DNA from: Mesorhabditis belari
Taxonomy: Eukaryota > Nematoda > Chromadorea > Rhabditida > Rhabditidae
DNA length: 64,000 nucleotides
Direction: 5' to 3'
Assembly: GCA_958450365.1 (NCBI GenBank)
Contig: CAUEEP010000737.1
Location: forward strand, 2,469,501-2,533,500
Program-made: the position numbers and the translations under genes
Notes under the pieces: generated by a model
Database searches by the model: none
Seen by the model: only the letters and a program-made list of their open reading frames with translations
What the model was told of the DNA's origin: nothing
Shown: in pieces, positions 1 to 64,000 of the stretch
Numbering within the stretch: the stretch's first letter is position 1
Layout of the letters: the number at the start of each line of letters is the position of its first letter

Positions 1-453
1 TGCTCTATCAGTCATAAATTATTTTTTGATGCCAGCTAATTGTCCCCCTTTCTTTGAAAAGTTTTCACCAAAAAGAGCCGTCACTGGCGGAAATTTTTAT
101 TTGTTTACAGAATCTCGAAATTCATCCTCAGAGCTGCCAGTTACCGTCTTTGCTTTGAACGTTTGATTATAGTTTCTTTAGAAACAAACGTCCAAGCGTC
201 ACGAATCCATTTTAAGTAGAGATGCATTCCTGGAGTCTTTGGATTTCCAACTGATGTCAATTCATGGCATTCATGGCTTCCAGTATGCATCCATCATAAT
301 ACAGTAAAAAAAGTATTATCAAGGAGTGAAAAATGAAAACTAGCAACTAGATAACTGAACAAGAGAATCCCAAGAAATTTTTCTTACCGTAAATACTGTA
401 ATAGTATTCAGATAATGAGAACAACACAAAGTTATTCAGTTAAAGACAATAAC

Positions 454-722
454 TACCGTAAATACTGTAATAGTACCCGACCCCCCTCGTACAGTCGCGT
501 AGTCGCAAAAGTTTTTTAGTATTTAATTTTTTTCAAAGCTCCCGTACTTTCAAAAAATGCGTCTTTGGTATCAAAAAATAGCTGAAATTCAGGGCTATTT
601 TTTGATACCTAAGCGCGCATTGTAGCATAAACCAGTGTCGAGAAAGACTCGTTCAAAGCTAGACTACGAAACACTCCGCACCGTCATTATGGGGGTGGGG
701 TACTATTACAGTATCTACGGTA
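454..722. repeat. Palindromic MITE-like element, family A copy 1
   Basis: The ends are inverted repeats beginning TACCGTAAATACTGTA, and the interior is also largely self-complementary, with the arm TATCAAAAAATAGC matched by its complement. No ORF is present. Near-identical copies lie at 5538-5843, 35301-35582 and 47342-47610, with a deleted copy at 7090-7167. The 50-60 bp to its left recur beside the copy at 35301, so part of that flank was duplicated with it. A solo terminal fragment also lies at about 385-405. It is probably a non-autonomous DNA transposon. Confidence 0.8.
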
Positions 723-929
723 GGTATTTTCAAGCAGTGGGTCATTTTAGCGCAAAACAGAATTTGTGAACATCCTCTAATAACTTCCGCAGCAGTTATT
801 TTTTCGATCGCTTTCTAGATGCGGTGGTTATTAGAGAGCAACAGTGATTATTGCGATAATTATCCATATGATTCTGTGTCGAATGTTACTAAACACTTGA
901 TGATTGACTTGAAACTTGAACACTTGAAA

Positions 930-990
930 CACCTAGACCCAGACCTAGACCTAGAGCTAGACCTAGACCTAGACCTAGACCTAGACTAGA
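930..990. repeat. Short tandem repeat (CTAGAC)n
   Basis: About ten imperfect copies of the hexamer CTAGAC. This is a simple satellite, and nothing coding is seen nearby between 730 and 1430. Confidence 0.85.
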
Positions 991-1504
991 CTCACTCATT
1001 CAAAATCGGCTACGGAGAATCCCGCCGAGGGATGAATTTTGAATGAAACGTTGTAGGCAATTTTTAAATTAAACACAAATTTGGTAGAAATCGAGGCAGA
1101 ATTGAGTTCTCTACAAAATGATATAATATTTCACTCTACAAAATGATATAAAGGCTTACCAAAAAAAGATTTCATTCAAAATCGTCTACGAGATATTGAT
1201 AGAAGATCTCAAAGCAGTAGCTCAAAGTATAAACTAGTTTTTCTCTTATTTAAAATAGTCTATGTCCTTGTAAACTTTTTCCGAAGGTAGACTCTTTAAA
1301 ATCGGCTACCGTAACCAAATAATTGCGATACACTGGTTTTTGAATAAATTGGCCAACCTCAAAATTAGTTACATTATATCGGAAAAGCTTATGAGAAAAA
1401 TGATATTATGTTTATAGCGAGTAAAAACTCGCACAGTTCGGCGAGCAAACATAAATGGAATTAAGCATCAAAGCTTCACGTCATTTCAAATTTTCGACCT
1501 CTTT

Positions 1505-1601
1505 TGTGCATCCCCTAGTGGGGACGCGTTCCAAAATTTTTTCGAGACACTGTTGGAAGGTCTCGGGGTTAATACTAACCTCAAACTTGGGTAATTAAAC
1601 C
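1505..1601 (-). ncRNA. sls-1: SL1 spliced-leader RNA gene, copy A
   Basis: On the minus strand the RNA starts with the 22-nt SL1 exon (first bases GGTTTAATTACCC, last bases GTTTGAG), followed by a GT donor. Three stems follow in order: a GGTTA/TAACC hairpin just after the donor, a CGAGAC/GTCTCG hairpin, and a 3' stem GTCCCC/GGGGAT. The Sm-binding site AATTTTGGAAC lies before the last stem. A conserved upstream block (CTGGCACACG) is centred about 40 bp before the start. The gene lies 175 bp from a 5S gene and is transcribed away from it, as in the C. elegans 5S/SL1 repeat. The SL RNA donates its exon to the 5' end of mRNAs. Confidence 0.9.
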
Positions 1602-1776
1602 GAAGAGTGAGGTCTCTGTCGCCCTATCCGGACGAGTCGTGTGCCAGGTGCGGCTTTTACCTACGAGACACACGAAAGGTACACACAGTCGTGTCGTCTC
1701 GCGTCTCTGCGAGGGCTGATGCTCTCTTGTTCGCTAGTGGCCGCCTATTTCAGCCATCTCTCACAGCCGCATAATC

Positions 1777-1895
1777 GCTTACGACCATACCACGTTGAAA
1801 ACACGGCATCCCGTCCGATCTGCCAAGTTAAGCAACGTTGGGCTCGGTTAGTACTTGGATCGGAGACGGCTTGGGAATCCCGAGTGCCGTAAGCT
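1777..1895 (+). rRNA. 5S ribosomal RNA, copy 1
   Basis: The 119-nt sequence matches nematode 5S rRNA throughout. It starts GCTTACGACCATACC, has the internal-control segment with GTTAAGCAACGTTGGGC, contains GTACTTGGATCGGAGACGG, and ends GCCGTAAGCT. The two ends pair as helix I. A run of five T follows at once and serves as the Pol III terminator. No disabling change is visible. Confidence 0.95.
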
Positions 1896-2095
1896 TTTTG
1901 CTTTTTCGTGGATCGATCAAGAGACTTGGGAATCAATTTTTTCACAAATTAATAGGATAAATTGCTCTTTGCTTTTTGAATTGTTTCTTTATTCTCGGAG
2001 CTTTACAGTACACAACTTACAAGATCAAAGTGTTAGGTCGAGGGATTCTTTTGGATTAGAGCTTCAGAGAGGATTCAATTGCTGACTATGAGATT

Positions 2096-2194
2096 CGTGG
2101 ATTTCTCAAAAAGGGAAATCCGTTCCAAAATTCCTAGAGACACTGTATGTGGGCCTCGGGGTTAATATCAACCTCTAACTTGCGTAATTGAACC
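2096..2194 (-). ncRNA. Variant spliced-leader RNA, copy V1
   Basis: This minus-strand RNA has the SL1 architecture with a diverged sequence. Its 22-nt leader differs from SL1 at positions 5 (T to C), 12 (C to G) and 19 (T to A). The donor GT follows directly. The first hairpin (GGTTG/TAACC) and second hairpin (GAGGC/GTCTC) are kept with wobble pairs. The Sm site AATTTTGGAAC is intact in the variant, and the last stem is entirely different (GGATTTC/GAAATCC). A second copy lies at 25958-26056. Conservation of structure despite changed sequence suggests it is functional and not a decayed SL1 copy. Confidence 0.75.
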
Positions 2195-2555
2195 GTATTT
2201 GGCGGTCTCTTTCTGGATATCTATCTGCCCCGTGGGCCAGAAGGTGTGCAATTGTGAGATCCCCAAAAGCCCACCTTCCACGTTCACAATTCACCGCCAT
2301 TTCAGCTATAAGTTTCGAAATTCTCCAAAATTCGAAATCAACACTCGAAGTCTTACTCATCTGAAAATAACAAAATGATGCTGGGAATCAATTTTCAGGG
2401 AAGCCGTATTTTTCAAAATTTTCTTCACCATATAGTGAAAGATCTCCGGTGTGATTCCACCGTTTCAATGGAAGCGAGGTGAAGAGTTGATAAATCACGA
2501 TAAAAACGAAACAAAGCATCAAAGCCTCCAATAATTTCACATTCTCAAGTCCATT

Positions 2556-2652
2556 TGTGCATCCCCTAGCGGGGACACGTTCCAAAATTTTTTCGAGACA
2601 CTGTTGGAAGGTCTCGGGGTTAATGCTAACCTCAAACTTGGGTAATTAAACC
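2556..2652 (-). ncRNA. sls-1: SL1 spliced-leader RNA gene, copy B
   Basis: The leader, three stems and Sm site are those of copy A. The last stem reads GTGTCCCC/GGGGATGC, one change from copy A. The upstream element (CTGGCACATGG) ends 47 bp before the start, as in the other copies. The 5S partner downstream is only a 28-bp stub at 2830-2857. Confidence 0.88.
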
Positions 2653-2829
2653 GAAGGGAGAGCTCTCTGTCGCCCTATAGAGACGGGCCATGTGCCAGAT
2701 GCCGCTTTTTCTTACGAAACACACAAGAGGTACACACCCTGGTATCATCTCGCGTCTCTGCGAGGGCTGATGCTCTCTCGTGTTCTCTGGTGACCGCCTA
2801 TTTCAGCCGTCTCTCACAGGCACACACTC

Positions 2830-2857
2830 GCTTACGACCATACCACGTTGAAAACAC
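2830..2857 (+). pseudogene. Truncated 5S rRNA stub
   Basis: Only the first 28 bases of 5S are present, from GCTTACGACC to AAAACAC. The sequence then switches to unrelated DNA (GTGGCGCTTGTATATAC). The same break is found inverted at 25301-25328, so the truncation predates the duplication of the block. Confidence 0.8.
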
Positions 2858-2944
2858 TATGTGGCGCTTGTATATACAAAAAGCTTAATCACACGAGGTA
2901 CAGCTTCAAATTACGATTATACATGAAAATGCTGCATTCTAAAA

Positions 2945-3298
2945 GGTAATCCATAGATTTTAGGCCAATCAAATGTCGGAATGTCTTCACCTTCAGTCAA
3001 ATTCGTTGTCGAAACTTACAAATAATTTTCCCCGATCTTCACAAGGAGCTCAACGATGACGCACAGACATTCAAAGAGATTTGAAACGCTGGTATCATTT
3101 CAAATTTGTTTTAGAAGCTACTCGATAAAGAAGAAACGCGTAAGAGGGCCAATACCTTCGAAAGTTTGTGGATGAAACATGAGAAATGTGTGTGAGTGTT
3201 CAATTTTGATTTGGTTGCTTCTATCATTATTTTCAGGAAACGAAAGTCGGACTTTGAGACGTACTCAGAAGATTACATGTCTCATGATATGGTCGTAA
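2945..3298 (+). pseudogene. Captured fragment of an unknown protein-coding gene, left copy
   Basis: Exon-like sequence on the plus strand reads FPDLHKELNDDAQTFKEI, then a TGA, and further on reads LLDKEE and AFESL-like residues. A GTGAGT donor near 3190 and a TTTTCAG acceptor near 3237 are followed by KRKSDFETYSEDYM. The in-frame stop shows it is not an intact gene. An inverted copy lies at 24870-25205. The parent gene is not in the window and I do not recognise the family. It appears to be a gene piece swept into the 5S/SL1 array. Confidence 0.45.
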
Positions 3299-3474
3299 GT
3301 GATTGTCGGGCTGTGAGAGACGGCCGAAATAGACGGCCATCAGCGAACACGAGAGAACATCAGCCCTCGCAGAGACGCGAGACGACACGACTGTGTGTAC
3401 CTTTCGTGTGTCTCATGGGAAGAAGCGGCATCTGGCACACGGCTCGTCCAGATCGTGATGAGACCTGATTCTTC

Positions 3475-3573
3475 GGTTTAATTACCCAAAGTTTGAGGTT
3501 AGCATTAACCCCGAGACCTACCAACAGTGTCTCGAAAAAATTTTGGAACACGTCCCCGCTGGGGGATGCACAA
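3475..3573 (+). ncRNA. sls-1: SL1 RNA copy C with a one-base insertion in the leader
   Basis: The SL1 RNA stems and Sm site AATTTTGGAAC are present, but the leader has an extra A (ACCCAAAGTTTGAG), making a 23-nt exon. The last stem reads CGTCCCC/GGGGGATG. It lies opposite in direction to copies A and B, at the outer edge of the left block. It is either a pseudogene or a source of rare 23-nt leaders. Confidence 0.7.
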
Positions 3574-3637
3574 AAGAACTCTAAGATTTGAAATGGCTTG
3601 AAGTTTTGATGAATGTCCGAATAATTGCGATTGTTGG

Positions 3638-3698
3638 GGAAAATTCCAAGCCGAACCTAATTCGGAGGTGAAATTAGGTTCGGCTTGGACTTTTCCCA
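3638..3698. repeat. Short hairpin element, family F (short form)
   Basis: Two arms of about 25 bases pair (AATTCCAAGCCGAACC with its complement) around a loop of about 10 bases. The same arms cap the longer hairpin at 46681-46884 in the multicopper oxidase gene, so this is probably a deleted member of one family. Confidence 0.65.
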
Positions 3699-3780
3699 TG
3701 TCTAATGGCAGTGTCTAATGGCAGTGTTTAATGCCAGTGTGTAATGCCAGTGTCTAATGGCTGTGTCTAATGGCAGTTGT
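3698..3780. repeat. Tandem repeat, unit about 13 bp
   Basis: Six imperfect copies of GTCTAATGGCAGT follow directly after the short hairpin. From here to the tRNA at 4561 I see no gene. Confidence 0.8.
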
Positions 3781-4560
3781 CCACGTACACTGCTTCAACT
3801 AATTATAAAGCCACTTTAAAAATATCAAGAGAAATTTATAAGAATAAAAAGTAAACAAGTTAAATGATAAATTAATAACCAATAGCCTGAACATAAAGTT
3901 TTATAACCTGAAAAACTCGATTATCCATACTTGAAATGAGGTTCTCGACGATTTTTTTTGATTAATCGTATGCCAAGCAAGAATAATGACCCTTTTCAAT
4001 TCTCCAAGACCTGCTTATTGTCTATTATTTTCGTAAATTCAACATCCTTTAAATTAAAGTCGCTACTGAGTTTGAAAAAACGTAAGTGACTCTATAATTA
4101 GTTGGAGCAATGTTGTCGACGGATTACTGTAACATCAACTCTATTCCTTCAACTTATTCCAAACGATCACTTACTGTTAGCTAGCTTTATATGGTTCAGC
4201 TACCGGAGTCCAATAAGTAGATGTTGCAATAGTCCACGCAGTCTTCTGTAGTCATAAAGATTGCCGTAACAGCAACAAAACTAAAAACCAAGCCTAGCTT
4301 CGAGATCAAGACAGACTACGGTAGCTAAGGTATGCCTTAGAAGTGATGATCTCTATTCCTTCAACTTACTCCAAACGGTCACTTACTGTTTCAGATCCTT
4401 GCCCTCCTCTTTCCCTCGTCAAACTTTCTACAATAACGCCTACAAGCAGGAGTATGAAGGCTTTGCGAAGGATCCTGTGCCGACAAGACATCGACAAGAA
4501 ATAGATTCTGATGATCAAAAAAGAAAAAAAAAGTCCAAAAACAAAAATCAAAAAGTATCA

Positions 4561-4632
4561 GCCCGATGCGGGGCTCGAACCCGCGACAGCCAGATTAAGA
4601 GTCTGGTGCTCTACCGACTGAGCTAACCGGGC
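4561..4632 (-). tRNA. tRNA-Lys (anticodon CTT)
   Basis: The minus-strand cloverleaf is complete. The acceptor is GCCCGGT paired with ATCGGGC, the D arm is GCTCAGTCGGTAGAGC, the anticodon stem-loop is CCAGACTCTTAATCTGG with CTT at the anticodon, and the T arm is CGGGTTCGAGCCCCG. A run of five T downstream (complement of 4550-4554) can end Pol III transcription. It reads AAG codons as lysine. There is no intron. Confidence 0.95.
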
Positions 4633-4788
4633 TACGACGGGAGGCCGCGAGAAAATGCTTTTGAGGAAACTAGGAAGCAATTGGAAAAGAAAATTTGAAT
4701 ATTTTAAAACCTACAAAACAGTCAAAATTTAATGTAAATGCAAATTTCAGCTGTGTCTGGAATCGAAACGGTTTTTGCAACAACACGT

Positions 4789-5022
4789 ACAGTACTGGAC
4801 AATGAAATATGATATTTGAAAAACGATCGTCACTTTCGCGCGTCTGTAACTCTCTTGTCTTTGAGTTTAAAATATGAGTGTTATATATTTTCTGAAAGCT
4901 CTTTTCAAGGGCTACACAATGGTAATATTAATATTTAGAAATACGGTAAAGACAAGGGAGTTACAGACGCGCGAAAGTGACGATCTTTTTTCAAATATCA
5001 TATTTCATTGTCCAGTAGTGTA
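4789..5022. repeat. Long palindrome, MITE-like (family C)
   Basis: The arms GTACTGGACAATGAAATA and TCGTCACTTTCGCGCGTC recur as reverse complements at the other end, leaving a loop of roughly 80 bases. No coding content is present. I saw only one copy in the window. Confidence 0.7.
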
Positions 5023-5182
5023 CTATACAACATCTGAGAAATTGTCTCTTTGTGGAATCACATGCAAATTGTGTTAACCACAAAGGAAGGATCAGCCTTG
5101 TAAATTCTTGTAAACTTGTCAAATAAAAGTTTTTCAATTTTTATTGGTTTTGGAAACAGGGAATGATTTATTCGATAGTGTT

Positions 5183-5532
5183 TTTCGAAAAAATCAGCTC
5201 GATCCGGGATTTTGGTGTGTTTAGCCAGATGATACGGTTGTCTGAACCTAAAACCCAGAATGGTTGATCCAGAAAATGTATTCGAATTTTTAATCCTAAA
5301 AGATTAGCCGAACTAGACTTGTTCTTCGGTTGTGACTTTGTGGTTAAAATTTGTAAACGCATTCTATTTGGTGCACTCAATTTCTTTGAATCTTTCAATC
5401 GTTGTCAGTCAGCCAGTTTCTTTGAATCGTTATCAGAAAATTAAGACCTGAGTACACCAGAAACGGTGCGTTATTCGAGAGTTTTTCGAAAAAATCAGCT
5501 CGATATGGGATTTTGGTGTGTTTAGCCAGATA
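5183..5532. repeat. Direct repeat pair
   Basis: A segment of about 50 bp (AAAAAATCAGCTCGAT through GTGTTTAGCCAGAT) occurs at 5183-5231 and again at 5480-5532 with a few changes. The family A element at 5538 begins right after the second copy. Confidence 0.7.
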
Positions 5533-5537
5533 GTAGC

Positions 5538-5843
5538 TACCGTAAATACTGTAAAAGTACCCCACCCCCCTCGTACAGTCGCGTAGTCGCAAAAGTTTTT
5601 TAGCAAAAGTATTTCATTTTTTTCAAAGCGCCCGTACTTTCAAAAAATGCATCTTTGGTATCAAAAAATAGCTGAAATTCAGGGCTATTTTTTGATACCT
5701 AAGCGCGCATTGTAGCATAAACCAGTGTCGAGGAAAACTCGTTCAAAGCTAGTTCAAGTTCAAGTTCAAAGTGCAAGTTCAAAGCTACGCAACACTCCGC
5801 ACCGTCATTATGGGGGTGGCGTACTATTACAGTATTTACGGTA
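5538..5843. repeat. Palindromic MITE-like element, family A copy 2
   Basis: It has the same termini and internal hairpin as 454-722. It is about 36 bp longer because of small internal tandem duplications (GTTCAAGTTCAAGTTCAAAG and TTTTTTAGCAAAAG). Confidence 0.8.
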
Positions 5844-5844
5844 T

Positions 5845-6194
5845 GAATATTTTCTCACGAAAACTTGCACACAGGGGTTTTTGACTATGCTGAATTGATC
5901 AATAATACTTTTTCATAATGTTTTTAGTAAAAACTTCGAGAAATTGAGGTTATGAAGTGCGCTGAATAGGGGAAATTTGCCGAAAAACAGGTCCTAAACT
6001 GTCAGGGAGTTCTTTTATAGTTATAATACTTAACAGTTTATATTTACTGCATCCCCTTTGATAATATTTTTACAGAATTTGTAGAAATGACAACATAATT
6101 CTGAAAACTTGATTTGCTTGATGAAAAAAGTTTTTCTAATCGTTTCAGCATAGTCAAAAACTCCTGAGTGCAAGTTTTCATAGACAAAATATTG
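5845..6194. repeat. Inverted-repeat element (family D)
   Basis: Arms of about 35 bp (AAAACTTGCAC, GTTTTTGACTATGCTGA) are mirrored at 6145-6192. The 270 bp between them hold no ORF. The element abuts family A copy 2, which suggests repeated insertion at one spot. Confidence 0.6.
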
Positions 6195-6887
6195 ATTTTT
6201 GGTCAAGTTCTGCCACTACTCTCGCGTCCTATGGCCTTTCGCAATCCCATTCCAAACCTGTTCCTGTTCCAGGCAAAGACCGAAAGCTCCAAGAATATAA
6301 TCCGGTGGACAATAACCATTCTCGGAGACTAAAATCGGTTTTATAATTTTAACTTATAGTTTTTTTTTAAAACCTATAAAAGTTCTTGCTTCAGTTTGAA
6401 AATATTCCCCATTCGAGTCACAGAAAGCACAAGTTTTTGCGCAATTCTTTGCTCGAATCTCAAAATCGATTGCCTGATTCGCGCAATAACCATTAATTTT
6501 CAGATCAGCGCACCTAAAAACGAAGAAATTTTGAGTACTTTTCTATTTGGGTTTTATGCAAATTTGCAAATTTTACAGTTTTATGCAAATTTGGATTTTA
6601 ATGGATTTCGAACTTAAAAACTCAGCTTTGTTAGGAAATTGAAATAGAAATTGAAAAAAAAAAAACTTTTGAAACTCACTTTGTATTCGTGTCCGTGCAC
6701 TAAAGAGAAAAATTATCGAAAAATTTGAAAGAAAGAAACGCACGGCAAAGCATTTATCCGTGCCCGCATCATTGATACAAACGGTGTTCACTGGACAAGC
6801 ACCACCGGCATTTGGGACTTAAAAATTTCCTTTTGTCTTTTGCCCGACCTCACCTATAAGGGGGTGCCACGTCAAAGGGATTCAAAG

Positions 6888-6972
6888 CAGCGATGGCCTA
6901 TGGGATAGTGTGCTAAACTCAGAAGCCTGGACCTTATTTTGCTCTCGGGTTCAATTCCGCTTGCCGCCAAAT
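6888..6972 (+). other. tRNA-like segment (weak)
   Basis: A B-box-like GGTTCAATTCC lies about 60 bases after a segment resembling an A box (TGGCCTATGGG). No standard anticodon arm can be drawn. It may be a tRNA relic or the head of a SINE. Confidence 0.25.
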
Positions 6973-7089
6973 TTCTCACTTGTTTAGAAGTATAAAAACG
7001 TTTTTTGTGAGGATTAAGATGTTTTTAAATTATAAAAAGTTCCAATAAATGTTTATTGTTCTAATTTAGCTTTTCCGGTGTTTTGTAGC

Positions 7090-7167
7090 TACCGTAAATA
7101 TTGTAATAGTACCCCACCCCCTCGTACAGTCGCGTAGTCGCGTAGCACTATAACAGTATTTACGGTA
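7090..7167. repeat. Family A element with internal deletion
   Basis: Both termini of family A (TACCGTAAATA and TATTTACGGTA) are kept with the CCCCTCGTACAGTCGCGTAG segment, while the central hairpin is missing. The whole element is 78 bp. Confidence 0.75.
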
Positions 7168-7283
7168 GGTAAGTTTCAAAAATCGGTGATAAGTTGAAAT
7201 AGTTTCCTAGTGAGGCAAGACTACGATAGTTGATGTCTTGTCAAAAGTTGTCAAAAAGTAGAACAAAGTGTAAATAATATTTT

Positions 7284-7313
7284 GTTTTTTTTTTTTTTTA
7301 ATATTTTTTTTTT

Positions 7314-7361
<48 letters not shown>

Positions 7362-7474
7362 TAAAATATAAAATTTTTTTTTTTTTTTTTTAAATTTTTA
7401 AAAAATTTGTAAAATTTATTTTAAAAAAAAAAAAAAAAAATATTATTATGTGTAAAAATTAAAAAAGAGAAAAG

Positions 7475-7505
<31 letters not shown>

Positions 7506-7583
7506 AAAAAAATATTATTTTAAAAAAAAAAAAAAAGAAAAGAAAAAAAAAAAAAAATTATATATATAAAAAGGTAAAAAAAA

Positions 7584-7628
<45 letters not shown>

Positions 7629-7630
7629 AA
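7284..7630. repeat. Homopolymer tract: poly-T then poly-A
   Basis: About 150 bases rich in T are followed by about 200 bases rich in A, with runs exceeding 30 bases. No gene can be read through it. Apparent phenylalanine-rich or lysine-rich ORFs here are meaningless. It could be two poly-A tails head to head or an unreliable assembly join. Confidence 0.85.
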
Positions 7631-7639
7631 AGAAAAGAA

Positions 7640-9800
7640 AAACCGCCACCCCACAAAGCTCAAGTTTACAATTCCAGCATGGCCTACCTCCAACGCTTGT
7701 GGCTGATGAGACAAAATTTGGCTTAAGTGGGCAACGGGCGGCGGTGACACAAGACAGTGAGCACTGAAAAAGGAAAGCTGTTTTGTAGAAGTGTTTGATT
7801 GCTAAGTCATAGAAAAAATGTACCGTAACCCACAAATGTACTGTAAACAGGCGGTTTGCTTAGGGTAGTTTTGGAGAATTGGTGCTTTTTAGAAAAGCCT
7901 TATTTAAGAGCTTCAAGAAAACCGACCAAGAAAGCGACGAAAAACGCGATCACTCCCGGAACGAGCATAATTCCCAGCCAACGCGATGGAGAGGAAATAA
8001 AAAAAATAAGATAGAATGCCTAGTGACCTTTTAAGAATTTCCGGTCTCAGTCACCCCGAACTTCGATGTCAAACACCGAACACTGCTGTAACTCTCTGTA
8101 ACTCGGCTGTGCAAATGAAATGAACGGCGGATTTATGTGGGATACAAGGAAATCTTTTTATATAAACGTGTCAGGGTTTTTGCTATGCACTTTTTTTTCT
8201 CGAATCTATGACCAGACCCATTTTTTGTTGTTCGAAAAAGTATTCTGAACTCGTGATTTGCTACGAGTTTGACCGCTTTTTTAACTATCAGAGAGCAATT
8301 ATTGTCTTGATTTTACGACCATTCATATCGGTTCAAGTCCATAGCAGAGTTATATTTAACAGTCATTAGATAGCAAGCGTTGAGTGCAGTTGTTAGTAGT
8401 GTGATTGTCTTCAAGCCCATGTTGCAAGCAATTCAAATTCAACCTAGAAACGTAGACTAGTGGCCATAAAAGTTGCTTAAATTCTGGGCAAACCGGTGTA
8501 CTTAATGCAGCCAAACTATCCATCGATGGATAGCCAAACTATCCACCGAGCATGGAATAGCCATTACCAAATATAGCCATATTGTTTACGGTAAAAGAAT
8601 TATATTTTAGACAATGGCAAGGTAACTTTTTTACAATTTGGTTCAAATCCATCGCTGGCTTCAAATGTTTTTTTTTTGTTTTTTCTTGACATCAGTAATC
8701 AACAAATTCTAGTACATGCAATGGCTAAAATTTAAAAAAAAAGAAATCATCATGTTTACTATAAAATATAAAGCTAAATCTCACTATTAATGTTTAAATT
8801 TTAAAATTTAAAAGGCCAAATCCGTTACAAGGTACAATGTTTGTTTTTTTTTCAATCCAACCTGGCACCGAGTGTGGATTCCAATGAACGAATTTATGTC
8901 CATTTTCGCTTTCTCCACACAGATCAAACCTTGTAAATGACTTTTTTTTCAGCAGAACTAATTTTAGCTTTCAAAACTGATCAAAGTCTGTTCAGTTACA
9001 CTTCCTATCTCAGTTTAATCCCGAAAGATGTAAAGAAAGTTTATTTCACAAGATATTTCAGCGAAATTTGAGATTTGAGATCTTTCAGTAGCAACAATCA
9101 AAAAGATAACAAATTCAGTTAAGTTTTCTTTTCGCTCATCAATTCAATATCCTGTTTCAATTTTAATTTGATCCAATGTGGCGGGAAGAAATCAGTCGTG
9201 TTCAACTCGCGCTCGATTCCACTCGGTTTCGAGAATTTCTGAGAAACATTTAAAGTATCATTATTGATCAATCCTAAAATATTTAGGTATCAATGATGTG
9301 ATTCAAATTTTTATTGTGAGGCAAATTTTGTGTCGGCAAGCCTGGCAAGATCGACAAGCCTGACAAGATATCCCGGATTTGTAGCTTTGGTACTGGAAAG
9401 TTGTCCAAAGTGCAAAGTGTCCAAAAGTCCAAAGTTGTCTATATATGAAAATATTCAGGGAATTGAATATTTTTTAATACTGTTACAATTATACATTTCG
9501 AGTATCCCCCATTGTCCTCCTAGTCATTTTTTAACGTTTTGCGTTAAATTTCTCGACTTGCAAGAGTATCCTAGTTTGTTTTTTGCTTTGTCGATAGAAA
9601 AACTATAACGAATGCAACTAAAACAGTCCTGCAGCAACAATTCCCACGTTTTCACCAACATTTATGGGAAGCTTAAAAGGAAACACGTCGTTTTTTGCAT
9701 TTTTTCAGAACTTTTCGATTTCTTTTTACATTATTAACTGTTTTTCTTTTTAGAGTTGCAAAAAATGTCGATAAACCGCATAAAAACCTTTTTAGAGTTG
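7640..9800. other. Gene-poor stretch
   Basis: No convincing gene is seen. One short minus-strand exon-like piece at 7905-7990 encodes a hydrophobic stretch (VPGVIAFFVAFLVGF) and then a stop, but I found no exon to join it to. The remainder is AT-rich with scattered short repeats. Confidence 0.4.
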
Positions 9801-9806
9801 CAAAAA

Positions 9807-10777
9807 ATGTCGATAATGTGCCGCTGCTCCGCTGGGACAAACGAAGTCAACCTCGCGCACAAACTTCGAACATTCGCAAAGGGAAAATGTAAGTTTTTAA
9901 TGATTTTTGCTTTCTTTGATTGATATTAAAACTTTACCTGCAAAAATTGTATTTTTAGGCAGTCTCTAAATGGCGAAAATGTCATTGCTGCAAGGAGAGC
10001 GCCGAAAATGATTCAGCTCTCTGCAGAAGATTATCACGCCAGTCTTGTCATTGCCTTGTTCAAGTGGGGAGAGCAACGGCTCAATAGGTTTTGTGTACTT
10101 TTATATTTTCTATATTTTCATTTTGCACTTAGCATTTAGCATTCTTGCCACGTGTCCTGAACTGGCCTCCTTTCGCATGTCTGCAGAGCGTTATCTTGAC
10201 GAGTACTGGGAGGTTGTCTTTCGACATGAAGCTCTTCAAATGGCCTCATCTCAGTCCAAACACGTTGTCATGTATGACTCCAGTTCAACGTTTGATCACC
10301 AAAGCAAACGTCGGAAAGGAACCAGGTGTGTTTGTTCATTTTGTGTTTTTCTAAAGTAGAAGTTTAGGTGTATAAGGCGCTACTACACGCGGAGGAGCTT
10401 CGTCTCTTTCAAAAGGAAGTTATTGGAATTTCGGTCCTAACACCAGAAATTTCTACTCAAGTAAGTGTTTTAGTTGTATTGTTGAGCAAAGTAGCTTTTA
10501 GTTGGCAACTTTTGAATCACTGGTGGAATCGGGACTTGCATCGCACGTTTTCCGTCCGCACTTCTGGTTGATGCATAGGGACGCGCTTCCTGTTCTTTTT
10601 AATTTTGGCACGAAGTGGTATTGTGTTCACGGCTCGTCCGTTTCTGTTGAACGTTTGTCCAGGTCAATTTTTGTTTATTGGAATATCTCTGTTTTTAGTC
10701 GCTTGGGAGTCATCTTTGGCAACAAACGGAGAACGACTACTGCCCTCATTAGTAGGTTCGATGATGATTGTTCATGA
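9807..10777 (+). pseudogene. Decayed hAT-like transposase gene
   Basis: Exons at 9807-9888, 9959-10087 and 10140-10325 read in frame across GT-AG introns (LSAEDYHASLVIALFKWGEQ, then RYLDEYWEVVFRHEAL). The next exon (10368-10460, YKALLHAEELRLFQKEV) is open only in a frame that does not fit the preceding donor phase, so one break is present. The last exons (10502-10662 and 10699-10777) give FWLMHRDALPVLFNFGTKW, then SSVSVERL and RLGVIFGNKRRTTTAL. That resembles the C-terminal dimerisation region of hAT transposases (the SSVxxERxFSxxG...KR pattern). No terminal repeats were found. The assignment rests on that C-terminal pattern only. An alternative is a domesticated gene of unknown role. Confidence 0.45.
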
Positions 10778-11174
10778 TGCTGGCCAAGACGATATTACTA
10801 AAAGGTAGGTTTCTTTTCCTTATCTATCTTTTACTCTGTTTTGTGCTTTAGGTTTTTTCGATACTCTGAAGTCTGCCGAGGCACTTTTCGAAGATGCCCA
10901 CTTTGATTCCATCGCTTGTAAAATCTTCACTCTTCGATCAAAGTGAAGGAGAGGAAAGCGATATGTATGCGGAAACTACAAGTGTTGATGTTAAAAATTA
11001 GTTTGTTTTCGTTTCTGGTTTTTGTGTTTTTGCACATAGTTCTACTAAAACAGTTTGTTGTTTAATAGAAATGTTGTTAAAACACTTTTCTTTGCCTTTG
11101 AGTTGATTTCAGTCAATTTCTTACCAATTGAAATTTTGCAAATGATTTGCAATTCGTTCGTCAGAAGCTAGAAA

Positions 11175-14100
11175 TTATTTTTGGATACGCAGTTTAAAAA
11201 AAATTACGACTTGTAGCAATAAAAAAGTTGAAAAAAACTGCCAGGGAAACAAGGGGGATGACTCGAAATGTATAGTTACAATTGGACCACTTCGACTTTT
11301 ATAACCATTTATATTTACCTCTGAGTAGAAAACAGTTGCATTTCCACCTTTTCCCAAAAATCCCATAAACCAGCCGAAAGTCGATGCCGGTGCTGAAAGT
11401 GGCTAATGAAAAGACAAATGACTAAAAAACGGTTTTGAACTTTCAAACTCTGTGGTCAGAAGTGAGCTGTCGAAATGTCATTTTGAAGTTATAAATGTAT
11501 CAAATGATAATAAGCCATGAAAAGGTACCTGTCAAAATAACTTGATTGCACAATTTGTGAGCGATTCCCAAATCTAGCTCGGGTTTCATCGACGATACAA
11601 GAATGAGTCGGAATTCGGGAGCGTCAATGACTTTTTGATCCTCGTGCTCAAAGCTGGAATATTTAGATTAAAAATAAGTGATCATTGATGTTTTTGTAAG
11701 TTCAACTCACGTGGGTACATCAATCGAGTATCGAAAAACTCCCTTCAGCCACTCTTGATCGTTTGACATTAGCAAAACAGTAGGTCGAGTGTTTGGATAA
11801 ACTTAAACGTGAAAATTATGTGAATATGAATGAAAGCGTGCATTTTCTCGCGATAAACTCGGTCGCTAATCTCGTGAAATCGGGATCTGAAGGCATTTGC
11901 AGTGGGGAAGTGACAAAGTCTCCACGACGAGCATGAACACAAAAGCTGAAAAATGGCTACTATGAAATTATGGGAGCAGAACATATCTAGATCATTCTAA
12001 AATGAAAAAGATATATTCAGAATTGTGTTTCAGAACTGTTCCTACATTCTTGCCAAATACCAAAGTCCTTCAACAAGCAAATTTTCAATGACTTGCACAT
12101 TATCGGTGATAAAACTCCGTGGAAACGTTGTGTTGACAAGTTTCTCGATGAACGAGTTCGGTCGAAGCCACTCAACCACCGATCGCCGAATTGACCAGAA
12201 ATACTTCCAACTCTAGAATTCTAGAAGTATATTCGTATTAAATGCGATCTGTAGATTGCTATTTTTGGTTTTCTATAAAGTATTTTGACTAAACCTGAAA
12301 ATAGACTCCATAAGCGCTGAGCATTCGCTCGGGTTGTCGCCGTAATTTCTCGAAATTCTCCTCATTAAAGCGACAGCACGCATCTCGACCAATCGAGAAT
12401 TCGTAGAATGTCGTTTTCTGAATAAAATGGAGATCAAATGAAGAGAAGAAAGAAGAGAAGAGAAGAGAAGGATTTGGGTTTTTAGAAGTACTGTCAAACA
12501 CAAAATTAAGTTGTATTTTGGGAATTGGGATTCAAGTTAATATCCTAATCAAATTTTGACTTCAATTTTGACTCGTTTGACTCAAAATCTTTATCTAAAC
12601 TTACGGGTAATAACGCAAAATTGAGTTGATTGATGAGATCGGGGAAAACCTGACTCAACGCCATCATTTTCTCCATCACTCGCACGTTTTCGATGTTGAC
12701 TAGTGGAATGCTAAAGGTTTTTTTTCATAAATTTTAAAGATATTCAACTTATTTTAGAGCTAAATATGGCTAAGCTTTAATAAATTAAATTAGATCTCCA
12801 TTTTATTCAGAAAACGACATTCTAATCATAATAATTCCAAATAATCAAAAAGAATTACGGTAAGCAAACCGATTTGTATGATTCGCCATTCCCAACATCG
12901 AGACGATCTCAAAGAGCTGATTGCAAAGACCGGCTCCATATTGAATCGCAAGAAATGGAGCTGTTAGAATCTTTTTGTCTAAACATCTTTTTTTTTTATT
13001 GAAATTGAATTCAATGTTAATTTGTTATTTAACACGTTGACGACAATGGCGTTTTTGCACAAACAATCGCATGGGACAACGTTGTTTTTTTTCGACAAAA
13101 AATGTCACCTGACATCAGGTGACAATGTCCCAGGCGAACGAATATGTGTCAGACAGCATCAGGTGACAATGTCGTCAACGTGTTAAACACGATTAACCAC
13201 GAACTAGCCCTCGGCGGGTTACGGTAAACAATATAAGTCACTCATCAGACACCTCAGCACAGTCTAGATCGATTGAGTTTTAATTGCAGATAAATTTAAA
13301 AGCAAAATAAAAAGCACAAAAACAATAAAAATAAATTGTTAATCTATAATTCTTCCTCTTGCTCACTTTCATCTTCGCTCAAGTACAGCAGTTCCTCAAA
13401 TCGGCTTCCTATCTTATCAATTTCCAGCGCATCTTCACCAGAAGTGACTGGATCTCCTCCACCGTAGGACGTCTTCAACGCTTTGATTGACACAATTAGA
13501 TCTTTTTTCCATTTGTGGTCGCTTGTGGTTTTAGTTTTCTCAAATAGGTGCCTTTTAGCTGAGGTGTCTGATGAGTGACGATCTTGTTTTTCTCTAAGCC
13601 TTGCAGTGTCTCCAAAAATTTGTAAACCCATCAAATCACTCTAGCCGGGTGATTTTTATTCTTTTTATAATAAAATCAGCGATATTAAAATAAAAAAACA
13701 GGTGGTTGCCGTAAAAAAAATTTTATCGTCACCCGGCCGCGATTAATACCCCCCTTTAAGGAAAACAAAGGATAATCAATTTTTTTTTTGATTGAAATTT
13801 TGATCATAGACTTACTGGAGGATCTATTCCAATCAAACACCTTCAGTGAAATCTCATTTTGACATGCACTGAAAAATCTATTGATTATTGTATCAAGAAA
13901 TCATCGAAATCATTTCATTTTCCTCAAAAACTCATCATTTTTCTTCATTCTTCTTACAGCAAAGAACTTTTTTCACAAGAATAATGAAGAATTCAGTCCG
14001 CTAGAAAGGCTTTACAAAGCTGCGTTTACAAAGTTTTAAGCACAAAGTACGCACTGGATTTTCTCTAGTAAACGACTCGATCTAGTACACCAAATCGTTG

Positions 14101-14477
14101 TTTAAGTCGCATTTTCAGTGTCTCAAGTGGTGAATGTTTATACAAATGTTTATGCACCTACTGTAGTTTTAGATGTCTTTGCTCAACTAGGTTGCCTTTG
14201 CTCTTTGCTCAACTAGGTTGCCTTTGCGCTTTGCTCAACTAGGTTGCCTTTGCTCTTTGCTCAACTAGGTTGCCTAAGCACACTAATCTGCTATTTATGA
14301 GCAAAAAGCAAGAACTTAGTGCGCTAGAAAGGTTGGGTTTCGATTTACGTCAAAGTACGTCAAAACCGACTCGAGTTTCCTTGCATTTCCATTCCTTTCC
14401 TCAACAAGATTGTGCAGTAAATAAAGCATAGGAAACGTAGGTAAAATGAGAAGAATTGCATAGAAAAGTGATCGCAT
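11175..14477 (-). CDS. GT11 family alpha-1,2-fucosyltransferase-like protein
   Basis: This predicted Golgi type II enzyme would transfer fucose from GDP-fucose to galactose on glycans. The first exon (14477-14349) encodes a membrane anchor (FYAILLILPTFPMLYLL). It joins in phase to an exon near 12972-12880 with LTAPFLAIQYGAGLCNQLFE, the GLGNQLFE motif of nematode GT11 proteins. Further exons give IPLVNIENV (12716-12607), a Cys-pair segment GRDACCRF (12421-12300), SWKYFWSIRRS (12216-12050), CVHARRGDF (near 11940), VLLMSNDQEWL (near 11760), and ASTFGWFMGFLGKGGN (11395-11320). CVHARRGDF is the donor-binding HxRRxD motif, and STFGW is the C-terminal motif. In GLCNQLFE the usual second Gly is Cys. 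The first intron, about 1.4 kb, carries a small transposon at 13030-13186. The gene is head-to-head with the GT14 gene at 16626. Confidence 0.8.
13030..13186. mobile_element. Small piggyBac-like MITE
   Basis: Terminal inverted repeats TTAACACGTTGACGACA face each other over 157 bp, and the ends lie in TTAA, the piggyBac target. Internal CAGGTGACAATGTC repeats are present. There is no transposase. It lies in intron 1 of the GT11 gene. Confidence 0.6.
13344..13634 (-). other. Orphan open reading frame in the GT11 intron
   Basis: This is a 96-residue charged ORF with an acidic C terminus (SEDESEQEEEL). It lies on the same strand as GT11 but inside its long first intron. A 20-bp inverted repeat (CACTCATCAGACACCTCAGC) at 13231-13250 and about 13556-13576 spans its C-terminal two thirds. 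I do not recognise the protein. An acidic tail of this type can occur in piggyBac transposase N termini, so it may be transposon debris. Confidence 0.3.
14170..14282. repeat. Tandem repeat, unit about 26 bp
   Basis: Four copies of a unit containing GCTCAACTAGGTTGCC with TTTGCTCTTT as spacer. It is located within the first GT11 intron, just 3' of exon 1. Confidence 0.8.
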
Positions 14478-15225
14478 CGTGAAACGCGAGAGAAGTTTTG
14501 GGGTTTTCGAAAAGATTTTCGTGTATCTGATGAATGGGAAATAGACGATGGGCATTGTTTCGATTTGATGGAAGAGCGTCCAGATCGAGAAGCGAGAATC
14601 GAGAATTTTCAGCGAATTTGCACAGCTACACGGTGAAAATCTCCCCTTTTCTCTGGAAAGTGTCCAATAAATAGCCGTTGTTCTCATTGAAAATCTCTCT
14701 TTTTCTCATTTTTTCACTATGGAATTAACACAAGGATTTATTTTTGATTGGATTTTTTTTTCGAAACTAGTTTCAGAAATGGATTTATACATTTATACAT
14801 TTCGTTTATTCAAGTTTATTCAAGCAAACTCTTCAATGTCACCAAAGCGTTGCTAAGAGAAAAATGAAAAACTGAAAGAGTCAGATTTTTCTTTAAATCT
14901 CTCTTTTTTTTCACTCAATCAACAAGAAAATCCTTTTCGTTTCAAGTTTCAACAAAAAAAGTGACTTTATTTCAAAGTTTAAAAAGCCTTTTGATGTTTT
15001 GAAAAAATTTCATTTACAATTTCATACCGAGCAAAAGTCTTGCAACATCACTTTTTTTGTTTTGTTTTGGCTTTAAACCTTGAAATTCCCAAATTCAAGT
15101 GACAGCTTTGAGTACAGGGTGCGCCAAAATTATGGTAACGCGCCCGAATTATCTCATTTTTTCACTTTTTTTACGTTTTTGCCTTTTTTTTCTGCAACAC
15201 TTAATTCTACAACTATTTTTCAAAT

Positions 15226-16230
15226 ATGAAGTCCAAAAAGGCTCTACGCCCGGCTATCATTCGTCTGCATCAGCAAGACAAACAAATTGTTGAAATTTCG
15301 CAACTTTTGCAAGAGAAGAAAGAGAATGTTTTCCGAGCTATAAAACGCTTCAACAAAACGGGAACGAATGAAGACCGCAAAGGAAGAGGACGCCCATCTA
15401 CAGCCAACACTTTGACAAATCGAAAAAAGATCTTCACAAGACTCAAGAGGAATGCAACTACCACAAAGAACTTGACTCGGAAAATCGCCACCGCTATTGG
15501 CATCAGAGCAACTTCGGTTCGACGAATCCTCAAAAAAAACTGGATTCAAGGCAAGAAAACAAATAAAAGGTGATTTTTTGAGCGATGAAATGAAAAAGAA
15601 ACGTTTGAACCGATGTAAACAACTAACAAGACGTTTTGCTGCAAACCGTCATCGTCAGATTCTCTTTACGGATGAGAAGTGGTTTGACGTCGAACAGGCG
15701 CATAACAGTCAAAACGACAGAAGTCCAAAAATCCACTTCCATTAAATGATCGGATTGTTTCAAAGCAACAAAAGCCATAACAAATAATGGTTTGGGTAGG
15801 AGTTACGTACAATGGAAAAACACCATTAATTTTCATACCGCCTAGGGTAAAAGTCGACAAAAAGATGTACTTGGAGATGTTCAAGGATGAAATTTTACCC
15901 TGGTCTCGGGCTCATTTTGTAACTAAAAGCTGGACATTTATTCAAGAAGGAGCTCCTTCTCATAAAGCTGCCGAAACACAAGACTGGATAGCCAACAACT
16001 TTCCTGATTGGATTATAGTGGATATCAGCTCGCGGCGCCCAGGAGAAAGGCCTTCAAATTCTCCAGATTTGAACGTTTTGGATTATTTCATTTGGTCGAT
16101 CTTCGAGAGCAAGGCATGTGCAAAGTCCCACACATCGGTAGACTCTTTGGAACGGGCACTAACTAAGGCTTGAAACGATTTGTCCATCACCACAATTCAA
16201 AAGGTTATCGGTGAATTTCCAAAGCGTTTG
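15226..16230 (+). pseudogene. Tc1/mariner transposase pseudogene
   Basis: The N-terminal helix-turn-helix region is intact (LRPAIIRLHQQDK through RGRPST). A frameshift near 15560 moves the frame, and the first catalytic Asp motif ILFTDEKWF follows near 15660. Stops near 15744 and 15786 interrupt the next part. MVWVGVTYNGKTPLIF resumes at 15787. The second Asp motif is changed to IQEGAPSHKA (usually QQDGAP), and the third reads SPDLNVLDYFIW. A TGA ends the frame at 16171 before the usual C terminus. With a frameshift, stops and a lost catalytic Asp it cannot be active. Confidence 0.88.
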
Positions 16231-16234
16231 AACC

Positions 16235-16437
16235 AATGGTATTGCTGGTATTGCTGCTAATAGTGGTCAACCAATGGTATTGCTGCTAATAGTGGTCAAC
16301 CAATGGTATTGCTGCTAATAGTGGTCAACCAATGGTATTGCTGCTAATAGTGGTCAACCAATGGTATTGCTGCTAATAGTGGTCAACCAATGGTATTGCT
16401 GCTAATAGTGGTCAACCAATGGTATTGCTGCTAATGG
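16235..16437. repeat. 29-bp tandem repeat inside the mariner element
   Basis: Seven near-perfect copies of a unit containing CCAATGGTATTGCTGCTAAT and AGTGGTCAA. The unit is derived from transposase 3' sequence (NQWYCW), so it expanded after insertion or during element decay. Confidence 0.9.
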
Positions 16438-16625
16438 TGGCCACTTCGAGCAATAATCGTTGTTTACATAATGTTTTTGTTAAAGTTAATCAAAATTATT
16501 GTTTTCTAAAAGTTCTTACTAAGAAAGATTTGTGTTTTCCGCAGTTACTATTTCGTTACCATAATTATGGCGCACCCTGTAGTTTCCTTTTAAAATCGAA
16601 ATTTTTCAGATTTCAATGCTCTTCA

Positions 16626-19600
16626 ATGTTTGATTTCAAAAGATTTTCACCCCGAAAGACGATTTATTCCGAAGAATTTCTCCGTTATCTCTTTTTGTTT
16701 TTAATTTCCTTGATCATTTTCATCTTTTTATGGTCAAATACATGGAAGACAGGTGAGTTTAAGATTTCAACTCAAAAATCTTCCCATTTCGGCTCTAATC
16801 ACCTTTAGAACTCTTGATCACATTGCCGAATATCTCAATTTGTGCAACGAATTTCCCAAGATACCGGAAACCCTCTTATTTATCGCATTTCGATTGTCAA
16901 CGCCTATTCGCCGGTGATATCGATTACATTGAAGAGTTAGAACATTATGGAAAGATTAAAGCAAAGGTATGCTTAGGCACTTCGATAAACTTGTGACCTT
17001 TTTGTCGAAAAGATCCTGGGTTGGCGCTTTAAAGCATGGTAAAACTACCGTACCCCTTCTAATTTGCAGGACAAAAACAAACACCAACCAAGGATTTTCT
17101 CGGAAAACGTGGCAACTTTGAGACGCCATTCTTTAGGATACTGTACTTTGTGCTCAACATTTTAAACACATCCTCTTTAACGCACTAAATTCCTCAAGTG
17201 CACAAAGTACAATTGTAAAGTTGTATTCAGGAGCTTCCCGTTGAACCAAATTGCTCGAAATTGCGAGCTCGAGTCATTGGCGATCATCCTGCTCCCGATT
17301 TAAACTATTCAATCGCTTTCGCAAGAAATGTTTACACGGTGGGATTTCTAGAATATTTTTGATATTTAGATTTTTCAGGACTACGAGTTACTCGAGACGA
17401 TTCTCGGTGTCACCTATTCACCCACAAACCATTATTGTTTCCACGTTGACATCAAATCGACACAGAGATTTAAAACTCAAATGTCTTATCTCGAGAAATG
17501 TCTACCGAATGTTCATCTTGCGCCAAGTAAGGGGGAAATATTTTTTATCTGTCTTCGCACTTAGGGGTTCCTATTTGCGCAGCTCACAACCTGCTTCCAC
17601 ATTTCTCTATCCCTTGCTATTGTCATCCAGTGTTTCCTATCTTGGTTGTTCCTGGTTCGAAGTCTCCGACTTGCTTGTGCTGGTGGTGGTTGCACTCTAG
17701 CCATCCTTTCTCTGACCGTCTCTGCCACTCTTGCGCTCCACCTCGTTGCTGGTCTTCCGATGGGCCTCTTCTGGTCTCGTGGTAGCCACTCTGTGATCCG
17801 TATCGTCCATCTGTCGTCTGTTCTTCTGGCTACGTGGCCGGCCCATCTGAGTCATTTTTCTCTCGATCACTGGGGGAAATATTTGATTAAAAAATGTTGA
17901 ACGAGCAAGGAAAGATCAATTAAATTTGGTTCCCTATCTCAACAAATATGGTTCCCTATCTCTACAAATTTGGTTGCCTATCTCTACAAATTTGGTTCCC
18001 TATCTCGATAAATTCGGTTCCTTATCTCAAAAAATTTGGTTCCGGCCAAATGCGATCTATACAATTCGCAGATTTTTATGCTGTTTCCGACTATTCCGTA
18101 TAAATTCCGCTTTTGCTAAATGACAACGTGCGAAGAGTTGTAAAAATATAAAATACTTGATGCTATAGTAATTTTTACGGCTACGGTATAGACATTTTGG
18201 TTACTCTACAGCTTTCCAGACTATTTAAACACAACGAGCAGTGGTCATAACAACAATCGAGCTCATCTCTTGTGTCTAGAGTTGTTGTTGAAATATCAAA
18301 ATTGGGAATATGTACTCATGTTACAGGTAATTTTATGAATTATCAAATTATGAGATTTCTAGAATTTAGAATCACGACTTGGTGGCTCACACAAATTCGG
18401 AGCTTTCAAAAATGTTGTCGGTGAGTTGAAAGGTTTTTGAAACTTGGATAACGATTGAAATTTATTTAAACATATTTAACAAATAGAAGACATTCGTTTT
18501 ATCTAAACTTTCAGCTACTCAATGGTACAAACGATTTCAATCTGGACAACATGATCTGGGGTCGCGTTCGGGCGAATCAATCCTTCACAATGGATGATCT
18601 CAATTTTTTCACAAAACGTTAGGCTAACGATTTTCTGGAATTTTCAAAAAATTTCAGACACACCATTATCATTTCCCGAACGAGAAACGGCAAAACTCGA
18701 TTTCGCTAAGGGACTCGAACAGGCGACATTGAAGTCAGTTTATAGAAATTATAGAATATAGAAAGTTTTTGTGAGTTCATGGTTCTGCAGTTTGTTGCGT
18801 TTACAAGTAACTAGGGATTTTCTAAATCAATTTTCTGAGTCTCAGAGTCTCAATCGTAGTCTCAGAGTGAGTCTCAATCGTAGACTCACTTTGGCCTAAT
18901 CCTTTGGCTTGACATAGAAGTTAACAATTGTAGCCAAAAGTCAAGCATGTCTTTGAAAGCTTTTTGTTTTCGCAATATCTTTTAAACATTAACAAACGAA
19001 TCCCAAGGTAACATGGCAGTCAATTAGCGAAAATTTTGCTATTTTCGAATCTTATTTCACATGAACCTAAGTCTTGGCTTGTCAAAAGACCCATGCAAAC
19101 AAACATTTTTCATTTTTCAGTTTCTGTTAAATGTGAATTAAATAAATAAATGCCTTTAAATAAGCCTGTAACCAAATAAAACTAAATTTAGCGCTAAAAG
19201 TTTTTGACCATGACCATTATAGAATATAATGACCACCAAAATTTTTGTTAAATCCTAGAAAAACAAGTGCAACTCCTGACTGCCAACTTTGAGGTTCTAT
19301 AAAAAAGAAAGAAAAAGTTTTTTTTCTATCAAACCTAAGAATCTAAAGTAGAAAAATATTTCAATTTTCTATTAAAACAAAGCGTGAGATGATTGCATAT
19401 CTGAGTGTTGAATTACACTTAAAAAACCGAGTCCGGGTAGCGATTGAACACCCTGTTCCTGTCATCAATCTTTTCTTGGCTTAAACCTTCCTCTGACTTA
19501 CAGTAGACTTAACATTGACTTTGACGTGGACAAAGTACAGTATCATACAATTTTTAGTAGTGCTTTTATAGAAGAAAGTCAAATCTTTCCTTCAGTCAAT

Positions 19601-20340
19601 CCTTCAGTACTTCATTTCTAGTCGAGCCGCTGTCGATTGGATGATCAATCGAGTGAATATCAGCACATTGTTGGACCGTTTCGATGATCGGGTTTGGCAC
19701 AAAGATATTTTATGTTTATTGTGTTGTTATTTGTAAAGACTTGAACGAAATTCAGAAACTTTATGCCGTTGATGAGCAATTCTTCGCAACTCTTCAAAAC
19801 TCGGAGACACTGCGTATGCCGGGCGGGTACCATAGTTCATGTTTGCGGAATCGAGGGAACAAATTCTTCACTTACTTAACACGGTATGGCTTACTTGCTT
19901 AATAACGTCAAAATTACATAAAAAATCTTTTTCTTGTTACCAAAAAGCCAGTAGGGTTACGATAGCTTTTACCGGAGGGCACCTTTTAGGAAAAGTAACC
20001 GGCTACCTTTTTACAGACACACTCGGTGGACATTCGATCGATCCTGTAAGCACAATCGACACTGGATTTGCCTCTACGGGATTGAAGATCTCTGGGAAGC
20101 GAGGTAAGGATTGGACTTTGTAACGGTAATGGCTACAAACGCATGCATTCAATTCTGGAGATCTAAATCAAACTTAGAGAAATCGCAAGGAAACACTTCA
20201 CTTTGAACAAATTCGTGGCATCTCACGATTTCGGGGCAATCATTTGCATGGCCGAATCGCTTTTCAACAGAACTCACTACGGCGATGAGCCTTTCGATTT
20301 ACTTCATATTAGGAACCATTCTGGAGTTGGTTCAGTTTGA
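16626..20340 (+). CDS. GT14 core-2/I-branching N-acetylglucosaminyltransferase-like protein
   Basis: This predicted Golgi type II enzyme would add beta-1,6-GlcNAc branches. Exon 1 (16626-16752) has a short cytosolic tail and the anchor YLFLFLISLIIFIFLW. A TTTTTCAG acceptor 14 nt upstream of the ATG suits trans-splicing. Later exons match the Branch domain in order: FARNVYTDYELLETILGVTY and HYCFHVDIKS (17230-17528), NNNRAHLLCLELLLKYQNWEY (18215-18327), NHDLVAHTNSEL, LSFPERETAKLDFAKGLEQA, AAVDWMINRVNISTLLDRF (19623-19690), YAVDEQFFATLQ with RMPGGYHSSC (19765-19885), RHWICLYGIEDLWEAR (20016-20105), and TLNKFVASHDFGAIICMAE (20178-20340). Exon phases agree at the junctions tested. The fourth intron contains a tandem repeat at 17926-18045. 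The mariner element ends just upstream and may have replaced part of the promoter. Confidence 0.85.
17926..18045. repeat. Tandem repeat in a GT14 intron
   Basis: Five to six copies of a unit of about 22 bp containing TTTGGTTCCCTATCTC. It lies wholly within the intron of about 680 bp after the HVDIKS exon, and coding is not affected. Confidence 0.8.
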
Positions 20341-20571
20341 CGTAATCCAATAAAAGTACAATTTTTCAATTCGATTTCATATTAAACTCAAAACAATTTA
20401 GGTTCGTTATCAGAAAGCTACTCGTCAACCGGGATTTTATATCAGCAATTTTACGTGCAATGGGATCTGATTGAAATAAAGCTTGTCAAAAGATATTCAC
20501 CAATATTCTTACGAAGAATCGAAAAATAACACAAAATGAGTCAAACGATATATGATTTATCTCACATAATT

Positions 20572-21377
20572 GCACAGCATCTCTTTTTCTTCTTGTTTTT
20601 CGGAGTAATTGACTCGTGCTGGGAGGGCTAAATTTAAAAGTAAATAAGATGAATTGCTATAAACTATAGCTATAAATAAACTATGCGCAACATAAAGATG
20701 AACTTTCGACTCCCTATTGCTAACGTAAGATCAAATAAACAAAAACTAACCTTATTCTCCTTTGATGGAGTGGTGGTAGTCGGAGTGGAGGCTGGCTCTT
20801 TCTCTTTCGCGTTTTCTTTTCTCTTTTCAATTGCCTTGTCCTTCTCGATTTCCTTTTTATCCATCTTGTCTTTCTCCTTCTCGCTCTTGATCGTCGCTTT
20901 GTTCTTCTAAAATAATATTATCAAAGTGTTATCAAAGAAGCCATTACACTAATAGTAAATTTACGAATGTGAGGTAGCTTTAAAATATTAACAAAGTCAC
21001 AACAAATGATTTCCTAACATTTTACTCAATTCAAACAATTGCTACTTAAGCTAAAAACTTCTTAAAACATCAAAGCATTCAATCAATGTGCTAGAACTTT
21101 ACTAGAAATTCTAAAAATCAAAAATTCAACCTTTTCCTCGCCCTTCTTTCCCTTTTTCGATTGTTTTCCAAGCGGCTTTTCATTTTTAAAGCTCTTCTTT
21201 ATCGGGTCATCATCGTCATCTAACGAAATCTCGGGTACATCGTCGTATCCTTTCTTCGGCTTTTCACCCGGCGCATTCTAAAGTAACACGTGTAGACCAA
21301 AACATGAAGAATAAAGGTTTAAAATAACAAAAATTTTAAAAACCAACCTTTCCAGCCAATTCCTGAGCGTTCGGCAT
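20572..21377 (-). CDS. Lys/Glu-rich small protein with C-terminal CAAX box
   Basis: Four exons (21377-21348, 21279-21132, 20907-20752, 20632-20572) join in phase 0 throughout and give about 139 residues. The start is MPNAQELAGK. The middle has an acidic cluster (EISLDDDDDP), then Lys/Glu-rich low-complexity sequence (KSEKEKDKMDKKEIEKDK), a Thr run, and the end KNKKKKRCCAIM. The last four residues form a CaaX motif (CAIM, Met-ended, so farnesyl-type) directly after a polybasic stretch, the arrangement used by small GTPases to bind membranes. There is no GTPase or other known domain. It is probably a membrane-tethered charged protein. I do not recognise an orthologue. Confidence 0.6.
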
Positions 21378-21981
21378 TGAAATGAATCGATCGAAAGTCG
21401 AATAATAAAAACGAATGAAAAATTTCGTTGTCCATTTTTCGCGGCCGTCGATGCTTAAATGGTAATTCATATTTTAAATACAAATTGTTGAAATATGAAA
21501 ATTTTATGCGATCTCTATAATTAATGAAACTATGTTCTTGTGTACTGAGGATACTGAGGATACTGAGGTACTGAGGTAAGAATGATGCTTTTCGTCGTCG
21601 TTTTCTGCAAATCTAGTTCAAAATAGCGTTTTTTTTGTGTGCAGACAATCATCTGTATTTCATATTCTATAAAGTTTAAGATCTATTTCAAGATTTCCCC
21701 CATCCCCATGTTTCGAAAACATAGCTACAAGGCAAAAAAAAAGGAGAAATTCTTCTTAAACCCTGTAAAATGGAGGCAATCCGTTGTGCGAAGAAAATTG
21801 CAATGATGTTCGAATTGTTCAAAGTCGCTAAAGGAAGTCAAGAGTTCGTGTTCATTTTAAGTCTCCATGAATAAACTGTGAGCAGATTGAAATTTGAAAT
21901 GTACACGTAAAAAAAAGCTATACTTTACTCTTTATTCGGGGCAGAAACATAAATTTGTAATTAAAAGAAGCGAGATACCTT

Positions 21982-22196
21982 TTAAAAGTAGGCCGAATTG
22001 TTCCCTCCTTCCTTGTCTTTCTCCTTCTCATGGCTGTTCTTCTCGTTGTCCTTCTCCAACAAGTTGCTCGTCTTTGTAGGTTCACCGGGTACCGGATCTT
22101 AAAACCAGATATATTTGCGCTCTTGCAAAAAATAAAATCCCAAGGTAAAAGCTACCTTCTGCTCTTCATCCGCCTTCTGTACTGGTTTCGCTGTTC
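21982..22196 (-). other. Possible exons of a second Lys/Glu-rich gene
   Basis: An exon at 22196-22156 (GTAKPVQKADEEQK-like frame) and one at about 22099-21982 (PVPGEPTKTSNLLEKDNEK, stop at 21982) have the same charged composition as the CAAX gene downstream. However, the phases of the two exons do not agree for a single frame. It may be a diverged relative, an extra 5' part of that gene, or a relic. Confidence 0.25.
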
Positions 22197-22521
22197 CTAA
22201 AAACCAAAGTAAATGCTTATAAAACAAAAAAAACATACAGACTTATCGTGACTTTCCCTTTCAAACGTTTCCCTAGCAGGGCTTAGGACATGGTGCTTCT
22301 TTTGACGCTCCTTGTGAGACGTTCGTACTTTGTTCTGACGTTCATAATAAAAAAATTTACCTCAAACATGATAAGAATCAACTTCTTTTAGCGACGAGGG
22401 GAGTGGGACAAATGAAATAGAACTTGTCGAAAGATTAGAAATTAAAATTTGTTAGAATTTTTTATGTGACTAAGTTTCTGAAAATTTTTTATTTATATAG
22501 CATAAATAGCTTTTTACAGAA

Positions 22522-22804
22522 TACCGTATTTCTTTGAATAGAAGACCGGGTAAAGAGTATCATCGCGTACTCCTGCGTAGCAGCCCTTTTTAAAATTTCT
22601 TTTCTGCATAAAAGCTTTCAATCAAGTGTTATAGAGCTGGAAAATGACTCAAAAATACCACATGAGCTAACAGATTTTTGAGCCATTATCCAGCTCTATA
22701 GCACTTCATTGAAAGCTTTTATGGAGAAAAGAAATTTTTGGGCTGGTACGCAGGAGTACGCGATGATACTCTTTACCCGGCCTTCTATTCGAAGAAATAC
22801 GGTA
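22522..22804. repeat. Palindromic MITE-like element, family B
   Basis: Arms of about 100 bp beginning TACCGTATTTCTTTGAATAG are complementary over most of the element (CCGGGTAAAGAGTATCATCG, TAGAGCTGGA). Only a short loop (about 22640-22670) lacks a partner. No ORF of its own is present. It sits at the edge of the central 5S/SL1 block. Confidence 0.8.
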
Positions 22805-23007
22805 CTTGCTGATCTATGGAGTCTTTTTAAGCAAGTCCGGAATCAATTTTCAGCCCTAGGTGAACCCGTATTTTCCAAAATTTTCTCCACCATATAGTGA
22901 ATAATCTCCCGTGTGGTTCCGCGTCAGAGAAGAAGAGTTGACACACTCCTTGATAAAAAGAAATAAAGCATCAAAGCTTCAACTCCTTTCAAATTTTCGA
23001 CTTGTTT

Positions 23008-23104
23008 TGTGCATCCCCTAGCGGGGACGCGTTCCAAAATTTTTTCGAGACACTGTTGGTAGGTCTCGGGGTTAATGCTAACCTCAAACTTGGGTAATTA
23101 AACC
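23008..23104 (-). ncRNA. sls-1: SL1 spliced-leader RNA gene, copy D
   Basis: A full SL1 RNA with leader, three stems and Sm site AATTTTGGAAC. The last stem is GCGTCCCC/GGGGATGC. The upstream element (CTGGCACACGG) lies at the usual distance. It faces away from 5S copy 2, about 180 bp off. Confidence 0.9.
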
Positions 23105-23286
23105 GAAGATTGTGGTCTCTGTCGCGCTATCTGGACGAGCCGTGTGCCAGGTGCCGCTTTTTCTTACGAAACGAAACACACGAGAGGTACACACAGTCGT
23201 GTCGTCTCGCGTCTCTGCGAGGGCTGATGCTCTCTCGTGTTCGCTGGTGGCCGCCTATTTCAGCCGTCTTTCACAGCCACACACTC

Positions 23287-23405
23287 GCTTACGACCATAC
23301 CACGTTGAAAACACGGCATCCCGTCCGATCTGCCAAGTTAAGCAACGTTGGGCTCGGTTAGTACTTGGATCGGAGACGGCTTGGGAATCCCGAGTGCCGT
23401 AAGCT
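23287..23405 (+). rRNA. 5S ribosomal RNA, copy 2
   Basis: The 119 bases are identical to copy 1 by eye, including both ends of helix I, and are followed by five T. Together with SL1 copy D it forms the most intact unit of the cluster. Confidence 0.95.
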
Positions 23406-23574
23406 TTTTGCATTTTCGTGGATCGGTCTAGAGACAATTTTTGCACAAATTAACGGGGGAAATCGATTGCTTTTTGAATTTCCCACTTTAGTTTTTTTAT
23501 CCTCGGAGCTTTACAGTATACAACTTGCAAGTGCAATGTATTGGGTAGAGGGATTCTTTCTGGATATTCACGGG

Positions 23575-24110
23575 AAGTGGATCAATGAGGTGAAGAAAGC
23601 CGAACTGAAAATCAATGCTTCAAAGACAACCATTTGGCGAGCCGTCAAGGAAAACCCGAATATCGACTTGGAGAAACCAAACAAGTAATCTGTTTTGAAA
23701 CCTGAGCACAAGAAAGCTCGCTTGAACTTCGCAAAGAAACACATGAACTACGACCAGGTTGGGCTGGGCTTTTTATAATTAAGTTTTCCTGTGCTTAGGT
23801 AGTCTTTAGCGACGAAAAGAAGTTTAACCTCGAGGCACTCATGGTGTTATGCATTATTGAAGAGATCTGCACAAAGAACCAAAGCTTTTTGGCACACGCA
23901 ACTATGGAGGAGGTAACGTTATGGTTTGGGCCGGTTTTTCTTTCCAGGGTGTCGTCAATTTGAAGTTCGTGTCAAATCGGATGAACAGCCGCGATTACAT
24001 CAAAGTTCTGGATGATTGTCTCGTGCTGTTTCTTGCTCAAAAGCAACTATGACAAATTTTCAACAGGATAATGCGTCCATTCACAAGAGTCAACTCACGA
24101 AATCTTAGAT
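23575..24110 (+). pseudogene. Tc3-like transposase fragment in the 5S/SL1 array
   Basis: The plus strand reads NASKTTIWRAVKENPNIDLE, a stop, then LKPEHKKARLNFAKKHMNYDQ. A 41-bp intron ends at 23799, followed by VVFSDEKKFNLE, the first Asp motif of Tc1/Tc3 transposases. A frameshift near 23850 leads to TRNYGGGNVMVWAGFSFQG and VNLKFVSNRMNSRDYIKVLD, then a stop and FQQDNASIHKSQLTK with the second Asp. The third acidic motif and both ends are missing. This is a dead fragment inserted just after 5S copy 2. Confidence 0.8.
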
Positions 24111-24385
24111 GATTGTCAACCACGACCCGGTAGTCCTGCAGAATCTCACTGGAAGTATGAGTGGTAGAATTTTTCAAGTGATAAATCGTAATGGTGTTAT
24201 TACTGATTATTCTCCAAAATTCGAAAACCAACTAAATTTTCTTCACCATATAGTGGGTGATCTCCCGAGTGATTCCCCGTCACTGTTTCATTGAAAGTGA
24301 AGAGCTGACACACTTCTTGATAAATCACCATAAAAATCAAATAAAGCATCAAAGCTTCAACTCCTTTCAAATTTTCGACCTGTTT

Positions 24386-24482
24386 TGTGCATCCCCTAGC
24401 GGGGACGCGTTCCAAAATTTTTTCGAGACACCGTTGGAAGGTCTCGGGGTTAATGCTAACCTCAAACTTGGGTAATTAAACC
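24386..24482 (-). ncRNA. sls-1: SL1 spliced-leader RNA gene, copy E
   Basis: Leader, stems and Sm site as in copy D, with one change in the loop of the second stem (CCAACGGTGTCTCG). The upstream element is CTGGCACATGG. The 5S partner downstream is the damaged stub at 24655. Confidence 0.88.
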
Positions 24483-24654
24483 GAAGAGTGAGCTCTCTGT
24501 CGCCCTATAGAGACGGGCCATGTGCCAGATGCCGCTTTTCCCTATGAGATACACGAAAGGTACACACAGTCGTGTCGTCTCGCGTCTCTGCGAGGGCTGA
24601 TGCTCTCTCGTGTTCGCTGTTCCGCCATCGGCCGTCTCTCACAGCCCGACACTC

Positions 24655-24700
24655 GTTTACGACCGTACCGCGTTAAAAACACGGTATCCAAGGCATCCGG
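24655..24700 (+). pseudogene. Truncated, diverged 5S rRNA stub
   Basis: About 46 bases resemble the 5' third of 5S (GTTTACGACCGTACCGCG, ACACGGTATCC) with several changes, then homology ends. The internal promoter is lost, so it should be silent. Confidence 0.7.
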
Positions 24701-24869
24701 CACTTTTCAACAACTTTCAACACGGCATCCAACACTTTTCCAAGGGCAAAATTAGAGCCAAAACCATTTTTAAACTAAATATTTATTTTCCGACTTAAAT
24801 TGACTGGTAGGGGCAAAAGAAATTGAAAAAAATTTTGAGATCTTGACCGATTTTGTGGGGTTTTTGGTC

Positions 24870-25205
24870 GGTGAGGCATGTAATCTTCTGAGTACATCTC
24901 AAAGTCCGACTTTCGTTTCCTGAAAATAATGATAGAAGCAATCAAATCAAAATTGAACACTCACAAACATTTCTCACGTTTCATCCGCAAACTTTCGAAG
25001 GTAACGGCCCTCTTAAGCGTTTCTTCTTTATCGAGTAGCTTCGAAAACAAATTTGAAATGATATCAGCGTTTCAAATCTCTTTGAATGTCTGTGCGTCAT
25101 CGTTGAGCTCCTTGTGAAGATCGGGGAAAATTATTTTGCAAGTTTCAACATCCGAATTTGACTGAAGGTGAAGACATTCCGACATTTGATCGGCCTAAAA
25201 TCTAT
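24870..25205 (-). pseudogene. Captured fragment of an unknown gene, right copy
   Basis: This is the inverted counterpart of 2945-3298. The minus strand reads FPDLHKELNDDAQTFKEI and a stop, then ADIISNLFSKLLDKEETLKR, AVTFESLRMKREKC, an intron, and KRKSDFEMYSEDYMPH. It differs from the left copy by a scattering of substitutions. Confidence 0.45.
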
Positions 25206-25300
25206 GGATTACCTTTTAGAATGCAGCATTTTCATGTATAATCGTAATTTGAAGCTGTACCTCGTGTGATTATGCTTTTTGTATATACAAGCACCACAAA

Positions 25301-25328
25301 GTGTTTTCAACATGGTATGGTCGTAAGC
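25301..25328 (-). pseudogene. Truncated 5S rRNA stub, inverted copy
   Basis: The mirror image of the stub at 2830-2857, with the same breakpoint next to ACTTTGTGGTGCTTG. One base differs. Confidence 0.78.
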
Positions 25329-25496
25329 GAGTGTGTGGCTGTGAGAGACGGCTGAAATAGGCGGCCACCAGCGAACACGAGAGAGCATCAGCCCTCGCAG
25401 ACGACACGACTGTGTGTACCTTTCGTGTATCTCATAGGGAAAAGCGGCATCTGGCACATGGCCCGTCTCTATAGGGCGACAGAGACCACAATCTTC

Positions 25497-25594
25497 GGTT
25501 TAATTACCCAAGTTTGAGGTTAGCATTAACCCCGAGACCTTCCAACGGTGTCTCGAAAAAATTTTGGAACGCGTCCCCGCTAGGGGATGCACAA
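25497..25594 (+). ncRNA. sls-1: SL1 spliced-leader RNA gene, copy F
   Basis: Intact leader, stems and Sm site. The upstream element CTGGCACATGG ends at the usual spacing. It is the inverted counterpart of copy B. Confidence 0.9.
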
Positions 25595-25910
25595 ATGAAC
25601 TCTAAGATTTGAAATGGCTTGAAGCTTTGATGCTTAATTCCATTTTTATCGTGATTTATCAATAACTGTGTCAACTCTTCACTTCACTGACGCGGAATCA
25701 CACCGGAGATCTTTCACTATATGGTGAAGAAAATTTTGAAAAATACGGCTTCCCTGAAAATTGATTCCCAGCATCATTTTGTTATTTTCAGATGAGTAAG
25801 ACTTCGAGTGTTGATTTCGAATTTTGGAGAATTTCGAAACTTATAGTTGAAATGGCGGTGAATTGTGAATGTGGGAGGTGGACTTTGGGGGATCCCACAA
25901 TTGCACACCT

Positions 25911-25924
25911 TCTGGCCCACGGGG
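25911..25924 (+). promoter_or_regulatory. Proximal element of the variant SL RNA (V2)
   Basis: TCTGGCCCACGGGG begins 47 bp before the RNA start. The SL1 copies carry TCTGGCACACGGC or TCTGGCACATGG at the same distance (47 bp in copies A, B and H). This position and conservation fit the proximal sequence element of snRNA-type promoters, which recruits SNAPc. Confidence 0.65.
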
Positions 25925-25957
25925 CAGATAGATATCCAGAAAGAAATCGCCAAATAC

Positions 25958-26056
25958 GGTTCAATTACGCAAGTTAGAGGTTGATATTAACCCCAAGGCC
26001 CACATACAGTGTCTCTAGGAATTTTGGAACGGATTTCCCTTTTTGAGAAATCCACG
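25958..26056 (+). ncRNA. Variant spliced-leader RNA, copy V2
   Basis: The leader is identical to V1 (differs from SL1 at positions 5, 12 and 19), with the Sm site AATTTTGGAAC and the same replacement 3' stem GGATTTC/GAAATCC. It differs from V1 by one base in the second stem region (CCCCAAGG for CCCCGAGG). Its promoter element matches those of SL1. Transcribed, it would supply a second type of leader. Confidence 0.75.
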
Positions 26057-26255
26057 AATCCCATAGTCAGCAATTAAATCCTTTCTGAAGCTCTAATCCA
26101 AAAGAATCCCTCGACCTAATACTTTGACTTTGTAAGTTGTGTACTGTAAAGCTCCGAGAATAAAGAAACAATTCAAAAAGCAAAGAGCAATTTATCCTAT
26201 TAATTTGTGAAAAAATGATTTCCAAGTCTCCTGATCGATCCACGAAAATGCAAAA

Positions 26256-26374
26256 AGTTTACGGCACTCGGGATTCCCAAGCCGTCTCCGATCCAAGTAC
26301 TAACCGAGCCCAACGTTGCTTAACTTGGCAGATCGGACGGGATGCCGTGTTTTCAACGTGGTGTGGTCGTAAGC
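26256..26374 (-). rRNA. 5S ribosomal RNA, copy 3
   Basis: Full-length 119-nt 5S on the minus strand with few changes: ACCACACC for ACCATACC near the 5' end, and AAACT for AAGCT at the 3' end, which turns one helix I pair into a mismatch or wobble. It is followed by five T. It is probably functional or recently silenced. Confidence 0.9.
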
Positions 26375-26551
26375 GAGTGTGTGGCTGTGAGAGACGGCTG
26401 AAATAGGCGGCCACCAGCGAACACGAGAGAGCATCAGCCCTCGCAGAGACGCGAGACGACACGACTGTGTGTACCTTTCGTGTGTTTCGTAAGGAAAAGC
26501 GGCATCTGGCACACGGCTCGTCAACATAGCGAGACAGAGAACACACACTTC

Positions 26552-26649
26552 GGTTTAATTACCCAAGTTTGAGGTTAGGATTAACCCCGAGTCCTTGCAA
26601 CAGTGTCTCGAAAAAATTTTTGGAACGCGTCCCTCCAAGGGATGCACAG
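26552..26649 (+). ncRNA. sls-1: SL1 RNA copy G with altered core, probably defective
   Basis: The leader is intact, but the first hairpin reads GGTTAGGATTAACC and the second stem is weakened (CGAGTC/GTCTCG). The Sm site has an inserted T (AATTTTTGGAAC), and the last stem is shortened (GTCCCTCCAAGGGATGC). These combined changes make it the most decayed SL1 copy. Confidence 0.7.
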
Positions 26650-26756
26650 ATGGACTCGAAAATTTGAAATGGGTTAAAGCTTTGATGCTTAATGCTCGAT
26701 TTACCCCGTTAATTTGTGCAAAAATTGTCTCTGGATCGATCCGCAAAAAAGCAAAA

Positions 26757-26875
26757 AGCTTACGGCACTCGGGATTCCCAAGCCGTCTCCGATCCAAGTA
26801 CTAACCGAGCCCAACGTTGCTTAACTTGGCAGATCGGACGGGATGCCGTGTTTTCAACGTGGTGTGGTCGTAAAC
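26757..26875 (-). rRNA. 5S ribosomal RNA, copy 4
   Basis: Full-length 119-nt 5S on the minus strand. Like copy 3 it has ACCACACC, and its 5' end reads GTTTACG in place of GCTTACG. It lies in a tandem unit with SL1 copy H that duplicates the unit of copies 3 and G. Confidence 0.9.
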
Positions 26876-27005
26876 GAGTGTGTGGCTGTGAGAGACGGCT
26901 GAAATAGGCGGCCACCAGCGAACACGAGAGAGCATCAGCCCTCGCAGAGACGCGAGACGACACGACTGTGTGTACCTTTCGTGTGTTTCGTAAGGAAAAG
27001 CGGCA

Positions 27006-27018
27006 TCTGGCACACGGC
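27006..27018 (+). promoter_or_regulatory. Proximal element of SL1 copy H
   Basis: TCTGGCACACGGC starts 47 bp upstream of the SL1 RNA start. The spacing and sequence are shared by the SL1 copies and, with small changes, by both variant SL RNA genes. Assignment as a proximal sequence element is by position and conservation. Confidence 0.6.
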
Positions 27019-27052
27019 TCGTCAACATAGCGAGACAGAGAACACACACTTC

Positions 27053-27149
27053 GGTTTAATTACCCAAGTTTGAGGTTAGCATTAACCCCGAGACCTTCCA
27101 ACAGTGTCTCGAAAAAATTTTGGAACGCGTCCTCGCTAGGGGATGCACA
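27053..27149 (+). ncRNA. sls-1: SL1 spliced-leader RNA gene, copy H
   Basis: Leader, stems and Sm site AATTTTGGAAC are intact, and the last stem reads GCGTCCTC/GGGGATGC. It is the outermost copy of the right block and faces away from 5S copy 4. Confidence 0.88.
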
Positions 27150-27421
27150 AAACAAGTCGAAAATTTGAAAGGAGTTGAAGCTTTGATGCTTTATTTCTTT
27201 TTATCAAGAAGTGTGTCAACTCTTCACTTTCAGTGAAACGATGACGCGGAACCACACAGGAGAACATTCACTATATGGTGGAGAAAAAATACAGGCTCTC
27301 CTAGTGCTGAAAATTGATTCCGGGCTTGCGTGAAAAGTCCCATCCATAAACCAGCAAGGATTCTGTAAAAAGCTATTTATGCTATATATATAAAAATTAG
27401 AAAATAGTAAAATGTACTTAC

Positions 27422-27676
27422 CGTAACAAGGTTCTTGATTCCCCAATCACTATCAAACAAAATACCGAAGAAAACAAAAAGTTACCTATTTGCAGTAAGA
27501 GCCGTTGAAATCGGCGACAAAGTAGAGCAATCATCAACGAATTTGCGGAAATCAGTGGAATCAGTGGCTCCTAAAGATAAAAATTCTTCCTTTTGAATCA
27601 AAAAACCGATATAAAAACTTGACTTGTTTGACTCCAGGTGTGCTCCTTGTGGATGATTCTCGGGCGCCACCCAAAC
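27422..27676 (-). other. Exons of an unrecognised protein gene next to the array
   Basis: Three minus-strand exons join in phase: VWVAPENHPQGAHLESNKSS plus FYI, then GATDSTDFRKFVDDCSTLSP plus ISTALTAN, then SDWGIKNLVT. All have GT-AG borders and introns of about 35 nt. The reading frames look truly coding, but no start, stop or known domain is visible. Downstream it runs into 5S/SL1 array sequence at about 27340, which suggests the gene was cut by the array or that its end lies in altered sequence. Confidence 0.4.
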
Positions 27677-27979
27677 CTAAACAAAGAAATGCGTTATCTA
27701 TAAGCTAATTGTCGAAGAAAAATACAAAATAAGCATTAAAAAAACGAGATTTTGGGGCATTTATCATAAAAGTGGCAAATTTCTTTTTCATTTTCCTCTA
27801 AAAAATGGACGACCCGAGCTAATTTTGGCCGTTTTTTCGCGCATTTGATGCATATGGCCGCGCTCTAGGTGTAATAGATGAAAAAAAGTGCAAAAACATT
27901 AGCGAAACCATAGAAACATGCAAAAACAAGACGAGAATCAAGGATCTTAAAATCTAGTGGCGCTAAAATTAACGTTTTC

Positions 27980-28105
27980 AAGCCTTTTTCGCGCGCCGCT
28001 GAAATGAACGTCTTTTGGCCTTTTTTAGGCGGTGCTGAAATGAACGTTTTCGAGCCTTTTTTGCGCGGCGCCGAAATGACTCGCGCTGAAACGAACGCGC
28101 TTTTC
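27980..28105. repeat. GC-rich short repeats
   Basis: Three to four degenerate copies of a segment containing GCCGAAATGA or GCTGAAATGAACG, separated by GCCTTTTTNGCGC-like pieces. This is much richer in CpG than the surroundings. Confidence 0.5.
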
Positions 28106-28306
28106 TAACTAGATCCCGAAAAAAGGTACAAATAGAGAGCCGGCAAAAAGCATTTAAATAGCAGAATTCAATTGCAAAATTTTAAACTAAAGCATTTACA
28201 TTTATTGATTTACATTTATCGATGATTTATAACCGAGCGAATTGGGGCGAAAACGCATACTATCTTCTATTCAACCATCAACTTGCAGCGCGAATCGTCT
28301 TCAAAG

Positions 28307-30174
28307 ATGAGAAACGAATTGGAAAACAACGATCAACATGATGGAGATTCAATGGCAAATCGACCACTTCGTCCGCTCAAATCATCGCCAATTCCACCGC
28401 CAATCATCCCTTCGTCAACCCCGGCACCCACCTATGCTGCTTCGAATACGTTCGACAAGGTTTCTTTTTGATTTACTATATTTTCTTTTGTTTATTGGTT
28501 CACTTTGAACTCAGCAGCTAGTTTAATCTTGTTGTTAATAGCTTAATGTTGTATAAGGTTTTTGGTTGTAAAGGTTAAAGTATTCAAGAAAGTATTCTTG
28601 AATACTTTAACCTTTACTTTCTTTAGAAACTTGTGTTACCTGATCGTGATCGTTGGCGTGTGCCCGTAGAAGATGTTTACCTCGAAGGACAACTCGTCAT
28701 CTATGTCAAAACGAAATCGCTTCTTTGGGAATCGTATTCGAATGTGAAGACTCGTCCACTCACGCTCACTCGTCGTGGATTTCTCGTCATTTACATGAAA
28801 GGCAACAAAGGTTGTTGGATATTTTATTGCTTTAAGAAATTTTTGTTTGTTTAGGGTACATCATTGATGTTGGTGCAGCTAAATCGATCGAATCTGTCAC
28901 TGATAAACGAGGAGCAAATCCCTATGTGGGTGATTTGGAAAAATATTATTTGTTTCGTTGAACGTAACTGTTTTTTTAGTACCGCACTCACATCAAACTG
29001 CGCTACAGCTTTGGCAATGTTCACTTGTGGGGCTTTCATGAGAATGGACTCGATTGGAAATTGGCTGTTCAAAAGGCGTTCGAGCGATCGATTCCACCAT
29101 ATCGTTCACCAATCACATCCACTCCAAAACGTGTCATGTATGAATCATTTTTTTTAAATTTTCTTGAATCGTTGTTCAGTTTGTCTCCACCACAAACGGA
29201 CAACGCAATCACCCCACGTGGCAACGATGAGAAGAATGAAGAGACGGAGATGTTGAGTGCTGCTGAATACCTCGCTAAAATGGCAGATGTGGTCGAATCG
29301 GAGTATTTAGCTCCCGAGCTTCGTCCCATTACTCAAACTGGTTTGTTTTATTTTTTGTTAACCGTAATTTATCAATTTTCTTTAGAGAGTGCCGTCACGT
29401 GGATGAGCTTGACCGATGTGATCAATGAACAAGAAGAAGAAGAGGCCAATCAAGAAAGTCCCTATAAGAAAACGACCGATTTTCAAGATGCCGCTACGGT
29501 AAGCTTTGCTTATTTAATCTCTAATACATTTTTGTTTACAGAACATTCCCTCAGACACTCATATGCAGCGTGTTCGTCGATTCCTTCGCAAAAGCCTCCC
29601 AACAGTTGATCGATCCTTTTCCGCTCCTCATGTAAGATAATATGATCTTGTCAGTTATTCGCTTACTTAGATGACAGTTGAAGAAAAGCCAGCCAAGCAG
29701 CAATCTCGAACGAAGCCAGCCAAGCAACAATCTCCAATGAAGCCAGCGGATCTTAATACCTCTGCCAATCAGGAAAATGAGTGGGTATTCTTAGTCTTTA
29801 TTATAGCATTAAGTATTCTGGTCTTTGATCAAGTCATTTTAGGCAAAAATCATTCATGCCAAAGCACAATGTTGCCGAGATTTGCGCCAAGCTTGAAAAG
29901 ACTCTTTCAACTCGTCAACCTGTAAGCGAATTTATGATACTTTACATTTTATCTTTAGTCACGCGAGAAGAAAGGTTTCTACCGTTGGATCAAGAAGACA
30001 ACGCGTAGCCCAGAAAAGAAAGCACAGATTGAGGTGGGATTTTTGAAATACTCCTTGAAAAAACTAATTGCCAATGTTTAGATGAAAGAATCGATGACTT
30101 CAATGGTTGGATATGAGAAGTCACTCGGATGGGAAAGGCCGATGATTGGAACCGAGTCGGAGACAAATGTTTGA
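28307..30174 (+). CDS. Nematode protein with PH-like N-terminal domain, function unknown
   Basis: Ten exons were joined in phase, starting at 28307 with a CTTGCAG acceptor 17 nt upstream (likely trans-splice site) and stopping at 30172-30174. After a Pro-rich start (SSPIPPPIIPSSTPAP), exons 28627-28810, 28855-28925 and 28980-29140 give DRDRWRVPVEDVYLEGQLVI, TLTRRGFLVIYM, YIIDVGAAKSIESV and GNVHLWGFHENGLDWKLAVQ. This strand pattern ending in a Trp-containing helix resembles pleckstrin-homology folds. The rest is charged and low complexity: EEEEANQES, a repeated KPAKQQS, then KKGFYRWIKKTTRSPEKK and a Ser/Met-rich end. AATAAA lies at 30254. The PH call is by pattern only; it might bind phosphoinositides or proteins at membranes. 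Confidence 0.7.
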
Positions 30175-30541
30175 ATGAAGCCGCCAGCCTCCAGTAACAA
30201 ATGAAAACAATCACTTCTGCAATATTTCATTTGAATCTTTGATACTCGGATACTAATAAATGGGTTTTGGGGTTGTTTCTTTAATGATTTTAATCAGAAA
30301 GAGATTGGGTATTACAATAGTTATAAATAGTTAGAATAGGCATTCAGGTTTAGAAATTACAATTGAATGCTTGTTTCAAAGCTAAATTGGTACTGTATTG
30401 TTATTTTACAGTGCCATTTCTTTAGATTAAAGCCTCTTCTCCAAAGATCAACCACTCGACGGTGGAAACAAAATATTTTGGAAGTGAAAGAAACACGGAA
30501 CCATTCATTGCCTCAGATAAATTTCTTAGTCTTTGTAAAAA

Positions 30542-33500
30542 CTAATTAAAAGCAATTATCCAATCAAGACTGAATCCTTTGTAAGCCACAGAGTAATCCG
30601 TTTGGAAATAAAGAGTGAATGTTGTTCCATTTGTGATGAATGATGGTGGAAGGGTTGTGTAGCCAGAATAGCTAAAGATTAAAGTAGAAATTGTTAAAGA
30701 ATGAAAAATCTTATCAAAAACTGTCTTATCAAACTATTTAGTTAATCGTTAGCCTAGTCAAGGTTATTTTCAGTTGTCAAATCGGGACCTGGGACCTAGT
30801 AAGCCAGGTCAGACAGGCAAGCTAGGGCTAGAGCCTGGTCAGAAGTTAGTTCTAGTGACTTTCTTGGTCAGACATCAGTGACTTTCTTGGTCAGACTTGC
30901 AACAAAGCCAGAAACCAGGCCAGCTTTTGTTCTTGGTCAAAATTGCTTTTGGAAAAACCCCGAAGTCTGGGAGCTTATGTAAAAGTAGATCCTCTCAACT
31001 ACGGCTGATAATAGTAGCCTTATTTACCTTGTAAAACTTATGCAATATTTTGATCTTTTTACTCTACTCACTTTCCAATGACAGGCGAGAATTGATCAGG
31101 TCCATCATAGACAACGAGATAATCCCTGTTCACTTCCGTGTCAAAAACGGTGAAAGTACCTTGGAGCTGGAATGGATTATTTGATTTTTAATAAAATGAC
31201 ATCTTTTTGAGTTTTACCTGAAAACCATCAGGTCCAGTCACATAATAGTACATCTCGACATCGTTTGGATAACTTTGGGGGTAATTCGGGCTCGTCACTG
31301 TGCCTGTGGTGCCATTTTGGTAAACGGGATCGGTTCGATATCTAGAAATAAAGCTTGAAATTCTTTTTTACAAAAGCAGTGTTTTCTAAAAGGCACCTAT
31401 TTTAGAAAACTACTTTACCAAAATTTTTCACTAAAAGTACGACAATTTTTTTCCCTTTCACACTCACAAAGTTCTATATGATGCTTTCCATCCAGGGTAC
31501 GTGATGATCGAATCCGTTGAGAAGATTACCGTCATTATATTCGATTTAGTCTAAAAATGTTCAAAATTTATGTACGAAACTGATCTGGCTAGTAGATCTG
31601 GCTGTCAGTACTCCGCAGATCAGTGAAATTTTATCTAGTACAACAAAATATTCTTTACGAAACCCTACTTGAAATCCATTCTTGAAGGGCGATACGGTGT
31701 CATTCCTTGGATCTATTGTAATGCTAAAAGTCTAATATGTAAATTTTTGCGGCTTTATCCAGTACACTGTACTGGTGACTGAAGCTTTTTAAACCGACTT
31801 GGCCATTTGAATCGCATTTGGTCCCGGGAAATATCCATCATAGATCACAACAGTATCGTAATTTCTAAACATTAGTGTTATTTAGATTTCCAAAATCATC
31901 TCACTTTTCCACCACCCAAACATCGAAACTGAGGATGACGAAATAATTTGAGCTGTTTGCTGTAATATAATAATAACAGAGCTCATTATTTGCATAGGCG
32001 TTTGGATAATTCGGCGAGTTGAGGGAGCCGGTTTTGGTGGTGAAGTTCTGCGTGGGACATCTGAAATTCGTATTATTTTTTGATAGAAATTGATCTTATT
32101 TTTTAGATAGACACCTTTTGAGAAATAAAAAGTCAATAAGTATTCTCCGAATTTTACCGTTAAACTTTCAGAAAATGGTTTCTAAATCATGGCCCAGGGT
32201 ACCATTGTCACGCGTGCGTCCAGGCCAAGATTCATCTACTGTAGGAATAACGATTACTATTCCCGTGCTTAGGTTACGGTAATTCTTCTCAATTACTTCC
32301 CTTTGCAAGTACCTCAATTACGGTAATCATTTCCACAATTTGGGTTACGATAATCAAACAAATATTCAAATATTTGATACGGTTAACCCTTAAGAGTAGA
32401 GTGTTTTCCTCGGGAGTAAGTAATTACTCGAGTAAAATTTGAACCAAGATTTACCGTGCCCGAGCAGTGAGGTGAATTAGAGTAACGACAGCATACTACT
32501 AACAACAGAACAGTACACCACGATTTCTTTCTACAAAATACTAATAAAGTTATCTAAAGTATTAATCTTTTAGTCTAATAGTCTGACAAGATTCTATTAA
32601 GTTTTCAAGTGAACTATTAGAACTATTAGTGATTATTTCAAGTGAACTATTAGAGTGTTTTCCTCGGGAGTAAGTAATTACTCGAGTAAAATTTGCAGGA
32701 GTAATCTTTACTCGATTAATCGGCGTTTTTAATCGAGTAACTACGAGTGATCCTCTTTACACGTCGAGTAAATTGAATAGCTTTACATTTGATGGGAATT
32801 TGCCACCAAATCAGTTGAACGGTTGAATATCTTTAAAAAGAGTCGTATATAACGTGGAGCTCGTGATTTTCGCGCCAATTTTTTTGCCATAATTTTCACG
32901 AAAAGTACGGTAAATTTTCTTAAGCTTGCGATTTAAAAAAAGGCATTACTCGCGAGGAACACACTCTACTTAAGAGCTACTTGGGTTACGGTAACTCCTT
33001 TCCAGAGTTGCATTAGATTAACCCATAAGTCTTTAAGCACTTTATTTATAAATCTGATTTTTAGTATTTGCATATGTAAATTTTCTAAAGCTCACCAATT
33101 TATCTACGGTTTCTTTCAAAATAGATGTTTATTGAACACTTTTCTATCTTTTTACCCCAATCTGCACCCGTTTCAAAGAAAATCCGAGCGCAAAAACTTG
33201 GGGTAAAATTCGATAGAAGATAATATAAAGGAATTGGCTAAAAAGATTGAAAATTTAGCTATAAACCAAACTTTTTGCGCTCTTTCTTTTTTCTATTGAC
33301 ACCAAAATCGATTTCTTTTGATTAAAGTATCGAAATCGTGTAATCAAGTCGTTGCTCTTTTTGCCTTTTTCACACCTCCGAACAAAAGTCCAAAAAGAAA
33401 ATATTTCTTAAGATTTCAACGATCTTGTATAGAAAAATATTAGTCCTTTCTAATGGAGCAAACCGTAGGTCAATTGGTGAATTGGTTACTTCTAAATAGC

Positions 33501-35179
33501 TTAAATGAAGGGGCTAAAGACTTATCAGCTAATCTAATAGTAACCCTCTATAACCCATGTACTTGAAGTAGCTCAGTATCGCTTAATTTACATAAAGATT
33601 AGGAAAAAGTATCCCAGGATTCCCAGAAAACTGAAGAACAGTAAAAAAACACTAAAAAACCACTAACGAGGCAATCTTTTGTGAGCAGAGGAAGGGTTGA
33701 GAATATTGACATCCGAGCGCAAGATATCCGTCTTGATTTGGATCCGATGATTTACGAATCGCTCCACAAGCACCGTGTCCACTGTCCGGTTCTCCTATAA
33801 CGGGAAAATTGAAATGGAGAAGGAAAAGTCTTTACAGTCAGGAAAAAATCTATTAAGCTCTTTTTGAGCCTTATAGAAACATTACAATGAAGTACACTGT
33901 AGAGGCGGCGACTTTGGGCCCTCAAAAATCGTCCTTAAACGCATTTCCCTAAGCTCTCACTACGAAATTCGTAATCTACATAAAAAACTGCCCTAGAAAA
34001 AGCACTTTTGAAGAAAAAACAGTTATCCCCAACCCTACAAGTACCCAATTATGTATACGGTAGCAATAGTTAACTACTATAGTACTTTATATAGTATATA
34101 ATAGGATATAGTAGTCAACAACTATATAGTATGAGTCTATCGACCAACCCTTTGCCCATTGTTGATACAAGTAGGCGTTTGTGGTTCGATCAAAGAAAGC
34201 CCAGGTGGTTCCATTTTTTGTGAGACCTGTCCAAGTTGAGTACAGTGATCCGGTGATTAAATCTGGAAATAGTCTTTTGATTAGTTGATCCAATTAAAAA
34301 AAACTTTCAACTTGTGCCAAACTGCTTTTATTGTAGGTGCCCGCTAAAGTACCGCCGATTCCATAGCAATATTGATTGGCGGCTGCCCAGTTCTAAAACA
34401 AATATCTGGTGAATACCAATGATTTAAATAGATTGAATAAAGAAGCAAAGTTTTCGAAAGTTCACTTGTTTTAGAAAACAAACAAGTACCCGCAATTAAT
34501 TGAGAGAAAACTCTTTACCTATCATACCTAGCTAGTTTAGTTGATTATTAAAAATAATAATAGGTTGATGCAAAAGTCTTTTCGTTTTTTTCGTACTTCT
34601 GTTAAAAAGTAACAAATTCACGAATTAATCTATAGTTTGCTCTATAAAAAAAGTGTTTTTTTGTTCAATTTGCATCTTTTAAAATGAATTTCGGCTCACT
34701 TTCAAGCAAATTCGAGAGTGAAAAACGCCTTTTTCGTAAAAATCTATAAAAAACTCTACGGAAAACTTGGCTGAATGAATTTCTCTGAAATTTTGGCGAA
34801 ATATCAAACGTTTTTTTCTCTATCTTTTATCTATTGACACGAAGATAGGTTTTCTTTAGCTAAGGTGTCTAAACCGCATCATCGAGTTAGCCCTTTTTGA
34901 CTACCCGACTTCATACTCTCAAGAAAATCCAGGCATTAAATATTTTTAAACCCGTTTTAATGTTATTTTGCAGAAAAATAATTGCTTTTTCTAATGAAAT
35001 CGACCGTAGTTTAATTGGTGCATTTGTTGGCTTGAAACGGCAGACGAAAAGGAACAAAAACACTTATGCATCAACCTAATAAAAGCTACCTGCACTACAT
35101 TTCCCGAATACCAATAGCACATCCTATCGATTTGGGTCCAATTTGTGGCGCATGGCGGTTGATCGGTATTGAGTGATCC
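30542..35179 (-). CDS. Secreted C-type lectin with CUB domains (5' end not found)
   Basis: Minus-strand exons first give a C-type lectin domain: PCATNWTQIDRMCYWYSG (35179-35096), WAAANQYCYGIGGTLAG (near 34380), YSTWTGLTKNGTTWAFFDR with LYQQWAKGW (34260-34125), and ACGAIRKSS with LGCQYSQPFLCSQ (near 33780-33690). CUB domains follow. One begins CPTQNFTTKTGSLNSPNYPN (32058) with VVIYDGYFPGP and FSTDSIITYPGWKAS. The next begins TGTVTSPNYPQSYPND (31335) with VVYDGPDQFSPVIG and ends YSVAYKGFSLDW with a stop at 30542. CTLD-plus-CUB proteins are a common secreted nematode family linked to gut and immune surfaces. The residues usual for calcium-dependent sugar binding (EPN or QPD with WND) are not evident. 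A signal peptide exon was not identified. Introns are rich in repeats. Confidence 0.8.
32397..32968. repeat. MITE family E, complete copy plus duplicated flank
   Basis: The element at 32651-32968 (318 bp) has ends TAGAGTGTTTTCCTCG and its near complement, with nested TTACTCGAGTAA palindromes. A copy of its left 46 bp at 32397-32442 precedes a 208-bp segment. The same element and segment occur inverted in the multicopper oxidase gene at 40628-41152. Confidence 0.75.
34560..35080. mobile_element. Mariner-derived non-autonomous element
   Basis: Inverted ends TAGGTTGATGCAAAAGT and its complement closely resemble the TTAGGTTGGTGCAAAAGT terminus of cecropia-type mariners. The 520-bp interior has no usable transposase frame. 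A diverged partial relative of the interior is seen at about 33180-33510. Both lie in introns of the lectin/CUB gene. Confidence 0.65.
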
Positions 35180-35300
35180 TTAAAGTTTTTGGTTTCTTAC
35201 TGATTTGACTACAAAGTATTCATATAGATAGCTAATAAATTGCTTTAAAAGTATTCAGATAATGAGAACAACACAAAGTTATTCAGTTAAAGACAATAAC

Positions 35301-35582
35301 TACCGTAAATACTGTAATAGTACCCCACCCCCCTCGTACAGTCGCGTAGTCGCAAAAGTTTTTTAGTATTTTAGTATTTCATTTTTTTCAAAGCGCCCGT
35401 ACTTTCAAAAAAACGCGTCTTTGGTATCAAAAAGTAGCTGAAATTCAGGGCTATTTTTTGATATCTAAGCGCGCATTGTAGCATAAACCAGTGTCGAGAA
35501 AAACTCGTTCAAAGCTAGACTACGCAACACTCCGCGCCGTCATTATGGGGGTGGGGTACTACATATTACAGTATTTACGGTA
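35301..35582. repeat. Palindromic MITE-like element, family A copy 4
   Basis: Complete copy with both ends and the central hairpin. The 50 bp before it match those before copy 1 at 454, which suggests a copied block larger than the element. It lies just upstream of the first recognised lectin/CUB exon. Confidence 0.8.
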
Positions 35583-36370
35583 ATTCATTTAAAAAAATCT
35601 AGATTTTCAAGGATCAAATTTCTTCAGCTTATTTCCATTTTGTCAGCTTCCATAAACATTCACAAAACAAACCATAAATTATTGACATCAAAAAGAAAAA
35701 TAGCCACCGCATTTTTCGAGAATTACGAGAAAATGTTTGAGAAAACCCACAAACACTTATCACTGAAAGTTTGGCGGAGAACAAGCCGTCGAAATTTACA
35801 ACCAATCAAGCCAGTTATAAAGAAAGAAGAATTTTATCGCATGCGTTTTTGAGCAAAGATGTGTAATGAAAAAAAAATGAGGTTAAAATTTGCAAAATAC
35901 AGTGACCTCTGATTTAGAAAATTTCCTAAAAGGTGCCCTCAAGAAAAAGCTACCGTAGTACAAATGTATTTTTGGTGAAAATTATTGGTGCTAGTTGGCT
36001 AAAAATTATTGCGCACTTTTTTAAGGACACTTGAAATTTTAAAAACCTGCTCCGGTAGCTTCTTTTGGAGTGCATTTTAGAAAATGCTTAAACAGGGAGA
36101 AACTATGACAAACACTAGCAAAAAGGACTGGTATGCAGATGAAGGTGCGTGAAACTTTAAAAATTTGATTTTTTGCGCAAAATTTCGTTTCTTTTGTTAA
36201 AAAATGTTTGAGAGAGACGTATTTGCAAACACGAATCGCCCCAATCTCCGTCTGTCCCAAATTCAAAATCGTAATTTCTATCAATTACAGCCAAGTAGCT
36301 TGTAGCTTTTCATGTTTTTCCTTGTTTTCATTTTTGACTACTTCTTGAGCTAGTAAAATTTTTGAATTTA
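35583..36370. other. Intergenic stretch
   Basis: There is no convincing exon. It should hold the promoter of MCU on the plus strand and possibly the missing first exon of the lectin/CUB gene on the minus strand. Short ORFs on both strands lack splice context or homology. Confidence 0.4.
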
Positions 36371-36377
36371 GATCCAG

Positions 36378-38314
36378 ATGCAGCTAGAGCGGAGGGCAAC
36401 TTCATTTCTCCATGGTGGTTCAAGGTAAAGTTTTTTGAAGTGCTAACTTATTTAAAAGTTTAAAAACTATCTAGTTGTAATTATCAAAACGTAAACTAGT
36501 CAGAATTTATTGAATTTGTTAAAGAATGAACATTTTTGCTTAGATTCTTATCAACTGGACAGCTGACGCTTTTGAGAAAACTTGTTTCTTCTACTGAGGT
36601 GAGGCTTTTGCTTTTCTAAAGTTCATAATTTTTCCGTAAAGCTTAATAAGCACAGTACTAATAACAAGTTTTAAGAGATTTTCCTCAATCAGCACATCAT
36701 CAATAAAGCCAGCATTTGCTACAAATCAAGCCACTCAGTTATACAGGTTTATTCCAACTTACAATTCATGTTAGAAATTCTTTTAGTGTTCCATCACAAA
36801 AAGTTCCTGATTTTCCCGATCTTCCCGCATCACATGGAAACTTGACGCTTACTTTCCAAAATGGTGTGCCAATTTTAGTGGTACGTTCTAGCAAATATTT
36901 CCATTGCAGAAAACTTTTGTTCAGGTTCCACTTCCATCTCGAACGGAGCCTTGTCAATTTACTCTACGACCTTTTTCAGACACAGTATCGTTCAATGAAT
37001 GTATCACAAAAATTTTCTGTTTTAGGTGGGCAGTTTTTGTGAACAGTTGAAGCAGGAAGATCGCGGAATTGACCATGTTGGAATTTATATGTCATGTGTG
37101 TTTCTTTGGTGTTACAAATAGCGTAAAGTTCTTAAACACAACCTTTGGTACTATTGGCTTTGGGGGAACCACTTTTTCTGGGGTTGTTTTCGAAAGACAC
37201 AACGAGAGCTTAGGAAAATGCGTTTTAAGCCGAGTTTCGGGGCTACAAAGTGCTTCAAAAAAAGTGGCTCCCCCAAAGCCAATAGTACCCAACCTTTTGA
37301 ATGTTATTTGATTTATGATTAAAAAGGTTTTTTAGATGGCGTCAGAGTTGCCAATGCCACGTCGATGGAACGTCTGATTCAATTCCGAACGTTCCGTTTG
37401 CGCATCAACGATCGCCATTTTGATGTTGATGTGGCTAAATTGGAACTGGACCCAATTAGCGATAGGTAATCTTTGTGAATTGTTTTATAGATCAGAATTA
37501 TAAGAATTTAAAGCAAGGAACTAAAAAATTAGACGGAATAGTAAGATATTATATTCTATTCACATGTTCGTTTTAGGGTCCGTTGCATTGATGACATGCG
37601 CGCCGTTGTAGCTCAACTGCACGGAGTTTTGAATATTAATGAATACAAAGCTGAAAGGGAACGACGACTACAAGAACGCCTGGAGGAAACTGAAGAGGAG
37701 TTAAAACCATTGCAAGAGGTGGAACATGTTGCTTGTTCTAAAAAATTAAAATTCCAGGCAAAAGAGCTAATTGAATGTGAGTGTAGGACGCATTCGGAGC
37801 GGCTGATGATCACTGGATTTGCTGCAATGGGCATTCAAACGGGAATATTTGCTAGGTGAGCGTAGTTAGCTGCTTATTATCTTTAACTAACACTTAAGGT
37901 TGACTTGGTGGGACTTCTCATGGGATATCATTGAACCTTGTACATATTTTGCCACCTACTCTACCATTATTGCTACGTTTGGCTATTACCTGTACACTAA
38001 ACAGGTAATTTATTGTTGGTTATTTTATTTCATTTAATCTAGCAACCATTCAGAATGATTCTTTTTAGCCTTTTGAATATCAGCAAGCTCAAGAGCGGAT
38101 CTTCTCCAAGCAATTTTACAAAAGAGCTGCAAAGCACAACCTCAATATCAACCGATACAATGAATTGGTTGCTCAGGTTAGCTTTAGGAGTTTTTTTCTT
38201 AATTTTATACACAATTTTTAGAGGGACGAGATTCGTAGATTGCTCGGATGTATTCGTGATCCTCTTAATTTGCATATGCCAGTCCCCTACTTGTCAAAAT
38301 ACGAAAAGCTCTAA
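36378..38314 (+). CDS. mcu-1: Mitochondrial calcium uniporter pore subunit (MCU)
   Basis: MCU forms the inner-membrane channel for calcium uptake into mitochondria. Translation starts at 36378, seven bases after a TTTAG acceptor that suits trans-splicing. The first exons give a basic, Ser/Thr-rich presequence ([20 protein letters not shown]). The N-terminal domain includes [33 protein letters not shown] and [20 protein letters not shown] coiled coil follows ([20 protein letters not shown]), then TM1 ([15 protein letters not shown]), the pore segment [17 protein letters not shown] and TM2, and the C-terminal [11 protein letters not shown] before the stop at 38312. The selectivity motif reads DIIE in place of the near-universal DIME; the calcium-binding Asp and Glu are kept. 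A 39-nt in-frame piece at about 37718-37756 looks like a retained or optional intron. Confidence 0.93.
37142..37297. repeat. Hairpin element in an MCU intron (family G)
   Basis: Arms of about 35 bp (TTGGTACTATTGGCTTTGG and its complement) close a loop of about 85 bases. The element lies entirely within the intron before the exon starting ATGGCGTCAG. Confidence 0.7.
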
Positions 38315-39350
38315 CTTGCGTGTCTATGTCTGATTTTAGGTTATGCTTTTCAATTCTCAGTGCTCAGGAATTAAACTTATATTCAACTTCGAGTATAGAT
38401 AGTTAAATTTAGTGTTAAATCTTATTTGCCTACTTTTCCTTTCTTTATAACCTTTTTAAATACTATTGTTTTCTAAGGTTTGTTAGAAAATTTAGCTTTG
38501 TACTTTTATAGCTGTGATTGTTATTGTTTATTTTGTGGCTGGTATATTTAATTTGTGATTTCCTTTCGTTACACTAATGAAGTTTTTGTGGAGAGCGCAT
38601 ACATGTAGCTTGTTCACACAAAATTGGATGGAAAGATTTTGTAACTCTTTGTTTGTTCATCTCACAAACTACGGTTAAAGTTTTTAGGAAAATTGTTGAC
38701 GCAAGTTGATTGCATTTTGTAAAAGCCAAAGAGTATGTTATTTATATGACAAACAAAGGCATGCATTTTGTGACTGGTTTGCATATGATTGAGATCTAAT
38801 TTGAATTTAAAGGTCAAATAAAAAGAATGCCAGCTGATCTCTCACCATCATTCCCCGTATTCTCTCTTCTCGACAAGAATGGACGGATGGTGCTCGGGAA
38901 CGTCTTCTCGCTTCGAAGGCTCTTGGAATTCGTGCTGCTCGTGCATTCGCCTCATCATCGTCTAGGAAAACGTGGCGATAGTGATGACCTTCAAACTACG
39001 TAAGTGTTCATAGTATTTTATTAATCAGCTTTCGTGTTTCCCTATTGACCGGATTGGCAAAAAGTCTTTTTTTGTTAGCCGGATGTGATACAATTTCTCA
39101 AGAAATTTTACCAATTCAGCCTGCCCTGAGCAGTCTAATCTCTCAAAACAATTGAACAACACAAATTTTAACCTCTTTATTGCATGAATATCTTTTCACC
39201 TATTCATTGAATCACAAAGTTAGCAAAAATATTTTGTTTTCAAAGAGCTTTTAGATCCACGCTTTAGAAAACAAGCTGTTTGCTAAAATGCAGAAAGAGC
39301 GACTTGTTGTTCATTTCGCGGTAGGCTACTTTGCGCCAAATTTTTTGCGC
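38315..39350. other. Intergenic stretch with one doubtful small ORF
   Basis: A 58-codon ATG frame at 38828-39004 (MPADLSPSFPVFSLLDKNGR, ending LGKRGDSDDLQTT) stands out but has no recognisable domain or neighbours. The remainder is AT-rich and holds MCU 3' sequence. Confidence 0.3.
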
Positions 39351-39354
39351 AACC

Positions 39355-39482
39355 CGCCATAACTTTCTTCTAAGTGAACCAATCTTTATGATTTCGGTGT
39401 CATTTTGTTGCACTTATTGAGATCTACAAAATGAAACCAAAATCATAAGGATTGACCGACTTAGAAGAAAGTTATGGCGAGT
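39355..39482. repeat. Hairpin element (family H)
   Basis: Arms CGCCATAACTTTCTTCTAAG and its complement with an inner CTTATGATTTTGGT-like pair close around a short loop of about 40 bases. Confidence 0.7.
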
Positions 39483-39582
39483 TTGATTGATTTGATTTGA
39501 TTGAAATCCCACAATAAATTATTTATTTACAGTATGTGCAAGAAAAACAATTAGTAACGAATAAATACTTTCAAAATGTTTC

Positions 39583-40113
39583 CTAAGCAAAATCGTTTCC
39601 TGTCATATCGGTTTCAGTCGCGCTTTTTGGAGGGATCGTTGTTTTCTTCTTCGTTTTCTCTTTTTCCTTTTCCAATCGATCATTCATCAATTGCCGGGCT
39701 TCTTGCGAGATCTGAATGGCTTTCGTTGGAAATGAAAGGAGCTTTTTCTATGGCTAAAGTTTAGTTGTGGCTCTCAGCTGAAAATCGATCTCTTAAAAAG
39801 AACTTTGATCTGATTTCAAGAACCAATTTCAGTTGGGTTAGCAGTACTATAGCAGTCAGAGACCATACTCATTTCGCACGACTCAAAAAATCTAGGCTTT
39901 GTCAATTTTGTCTCAGAGTTTCTGGAATTGCCTTTCTAGAAGCTTGCTAGAAGCTTTTTAGAGTTGATAAAAAGATTCAAATCAAAATACTCACTCTACA
40001 GTATTTAGTAGATCAATAGCTCGGTCTAGATAATTTCCTCCAAACCTCATTTCTTTGATAAATTCCGCAAGTGTGTGGGAAATCGGTGGGTGGCTTCGGG
40101 ATCTCGTCATCAT
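39583..40113 (-). CDS. Possible small coiled-coil protein overlapping the oxidase 3' exon
   Basis: In the frame one base off from the multicopper oxidase terminal exon, an ATG pair at 40113 lies 9 nt after the TTTGCAG acceptor and opens MMTRSRSHPPISHTLAEF, then IKEMRFGGNYLDRAIDLLNT, up to a GTGAGT donor. A 28-nt exon near 39890 and a last exon with KAIQISQEARQLMNDRLEKE and KTKKKTTIPPKSATETDM (stop at 39583) can be joined in phase, giving roughly 100 residues. The amphipathic composition looks coding. I do not recognise it. If real, its first exon is read in two frames. Confidence 0.35.
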
Positions 40114-43100
40114 CTCCGATTCTGCAAATGGGATTTGATTGATTTGATTGTGAATAGGGTTTTAAATAGCTTAGCAAACTAAAATAGCAAGTAAGCAAGT
40201 ATTTCAATCTCTTACTTGAAAGCATAAGCAGCTCCGCCCATCATGTGCAACTCGAGGTGACAATGCGCGATCCACCACCCGGGATTTGTAGCCCGGAATC
40301 TGAAAGAGTGGATTTTGTTCTTGTTTTTTTGTTGTATTGTGAAATCGACGAGTTTGAATCGATCGAAAAGCTGTTGGCTGACAAAATGCCTGACAAGAAG
40401 GACTTCCTCCTTTACACACCTTATAGTCGCATATCCACCAACGGGCACCAATACCGTATCTCGAATCGACGCTCGTTTTCTCATCCCGGGCAACGCTCCA
40501 CCCAGCCAACCGTTATCCGCCCATTTTAGATCATTGCAATCTGACTAAAGATTAGCATATTGTTTGCAAACCTAGTTAGATACAGAAATGAGCTGTAAAG
40601 AATCTGTTCTCTTATCACTATAGTTCATAGAGTGTGTTCCTCGCGAGTAATGCCTTTTTTTAAATCGCAAGCTTAAGAAAAATTACCGTACTTTTAGCGA
40701 AAATTATTGTAAAAAAATTGGCGCGAAAATCACGAGCTCCACGTTATATACGACTCTTTTTAAAGATATTCAACCGTTCAACTGATTTGGTGGCAAATTC
40801 CCGTCAAATGTAAAGATATTCAATTTACTCGACGTGTAAAGAGGATCACTCGTAGTTACTCGATTAAAAACGCCGATTAATCGAGTAAAGATTACTGCTG
40901 CAAATTTTACTCGAGTAATTACTTACTCCCGAGGAAAACACTCTAATAGTTCACTTGAAATAATCACTAATAGTTCTAATAGTTCACTTGAAAACTTAAT
41001 AGAATCTTGTCAGGCTATTAGACTAAAAGATTAATACTTTAGATAACTTTATTAGTATTTTGTAGAAAGAAATCGTGGTGTACTGTTCTGTTGTTAGTAG
41101 TATGCTGTCGTTACTCTAATTCACCTCACTGCTCGGGCACGGTAAATCTTGATTCATCGTCGTGATCATCCCCGACCCATTGTACGATGGCCAGCCCATC
41201 TGGAATAAGGATTGAAGATTGAATTTCAGAAGAAGATTTGCTACTTGATACTAGGATACTTGAGCTTTAGAGTAAACTTGAGGAAAAGCTTCCCCCATCT
41301 TTCTCACCTTGACCAAATAGGTGTGCGTCGAGTGGATGTGAAATGGATGCGCATAGCCGGTGGCCATTCCACCGCCCATTCCCATATTGTAGATCGTTAG
41401 CTGGAATATCTTATGTGAGATTTACGCGTTTTAAACATTAGCATTATTAACTGAATATCATTTTTAAAACTAAATCACTTGTACAATGTTGTTCAATTTG
41501 TGCTTTAAATGGTAGAAACAGAAGCATCGTTGATCGTATTTTGTGTGATTTTTCGGGCAATCCGTCTAAAAAAAATCTCGATATACAATCGATATTTAAC
41601 TCTATCTTTAACTCTATCTTTAATCAGTCTAATTGTCAATTAGTGTACAACGGAAAAAAACGATATTTGTTCAATTAAACATCAACTTTTTCAGGATTTC
41701 TACATAAAGATCGATTTTTTTTAAAGCTTTATCTTTTGAGCTAAAAAAACAGCTTTTGAACTGAAGAAATCTCGTTTTTCCATTGTACACCTATTGACAA
41801 ACGAAATAACAAATAAATCGAATGAAATCAAATTCAAAACCCATCAACCTTTTCGCAATTTATCGCCACCTCATCCAAATTCTCTCGATAATAATAGGGC
41901 ATTCCATTGGGTATCAAGAATTTGAAACCATTCACGTGACTATCATAATGCATATTGATGAAATGCTCCTGGAAAAGATAGCATATTAATCATTAGCATA
42001 TTAACTGAATATCATGAATATCATGAAAATCATGAATATCATGATGATCATCAAAGATCATCATGATCATCATTTAAACTAAATCACTTGTACAATGTTG
42101 TTCAATTTGTGCTTTAAATGGCAGAAACAGAAGCATCGCTGATCGTATTTTGTGTGATTTTTCGGGATTTTTGAACTATCATTGAAAGGATTGTTGATTG
42201 TATACCTCGAAACCGGACTCGAATTTCTCACTCTTCAACACTTCGGAGTCCTCGAGTTCCAATGGGGATTCAAGAGTGTCCACAGCGATGCACTAAAATA
42301 ATTTATCAAATCAAAATCTCAGCATTCAGTTTATGAAGAGGACTCTAATTGTGATTTAGATTTAGATTTAGATTTAGATTTAGATTTAGATTTAGATTTA
42401 GATTTTGGTTTTGATTTACATTTAGATTTAGATTTAGATTTAGATTTAGATTTAGATTTAGAGTTAGATTTAGAGTTAGATTTAGATTTAGATTTACATT
42501 TAGAGTTAGATTTTGATTTTGATTTTGATTTAGATTTAGATTTAGATTTAGATTTAGATTTACATTTAGATTTAGAGTTAGATTTAGATTTAGATTTAGA
42601 TTTAGATTTAGATTTAGATTTAGATTTAGATTTAGATTTAGATTTACATTTACATTTTATCAAATGTCAACTTTAAAGAAAGATTCCACAAAGAAGGGAT
42701 TTTAAAAGTTTGAAAAAACTTGAAATTTTTTAATGTCAAAGATTAGAAGCGAGACTTTTCCCTTCACCAATTCTTTTTATAAATACTAAATTAAAGATTC
42801 TTTGTTATTGATCTCAAACCTTGAAAGGAAAGCCGGGTGGATATTGCTCAAATGGGCAATTGAAAACAGAGCATGGGGATTCTTTTGTGCAAGTCGGGTG
42901 ATCGAGTTTGGCTAGAATTTTATGGAGATTTCAGTCATTTCTAGAAATAATCTTTTCAATTACTTCAATTTCTTCTTAAATTTTCATTTCTCACGTTTTT
43001 TCGTTATTCTTTCATCAACATTTTCATATTCAAGATTCGCCAATCCGAACATTGTTTCAACACGAGACCAATCGAAGAAATAGTACTGGAAAAAGATTTC

Positions 43101-46100
43101 TAATGTATTTATCTGACCAAGAATACTGTAGCTTTAAAGAATCACTATGAAAGATTGGGTACTGTAGTTTTGAAGCTTAGCTTATAAAAGCCTTTGAAGC
43201 TTAGCTTATAAAAGCTTTTGAAGCTTATAAAATGATTGCGAGCACTGTAGCTTTTAAATCCCCTCACCTGCACCGTTTCCGCGATCACATAGTAGTTCTT
43301 TCGGCTCGGATTCCTCAATCCTTTCACCAAAATATCGTATCTCTCGCCAGGGAAAATGATCAATTTATCCACCTATTCGAGTTCGATTGAAAGAATCGTT
43401 TGAAAAAAAAAAGAAAAACCCAACCGTAATCGGCACCACCTCATTCCCGTCAGCTGCAACGATTGTCAAGTTGTGATCCTCGATGCTAAAAGGCTTTAAA
43501 GTTTAAGGTTAAAAGGGATACGGCAACGCACCTAATCATCAACTCTTGTGCCAATCCACCGTTCACGATTCGCAGAAGAATATTTTCATCTAAACATTTT
43601 AATAATAAATGACATTTCTAGATACTAGTTACTAGATTTTATCCGATACGTCTCTAAAGGCAATTTTTCGGGATTCTTCCGGATGTGGGTCTGATTGTGC
43701 CAACCCTGAAAGGTAAGGTAAAGATTTTGCTTGATATTTACTTGATATTTCCTTTATATTTCCTTTATATTTGTTTATATTTATAACTTGCTTTAAATCT
43801 ACCAGATTGAGATGATTTATAGCTCAAAAAATAGAGAATATAAAGAGCTTTTGAATACATCAAAGAACACGCAAAAATATTTGCTATATTTTGCTATATA
43901 ACGATTTAACCTTATCGTTGAAAAGAATTGCCGAAATTGGGATCGCTCCACCGACATTGCCTGAAAGTTGTTGATTGTAAAAAGTCTCCCTTTCCACTAA
44001 GCACTATAAACTACAAAAAATGACGACCTATCACACTATAAACGCTTCTAAATTGCTTTAAATCTACCAGATTGAGATGATCTATAGCTCGAAAAATAGA
44101 GAATATCAAGAGCTTTCAAATGAGTCAAAGAACACTCAAAAATCTCAATGCTATAGAAAGTTACAGTAATTTGTAGCCTGACGGACCGTAGTCGAAGCGA
44201 TCATAACTACAAACCACTGTAACTTTCTATAGCATTTGATTTTTTGAGTGTGCTTCGATTCATTCGAAAGCTCTTGATATTATCTATTTTTTGAGCTATA
44301 GATCATGTCAATCTGGTAGATTTAAAGCAAGTTAGAAGCGTTTATAGTGTCGATATCTACATTTGCCACTGACCCCCATCCTCGACTCTCGTCGGTAGCC
44401 AGCATTTCTCCATTTGATCCATTCCATACATCCATTTCATCGTTTTCTCTTTCAACGCCAACCACGTATCACCAGCATCCTCGTTTGACCAATCCTGAAA
44501 ACGTTTTTATTTGATGTGATCGAAATGCTGATTGATTTTTTGAAGTTGTCTAAAAAGAGCTTCAAGAGAAGCTATCGTAATCCTATTCATTGATATTTAC
44601 TTTCCTTCTCTTTCTTCCTTTCTCTTCTCCCTTATATTTCATCTTTCTTCTCTCGTGAGCGGATACTGGATAGCTCAGTGGCTAGAGCATTTGTCCGGGG
44701 GTTCCCCAGGTCTCCCAGCTCGAGGGTTCAATCCCCTCTCCGGAAGTCTTTGTCATATCTCATTTTACTTTATTACAAGGGAATAGAAGTCGATATCGAT
44801 TCAAAATCCGGTACATCTTATAGAGTTTAAGATTCTGTTTTCGAATATTCAAATAGATTAGCTTTCCTATTAGCGGTGTGGAAACACTCATTTGAAAATT
44901 AGCCTATTTAGATTAAAAGAACTTTTAGAAATTGCTAAATTGAGAGGAGCACAGGCTACAGGATAGAATTTTTGTTTATTAAATCTCACCTGTAGCAGAA
45001 TGAAATATTGCCTTGATGGGATTTCCCTCGATCCATCATCCATCGGAACACTTTGATCTTCTTTCAAAACCACGAATCCACCGACAAGACCGTCTCCTCT
45101 AAAACAAAGCATTCAAATCTTTCTTTTCTTCTTCACCTATCCGATTGTAGATGTCCATGATACCAATGTGTTCCCCATCTATCAGCAAAGAAACGATAAT
45201 CGTATCTGAAAGAATGAAAGAAATTTTGAGGTTAGAGCTTTAAGTTTTATGAAAGCTTACGTGGACATGGTGGTTATTGGGCATTGTTGAATGAAAGAGA
45301 CACCATCTTCGTACCATAGACCCTAAAAAGGAGTTGTATTTAGGAAACAAATAGGAAATGTGTACTGTAATGATTATTTCACGTATATTCCCAGCGCTAT
45401 CAACGCTATAGATCTACTATTGTCAGCAATGCAATTCAAAATTTAATAGGCTTAAATGAATCAGCTACTAGACTGTAGTGGATCTTTAACTAGGATTGCG
45501 AGGTTGCAAGAGGATCTGAACCGGCGAGAAAAAGAAAGTTTCAAAGTCAAGCACACCATCTACTAGGCCAGCCAGTCATTTTCGAATGTCGAGGCTTATC
45601 ACCGAGCTCCGAAAATTTTTCGCGTTCTCAATTTTCACTCGTTTTTTTGCACGGATTAAAGGACTTGGGTTGATTTTAAAACCAGGTTTTAGCTCAGTAT
45701 TTTGCGTAGAATCCGATGCATTAGGTCTAAGCTTAACTCGATGCAAAGTTGAAACAGTTTTAGTTGTAGTTTTAGTTTAGTTGTAGTTTAGTTGTAGTTT
45801 AGTTGTAGTTTTAGTTTTAGTCTAGTTTTAGTTTTAGTTTAGTTGTAGTTTTAGTTTTAGTCTAGTTGTAGTTTTAGTTTAGTTGTAGTTTTAGTTGTTG
45901 TAGGATACAATGTATGATCCGGTATAAAATCCAGTATTACAGACTAATCTCTTTTCTTAAAATCATTATCAAACATTCGTTTAGATATCTTTTACACCTG
46001 TTTATCGATTCCATGAAAATGAATGCTGAACGAGTCAAGCATGAGATCGTTGTGGACTCGGATCAATACCTCGGCTCCATACGGGACAACGAGTAGTGGG

Positions 46101-47005
46101 CCAGGGCTAAAATATAAAACTTAGATTTTAAATCTAATGAGATAAAGTAAATAGCTGAAGTATTCCTCTATGAGCTATCAAAAGCTATCCAAAGCTATCA
46201 AAAGCTTACGTTGATCCATTCACAGCCAATACTCTGAAATGCAATCCATCCAGTGTCATCACCTCTTTGAAGAGACTCTGATAATTTAAATAAAAGGCTT
46301 AAATTGGATAGAAGTCAATATTTTATACCTGCTAACGATTTACGGTAAAGTTAACAGATTTTAGAATCCTATTACCTATTAGACCTATTACCTGAATGGT
46401 TTCATTTTTGACATCAAGCAAATCCCGCTTGTTACAAGGAGTCAACTGATCCGGATCACGGGAGTACCAGGTTTCCTAGAAAAGAAACAAATAAAATAAA
46501 AAAATCCATAGACGAATTAATTCTAAACCTTTTCCACATCGTAATCAATGAGTGTTCGATGTCCAAATGGTGGCTCTGAATAGCTCATCGTCAACGTTCT
46601 CGACACAATCAATGTGAACTCGTAAACGCCATCCTGAAAGTACGGTAGTTAGATGATTACGGTAATAGAAGAGATTAGAAATGGGAAAATTCCAAGCCGA
46701 ACCTAATTCCACCTTTATTTTCTTTATTTTCTCAGCCATTTCTTTGGCGATTGCTCTGTAATTTTGTCTAAAAGCAGAGAATACCAATTTCTATTTGTAA
46801 ACAAAATTTTAGAACAATCGCCTAAGAAAACGGCTGAAAAAATGACGGTGGAATTAGGTTTTGGTTGGAATTTTTCTATTTCTACTTCATTTACCATTCA
46901 ACTCACTTTATTCGGCTTTGCCATCTCCAGCGATCTCGCATATTTCTCATAGCAGATCGCAAAATTGAGTAGAAAAGGCAAGAAAAGTATAGAAATCACA
47001 TGCAT
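40013..47005 (-). CDS. Secreted multicopper oxidase (laccase-like)
   Basis: This family oxidises phenols or metals and reduces oxygen to water at a T1 copper and a T2/T3 cluster. The start at 47005 gives a signal peptide (MHVISILFLPFLLNFAIC). Copper motifs occur in order over about 20 exons: SIHFHGI (near 46015), THWYHGH (near 45150), HPFHIHSTH (near 41335) and HCHLELHMM (near 40240). Other family segments are GERYDILVKGLRNPSRKNYY (43260-43360), LTIYNMGMGGGMATGY, and the end IPKPPTDFPHTCGIY with a stop at 40013. The residue at the T1 axial position after HCHLELH is Ala where Met, Leu or Phe is usual. The first large intron carries the family F hairpin, and others hold family E, family I and a (GATTTA)n satellite, inflating the gene to 7 kb. 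Confidence 0.9.
40628..41152. repeat. MITE family E, inverted copy with shared flank
   Basis: The element at 40628-40945 and the next 207 bp are an inverted near-identical copy of 32443-32968. It lies in an oxidase intron, ending just before the exon encoding IVQWVGDDHDD. Confidence 0.75.
41990..42075. repeat. ATCATGA-rich self-complementary tract
   Basis: Repeats of ATCATGA and GATCATC form a locally palindromic stretch inside an oxidase intron. About 130 bp on each side is also repeated: the sequence near 41460-41570 recurs at 42070-42175. Confidence 0.65.
42351..42656. repeat. Hexamer satellite (GATTTA)n
   Basis: About fifty copies of GATTTA with variants GAGTTA, CATTTA and GATTTT. The long Lys-Ser ORF on the complement is an artefact of the hexamer. 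It sits in an oxidase intron. Confidence 0.95.
44032..44350. repeat. Long palindrome in an oxidase intron (family I)
   Basis: Arms of more than 100 bp (CACTATAAACGCTTCTAA, TTAAATCTACCAGATTGA, AACTTTCTATAGCA-type segments) pair across a loop of about 50 bases. A third, partial arm copy lies upstream at 43790-43880. Confidence 0.8.
44672..44757 (+). other. tRNA-like sequence, probably pseudogene or SINE head
   Basis: The D arm GCTCAGTGGCTAGAGC (with A box TAGCTCAGTGG) and T arm GAGGGTTCAATCCCCTC (with B box GGTTCAATCCC) are well formed. The ends TACTGGA and TCCGGAA pair in six of seven positions. The middle (GTCCGGGGGTTCCCC) is too long and cannot form a normal anticodon arm. It lies in an intron of the oxidase on the opposite strand. 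Confidence 0.5.
45765..45905. repeat. Tandem repeat of TTTTAGTTGTAG type
   Basis: About ten degenerate copies of a 6-12 bp unit, GTTTTAGTTGTA or GTTTTAGTC, in an oxidase intron. Confidence 0.85.
46681..46884. repeat. Hairpin element, family F (long form)
   Basis: Arms GAAAATTCCAAGCCGAACC and TCAGCCATTTCTT-type segments pair imperfectly over about 200 bp. It lies in the first oxidase intron between the signal-peptide exon and the DGVYEFTLIV exon. The short form is at 3638-3698. Confidence 0.7.
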
Positions 47006-47341
47006 TGCGAAAGAAAGCTGGAAACAAAGAAATTACATGAGAAATTAAGAGGTAAACGAATCGCAAGAATGTTCGTAAACCACTTTGACCAGACTCAGGC
47101 ATGTTTTTCTCTTTTTCGGTTCGTTTATCATTAGCAATCTATTTTGCTCGTATCTTAACCGGATTTTTTTTGAAAAATGTTGATTTTTCTTTCATTCGAC
47201 TCTAAATTCAATTTTCTATCGAATGAAAGTAAATTGAACATTTTTCAAAAAAAACCCAGTCAAGAGACAAACAAAATTCGTAGATTGCCAACCGAAAAAC
47301 GAACCGAAAAAGGGGCGAAGCTTAAGATGGCTAATTTGACC

Positions 47342-47610
47342 TACCGTAAATACTGTAATAGTACCCCAGCCCCATAATGACGGTGCGGAGCGTTGCGTAG
47401 TCTAGCTTTGAACGAGTTTTTCTCGACACTGGCTTATGCTACAATGCTCGTTTCGGTATCAAAAAATAGCCCTGAATTTCAGCTATTTTTTGATACCAAA
47501 GACGCATTTTTTGAAAGTACGGGTGCTTTGAAAAAAATGAAATACTAAAAAACTTTTGCGACTACGCGACTGTACGAGGGGGGTGCGGTACTATTACATT
47601 ATTTACGGTA
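47342..47610. repeat. Palindromic MITE-like element, family A copy 5 (inverted)
   Basis: Full copy in the reverse direction, about 340 bp upstream of the oxidase start codon. From its end to about 48830 I see no gene; the ORFs there lack splice or family support. Confidence 0.8.
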
Positions 47611-48835
47611 GATGAAAAAGGATATTCAGCTAATAGATGAAAGTTACAGTGTAAAAACTTGAAGCTTTTCGGAAAAATGAGTTTCCGAGCGCAAATCCTC
47701 TTCTATATGCCCGCTCCTAATCACTTTATATGTGACATCAACGAAATAAATGTTTGTATGTCAATAAAATGATCACTTAGAGGGAATCAAGTGATTTTTC
47801 TCTCTCTCTCTCTTTCTCTTTCTCTTTTTCACACACCAAATTTGTCTCTTTAAAGATGTTTATACAGAGAAGAGACACCGTGTTGTGCCACAGACTACTC
47901 ATTTCTCTCAAGTTTCTTTCGCAATCAAAAATAAAGATCAAAAATGCATAACAAACAATCTTTCAAAGCTGATCGCTTATCAGTTTTCTGTCTGGGCTTT
48001 CCCCGGTATTTTGGCACAATTTAGTTCTTTAAAAGTGCATTTGACGACAGGACACTGATAAGTTATATTTTAACTCCGGAAATTCTTTTCTAAAGACGTT
48101 TACTAAAGTGTGTCAACTTTCGATTAAAACTAGCGTAACCTTTCCTCTGTCCACTTTCTCGATTACCGTAATCTGATCAATTTTTATCAAATCCAAAGGG
48201 TACGGTAGCTTTCGAGAGTTGACACGCTTTAGAAAACGTGCTATTTGAGAGGAAAACACTATGTTTTAAGAAAAGGGAAAAATTCGGTGCACCAGGAAAG
48301 ATGTGTTTCCGTTTTTTAGACAATGATCTATGTTGCAAACAAACCAACTACTTGGATTCAATAGTAGCACACATTTTAGAAAGCTTAACGTTTACGGTAA
48401 ACTAGTAGGTAAGTCACCAATTGGTCTAAGCATGAAATGGATCTCTGACGTACATTCTTCCCGTGTACTTTGTGCCCCTTACACAGCAACGATCCCTGTC
48501 TGCTCTCTCAATCCAAAAATTGTTTGTTTCGTTCATTTATCATTTGGAAACACCCTTGTCTACCTTTTTTCTCTTCCAAAATATTGTAGTGCGTGCTGTT
48601 TATTTGTTCGTCGAACTCCCATATGAGACATCAACAATTACTTTATACCTAAATTAAAAAACAAAGAAAACTTTAACAACGCACAACTTATTACAAGAAA
48701 TGAGACCATCTTCAGGGAAAAGAACCGGCATTTAACACCTAAGAGAACAAACAAAACCGAACAAGTGACTAAAGAACAAATGACCCAAAAGAAGTATAAA
48801 GGAATCGAGAAAAAGCACCAAATCCAAGAAAGTGA

Positions 48836-51226
48836 TTATTGATTAAAGGTGTGCTTTGAAGCTTTCCACCATTCTTTTACTTTTTCGTGACCCTCTTCGC
48901 TGACCACGGCTACCTAAAGAGACAAAATTTGTAAAATGACAATTTGATAGCAACTTAAAACAATATAGTAAAAACAAACCATCTGATTATGTGCTTCATT
49001 CGAATGTAGCAAAATCTCATTTTCTTCTGCGTATTGCTTGACACCTAAAAAGTAAAAAAGCTGGATTTGAAACAATCCTGATTACAAACCTTCATACTCG
49101 CGCGCCGAATCAAAGCCCGAATAAAGAACTGCATCTTGGAATTTGAGTCGTCTTCTCTCCTCTTCCCAAAGTCTAAATAAAAATAAATGACTAAAAAATT
49201 CCAAAGCAAAGATACTGTATCTGTTCGGCGACGGTAATCGGCACACAGTGTAAAGGCCCGTTTTTCGTGACAACATTTGCGTGCGAGTTCATCCGAAGAA
49301 AGATGATAATTTGTTTGGCCGTGATTCCGACCTAAAGGTTTCGATGTAATAAAAATGGAAAAGCGTAACACTTCAAATCTCTCACCTGTAGAGCTTTGCG
49401 AACCGATTCCCGCGTCAAAATAGCCGCCGACATATTGGGAAACCTAACAAAATGGTATAAATTTTAGCTGGAAATCACAAAATACCTGTATAATATCTCG
49501 GCAAAGATTGAAATGATCGACAATTGCAAATTTGAGGATGTGTAGGCATAGAGTCGAAAATTTGTCTCTAAAACGAGGCATCCTTCTCGCCGTTTCATAC
49601 TCTAAAAGAATATTATGTAAGCCTTAAAGACATAAACTACCGTATCTGTATCATCTGAAGGTATGGTCAAGTTCGAGAGCAACGGTGTCAAGAAGAAATG
49701 GCTAAATTAGAACTTGATCCGTCATACGGTATGTCACAAGTACCGTGCACCGTACTTCTGCAAGTTTTCCCGTGGATGTAGCACTTTTTAAACCTACCCA
49801 TCTTTTCGTTTCCGAATATAGAGCAATCCGAGCTCTCTCAAATGCAGGATCAATTCGTTTTGTCGTTCACTCCACGTTTCTTCGAAATGAAAAGGCCGAT
49901 ATCCCATTTCCGAATCACCCCTTGAGTCAGCACATCTAAGCAAAGTATTTATTCAAAGAATTTCAATTTAGAAGTTCCCACTTTAACCTTAAGTTTTTAT
50001 ATTTTAAATTTTAAAAGTTAACTCACAAAATAATGCGAATCAACAAATCCAAAACTGCAACCACTTTGCGCTCCCTAGCCTTCTCCAGCTTCAGGTATTC
50101 TAAACTTGTCGTAAAGGTTAAAGGTTAAAGGTTAAAGGTTAAAGGTTAAAGATTAAAGATTAAAGATTTAAAGATTTAAAGATTAAAAAGATTAAAGATT
50201 AAAAAATTCTCATCTAAAGCTAGAAATTATTATTTTCAACTAACCTATCACATATGTCCACATTTGTTGAACCGGGCTCAGCAAGAGAAATTGAAACCCG
50301 CTCGAAGTTAGCTCTGGTGAACCATCAGATGAAGCTGTGAAACCTAAAAAAGCAGTTGTACGTAAAATAGTTTTACAACCTGCAGCATCGAAGAGTTGCC
50401 TCGTCGTTGTCGAGATGTTGGTTAAATTTTGGTCCAGTGGCATGGTCAGGTATCTAAAAAGGTAATTGAAACAAGTTCCAAACAACCAAGTACAAAACTC
50501 ACCTCAGAACCAATTCCCATCGTTCTGTGCTGTTTTTATTGATATCTTTCTTTGCTTTCTTCTCGTCGCCTTCGGGAACGATTCTGAAATTGATCAAGTT
50601 GCGTTTTAATCGTAAAATTACCTCAAGCCGGAACATCCAAAAGCACCCAAAACCGAAGCTTTCAGGTAAGCTTCACGAAAGTGTGGCTAAAAAATGAATT
50701 TTTTTTCTTTATTCAAGGACTAACTCACTTGTACTTCAATTTTATTGTGTTTCTTTTCGATAATTTCGCATTGTTGAAGAATGGATAAATGTTTTTGAAT
50801 GATCCCTGAGCTTTCCGTTAAAGAACCATTGCTAAAATGTATTGCTCATATAAAATTATATCAAAAAAGTAAACTCACAAAATATTTGAATGCCATATTA
50901 GCTTCAAGACAATCGTTTGCGCATAATCAGGAAGCATCCGGAAGATGAAGAAAGCAGAAGATGGGGTGGAAAGGAGGGTGAAACGTTCATCCTAAATCAA
51001 CTTATTTTTGTACCAAATAGCCGCCTCAAACACCTTCAAGCCCACACTTTGCAGCACAGAATAAATTCTTCAGATAATCTTTGCTAATTTTCAAGCCAAC
51101 CTCATTCAATTCTCGAAGAAACTTCAGAAACACAGATCCATCCATATTTTCTCGCTCATTTTCTGCATCTGGCATAACTTCTAAATTTAATTGAATAACA
51201 ACGCTAACGTCACTGGTAAAAGACAT
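48836..51226 (-). CDS. gtf-2H4: TFIIH subunit p52 (TFB2/GTF2H4)
   Basis: p52 anchors the XPB helicase in TFIIH for transcription initiation and nucleotide excision repair. The start at 51226 leads to FLKFLRELNEVG, then DERFTLLSTPSSAFFIFRML with DYAQTIVLKLIW. Recognisable family segments follow: ERWELVLRYL (near 50515), SGFQFLLLSPVQQMW (near 50290), VAVLDLLIRII (near 50050), FIVLETNFRLYAYTSSNLQL (near 49550), RFPNMSAAILTRESVRKALQ (near 49410), GITAKQIIIFLR, and the C-terminal IRLWEEERRRLKFQDAVLYS, YAEENEILL and HEKVKEWW before the stop at 48836. It lies 267 bp downstream of CNOT11 on the same strand, operon-like. The gene symbol is by orthology. Confidence 0.9.
50108..50200. repeat. Tandem repeat (TTAAAGG)n in a p52 intron
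   Basis: About eight heptamers AGGTTAA or GATTAAA in a row, fully within an intron of the p52 gene. Confidence 0.85.
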
Positions 51227-51493
51227 TTTCAAAGTGACACTTTGCAGCACTGTTTTTTCAACACTCTTTTAATCTAGAAAAATTTATTTGGGAACACATT
51301 TGTCAAGTTACGTGCACAAAATACCCGAGACAAAACAGCAAAAAAAAAGTCAAGACTTCGAATTTAATTGCTTTAAAATGGCAGTGACTACAAGGAGATT
51401 AAAAATTACAAGAAATGTTAACAATAAAACGCCTTGGAGCTAAAATCCTCTTTCACAAATAAAAATTAAAAGATACGAACACATAAAAAAGAC

Positions 51494-53172
51494 TTAAAAA
51501 TCTTTATTTGCTTTGAGTTGTTGAAATAAACTTGAGGTTGCATGATTTGAGGCAAATTGTAGACAAAACATGTTAATGTCGGCGTAGAGCTCCTAAAAGG
51601 AACTTAAGTTAGTTTTTCTTAGCAAGCTAACCTCTGTTTTAATCACTTTATCCTTTAATAGAGTCGCTACGAGCATTGCTGTAATTCTGACGAGTCGTAT
51701 CTAAACAAAAGAGAACTTAAAGAGAAATTAAGTTTTGAAACTGAAAACTATAGATATCTTGTTTTGTGGTAAAATAAAAGATTTAGCTTTACGAAGTTAA
51801 CCTGTAGATATGGCTTGCTTGAATCCTGACAAACTTGAAATAGATGTCGAATGTAGATTATTAATGGTTCGACTGGCAGATCAGGTACCATCTAAAATGT
51901 ATTATTTTTTAAAGTAGCCTTGACAAAAAATACCTTGTAAACCTTCCTAATCAGATCTGCACATTGAACCGAGAAATCCATCGTCATTAGAACACCAATA
52001 ATCCTAAAAGCGCATAAAAAAATTATAACTTCGAAAACTTACGTATTTATCCGGTCCTTTTCAAATTTGAGAATGTAGCTTAGAACTTCGGTCGAGACTT
52101 TCGAATTGTTTTCGATGAGTGGCGGAATTTTTCCCGGCGATATGCCCTAAAATTGTAATTTCAAAAGAAAATCATCTAATCAAGATTTTCAATTACGTTC
52201 GTGAAACAAACTAACCATCAAGCGATCCAGTTGCGCGGAATGATCGAAAGAACGCGATAAAATTTTGCAAAAATTTCGACTTTCTGTCTGCCTGAAAAAA
52301 TTTCATTGGAAATAACTACAAAATTCACAAACGTTAATAAGTTATTGGTGAGAATTTTATCCACCAATGCTGCAACTTCTTCTGGTGAAAACGAATCAGG
52401 AGACAGTGAAGAAAGTGTGGGTAATCCAACCAACGAAGGGGTAGAGTCTGGCTGAGAACTAAAATAGAAGTGTTTCAATAAGATCAATTTAACCTTACGT
52501 TATTACGTTCGAGACTACTTTTCTTAATTATCACCAACAAAAACAAAGTATTGACAAACTCCAAAAATCTCAAAACCTTGACGCCGAAAGTCTTTCTAAA
52601 GACGATGAAGCGATGCTCGTCGATGGGACGATTTTTGGTGAGTCGAGGCCAAATGACTAAACAATTGATGTTTAAACAACCATAATGCAAAGCAAAATAC
52701 TTCAACTTCTTTTAAAATTGATTATCCAAAAATCTACCTCTCTTCTTTCAGGTCTCAGCAAAGTATCAGGGGGTGTATTTGTCCATCCAGTGACATATCG
52801 CAGAAGTTCCAGCAGATTTTCGGTCATTTTCCTAAAAAAGAAAGTCGTGAGCTGTTTCCACTAGATATTTGCTTAAAACTCCCTAAGTGACTCCCTAATC
52901 AATCTTTCTCTTGAAGCCGTGAAAATTGTTTCTTATTGTTAATCGAGCTCGGTGCTTCCTCAGCGTCGATGATAGCAAATTGTGTTACAATTTCGTGTGC
53001 GAAGTGTGCTTACATGAGACCCTTCACTCGGTGGACCAATATCCAATTCTACCAAAAACAATTCAAAAACACACCTCCTTTCTTCGTCAATCTGCAAATC
53101 GTATGGTGCATCGGCGGGAAACTCGGGCCGATCCCTCCTCGATGACCCGCCTTCTTTTTCTTCATAGCTCAT
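51494..53172 (-). CDS. CCR4-NOT complex subunit 11 (CNOT11)
   Basis: CNOT11 is a subunit of the cytoplasmic mRNA deadenylase complex and docks with CNOT10. The first exon starts at 53172 directly after a GATGCTAG acceptor (MSYEEKEGG through LQIDEERR). It joins in phase to the exon ending at 52834 (RKMTENLLELLRYVTGW). The C-terminal half carries the family signature: ISPGKIPPLIENNSKVSTEV, LMTMDFSVQCADLIRKVYK, LPVEPLIIYIRHLFQVCQD, IRLVRITAMLVATLLKDKVI and ELYADINMFCLQFAS, matching the CNOT11 C-terminal domain motif by motif. The stop is at 51494. An alternative start is the ATG at 52827, which also follows an acceptor. A 46-bp piece of LSM2 coding sequence lies inside intron 1. The gene is divergent from LSM2. 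Confidence 0.82.
53000..53046 (+). pseudogene. Partial copy of the LSM2 coding sequence
   Basis: About 46 bases (GTGTGCTTACATGAGACCC through GGTGGACCAATATC) match the LSM2 segment at 53955-53999 with only a few differences (VCLHxTLHSVDQY). Homology stops on both sides. It is on the plus strand inside CNOT11 intron 1, about 950 bp from the true gene. Confidence 0.75.
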
Positions 53173-53633
53173 CTAGCATCGGTTTTTGCGTGAAACGACC
53201 GGAAAAATTGAAGGAATTATTACCGAAAGAGCTTACAAATAACAACGATATCTAATTTGATCAAAAAGTCACAGGGTTGACCACAAACAACAACGGCCTC
53301 TTTTTCGCATTTTAGTTTCGTGTTCGCGAATTGGCCTCCTAAAAGGTGCCCCACTTTTTTGCTGAATACCTATTTTCAAAAATCTACGCACGAAAGAGAA
53401 ATATAAATGGCGGCAATCAACCTTGATTTTTGCCTTTACGCGAATTTACTCCGTATTTGTGCAGTCTTTTATCAATTTTCAAGGTTTCAGCTAATTTTAA
53501 GCTCTGCTTTTTTTAATCAAACCTTTATTTAGACAAAATATAGAAGCATGTTTGTAAACTAAAAACTGAAGCTAAAAGTTTATCTGGAGTTGTTGACCTT
53601 CGCATACTATGTTAATGCCCATGCTCTTGACAA

Positions 53634-53784
53634 TACAGTCAAACATCGATATAACGAACCTCAACCAACAATACAGGCTAAAAAGTTCGTTATATTGAAG
53701 TATTTGTTGTTTCGAAGGCCATTTTTAGGTAAAACCCTTCGTTGGGACCAAAAATAGTGTTCGTTGTATCGAAATTCGACTCTA
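53634..53784. mobile_element. Short pogo/Tigger-like MITE
   Basis: The ends ACAGTCAAACATCGATATAA and its near complement (TTGTATCGAAATTCGACT) are typical of pogo/Tigger elements. The interior of about 100 bp has GTTCGTTATATTGAAG-type internal repeats. It lies in the shared upstream region of CNOT11 and LSM2. Confidence 0.55.
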
Positions 53785-53887
53785 TTTAGCCTTTTGGCTC
53801 TTATTCTTCTTTGTTTTTCTCAAAGTTAACTTTGAAATATACATTTGATGCTTTAGATAACGCCAACTTTCGCCTCGATCTCATCTG

Positions 53888-54175
53888 ATGCTTTTCTACT
53901 CATTTTTCAAAACGCTCGTCGGTAAAGAAGTGGTAGTTGAGCTGAAAAACGACGTGTGCTTGCATGGGACCCTTCACTCGGTGGACCAATATCTGAACAT
54001 GACCCTTCACGACACTCAAGTCACCGATCCAGACCGATTTCCTCATCTGATCGCCGTGAAGAATGCTTTCATTCGTGGATCTGTCGTTCGATATGTGCAA
54101 CTGCCTGAGGACCAAGTGGACACCGAATTGCTAGCCGACGCGAGCCGAAAAGAATTGCTTACGTCGAAAAAATAA
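53888..54175 (+). CDS. lsm-2: U6 snRNA-associated Sm-like protein LSm2
   Basis: LSm2 is part of the LSm2-8 ring on U6 snRNA in the spliceosome and the LSm1-7 ring in mRNA decay. This single-exon gene of 95 residues, the usual family length, starts MLFYSFFKTLVGKEVVVELK, has the Sm1 motif NDVCLHGTLHSVDQYLNM and the Sm2 motif FIRGSVVRYVQLP, and ends with a charged tail. A CTTTAG acceptor at 53856 may mark trans-splicing. NUP210 follows 190 bp downstream on the same strand. Confidence 0.97.
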   Translation: MLFYSFFKTLVGKEVVVELKNDVCLHGTLHSVDQYLNMTLHDTQVTDPDRFPHLIAVKNAFIRGSVVRYVQLPEDQVDTELLADASRKELLTSKK

Positions 54176-54365
54176 AACCATGTTGATTGAATTTTTATGA
54201 CTTTCCGTCTTATTTATTCCATGTGATGCCTAACTTGCAGGGGTTTTAAAGTTGTTCATTGTTGAGCGAGTCTTTTGCCCTGTTTATTTTTAGGTTGCAT
54301 ATTGATTGGGGTCTTTTTGATTTGCGTTCATTTCCGTTTTGTCATTTTTACAGAGCTATATTTAG

Positions 54366-54367
54366 AA
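54366..54367 (+). promoter_or_regulatory. Likely trans-splice acceptor of NUP210
   Basis: ATATTTAG ends at 54365, two bases before the NUP210 ATG and 190 bp after the LSM2 stop. Together with a second acceptor (TTTTTACAG, 54351) this is the layout of a downstream operon gene that receives a spliced leader. Confidence 0.5.
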
Positions 54368-57300
54368 ATGCTATCCTGTAAGACTTGGGTGTTTTTGCTC
54401 TTGTTTTGGACGGTGAATGGATACAAATTGAATGTGCCTCGACTCTTGTTGCCGTACCATCCGTCGGTTCCGATGCGTTTCGAGCTAGAAGTGGGAACAC
54501 CTTCTGGAGGATGCTTTAAATGGTATTCTAAAGATTAATTTCTGACTTTATCGGTTGACTTTAGGAGATCAAATCGACCGGATGTTGTAAAAGTGAACCC
54601 ACTTGGTCATCGAGATTGTTCGGATCGCGCTGAAGTGGTGGCAACGGCAAAAGTTGCAGGAACACATAATGCAGTGATCTTCGCGGATGATACTGGTTGT
54701 TTTTATTATTTGTTTAAGACATGCTTGATCTAGATGGAGGAGCCACTCTAAGTTGCGTTGTTACAATTGATGAGGTGGCTACGATAGTGATTGAACACAC
54801 GACAAAAGTGCTCTACGTGGATGCCGCTCCTGCACCGATTACCGTCGTTGCTTTCAATGCTGATGGTGAATTTTTCAACTACGATAGAACATACCTTTCA
54901 TGATGGCCGCATCAAACAAAACCTGAATTTAGGCGACAAGTTTTCGACTTTGGGTGAACTACCATTTGAATGGGATGTCAGCGATAATGGAGGAGAGTTA
55001 CGACCATTACGTATTGTGCCATTTGAGCAGAGCAAATATCGAGCGCCTCGAGATATTCAAGAACTTGAAAGTCAAAAGAAGAAAGGTAAAATAAAACAAA
55101 TTCTAGTCTGGAAGGTAAATTACTTTAGGTTATCTCGTCTTGCTTGAAGGTCTTTCATCTGGCTCGTCGACTGTGCAGACAAAATTTCAGGATTCATATT
55201 TTGCAGTACGCTTTTACAAAGCAATTAAAACCAATTTTATTTAGAAAGTTGCTGCAAGCAGCCTTGATTTGGTTGTGGTTGCGAATTTGTTACTCGAACC
55301 GGCATACGATATCTTCATACCTGTTTATTCCGACATACATTTCGTTGTCAAGATCGTGAAAGAGCAAGGAGTCGAAGGTTCGCTTCAATATTTTTATTGT
55401 TTAAAGTAAACTTTAGAAGTTCCGATGCCTTCGCCTCTTTATACGTTGAGGTTGGAGGACAATAAAATTTGTTCACTAAATTCTGCTCAATCAATTGTGA
55501 CTGCTCTGAGCAAAGGAACGACAAATCTACTTTTACACACAGAGAGTTTGTTGATATGACCTTTAAAATTAAACACAAGCTTTAGACATCGATGCAAAAA
55601 CAACGAAAAACGCGGCCGTTCGACCTCCATCTACAAAGATTCAAGTTGTTGATCCAGAGAGTCTACAGTTTGCGATTTCCGGAAGTAATTTCATTCTCAA
55701 AGTCAAGTAATCAATTACTTTTAGATAACTGGGTTTTGGAGAAAGACCGTGTTTACACAATTGGGATAAATTTGTTGGATCCACATGGGAATCACATGTT
55801 CATTGCTGATGTAGGTTTGGAAAAAAAAATTTGATGTTTTTTTATTTAGAATGCTCGGTTCGAAACGGTTTTGCCATTGGACTACTTTGAAATTGTCAAG
55901 ACAACGAACAACGGAACTCACTTTGAAGTTAAAGCTAGAAAATCTGGACGAGTAACGCTTCGATCAAAGTTGACTTCTTTCATTACAGAGGTATCTGAAC
56001 GACAGTTTTCCGAATTAATTTTTTTTAGGGTGGTATTGAGATTTTCATAAAACGCAAAGTCGTCGGAGAGCAACAATTGGAAATTGTTGATCCAATCACT
56101 GTTATTCCGAAGCAAGTGATCTTCCCCTATCTGGTGCAAAAGAAGTTCGAATATCCATTGAAGGTAACGGGTTGTTTTTTGATGCGGGTAACTTTCTTTT
56201 TTTAGGCAATCGGTGGTAGCGGCTCATTCTCTTGGCTCTCTGGCAACAGAGCAGTATGTGATGTGGATGATACAGGGCTGAGTCGATCAGGTGAACTTGG
56301 CTGGACGCTAGTCACTGCCGTTGATCGAAAAAATCCTTCAATCTTTGGGACTTCAAAGGTTTTAATGTTTCTTTCGTTCGAATTTAATTCTTGTTTAGAT
56401 TGGCGTGCTTGAAGCAATTTCACTTGACTTTGGGAAAACGCGGAAAGAAGTGGAAGTGGGCAAAGTTCTCTACTTAAACGTGCAACTCTACGGACTTGAT
56501 CGAGAAAAAGGGCAAAGACATATTCCTTTCACTGACTGCCGAAATGTACCGTTCACCGTTGAGGTGCAAAATCACGCTTATTTTCATTATGAAAAAGGTT
56601 TGTGCAAAGCGGTAGCTGGTTAACCTATTTCCATTATATCAGATATTCCGTCACAAATTCCTACGGAGGGGACGGGATGCGGGACGATCGCTTTGAAGGC
56701 TATCAAATCTGGAGATACGCGTATCACTGTCAAGTATGACAAGTATTCGGCAACGATCGATGTCTCTGCTTTTCCAGCTCTGAAGGTAAGAGATTTGGTA
56801 ACGTAAATAAAAGGAATACTTTTATTTAGATAATAGAAGATGAACTATTAATTCCGATTGGTGGTGCATTCAAACTGATTGTTGAAGGAGGTCCTCGTCC
56901 TTGGCTACTTGATCCATCACAATTCTTCATTGAAGGTATATTTTGGAAGAAAGGTAAAAAAAACAATGTTTTTAAGGAAAATCAGCGAACTCGCAAGCTG
57001 TTTCCAGCAAATGGCATGAAAAACTACTTTTCACGTGTGGACAGCAATCAGCAACGGTATAAACATAGGCAATTGCACTGTCAATACTTTTTTAGACCGT
57101 TGATGTGGTTGTTGGAAACCAGCCTACCACCTCGAATGAAATACCAGCAGTGGTTTCGTCGACGATTCGGATTTGCTGTGTGATGCCATCGCGATTAGGA
57201 CTGAAAGTGGAGGAAAAGAAAAAAGAGGGCAACGCCCCAAAATGTCCATCCTCGGCTGTTGTAAGTGCTTAAACGTATATAATTTTACTCTTGTTGTTGG

Positions 57301-60300
57301 TGTTTCAGACACCGATTCTTTCTTCCGAACGCTTCAACATTGGAGTTACTGCTTTTGGCCGTTGTGATGAAAGCGAAGAAGAACGCTCGATGGTTGGAAT
57401 CGATTCAATGGAATTGGAATGGGGCCTACCTGGTGATGGGAAAAATTTTTTGAGCTTGGGAAAAACAACTCAATTCACTGACGATCAAACAAACAGAGGT
57501 TTTGAAAAAAAATAATTTTAGACGGTTATCATATCTAGGCTGGATCGATGCAACACCAAAAGGGAAGGTTGGCAACGTGCGTGTTTCTGTCAAATCAACA
57601 CGATCGGGATCACAACGACTTCCCAATCCAGTCGCTGGCAATCTGGACATTAAATTGGTAGTTTGAAATCAGAACATCGAATTGTATTTACTTTTCAAAG
57701 GTCAATCGGGCGAGCACGGTTCCATCCTCTTTGGTTCTGTGGAATGATGTGACTGCAACGGCAAAGTTGAGCATTGAAGGCGGGTCGGGACACTTCCATC
57801 TTGTTGATCGATCCGAGTTTTATGACGCACAAGTTACCAGCAAAGAAATTATTGTGGGATGTTTTTAGAAAATGTTTTACTACTACAGTCTAGGTTTCAC
57901 CTCGTAAAACTGGCAGTGCTCCGCTTCGTCTTCTGGATTTGTGCCTTGGTTCGGCTTTGTTAGAAGTGCCCATCAAGATTACGGACATTCATTCGCTACG
58001 GATTCGAGCGCCTTCTCACGTATGGTGTTTAGGATATAAATATGGCTTATGATTTTTAGGTGGAAGTTTCTTCTCGCGTGACTGTCAATGTTGATGTTGT
58101 TGATGTCGAAGGAGAACCATTTTCCGCGGATTACGTTTCTGTGATGAATTTGGAACTCGAAACTGATAGCACTTCCGCAAAGATTACAAGGTAGCCAGAA
58201 AGCTTATTAAGCATACGATAGGCGTGTTTTTAGAGATTCTGGAATGCGTTTTCACCTTGATGCAAAGGCGGTCGGTGAAGTAAAATTGATTGCCTCAGCT
58301 CGAGCATCAAGTGGCAGCCCGATTCAAAGTCGGCAACATATTTTGCAGGTGGCGTATAATAAATTGGTTACGACTATGATTAATGTTTTAGATCTACGCA
58401 CCAATTAAACTTTATCCAAGAACGGTGACGTTGATTCCGGAGAGTACATTCCAGGTATTACTTTAAGAACACTTGGGCTGAAGTATTTAATGATTTAGCT
58501 GGAAATTGTTGGCGGCCCTCGGCCAACTCCACCAGTTTCTTTTACGCTCAATAACACAAAATCGATGCGAATTGAATCCAACGCTCTCATCACTTCGTTG
58601 ACCACACTCGGAAATACTCTTGTCACGGGGACAATCAATCAAGACAATGGACAAAGCACCTCGGTAAGGTGTTATGGATAAACTGAGAGTAAATCGCTAT
58701 TTAGGATTCTGTTGTGGTGAGAGTGGTTTCCCTTGCCGGTATTCGACTTCGTGTTTCTACCAATCGAGCAAAGACGGGAGCAAAGGTAGTTGCACTCTTA
58801 AATCATCATGCTTATTATTCAATAGGTTTCGGCCCGTGTGGATGGTCTGCAAGATGATGAAACTCCTTACTCATTCGGTGGCGCCACTTATCCATTTAAG
58901 GTATTTGCGTTGGTTTAGTTTGTGAGTATTTCTGACTTCAGGTGAAATGGTCTGTATCTGATCCAACGGTTCTTATGATCGATTCGTCATACCTTGGCAA
59001 CGCTTTGACTGAAGGAGAACAAAATCGATTCGGCGTGTCATTATCAGCTAGGGCAGGGGGACGAGTGGCGATCAAAGTAGAAGTGCAGATGCATCCTTCA
59101 GCTCGCTTACACTTTCAGGTAGCACGCTAAACCAATTAAAAATATATAATTATTTTAGAATAAACAGCAATTGTTCGAGGCCGAGACGACAGTAATCGTT
59201 GACGAAGCTCCTGCCTTAATTGATCCAAAGTTGCCGATTTCAATGATCAATATCGCTCCGGATGCCGAATACAAATTGAAGAGCACATGGTGAGTAAAAA
59301 CTGAGCCTTGTTAGACAAGTTAGGAAAACTAAGAAAAGTAATGTACATTTATTTTCCAACAAAGTTGCATGATCATTCTAGTTTAAAATGTTCGTTTGAG
59401 TTTCCTTGAATGTGGCTTCCTGCTCGAGTTTCCTGTTGTTTGTTCGAGAGGCTTGGGGTTCACGTTGAGCGTGTCTTGAGAGGGTACCGCACCTGTAATT
59501 GCAGCTTGTGATTTTTTTTCAGCAAGTCCCAACTTTTTCCAGTCAAATCAATGCTCAAGAGCGGCTCGCAGTTTTTCGCATCTGTTTTTGTGGCTTGTAC
59601 TCGACAAATTGAACCCTCAACATTTGAGTTGTAAACCTAAATTTTAGTTTTAACTTAAATTTTACGAGATTGCACCTTCAACGCTTGATTTAACTGTTGG
59701 GCTCTCTTCTCCATTTCTGATTTGTAGATTTGCAAATTGTCCCGAAGAATTGGCATTGCTAGTTGACTCCATGATCCCAATCCCTGAAAGACTTTTTTTG
59801 CCTTGAATCAATAAAAAAACCACTTTTATCTGCATCAAGGAGTTTCTAGTCATGATAGCCAACGATTTGCTTTGCAATAATAGAGCCTCGATAACTTTCA
59901 TTGCACTAATTCGGGAAGCTTCGATCTAAATTTCCCCTCAATAATATCTTTTGAAAAGTTATACCTCAGCACTCGCTTGATAGGACTGCATGTTCAACAT
60001 ATAGCGTTGCTGAACAGTAAATACGGTTAGGGTTCTGGCTATCAGAATAGCCTAAAATGCTTACTAAAATGGGACTCATTAGCTTGTAACCTGTTGTGCT
60101 TCGCTGGCTTTTGCTATCACGAGTTTCAAAGCCGTGTTGGAGTTATTGACTGCTTGATTTTCGATCCCTTGTATGTAAGCTTCGGCAGCCGCAAGGGAGT
60201 TTTGTAAACTTAGCTGGTTGACAACGGACCACGGGTCATACCATTGGGTCAAAATAGGAGAGATCAATTGGAATAAAAGGAATAGACGGTGCATTTGAAG

Positions 60301-63149
60301 TTTGTGAAGAGTCGAGTAATTTTTCAAACGTTTGAAACGTGTTTAAGTTTGAAATGAAAACGAAAATTGTTCCCTCGAGTTTTTGTGTCGCTCATCCCTG
60401 CCTTTTTTGGATTGCTCTCAAATTTACTTGGTTCACCATTTAGTTATCAATTTGTCAATCTTTTTTCACATGGTTTGTCTTTTTCTCTCCCTAATGCGAC
60501 CAGTTTTCTGGATGGGCGATTTTTGATTCTTTCAAATTGAACGCGAGTTTCGCGGACTCTTAAAGTTTTGAAATGATAAAATGAAAACGATTGATATGGT
60601 ACTAACATTTTTTGTCGGGAATAAAAGACTGACTGAACATAAAAAGAAATGAGCTAGTGAGCGGGATAGAAGCTTATAAAAACTTTTCATTTTAGGAATG
60701 ACGGACAAACGACTTTTTCGGTTCCAACAGCTTTCTCTTCGCTTGCAACCGTCTCAAAAGCTGGTCACCTGCGGACTCATTCGATCACCGGATCTGCTGG
60801 AATTCTTTTGGCACGGACCTCGGCGGAACTCAACGAAAGTGTAATCGTGCCTCTACAGGTTAGTTTTAAAAATTTTATTTGTGAAATCAAACTAAAATTG
60901 CTTTGATTTGGGAGAACAAGAAACTTTAGGTATCGGCTGTCGGATCACTATGGGTCGACGTTGTGCCTCCATTGACGAACGCACATGCCCATACTTTAAT
61001 GGCTCTTCCCGTTGGACTAACTCTGAATCTCAAAGTTTACTTCCGTGATCGCTCTGGGCTACGTTTACTCGCAGCTGCAAACAAGATTCAGTATCGACCT
61101 CATAGGTAATAAAAATGTTCGGTTTTGCAACTAATTTCCTTTTAGATTCGATCTGACCGACATCAGTGCTTCAAATCAAAATCGAACGATCACAATCACA
61201 TTGAAAACCCCCGGAGAAACTGTGCTGAGAATTTGGGACTCCGATGAAAGAAATTTGCAAACATTTATCAGAATTTACGCGCTCGACCAATTGACGCCAA
61301 ATTCAAAACGATCCATTGTTGTTTCGGATCTCATCTGCTTTGTAAATCCTGTTGAGGTAAAAGATTACGTAGTTTTTATTAAGTGCGTTTTCTTCAGGGA
61401 GTCGCTGAGTGGAGAATTGATGGAGAAGAACAACTGCAACTTTTACAAGGATCAATCGGCCTTGCAAAGAAACCTGGAAACGTTGTTGTGGAAATGAAAA
61501 GCGATCAGGGATTGAGTATGCATGCTACGGTAAGTATAAAAGAATGATGATGATGATGTGTTGTTTAGATTTTGATTAATCCTGTTGGCTACGTTGGATT
61601 TTCTTCAAGTCAATCATCAGCGTTCGTTTCAAATTTTGCCGGCGAAAGCTTTGTTTTTCCACTACACATTGCTCGACACTCCAACGAGTCAACCAAGGAA
61701 ACTAGTGTAATTGGTGAGTTTATTTGTTATTTTTAAAGTTGACACTTGAACCGAAATCACAAGTTTCGTTTTAGGATGTGCAAAGGATCAACCACTACCT
61801 CGTTTGAGTGCTCCTATCACTTGCTCAATTCACTTTTCGAATCAACTGGCGTTTTCTGCTTCACATCTTTTCACTGCCAAAAGCACCTTTGACGAAACAA
61901 AGGGTTAGTGTTGTTTTAAAATGTTAAAGGTTTAGTTTATTTTAGGTTTGTATGCCTGTGTTATTCAAGAACAAGTGGCTGGTCGTGTTCCTCTATCGAT
62001 CGTTGACACAAAACCTACGGATATTATTGTCACTGCCAACTGGAACGATAAACATGCTTCAAATGTAACTTTACCATAAATTACTAGCATACAAAGTTTT
62101 ATAGATTCCGGATGCTGTGATCACGCGTCCTTTCTACATGGCCTTTGAGATTTTGGATAAACAAGTTAGCCACTTACCTTTTCGTAAGTATCATTTTTTA
62201 GCTGACTCTTTCTTCGCTTCCATCCCATCAAGCACCTGGAGCAGTGCTATCGATTCGTGTCCCACCCGCTCAATTGTCAAAAATTGCAGCTTCTGGTTGC
62301 GCGGATTGGGTTACGATTACAGAGACGACTGGAGCACATTCCCTCAATGCCAACAAGCACTACCTCATTCAGGTAATCTTTAATTTTTGTTAAAGTTATC
62401 ATTCTCTATTTCTTCCTTTTAGACAAAGCGTGGGAACTCTGTACAACCTGGTCACATTGAGAAATGTGAAATCACCATTAGCAACGCGCTCACAGGGCAA
62501 GCAGGCAGTGTGGCAATAAACATTCGAGGAATTGACAAGATGACCGCTCAATTAACAGGTAAACAATCTATTTTCGCCGTCATTTAAAATTTTCCATTTA
62601 GGCGCTGAATCAGCAACTTTCCTTCAGCTATTGTTCTCCTTGGCACATTCATTTTCTTGGCTGTTCATCCCATTGATGACACTCTGCATTGCCGCTATTA
62701 TTTTGATCGCAGGTAATTGATATTGGTCATCTAGTTTAAAAGTTTAATTTAGTGTGGTTGATACTTCGCTCAGGCTCGGTCAAGTTGGGAACTGCGGCAA
62801 ACAATGTTGCTGGTGGAGTTTTTGCTTCCGATCGGTCCAATCCAAATATCTCCTATCAAAGCTCCGCTGGGTCATCTCCTTCAGGTGGATACATTAAGTT
62901 TTTTGTTTAAATAGTTTGTTTTTAGCAAGCTACGTTTGGCGTGAATCACCACCGCGTTATCATTCAACACCAATCGACAACACACCAACAGTGAGTTTTC
63001 TCAATGAGCCTGCTACATGGAAGCTTAACATAGCAATTAGCTCTAAAGGGTTGTTTACCTTTTATGAAAGATAATTTTAGCTTGGACCGATCGGCTCCGG
63101 AGGCTCTCCCCAGCTATGGACTTCATCGAATATTCGTCGGCGATTGTAA
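54368..63149 (+). CDS. npp-12: Nuclear pore membrane glycoprotein 210 (NUP210/gp210)
   Basis: This single-pass pore membrane protein has a large lumenal part of Ig-like (BIG) repeats. The signal peptide is at the start (KTWVFLLLFWTVNG), then LNVPRLLLPYHPSVPMRFEL. Family segments follow: VVKVNPLGHRDCSDRA, LYVDAAPAPITVV, FEWDVSDNGGELRPLRIVPF, VVANLLLEPAYDIFIPVYSD, and FDLTDISASNQNRTIT toward the end. The membrane helix is in exons 62602-62711 and 62753 onward (WLFIPLMTLCIAAIILIAVW), followed by a short tail and SGGSPQLWTSSNIRRRL with the stop at 63147. There are about 30 exons with introns of mostly 35-60 nt. One intron (59291-60696) is 1.4 kb and hosts a minus-strand gene. Estimated length is near 1,900 residues, similar to known gp210. 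Confidence 0.9.
59655..60294 (-). CDS. Nested small secreted helical protein, unknown function
   Basis: This gene lies on the opposite strand inside the largest NUP210 intron. Four exons join in phase. The ATG at 60294 gives a signal peptide (MHRLFLLFQLISPILTQ), then WYDPWSVVNQLSLQNSLAAA, IQGIENQAVNNSNTALKLVI, RYMLNMQSYQASAE, ISAMKVIEALLLQSKSLAIM, GLGSWSQLAMPILRDNLQIY and KRAQQLNQALKVQSRKI, with the stop at 59655. It has about 175 residues, mostly predicted helix, with no cysteines seen and one possible glycosylation site (NNS). I do not recognise the family. Confidence 0.6.
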
Positions 63150-63576
63150 TTTGATTTCAAAATCTTCAAATTTATGGCCACTTTTTGTTGTGATTGTTTG
63201 TTTGTCATTGATCTCACGTATCCCCGATTTTGCCCTATTGTTGTTTAATCCTCTCATTTTGTTAGTTGTGTGTTTTCCTTTCCGTGCACAATTTTATCAA
63301 TTTTTTTGACCGGTGCTCAGAATTTCTCCTGACGCGTTTTTTTCCAGGTGACCTTTTCCGTAAACGATTACATATTGCTGCCACGTATTGATACGGTTTT
63401 CAAAGGCTTAACTATTCTCTTCTATGTTATTTTGCTTTTCAAGTTTTAGGAACTGCTTGTTGCTGTTAGATTTAAATAAATTTTTCTAAAACAGCTCCTC
63501 TTAAAGAATCATAAGCAAAGGTGATACTGACGGTATCCTTTAGATATAACAATACAGTTGCAACCGTAATTTCAAA

Positions 63577-64000
63577 ATGGCTTTCCAGGAACCACAAACA
63601 ATGCGCGGTGCGATTTTATTTAGGCAGGTAATGCCCATACTAAAAATCTCGGCTTTTGCGAGAAGTAAAAACATTCTTAAACACCTTGAACTACCCAACT
63701 GGATTTTAAAAGTTAAGTTTATTTTCTTTAGTTGTTCGAGAAAACCTCATCGACATACACGTACATTTTGGGGTGTCGAGAAACGCGAGAGGCTTTGATC
63801 ATTGATCCCGTTGTAGAGACTGCACAAAGAGATGCCAAAGTGGGTACTTAAACTATTGATCTTCAGATTGAGTTGTATTTACCGGAATCTCTATTTTAGT
63901 TGATAAGCGAACTCGGTCTACGCCTGAAGTACGCGCTCAACACGCACATTCACGCTGATCACATAACTGGTACAGCTGCTTTAAGAAAAGTTTGTTTTTA
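63577..64000 (+). CDS. ethe-1: Persulfide dioxygenase ETHE1, 5' part
   Basis: ETHE1 is a mitochondrial metallo-beta-lactamase-fold enzyme that oxidises glutathione persulfide to sulfite in hydrogen sulfide breakdown. Three exons are visible: 63577-63627 (ending MRGAILFRQ), about 63731-63840 ([36 protein letters not shown]), and 63900 to about 63990 ([20 protein letters not shown]). The iron-binding motif THIHADH is complete. The gene is cut by the window end. It follows NUP210 on the same strand at 430 bp. Confidence 0.92.

What the first reader, a model, noticed from the sequence alone, without database searches (positions are those of the whole stretch)
2096..2194. A second, structure-conserved spliced-leader RNA type (two copies)
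V1 (2096-2194, minus) and V2 (25958-26056, plus) carry a 22-nt leader that differs from SL1 at positions 5, 12 and 19. The Sm site is unchanged, the first two stems are kept by wobble pairing, and the 3' stem is a new 7-bp helix with no sequence relation to that of SL1. The two copies agree with each other in the leader and in the 3' stem. Random decay would break stems first, so the pattern points to selection on a distinct SL RNA. It may mark a separate set of mRNAs.
Basis: partly seen in the sequence, partly recalled or inferred. Interest (0 to 1): 0.85.

Follow-up and report, generated by a model that had tools for sequence, protein, structure and literature searches.

The report
Second class of nematode spliced-leader genes
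The two odd RNA genes are recently duplicated, slightly worn members of a larger second family of spliced-leader genes in this roundworm, a variation on a well-known system rather than a new one.

Summary
V1 and V2 are real SL RNA genes: GT donor, Sm site, 3' stem, and an snRNA-like promoter element at -49. They are not a type of their own. They belong to a second class of SL RNA genes ("class A") found across the assembly, whose leader GGTTTAATTACCCAAGTTAGAG differs from SL1 only at position 19. Of 34 exact places of GGTTYAATTRCSCAAGTTAGAG, 29 begin a class-A gene; the SL1 leader has 430 places. Promoter plus body, leader left out, separates 30 class-A genes from 60 sampled SL1-type genes, support 100/100. 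Class A has its own promoter flanks, a 3' stem with paired changes relative to SL1, and often lies beside 5S and SL1. Its leader is its most conserved part. The V-specific changes at 5 and 12 are another matter: V1 and V2 share one duplicated block, stem II loses one pair in V1 and two in V2, and the four-gene V clade varies as much in its leader as in its flanks. Selection for a separate V leader is not supported. Use in mRNA is untested. SL1-type variants are known in other nematodes.

The parts
2096..2194 (-). V1 SL RNA gene (class A, V clade)
2173..2194 (-). V1 leader GGTTCAATTACGCAAGTTAGAG, followed by GT
2122..2132 (-). V1 Sm site AATTTTGGAAC
2099..2121 (-). V1 3' stem-loop, 7-bp helix GGATTTC/GAAATCC (arms 2121-2115 and 2105-2099)
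2230..2243 (-). V1 PSE-like element CTTCTGGCCCACGG, starting at -49
25958..26056 (+). V2 SL RNA gene (class A, V clade)
25958..25979 (+). V2 leader, identical to that of V1
26020..26030 (+). V2 Sm site
26031..26053 (+). V2 3' stem-loop, same 7-bp helix
25909..25922 (+). V2 PSE-like element CTTCTGGCCCACGG
1777..1895 (+). 5S rRNA gene downstream of V1, opposite strand
26256..26374 (-). 5S rRNA gene downstream of V2, opposite strand
1505..1601 (-). SL1 gene of the V1 unit (start +593 from V1)
26552..26650 (+). SL1 gene of the V2 unit (start +594 from V2); end approximate
1452..3284 (.). duplicated block holding V1; its inverted partner holds V2
24872..26703 (.). inverted partner block holding V2

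Best explanation
This nematode keeps two classes of SL1-type SL RNA genes. Class A is a paralogous branch with leader GGTTTAATTACCCAAGTTAGAG, its own promoter flanks and its own version of the 3' stem; it often sits in a unit 'class A > < 5S SL1 >'. Shown: anatomy, promoter element and its spacing, class split, conservation profile, linkage. Inferred: Pol II/SNAPc transcription, Sm-ring assembly, and donation of a 22-nt SL1-like leader to pre-mRNAs as SL1 does. V1 and V2 are two of four genes of a diverged subclade that spread by recent duplication. Their extra leader changes most likely arose by drift under weak or no constraint, so V1 and V2 are at best minor donors.
For: 29 of 34 exact pattern places begin class-A genes. 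Leader-free tree: 30 against 60, 100/100. Position 19 is A in 28 of 30 and 1 of 60. Class promoter consensus; element at -49 in V1 and SL1 and at -49/-50 in two U2 types and one SL2-like gene. Leader diversity 0.052 against 0.385-0.568 in outer flanks, 22 thinned genes. 3' stem: 3 of 8 aligned pairs changed on both sides between classes and still paired. GT donor in 28 of 30 rows. Drift in V.
Against: No expression data. Covariation within class A does not exceed shuffles. Class-A RNAs fold less stably than SL1 (median z -1.68 against -3.05). Some class-A copies look damaged (L032 and L051 lack a GT donor, L037 has a deletion, L021 has an unrelated upstream). Low leader diversity could partly reflect gene conversion and the fact that most members were found by similarity to V1. 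For drift in V the numbers are small, and the V1-V2 RNA is cleaner than the rest of its block.
Confidence: 0.65

Rival explanations
1. Class A is an ageing family of SL1-derived pseudogenes that multiplies passively with 5S units and gives little or no leader.
For: Weaker folding than SL1, no covariation above shuffles, several visibly damaged copies.
Against: Leader is the most conserved part, then Sm site and 3' stem; conserved class-specific promoter; both-sided changes in the 3' stem between classes.
Confidence: 0.2
2. One reading: V1 and V2 encode a separately selected SL RNA whose own leader marks a distinct set of mRNAs.
For: Complete anatomy and promoter; leader identical in both copies; RNA 1 of 99 against the rest of the block, binomial p 0.005.
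Against: Recent duplication, stem II losses, fold z near zero, leader variation at flank level in the clade, C12 lost, only 2 exact places.
Confidence: 0.08
3. Class A is the operon-resolving SL2-type leader of this species.
For: It is a second class with its own body.
Against: Leader is SL1-like. Separate SL2-like genes exist: GGTTTTAACCCAGTTTACCAAG at C550:3969498 and a 75% relative at C570:1109656, both with a GT donor and an Sm-like site.
Confidence: 0.04

Closest known systems
Nematode SL1 RNA (C. elegans sls-1; Rfam RF00198)
   Same: 22-nt leader with one class change, GT donor, Sm site AATTTTGGAAC, 3' stem, link to 5S in opposite orientation (C. elegans: passages of PMC11822377)
   Different: Position 19; 3' stem sequence; promoter flanks. 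V1 gives no RF00198 match at E up to 1, while three SL1 genes of the same stretch do, all below the gathering score
SL1-type leader variants of Pristionchus pacificus
   Same: Several SL1-type leaders encoded by many genes: seven SL1-type leaders, 187 genes, later at least 619 SL1 RNA genes (passages of PMC7986045)
   Different: The leader sequences of that work (Sinha 2014) could not be read, so identity with class A is open
SL1-like variants of Strongyloides ratti, Meloidogyne javanica and Brugia malayi
   Same: Small changes to SL1 found on mRNAs; a variant used differently from SL1 in M. javanica; variant SL1 genes beside 5S in B. malayi (passages of PMC1657053)
   Different: S. ratti leaders keep GGTTT and CCCA as landmarks (same passages), which V changes at both places; the present genome also has canonical SL1 and SL2-like genes
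SL2-like RNA
   Same: SL RNA with PSE, donor and Sm site
   Different: Leader, body and copy number differ

Membership tests
Spliced-leader RNA genes (SL1 type) | 22-nt GGTTTAATTACCCAAGTTTGAG-like leader followed by a GT donor | tested here: met
   V1 and V2: 3 changes, GT present; GT in 28 of 30 class-A rows
Spliced-leader RNA genes (SL1 type) | Sm site between two stem-loops | tested here: met
   AATTTTGGAAC in V1 and V2; stem II reduced to 5 and 4 of 6 pairs
Spliced-leader RNA genes (SL1 type) | snRNA-type promoter element about 50 nt upstream | tested here: met
   -49 in V1 and SL1; similar at -49/-50 in U2 and one SL2-like gene
Spliced-leader RNA genes (SL1 type) | Stable, conserved secondary structure | tested here: inconclusive
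   V z near 0, class A median -1.68, SL1 -3.05; covariation not above shuffles
Rfam SL1 family RF00198 | Score above the gathering cut-off | tested here: not met
   V1 no match at E up to 1; three SL1 genes of the stretch score 35.4, 30.4 and 24.1 bits, cut-off 75
SL2-like RNA | SL2-like leader GGTTTTAACCCAG... | tested here: not met
   Class-A and V leaders are SL1-like; SL2-like genes lie elsewhere
Spliced-leader RNA genes (SL1 type) | Leader found on mRNA 5' ends | not testable with these tools
   No RNA-seq; genomic copies outside SL genes were not informative

The most novel reading that the evidence does not exclude
Class A is a regulated second SL1-type snRNP: its own promoter flanks and 3' stem give it a different time of expression or protein partner, so that mRNAs beginning with ...AAGTTAGAG form a distinct set, while the V subclade is a source of new leader sequences.
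Probability: 0.2. Interest if true: 0.65.

Novelty: new member of a known kind. Interest (0 to 1): 0.42.

Why it matters
Two SL1-type classes in one genome that differ by one leader base and by promoter let ordinary 5'-end RNA-seq ask whether SL1-type leaders are interchangeable or sort mRNAs. The linkage of class A, 5S and SL1 also shows how leader variants can arise and persist inside a multicopy unit.

Tried and rejected
Leader copies outside SL genes as a stand-in for RNA-seq. The exact SL1 leader followed by a base other than G has 19 places. Read by eye: 5 have SL RNA-like bodies without a GT donor, 2 are promoter-plus-leader copies without body, 10 belong to two repeat families, 1 (L102) continues into an alpha-tubulin-like coding copy (label recalled, not searched), 1 is unclear. 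The plain class-A leader lies outside SL genes at 2 places, L053 and L054. I reject them as proof of use: family-2 copies share sequence upstream of the leader, so the leader is part of the repeat; L053 and L096 share one flank, and the leader of L096 is interrupted. Other leader variants also occur outside genes, among them G12. The exact V leader was found only in the two genes.

Covariation within class A: not above shuffles; RNAalifold on the same alignment found 9 pairs only. Fold energies do not support V1 and V2.

Species name: one protein search gave no hit; left unnamed. Class-A, V and SL2-like leaders as text: 0 papers in the held library. Sinha 2014 and Wenzel 2020 are not held.

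Limits. Of 94 SL RNA rows found in the fetched stretches, 4 were dropped before folding and tree: both rows of L084, and L085 and L106 (degenerate or misassigned by my motif rule; one of the L084 rows is an ordinary SL1 gene lost by that filter). The SL1 sample is partial: one search gave loci for 30 of 430 places, the rest came from stretches fetched for class A. Class assignment used the 3' stem, which is also in the tree; the leader is not. flanks left out -500 to -150, where L006 is not alignable, and 350 to 600; the 200-350 part runs into the 5S gene.

Full report
What is there. V1 (2194-2096, minus) and V2 (25958-26056, plus) are as described at sequence level: leader GGTTCAATTACGCAAGTTAGAG, GT donor, Sm site AATTTTGGAAC, 7-bp 3' helix. 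The window holds eight other SL RNA genes, seven with the exact SL1 leader and one with a one-base insertion in it, and four 5S genes. The window is part of contig C550 of an assembly of 207.6 Mb in 714 contigs. SL1 and SL2-like genes point to a nematode, probably of the Rhabditina, to which SL2-like leaders are said to be confined (passages of PMC1657053); I could not name the species.

The two copies are one event. V1 and V2 lie in an inverted duplication of about 1.85 kb, 92% identical. Between them the RNA differs at 1 of 99 sites. The rest of the block differs at 126 of 1712 (binomial p 0.005), but the near flanks at only 19 of 397 (Fisher p 0.066). Their agreement is expected from recent copying, with a hint of constraint at most.

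They belong to a larger class. A search with the V1 RNA returned 40 matches, 44 candidates having been found and 40 scored. Most of those read carry the leader GGTTTAATTACCCAAGTTAGAG and a 3' stem like GGATTTCCC..GGGAAGTCC. The pattern GGTTYAATTRCSCAAGTTAGAG has 34 exact places and 0 in the reversed-pattern control. Read one by one, 29 begin a class-A gene (24 with the plain class leader, V1 and V2, L005 and L006, and L051), 2 are leader-only copies without body, 2 lie in repeats outside SL genes, and 1 has an SL1-type body. The canonical SL1 leader has 430 exact places, 19 of them followed by a base other than G. Some class-A places look like two haplotypes or copies of one locus (L008 and L011 are identical over the 160 bases compared), so loci are fewer than places.

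Class A is separate from SL1. A tree from promoter and body, leader left out, has 26 class-A and 4 V genes on one side and 60 SL1-type genes on the other, support 100/100 (few columns, inner forks poorly resolved, bootstrap not settled). Position 19 is A in 28 of the 30 and in 1 of the 60. The promoter consensus shares the core CTGGCACACGG with SL1 but has class-specific flanks; a few members, such as L021, lack it. The element starts at -49 in V1 and SL1; similar sequences start at -49 and -50 upstream of two U2 types and at -50 in one SL2-like gene. In the 3' stem, three of eight pairs aligned from the loop outwards differ on both sides between the class sequences and still pair, which argues that the helix was kept while it changed. 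A 5S gene lies within the fetched stretch of 24 of 30 class-A genes, in 19 of them at +243 to +336 on the opposite strand. In 17 of 30 an SL1-type gene follows on the same strand at +528 to +723; 16 of these also have the 5S gene between (searches compared).

Class A looks constrained. Among 22 thinned class-A genes the mean pairwise difference is 0.052 in the leader, 0.141 at the Sm site, 0.177 in the 3' stem, 0.253 in the promoter element, 0.287 in stem II with its loop, and 0.385-0.568 in the outer flanks. Most of these genes were found by similarity to V1, which favours conserved leaders somewhat, and gene conversion may add to it. Against constraint on structure: pair covariation within the class is not above shuffles, and class-A RNAs fold less stably than SL1 RNAs (median z -1.68 in 26 against -3.05 in 51).

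The V clade looks relaxed. It has four genes, V1, V2, L005 and L006 (100/99). T5C is shared by the four, A10G is in L005 and L006 only, C12G in V1 and V2 only. Across the four, 2 of 22 leader sites vary, 3 of 77 body sites, and 37 of 390 sites in the flanks -150 to -1 and 99 to 350 (sums of rows). Numbers are small, but the leader shows no protection. Stem II keeps 5 of 6 pairs in V1 and 4 of 6 in V2, while hairpin I and the possible leader stem are kept; fold z is about zero. Changes at position 5 or 12 also appear in L031 and in L168 and L169, which have no GT donor.

Mechanism. Shown: gene anatomy, promoter element and spacing, class split, conservation, linkage. [quoted passage not shown] Not shown: expression, use, targets.

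Known relatives. Several SL1-type leaders in one nematode are known: P. pacificus has seven SL1-type leaders from 187 genes, and a later count gives at least 619 SL1 RNA genes (passages of PMC7986045). SL1-like variants are used in S. ratti, and a variant in M. javanica is used differently from SL1 (passages of PMC1657053). In C. elegans 5S and SL1 genes are paired in opposite orientation (passages of PMC11822377). The class-A, V and SL2-like leaders were not found as text in the held papers; Sinha 2014 is not held, so earlier description of class A cannot be ruled out. V1 itself does not reach the Rfam SL1 model, and the SL1 genes of that stretch match it only below its cut-off.

Noticed in passing
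L133, L137, L138 (G000 C679, C698, C683) and others: Head-to-tail copies, about 104 bases apart, of an SL-type promoter plus 20-22 leader bases with no SL RNA body; many end in ..TTTGTG..TTTGCG or ..TTTGGG.
   Followed up: partly
L092, L093, L095, L101, L103, L114, L130, L149: A repeat family (and a few other coding copies, such as alpha-tubulin-like L102) whose copies begin with an SL1 leader after unrelated flanks, as if copied from trans-spliced transcripts; read by eye only.
   Followed up: partly
L061 (C550:3969498) and L161 (C570:1109656): Two SL2-like genes; the search with the first found no third.
   Followed up: partly
G000 C286: SL1 and U2 genes both recur at about 1,545-base steps, suggesting a tandem unit holding both (positions).
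   Followed up: no
window 3475-3575: SL1 gene with a one-base insertion in the leader (CCCAAAG).
   Followed up: no
window 3634-3699: Hairpin with a below-threshold Rfam mir-2363 match on both strands; probably a repeat.
   Followed up: no
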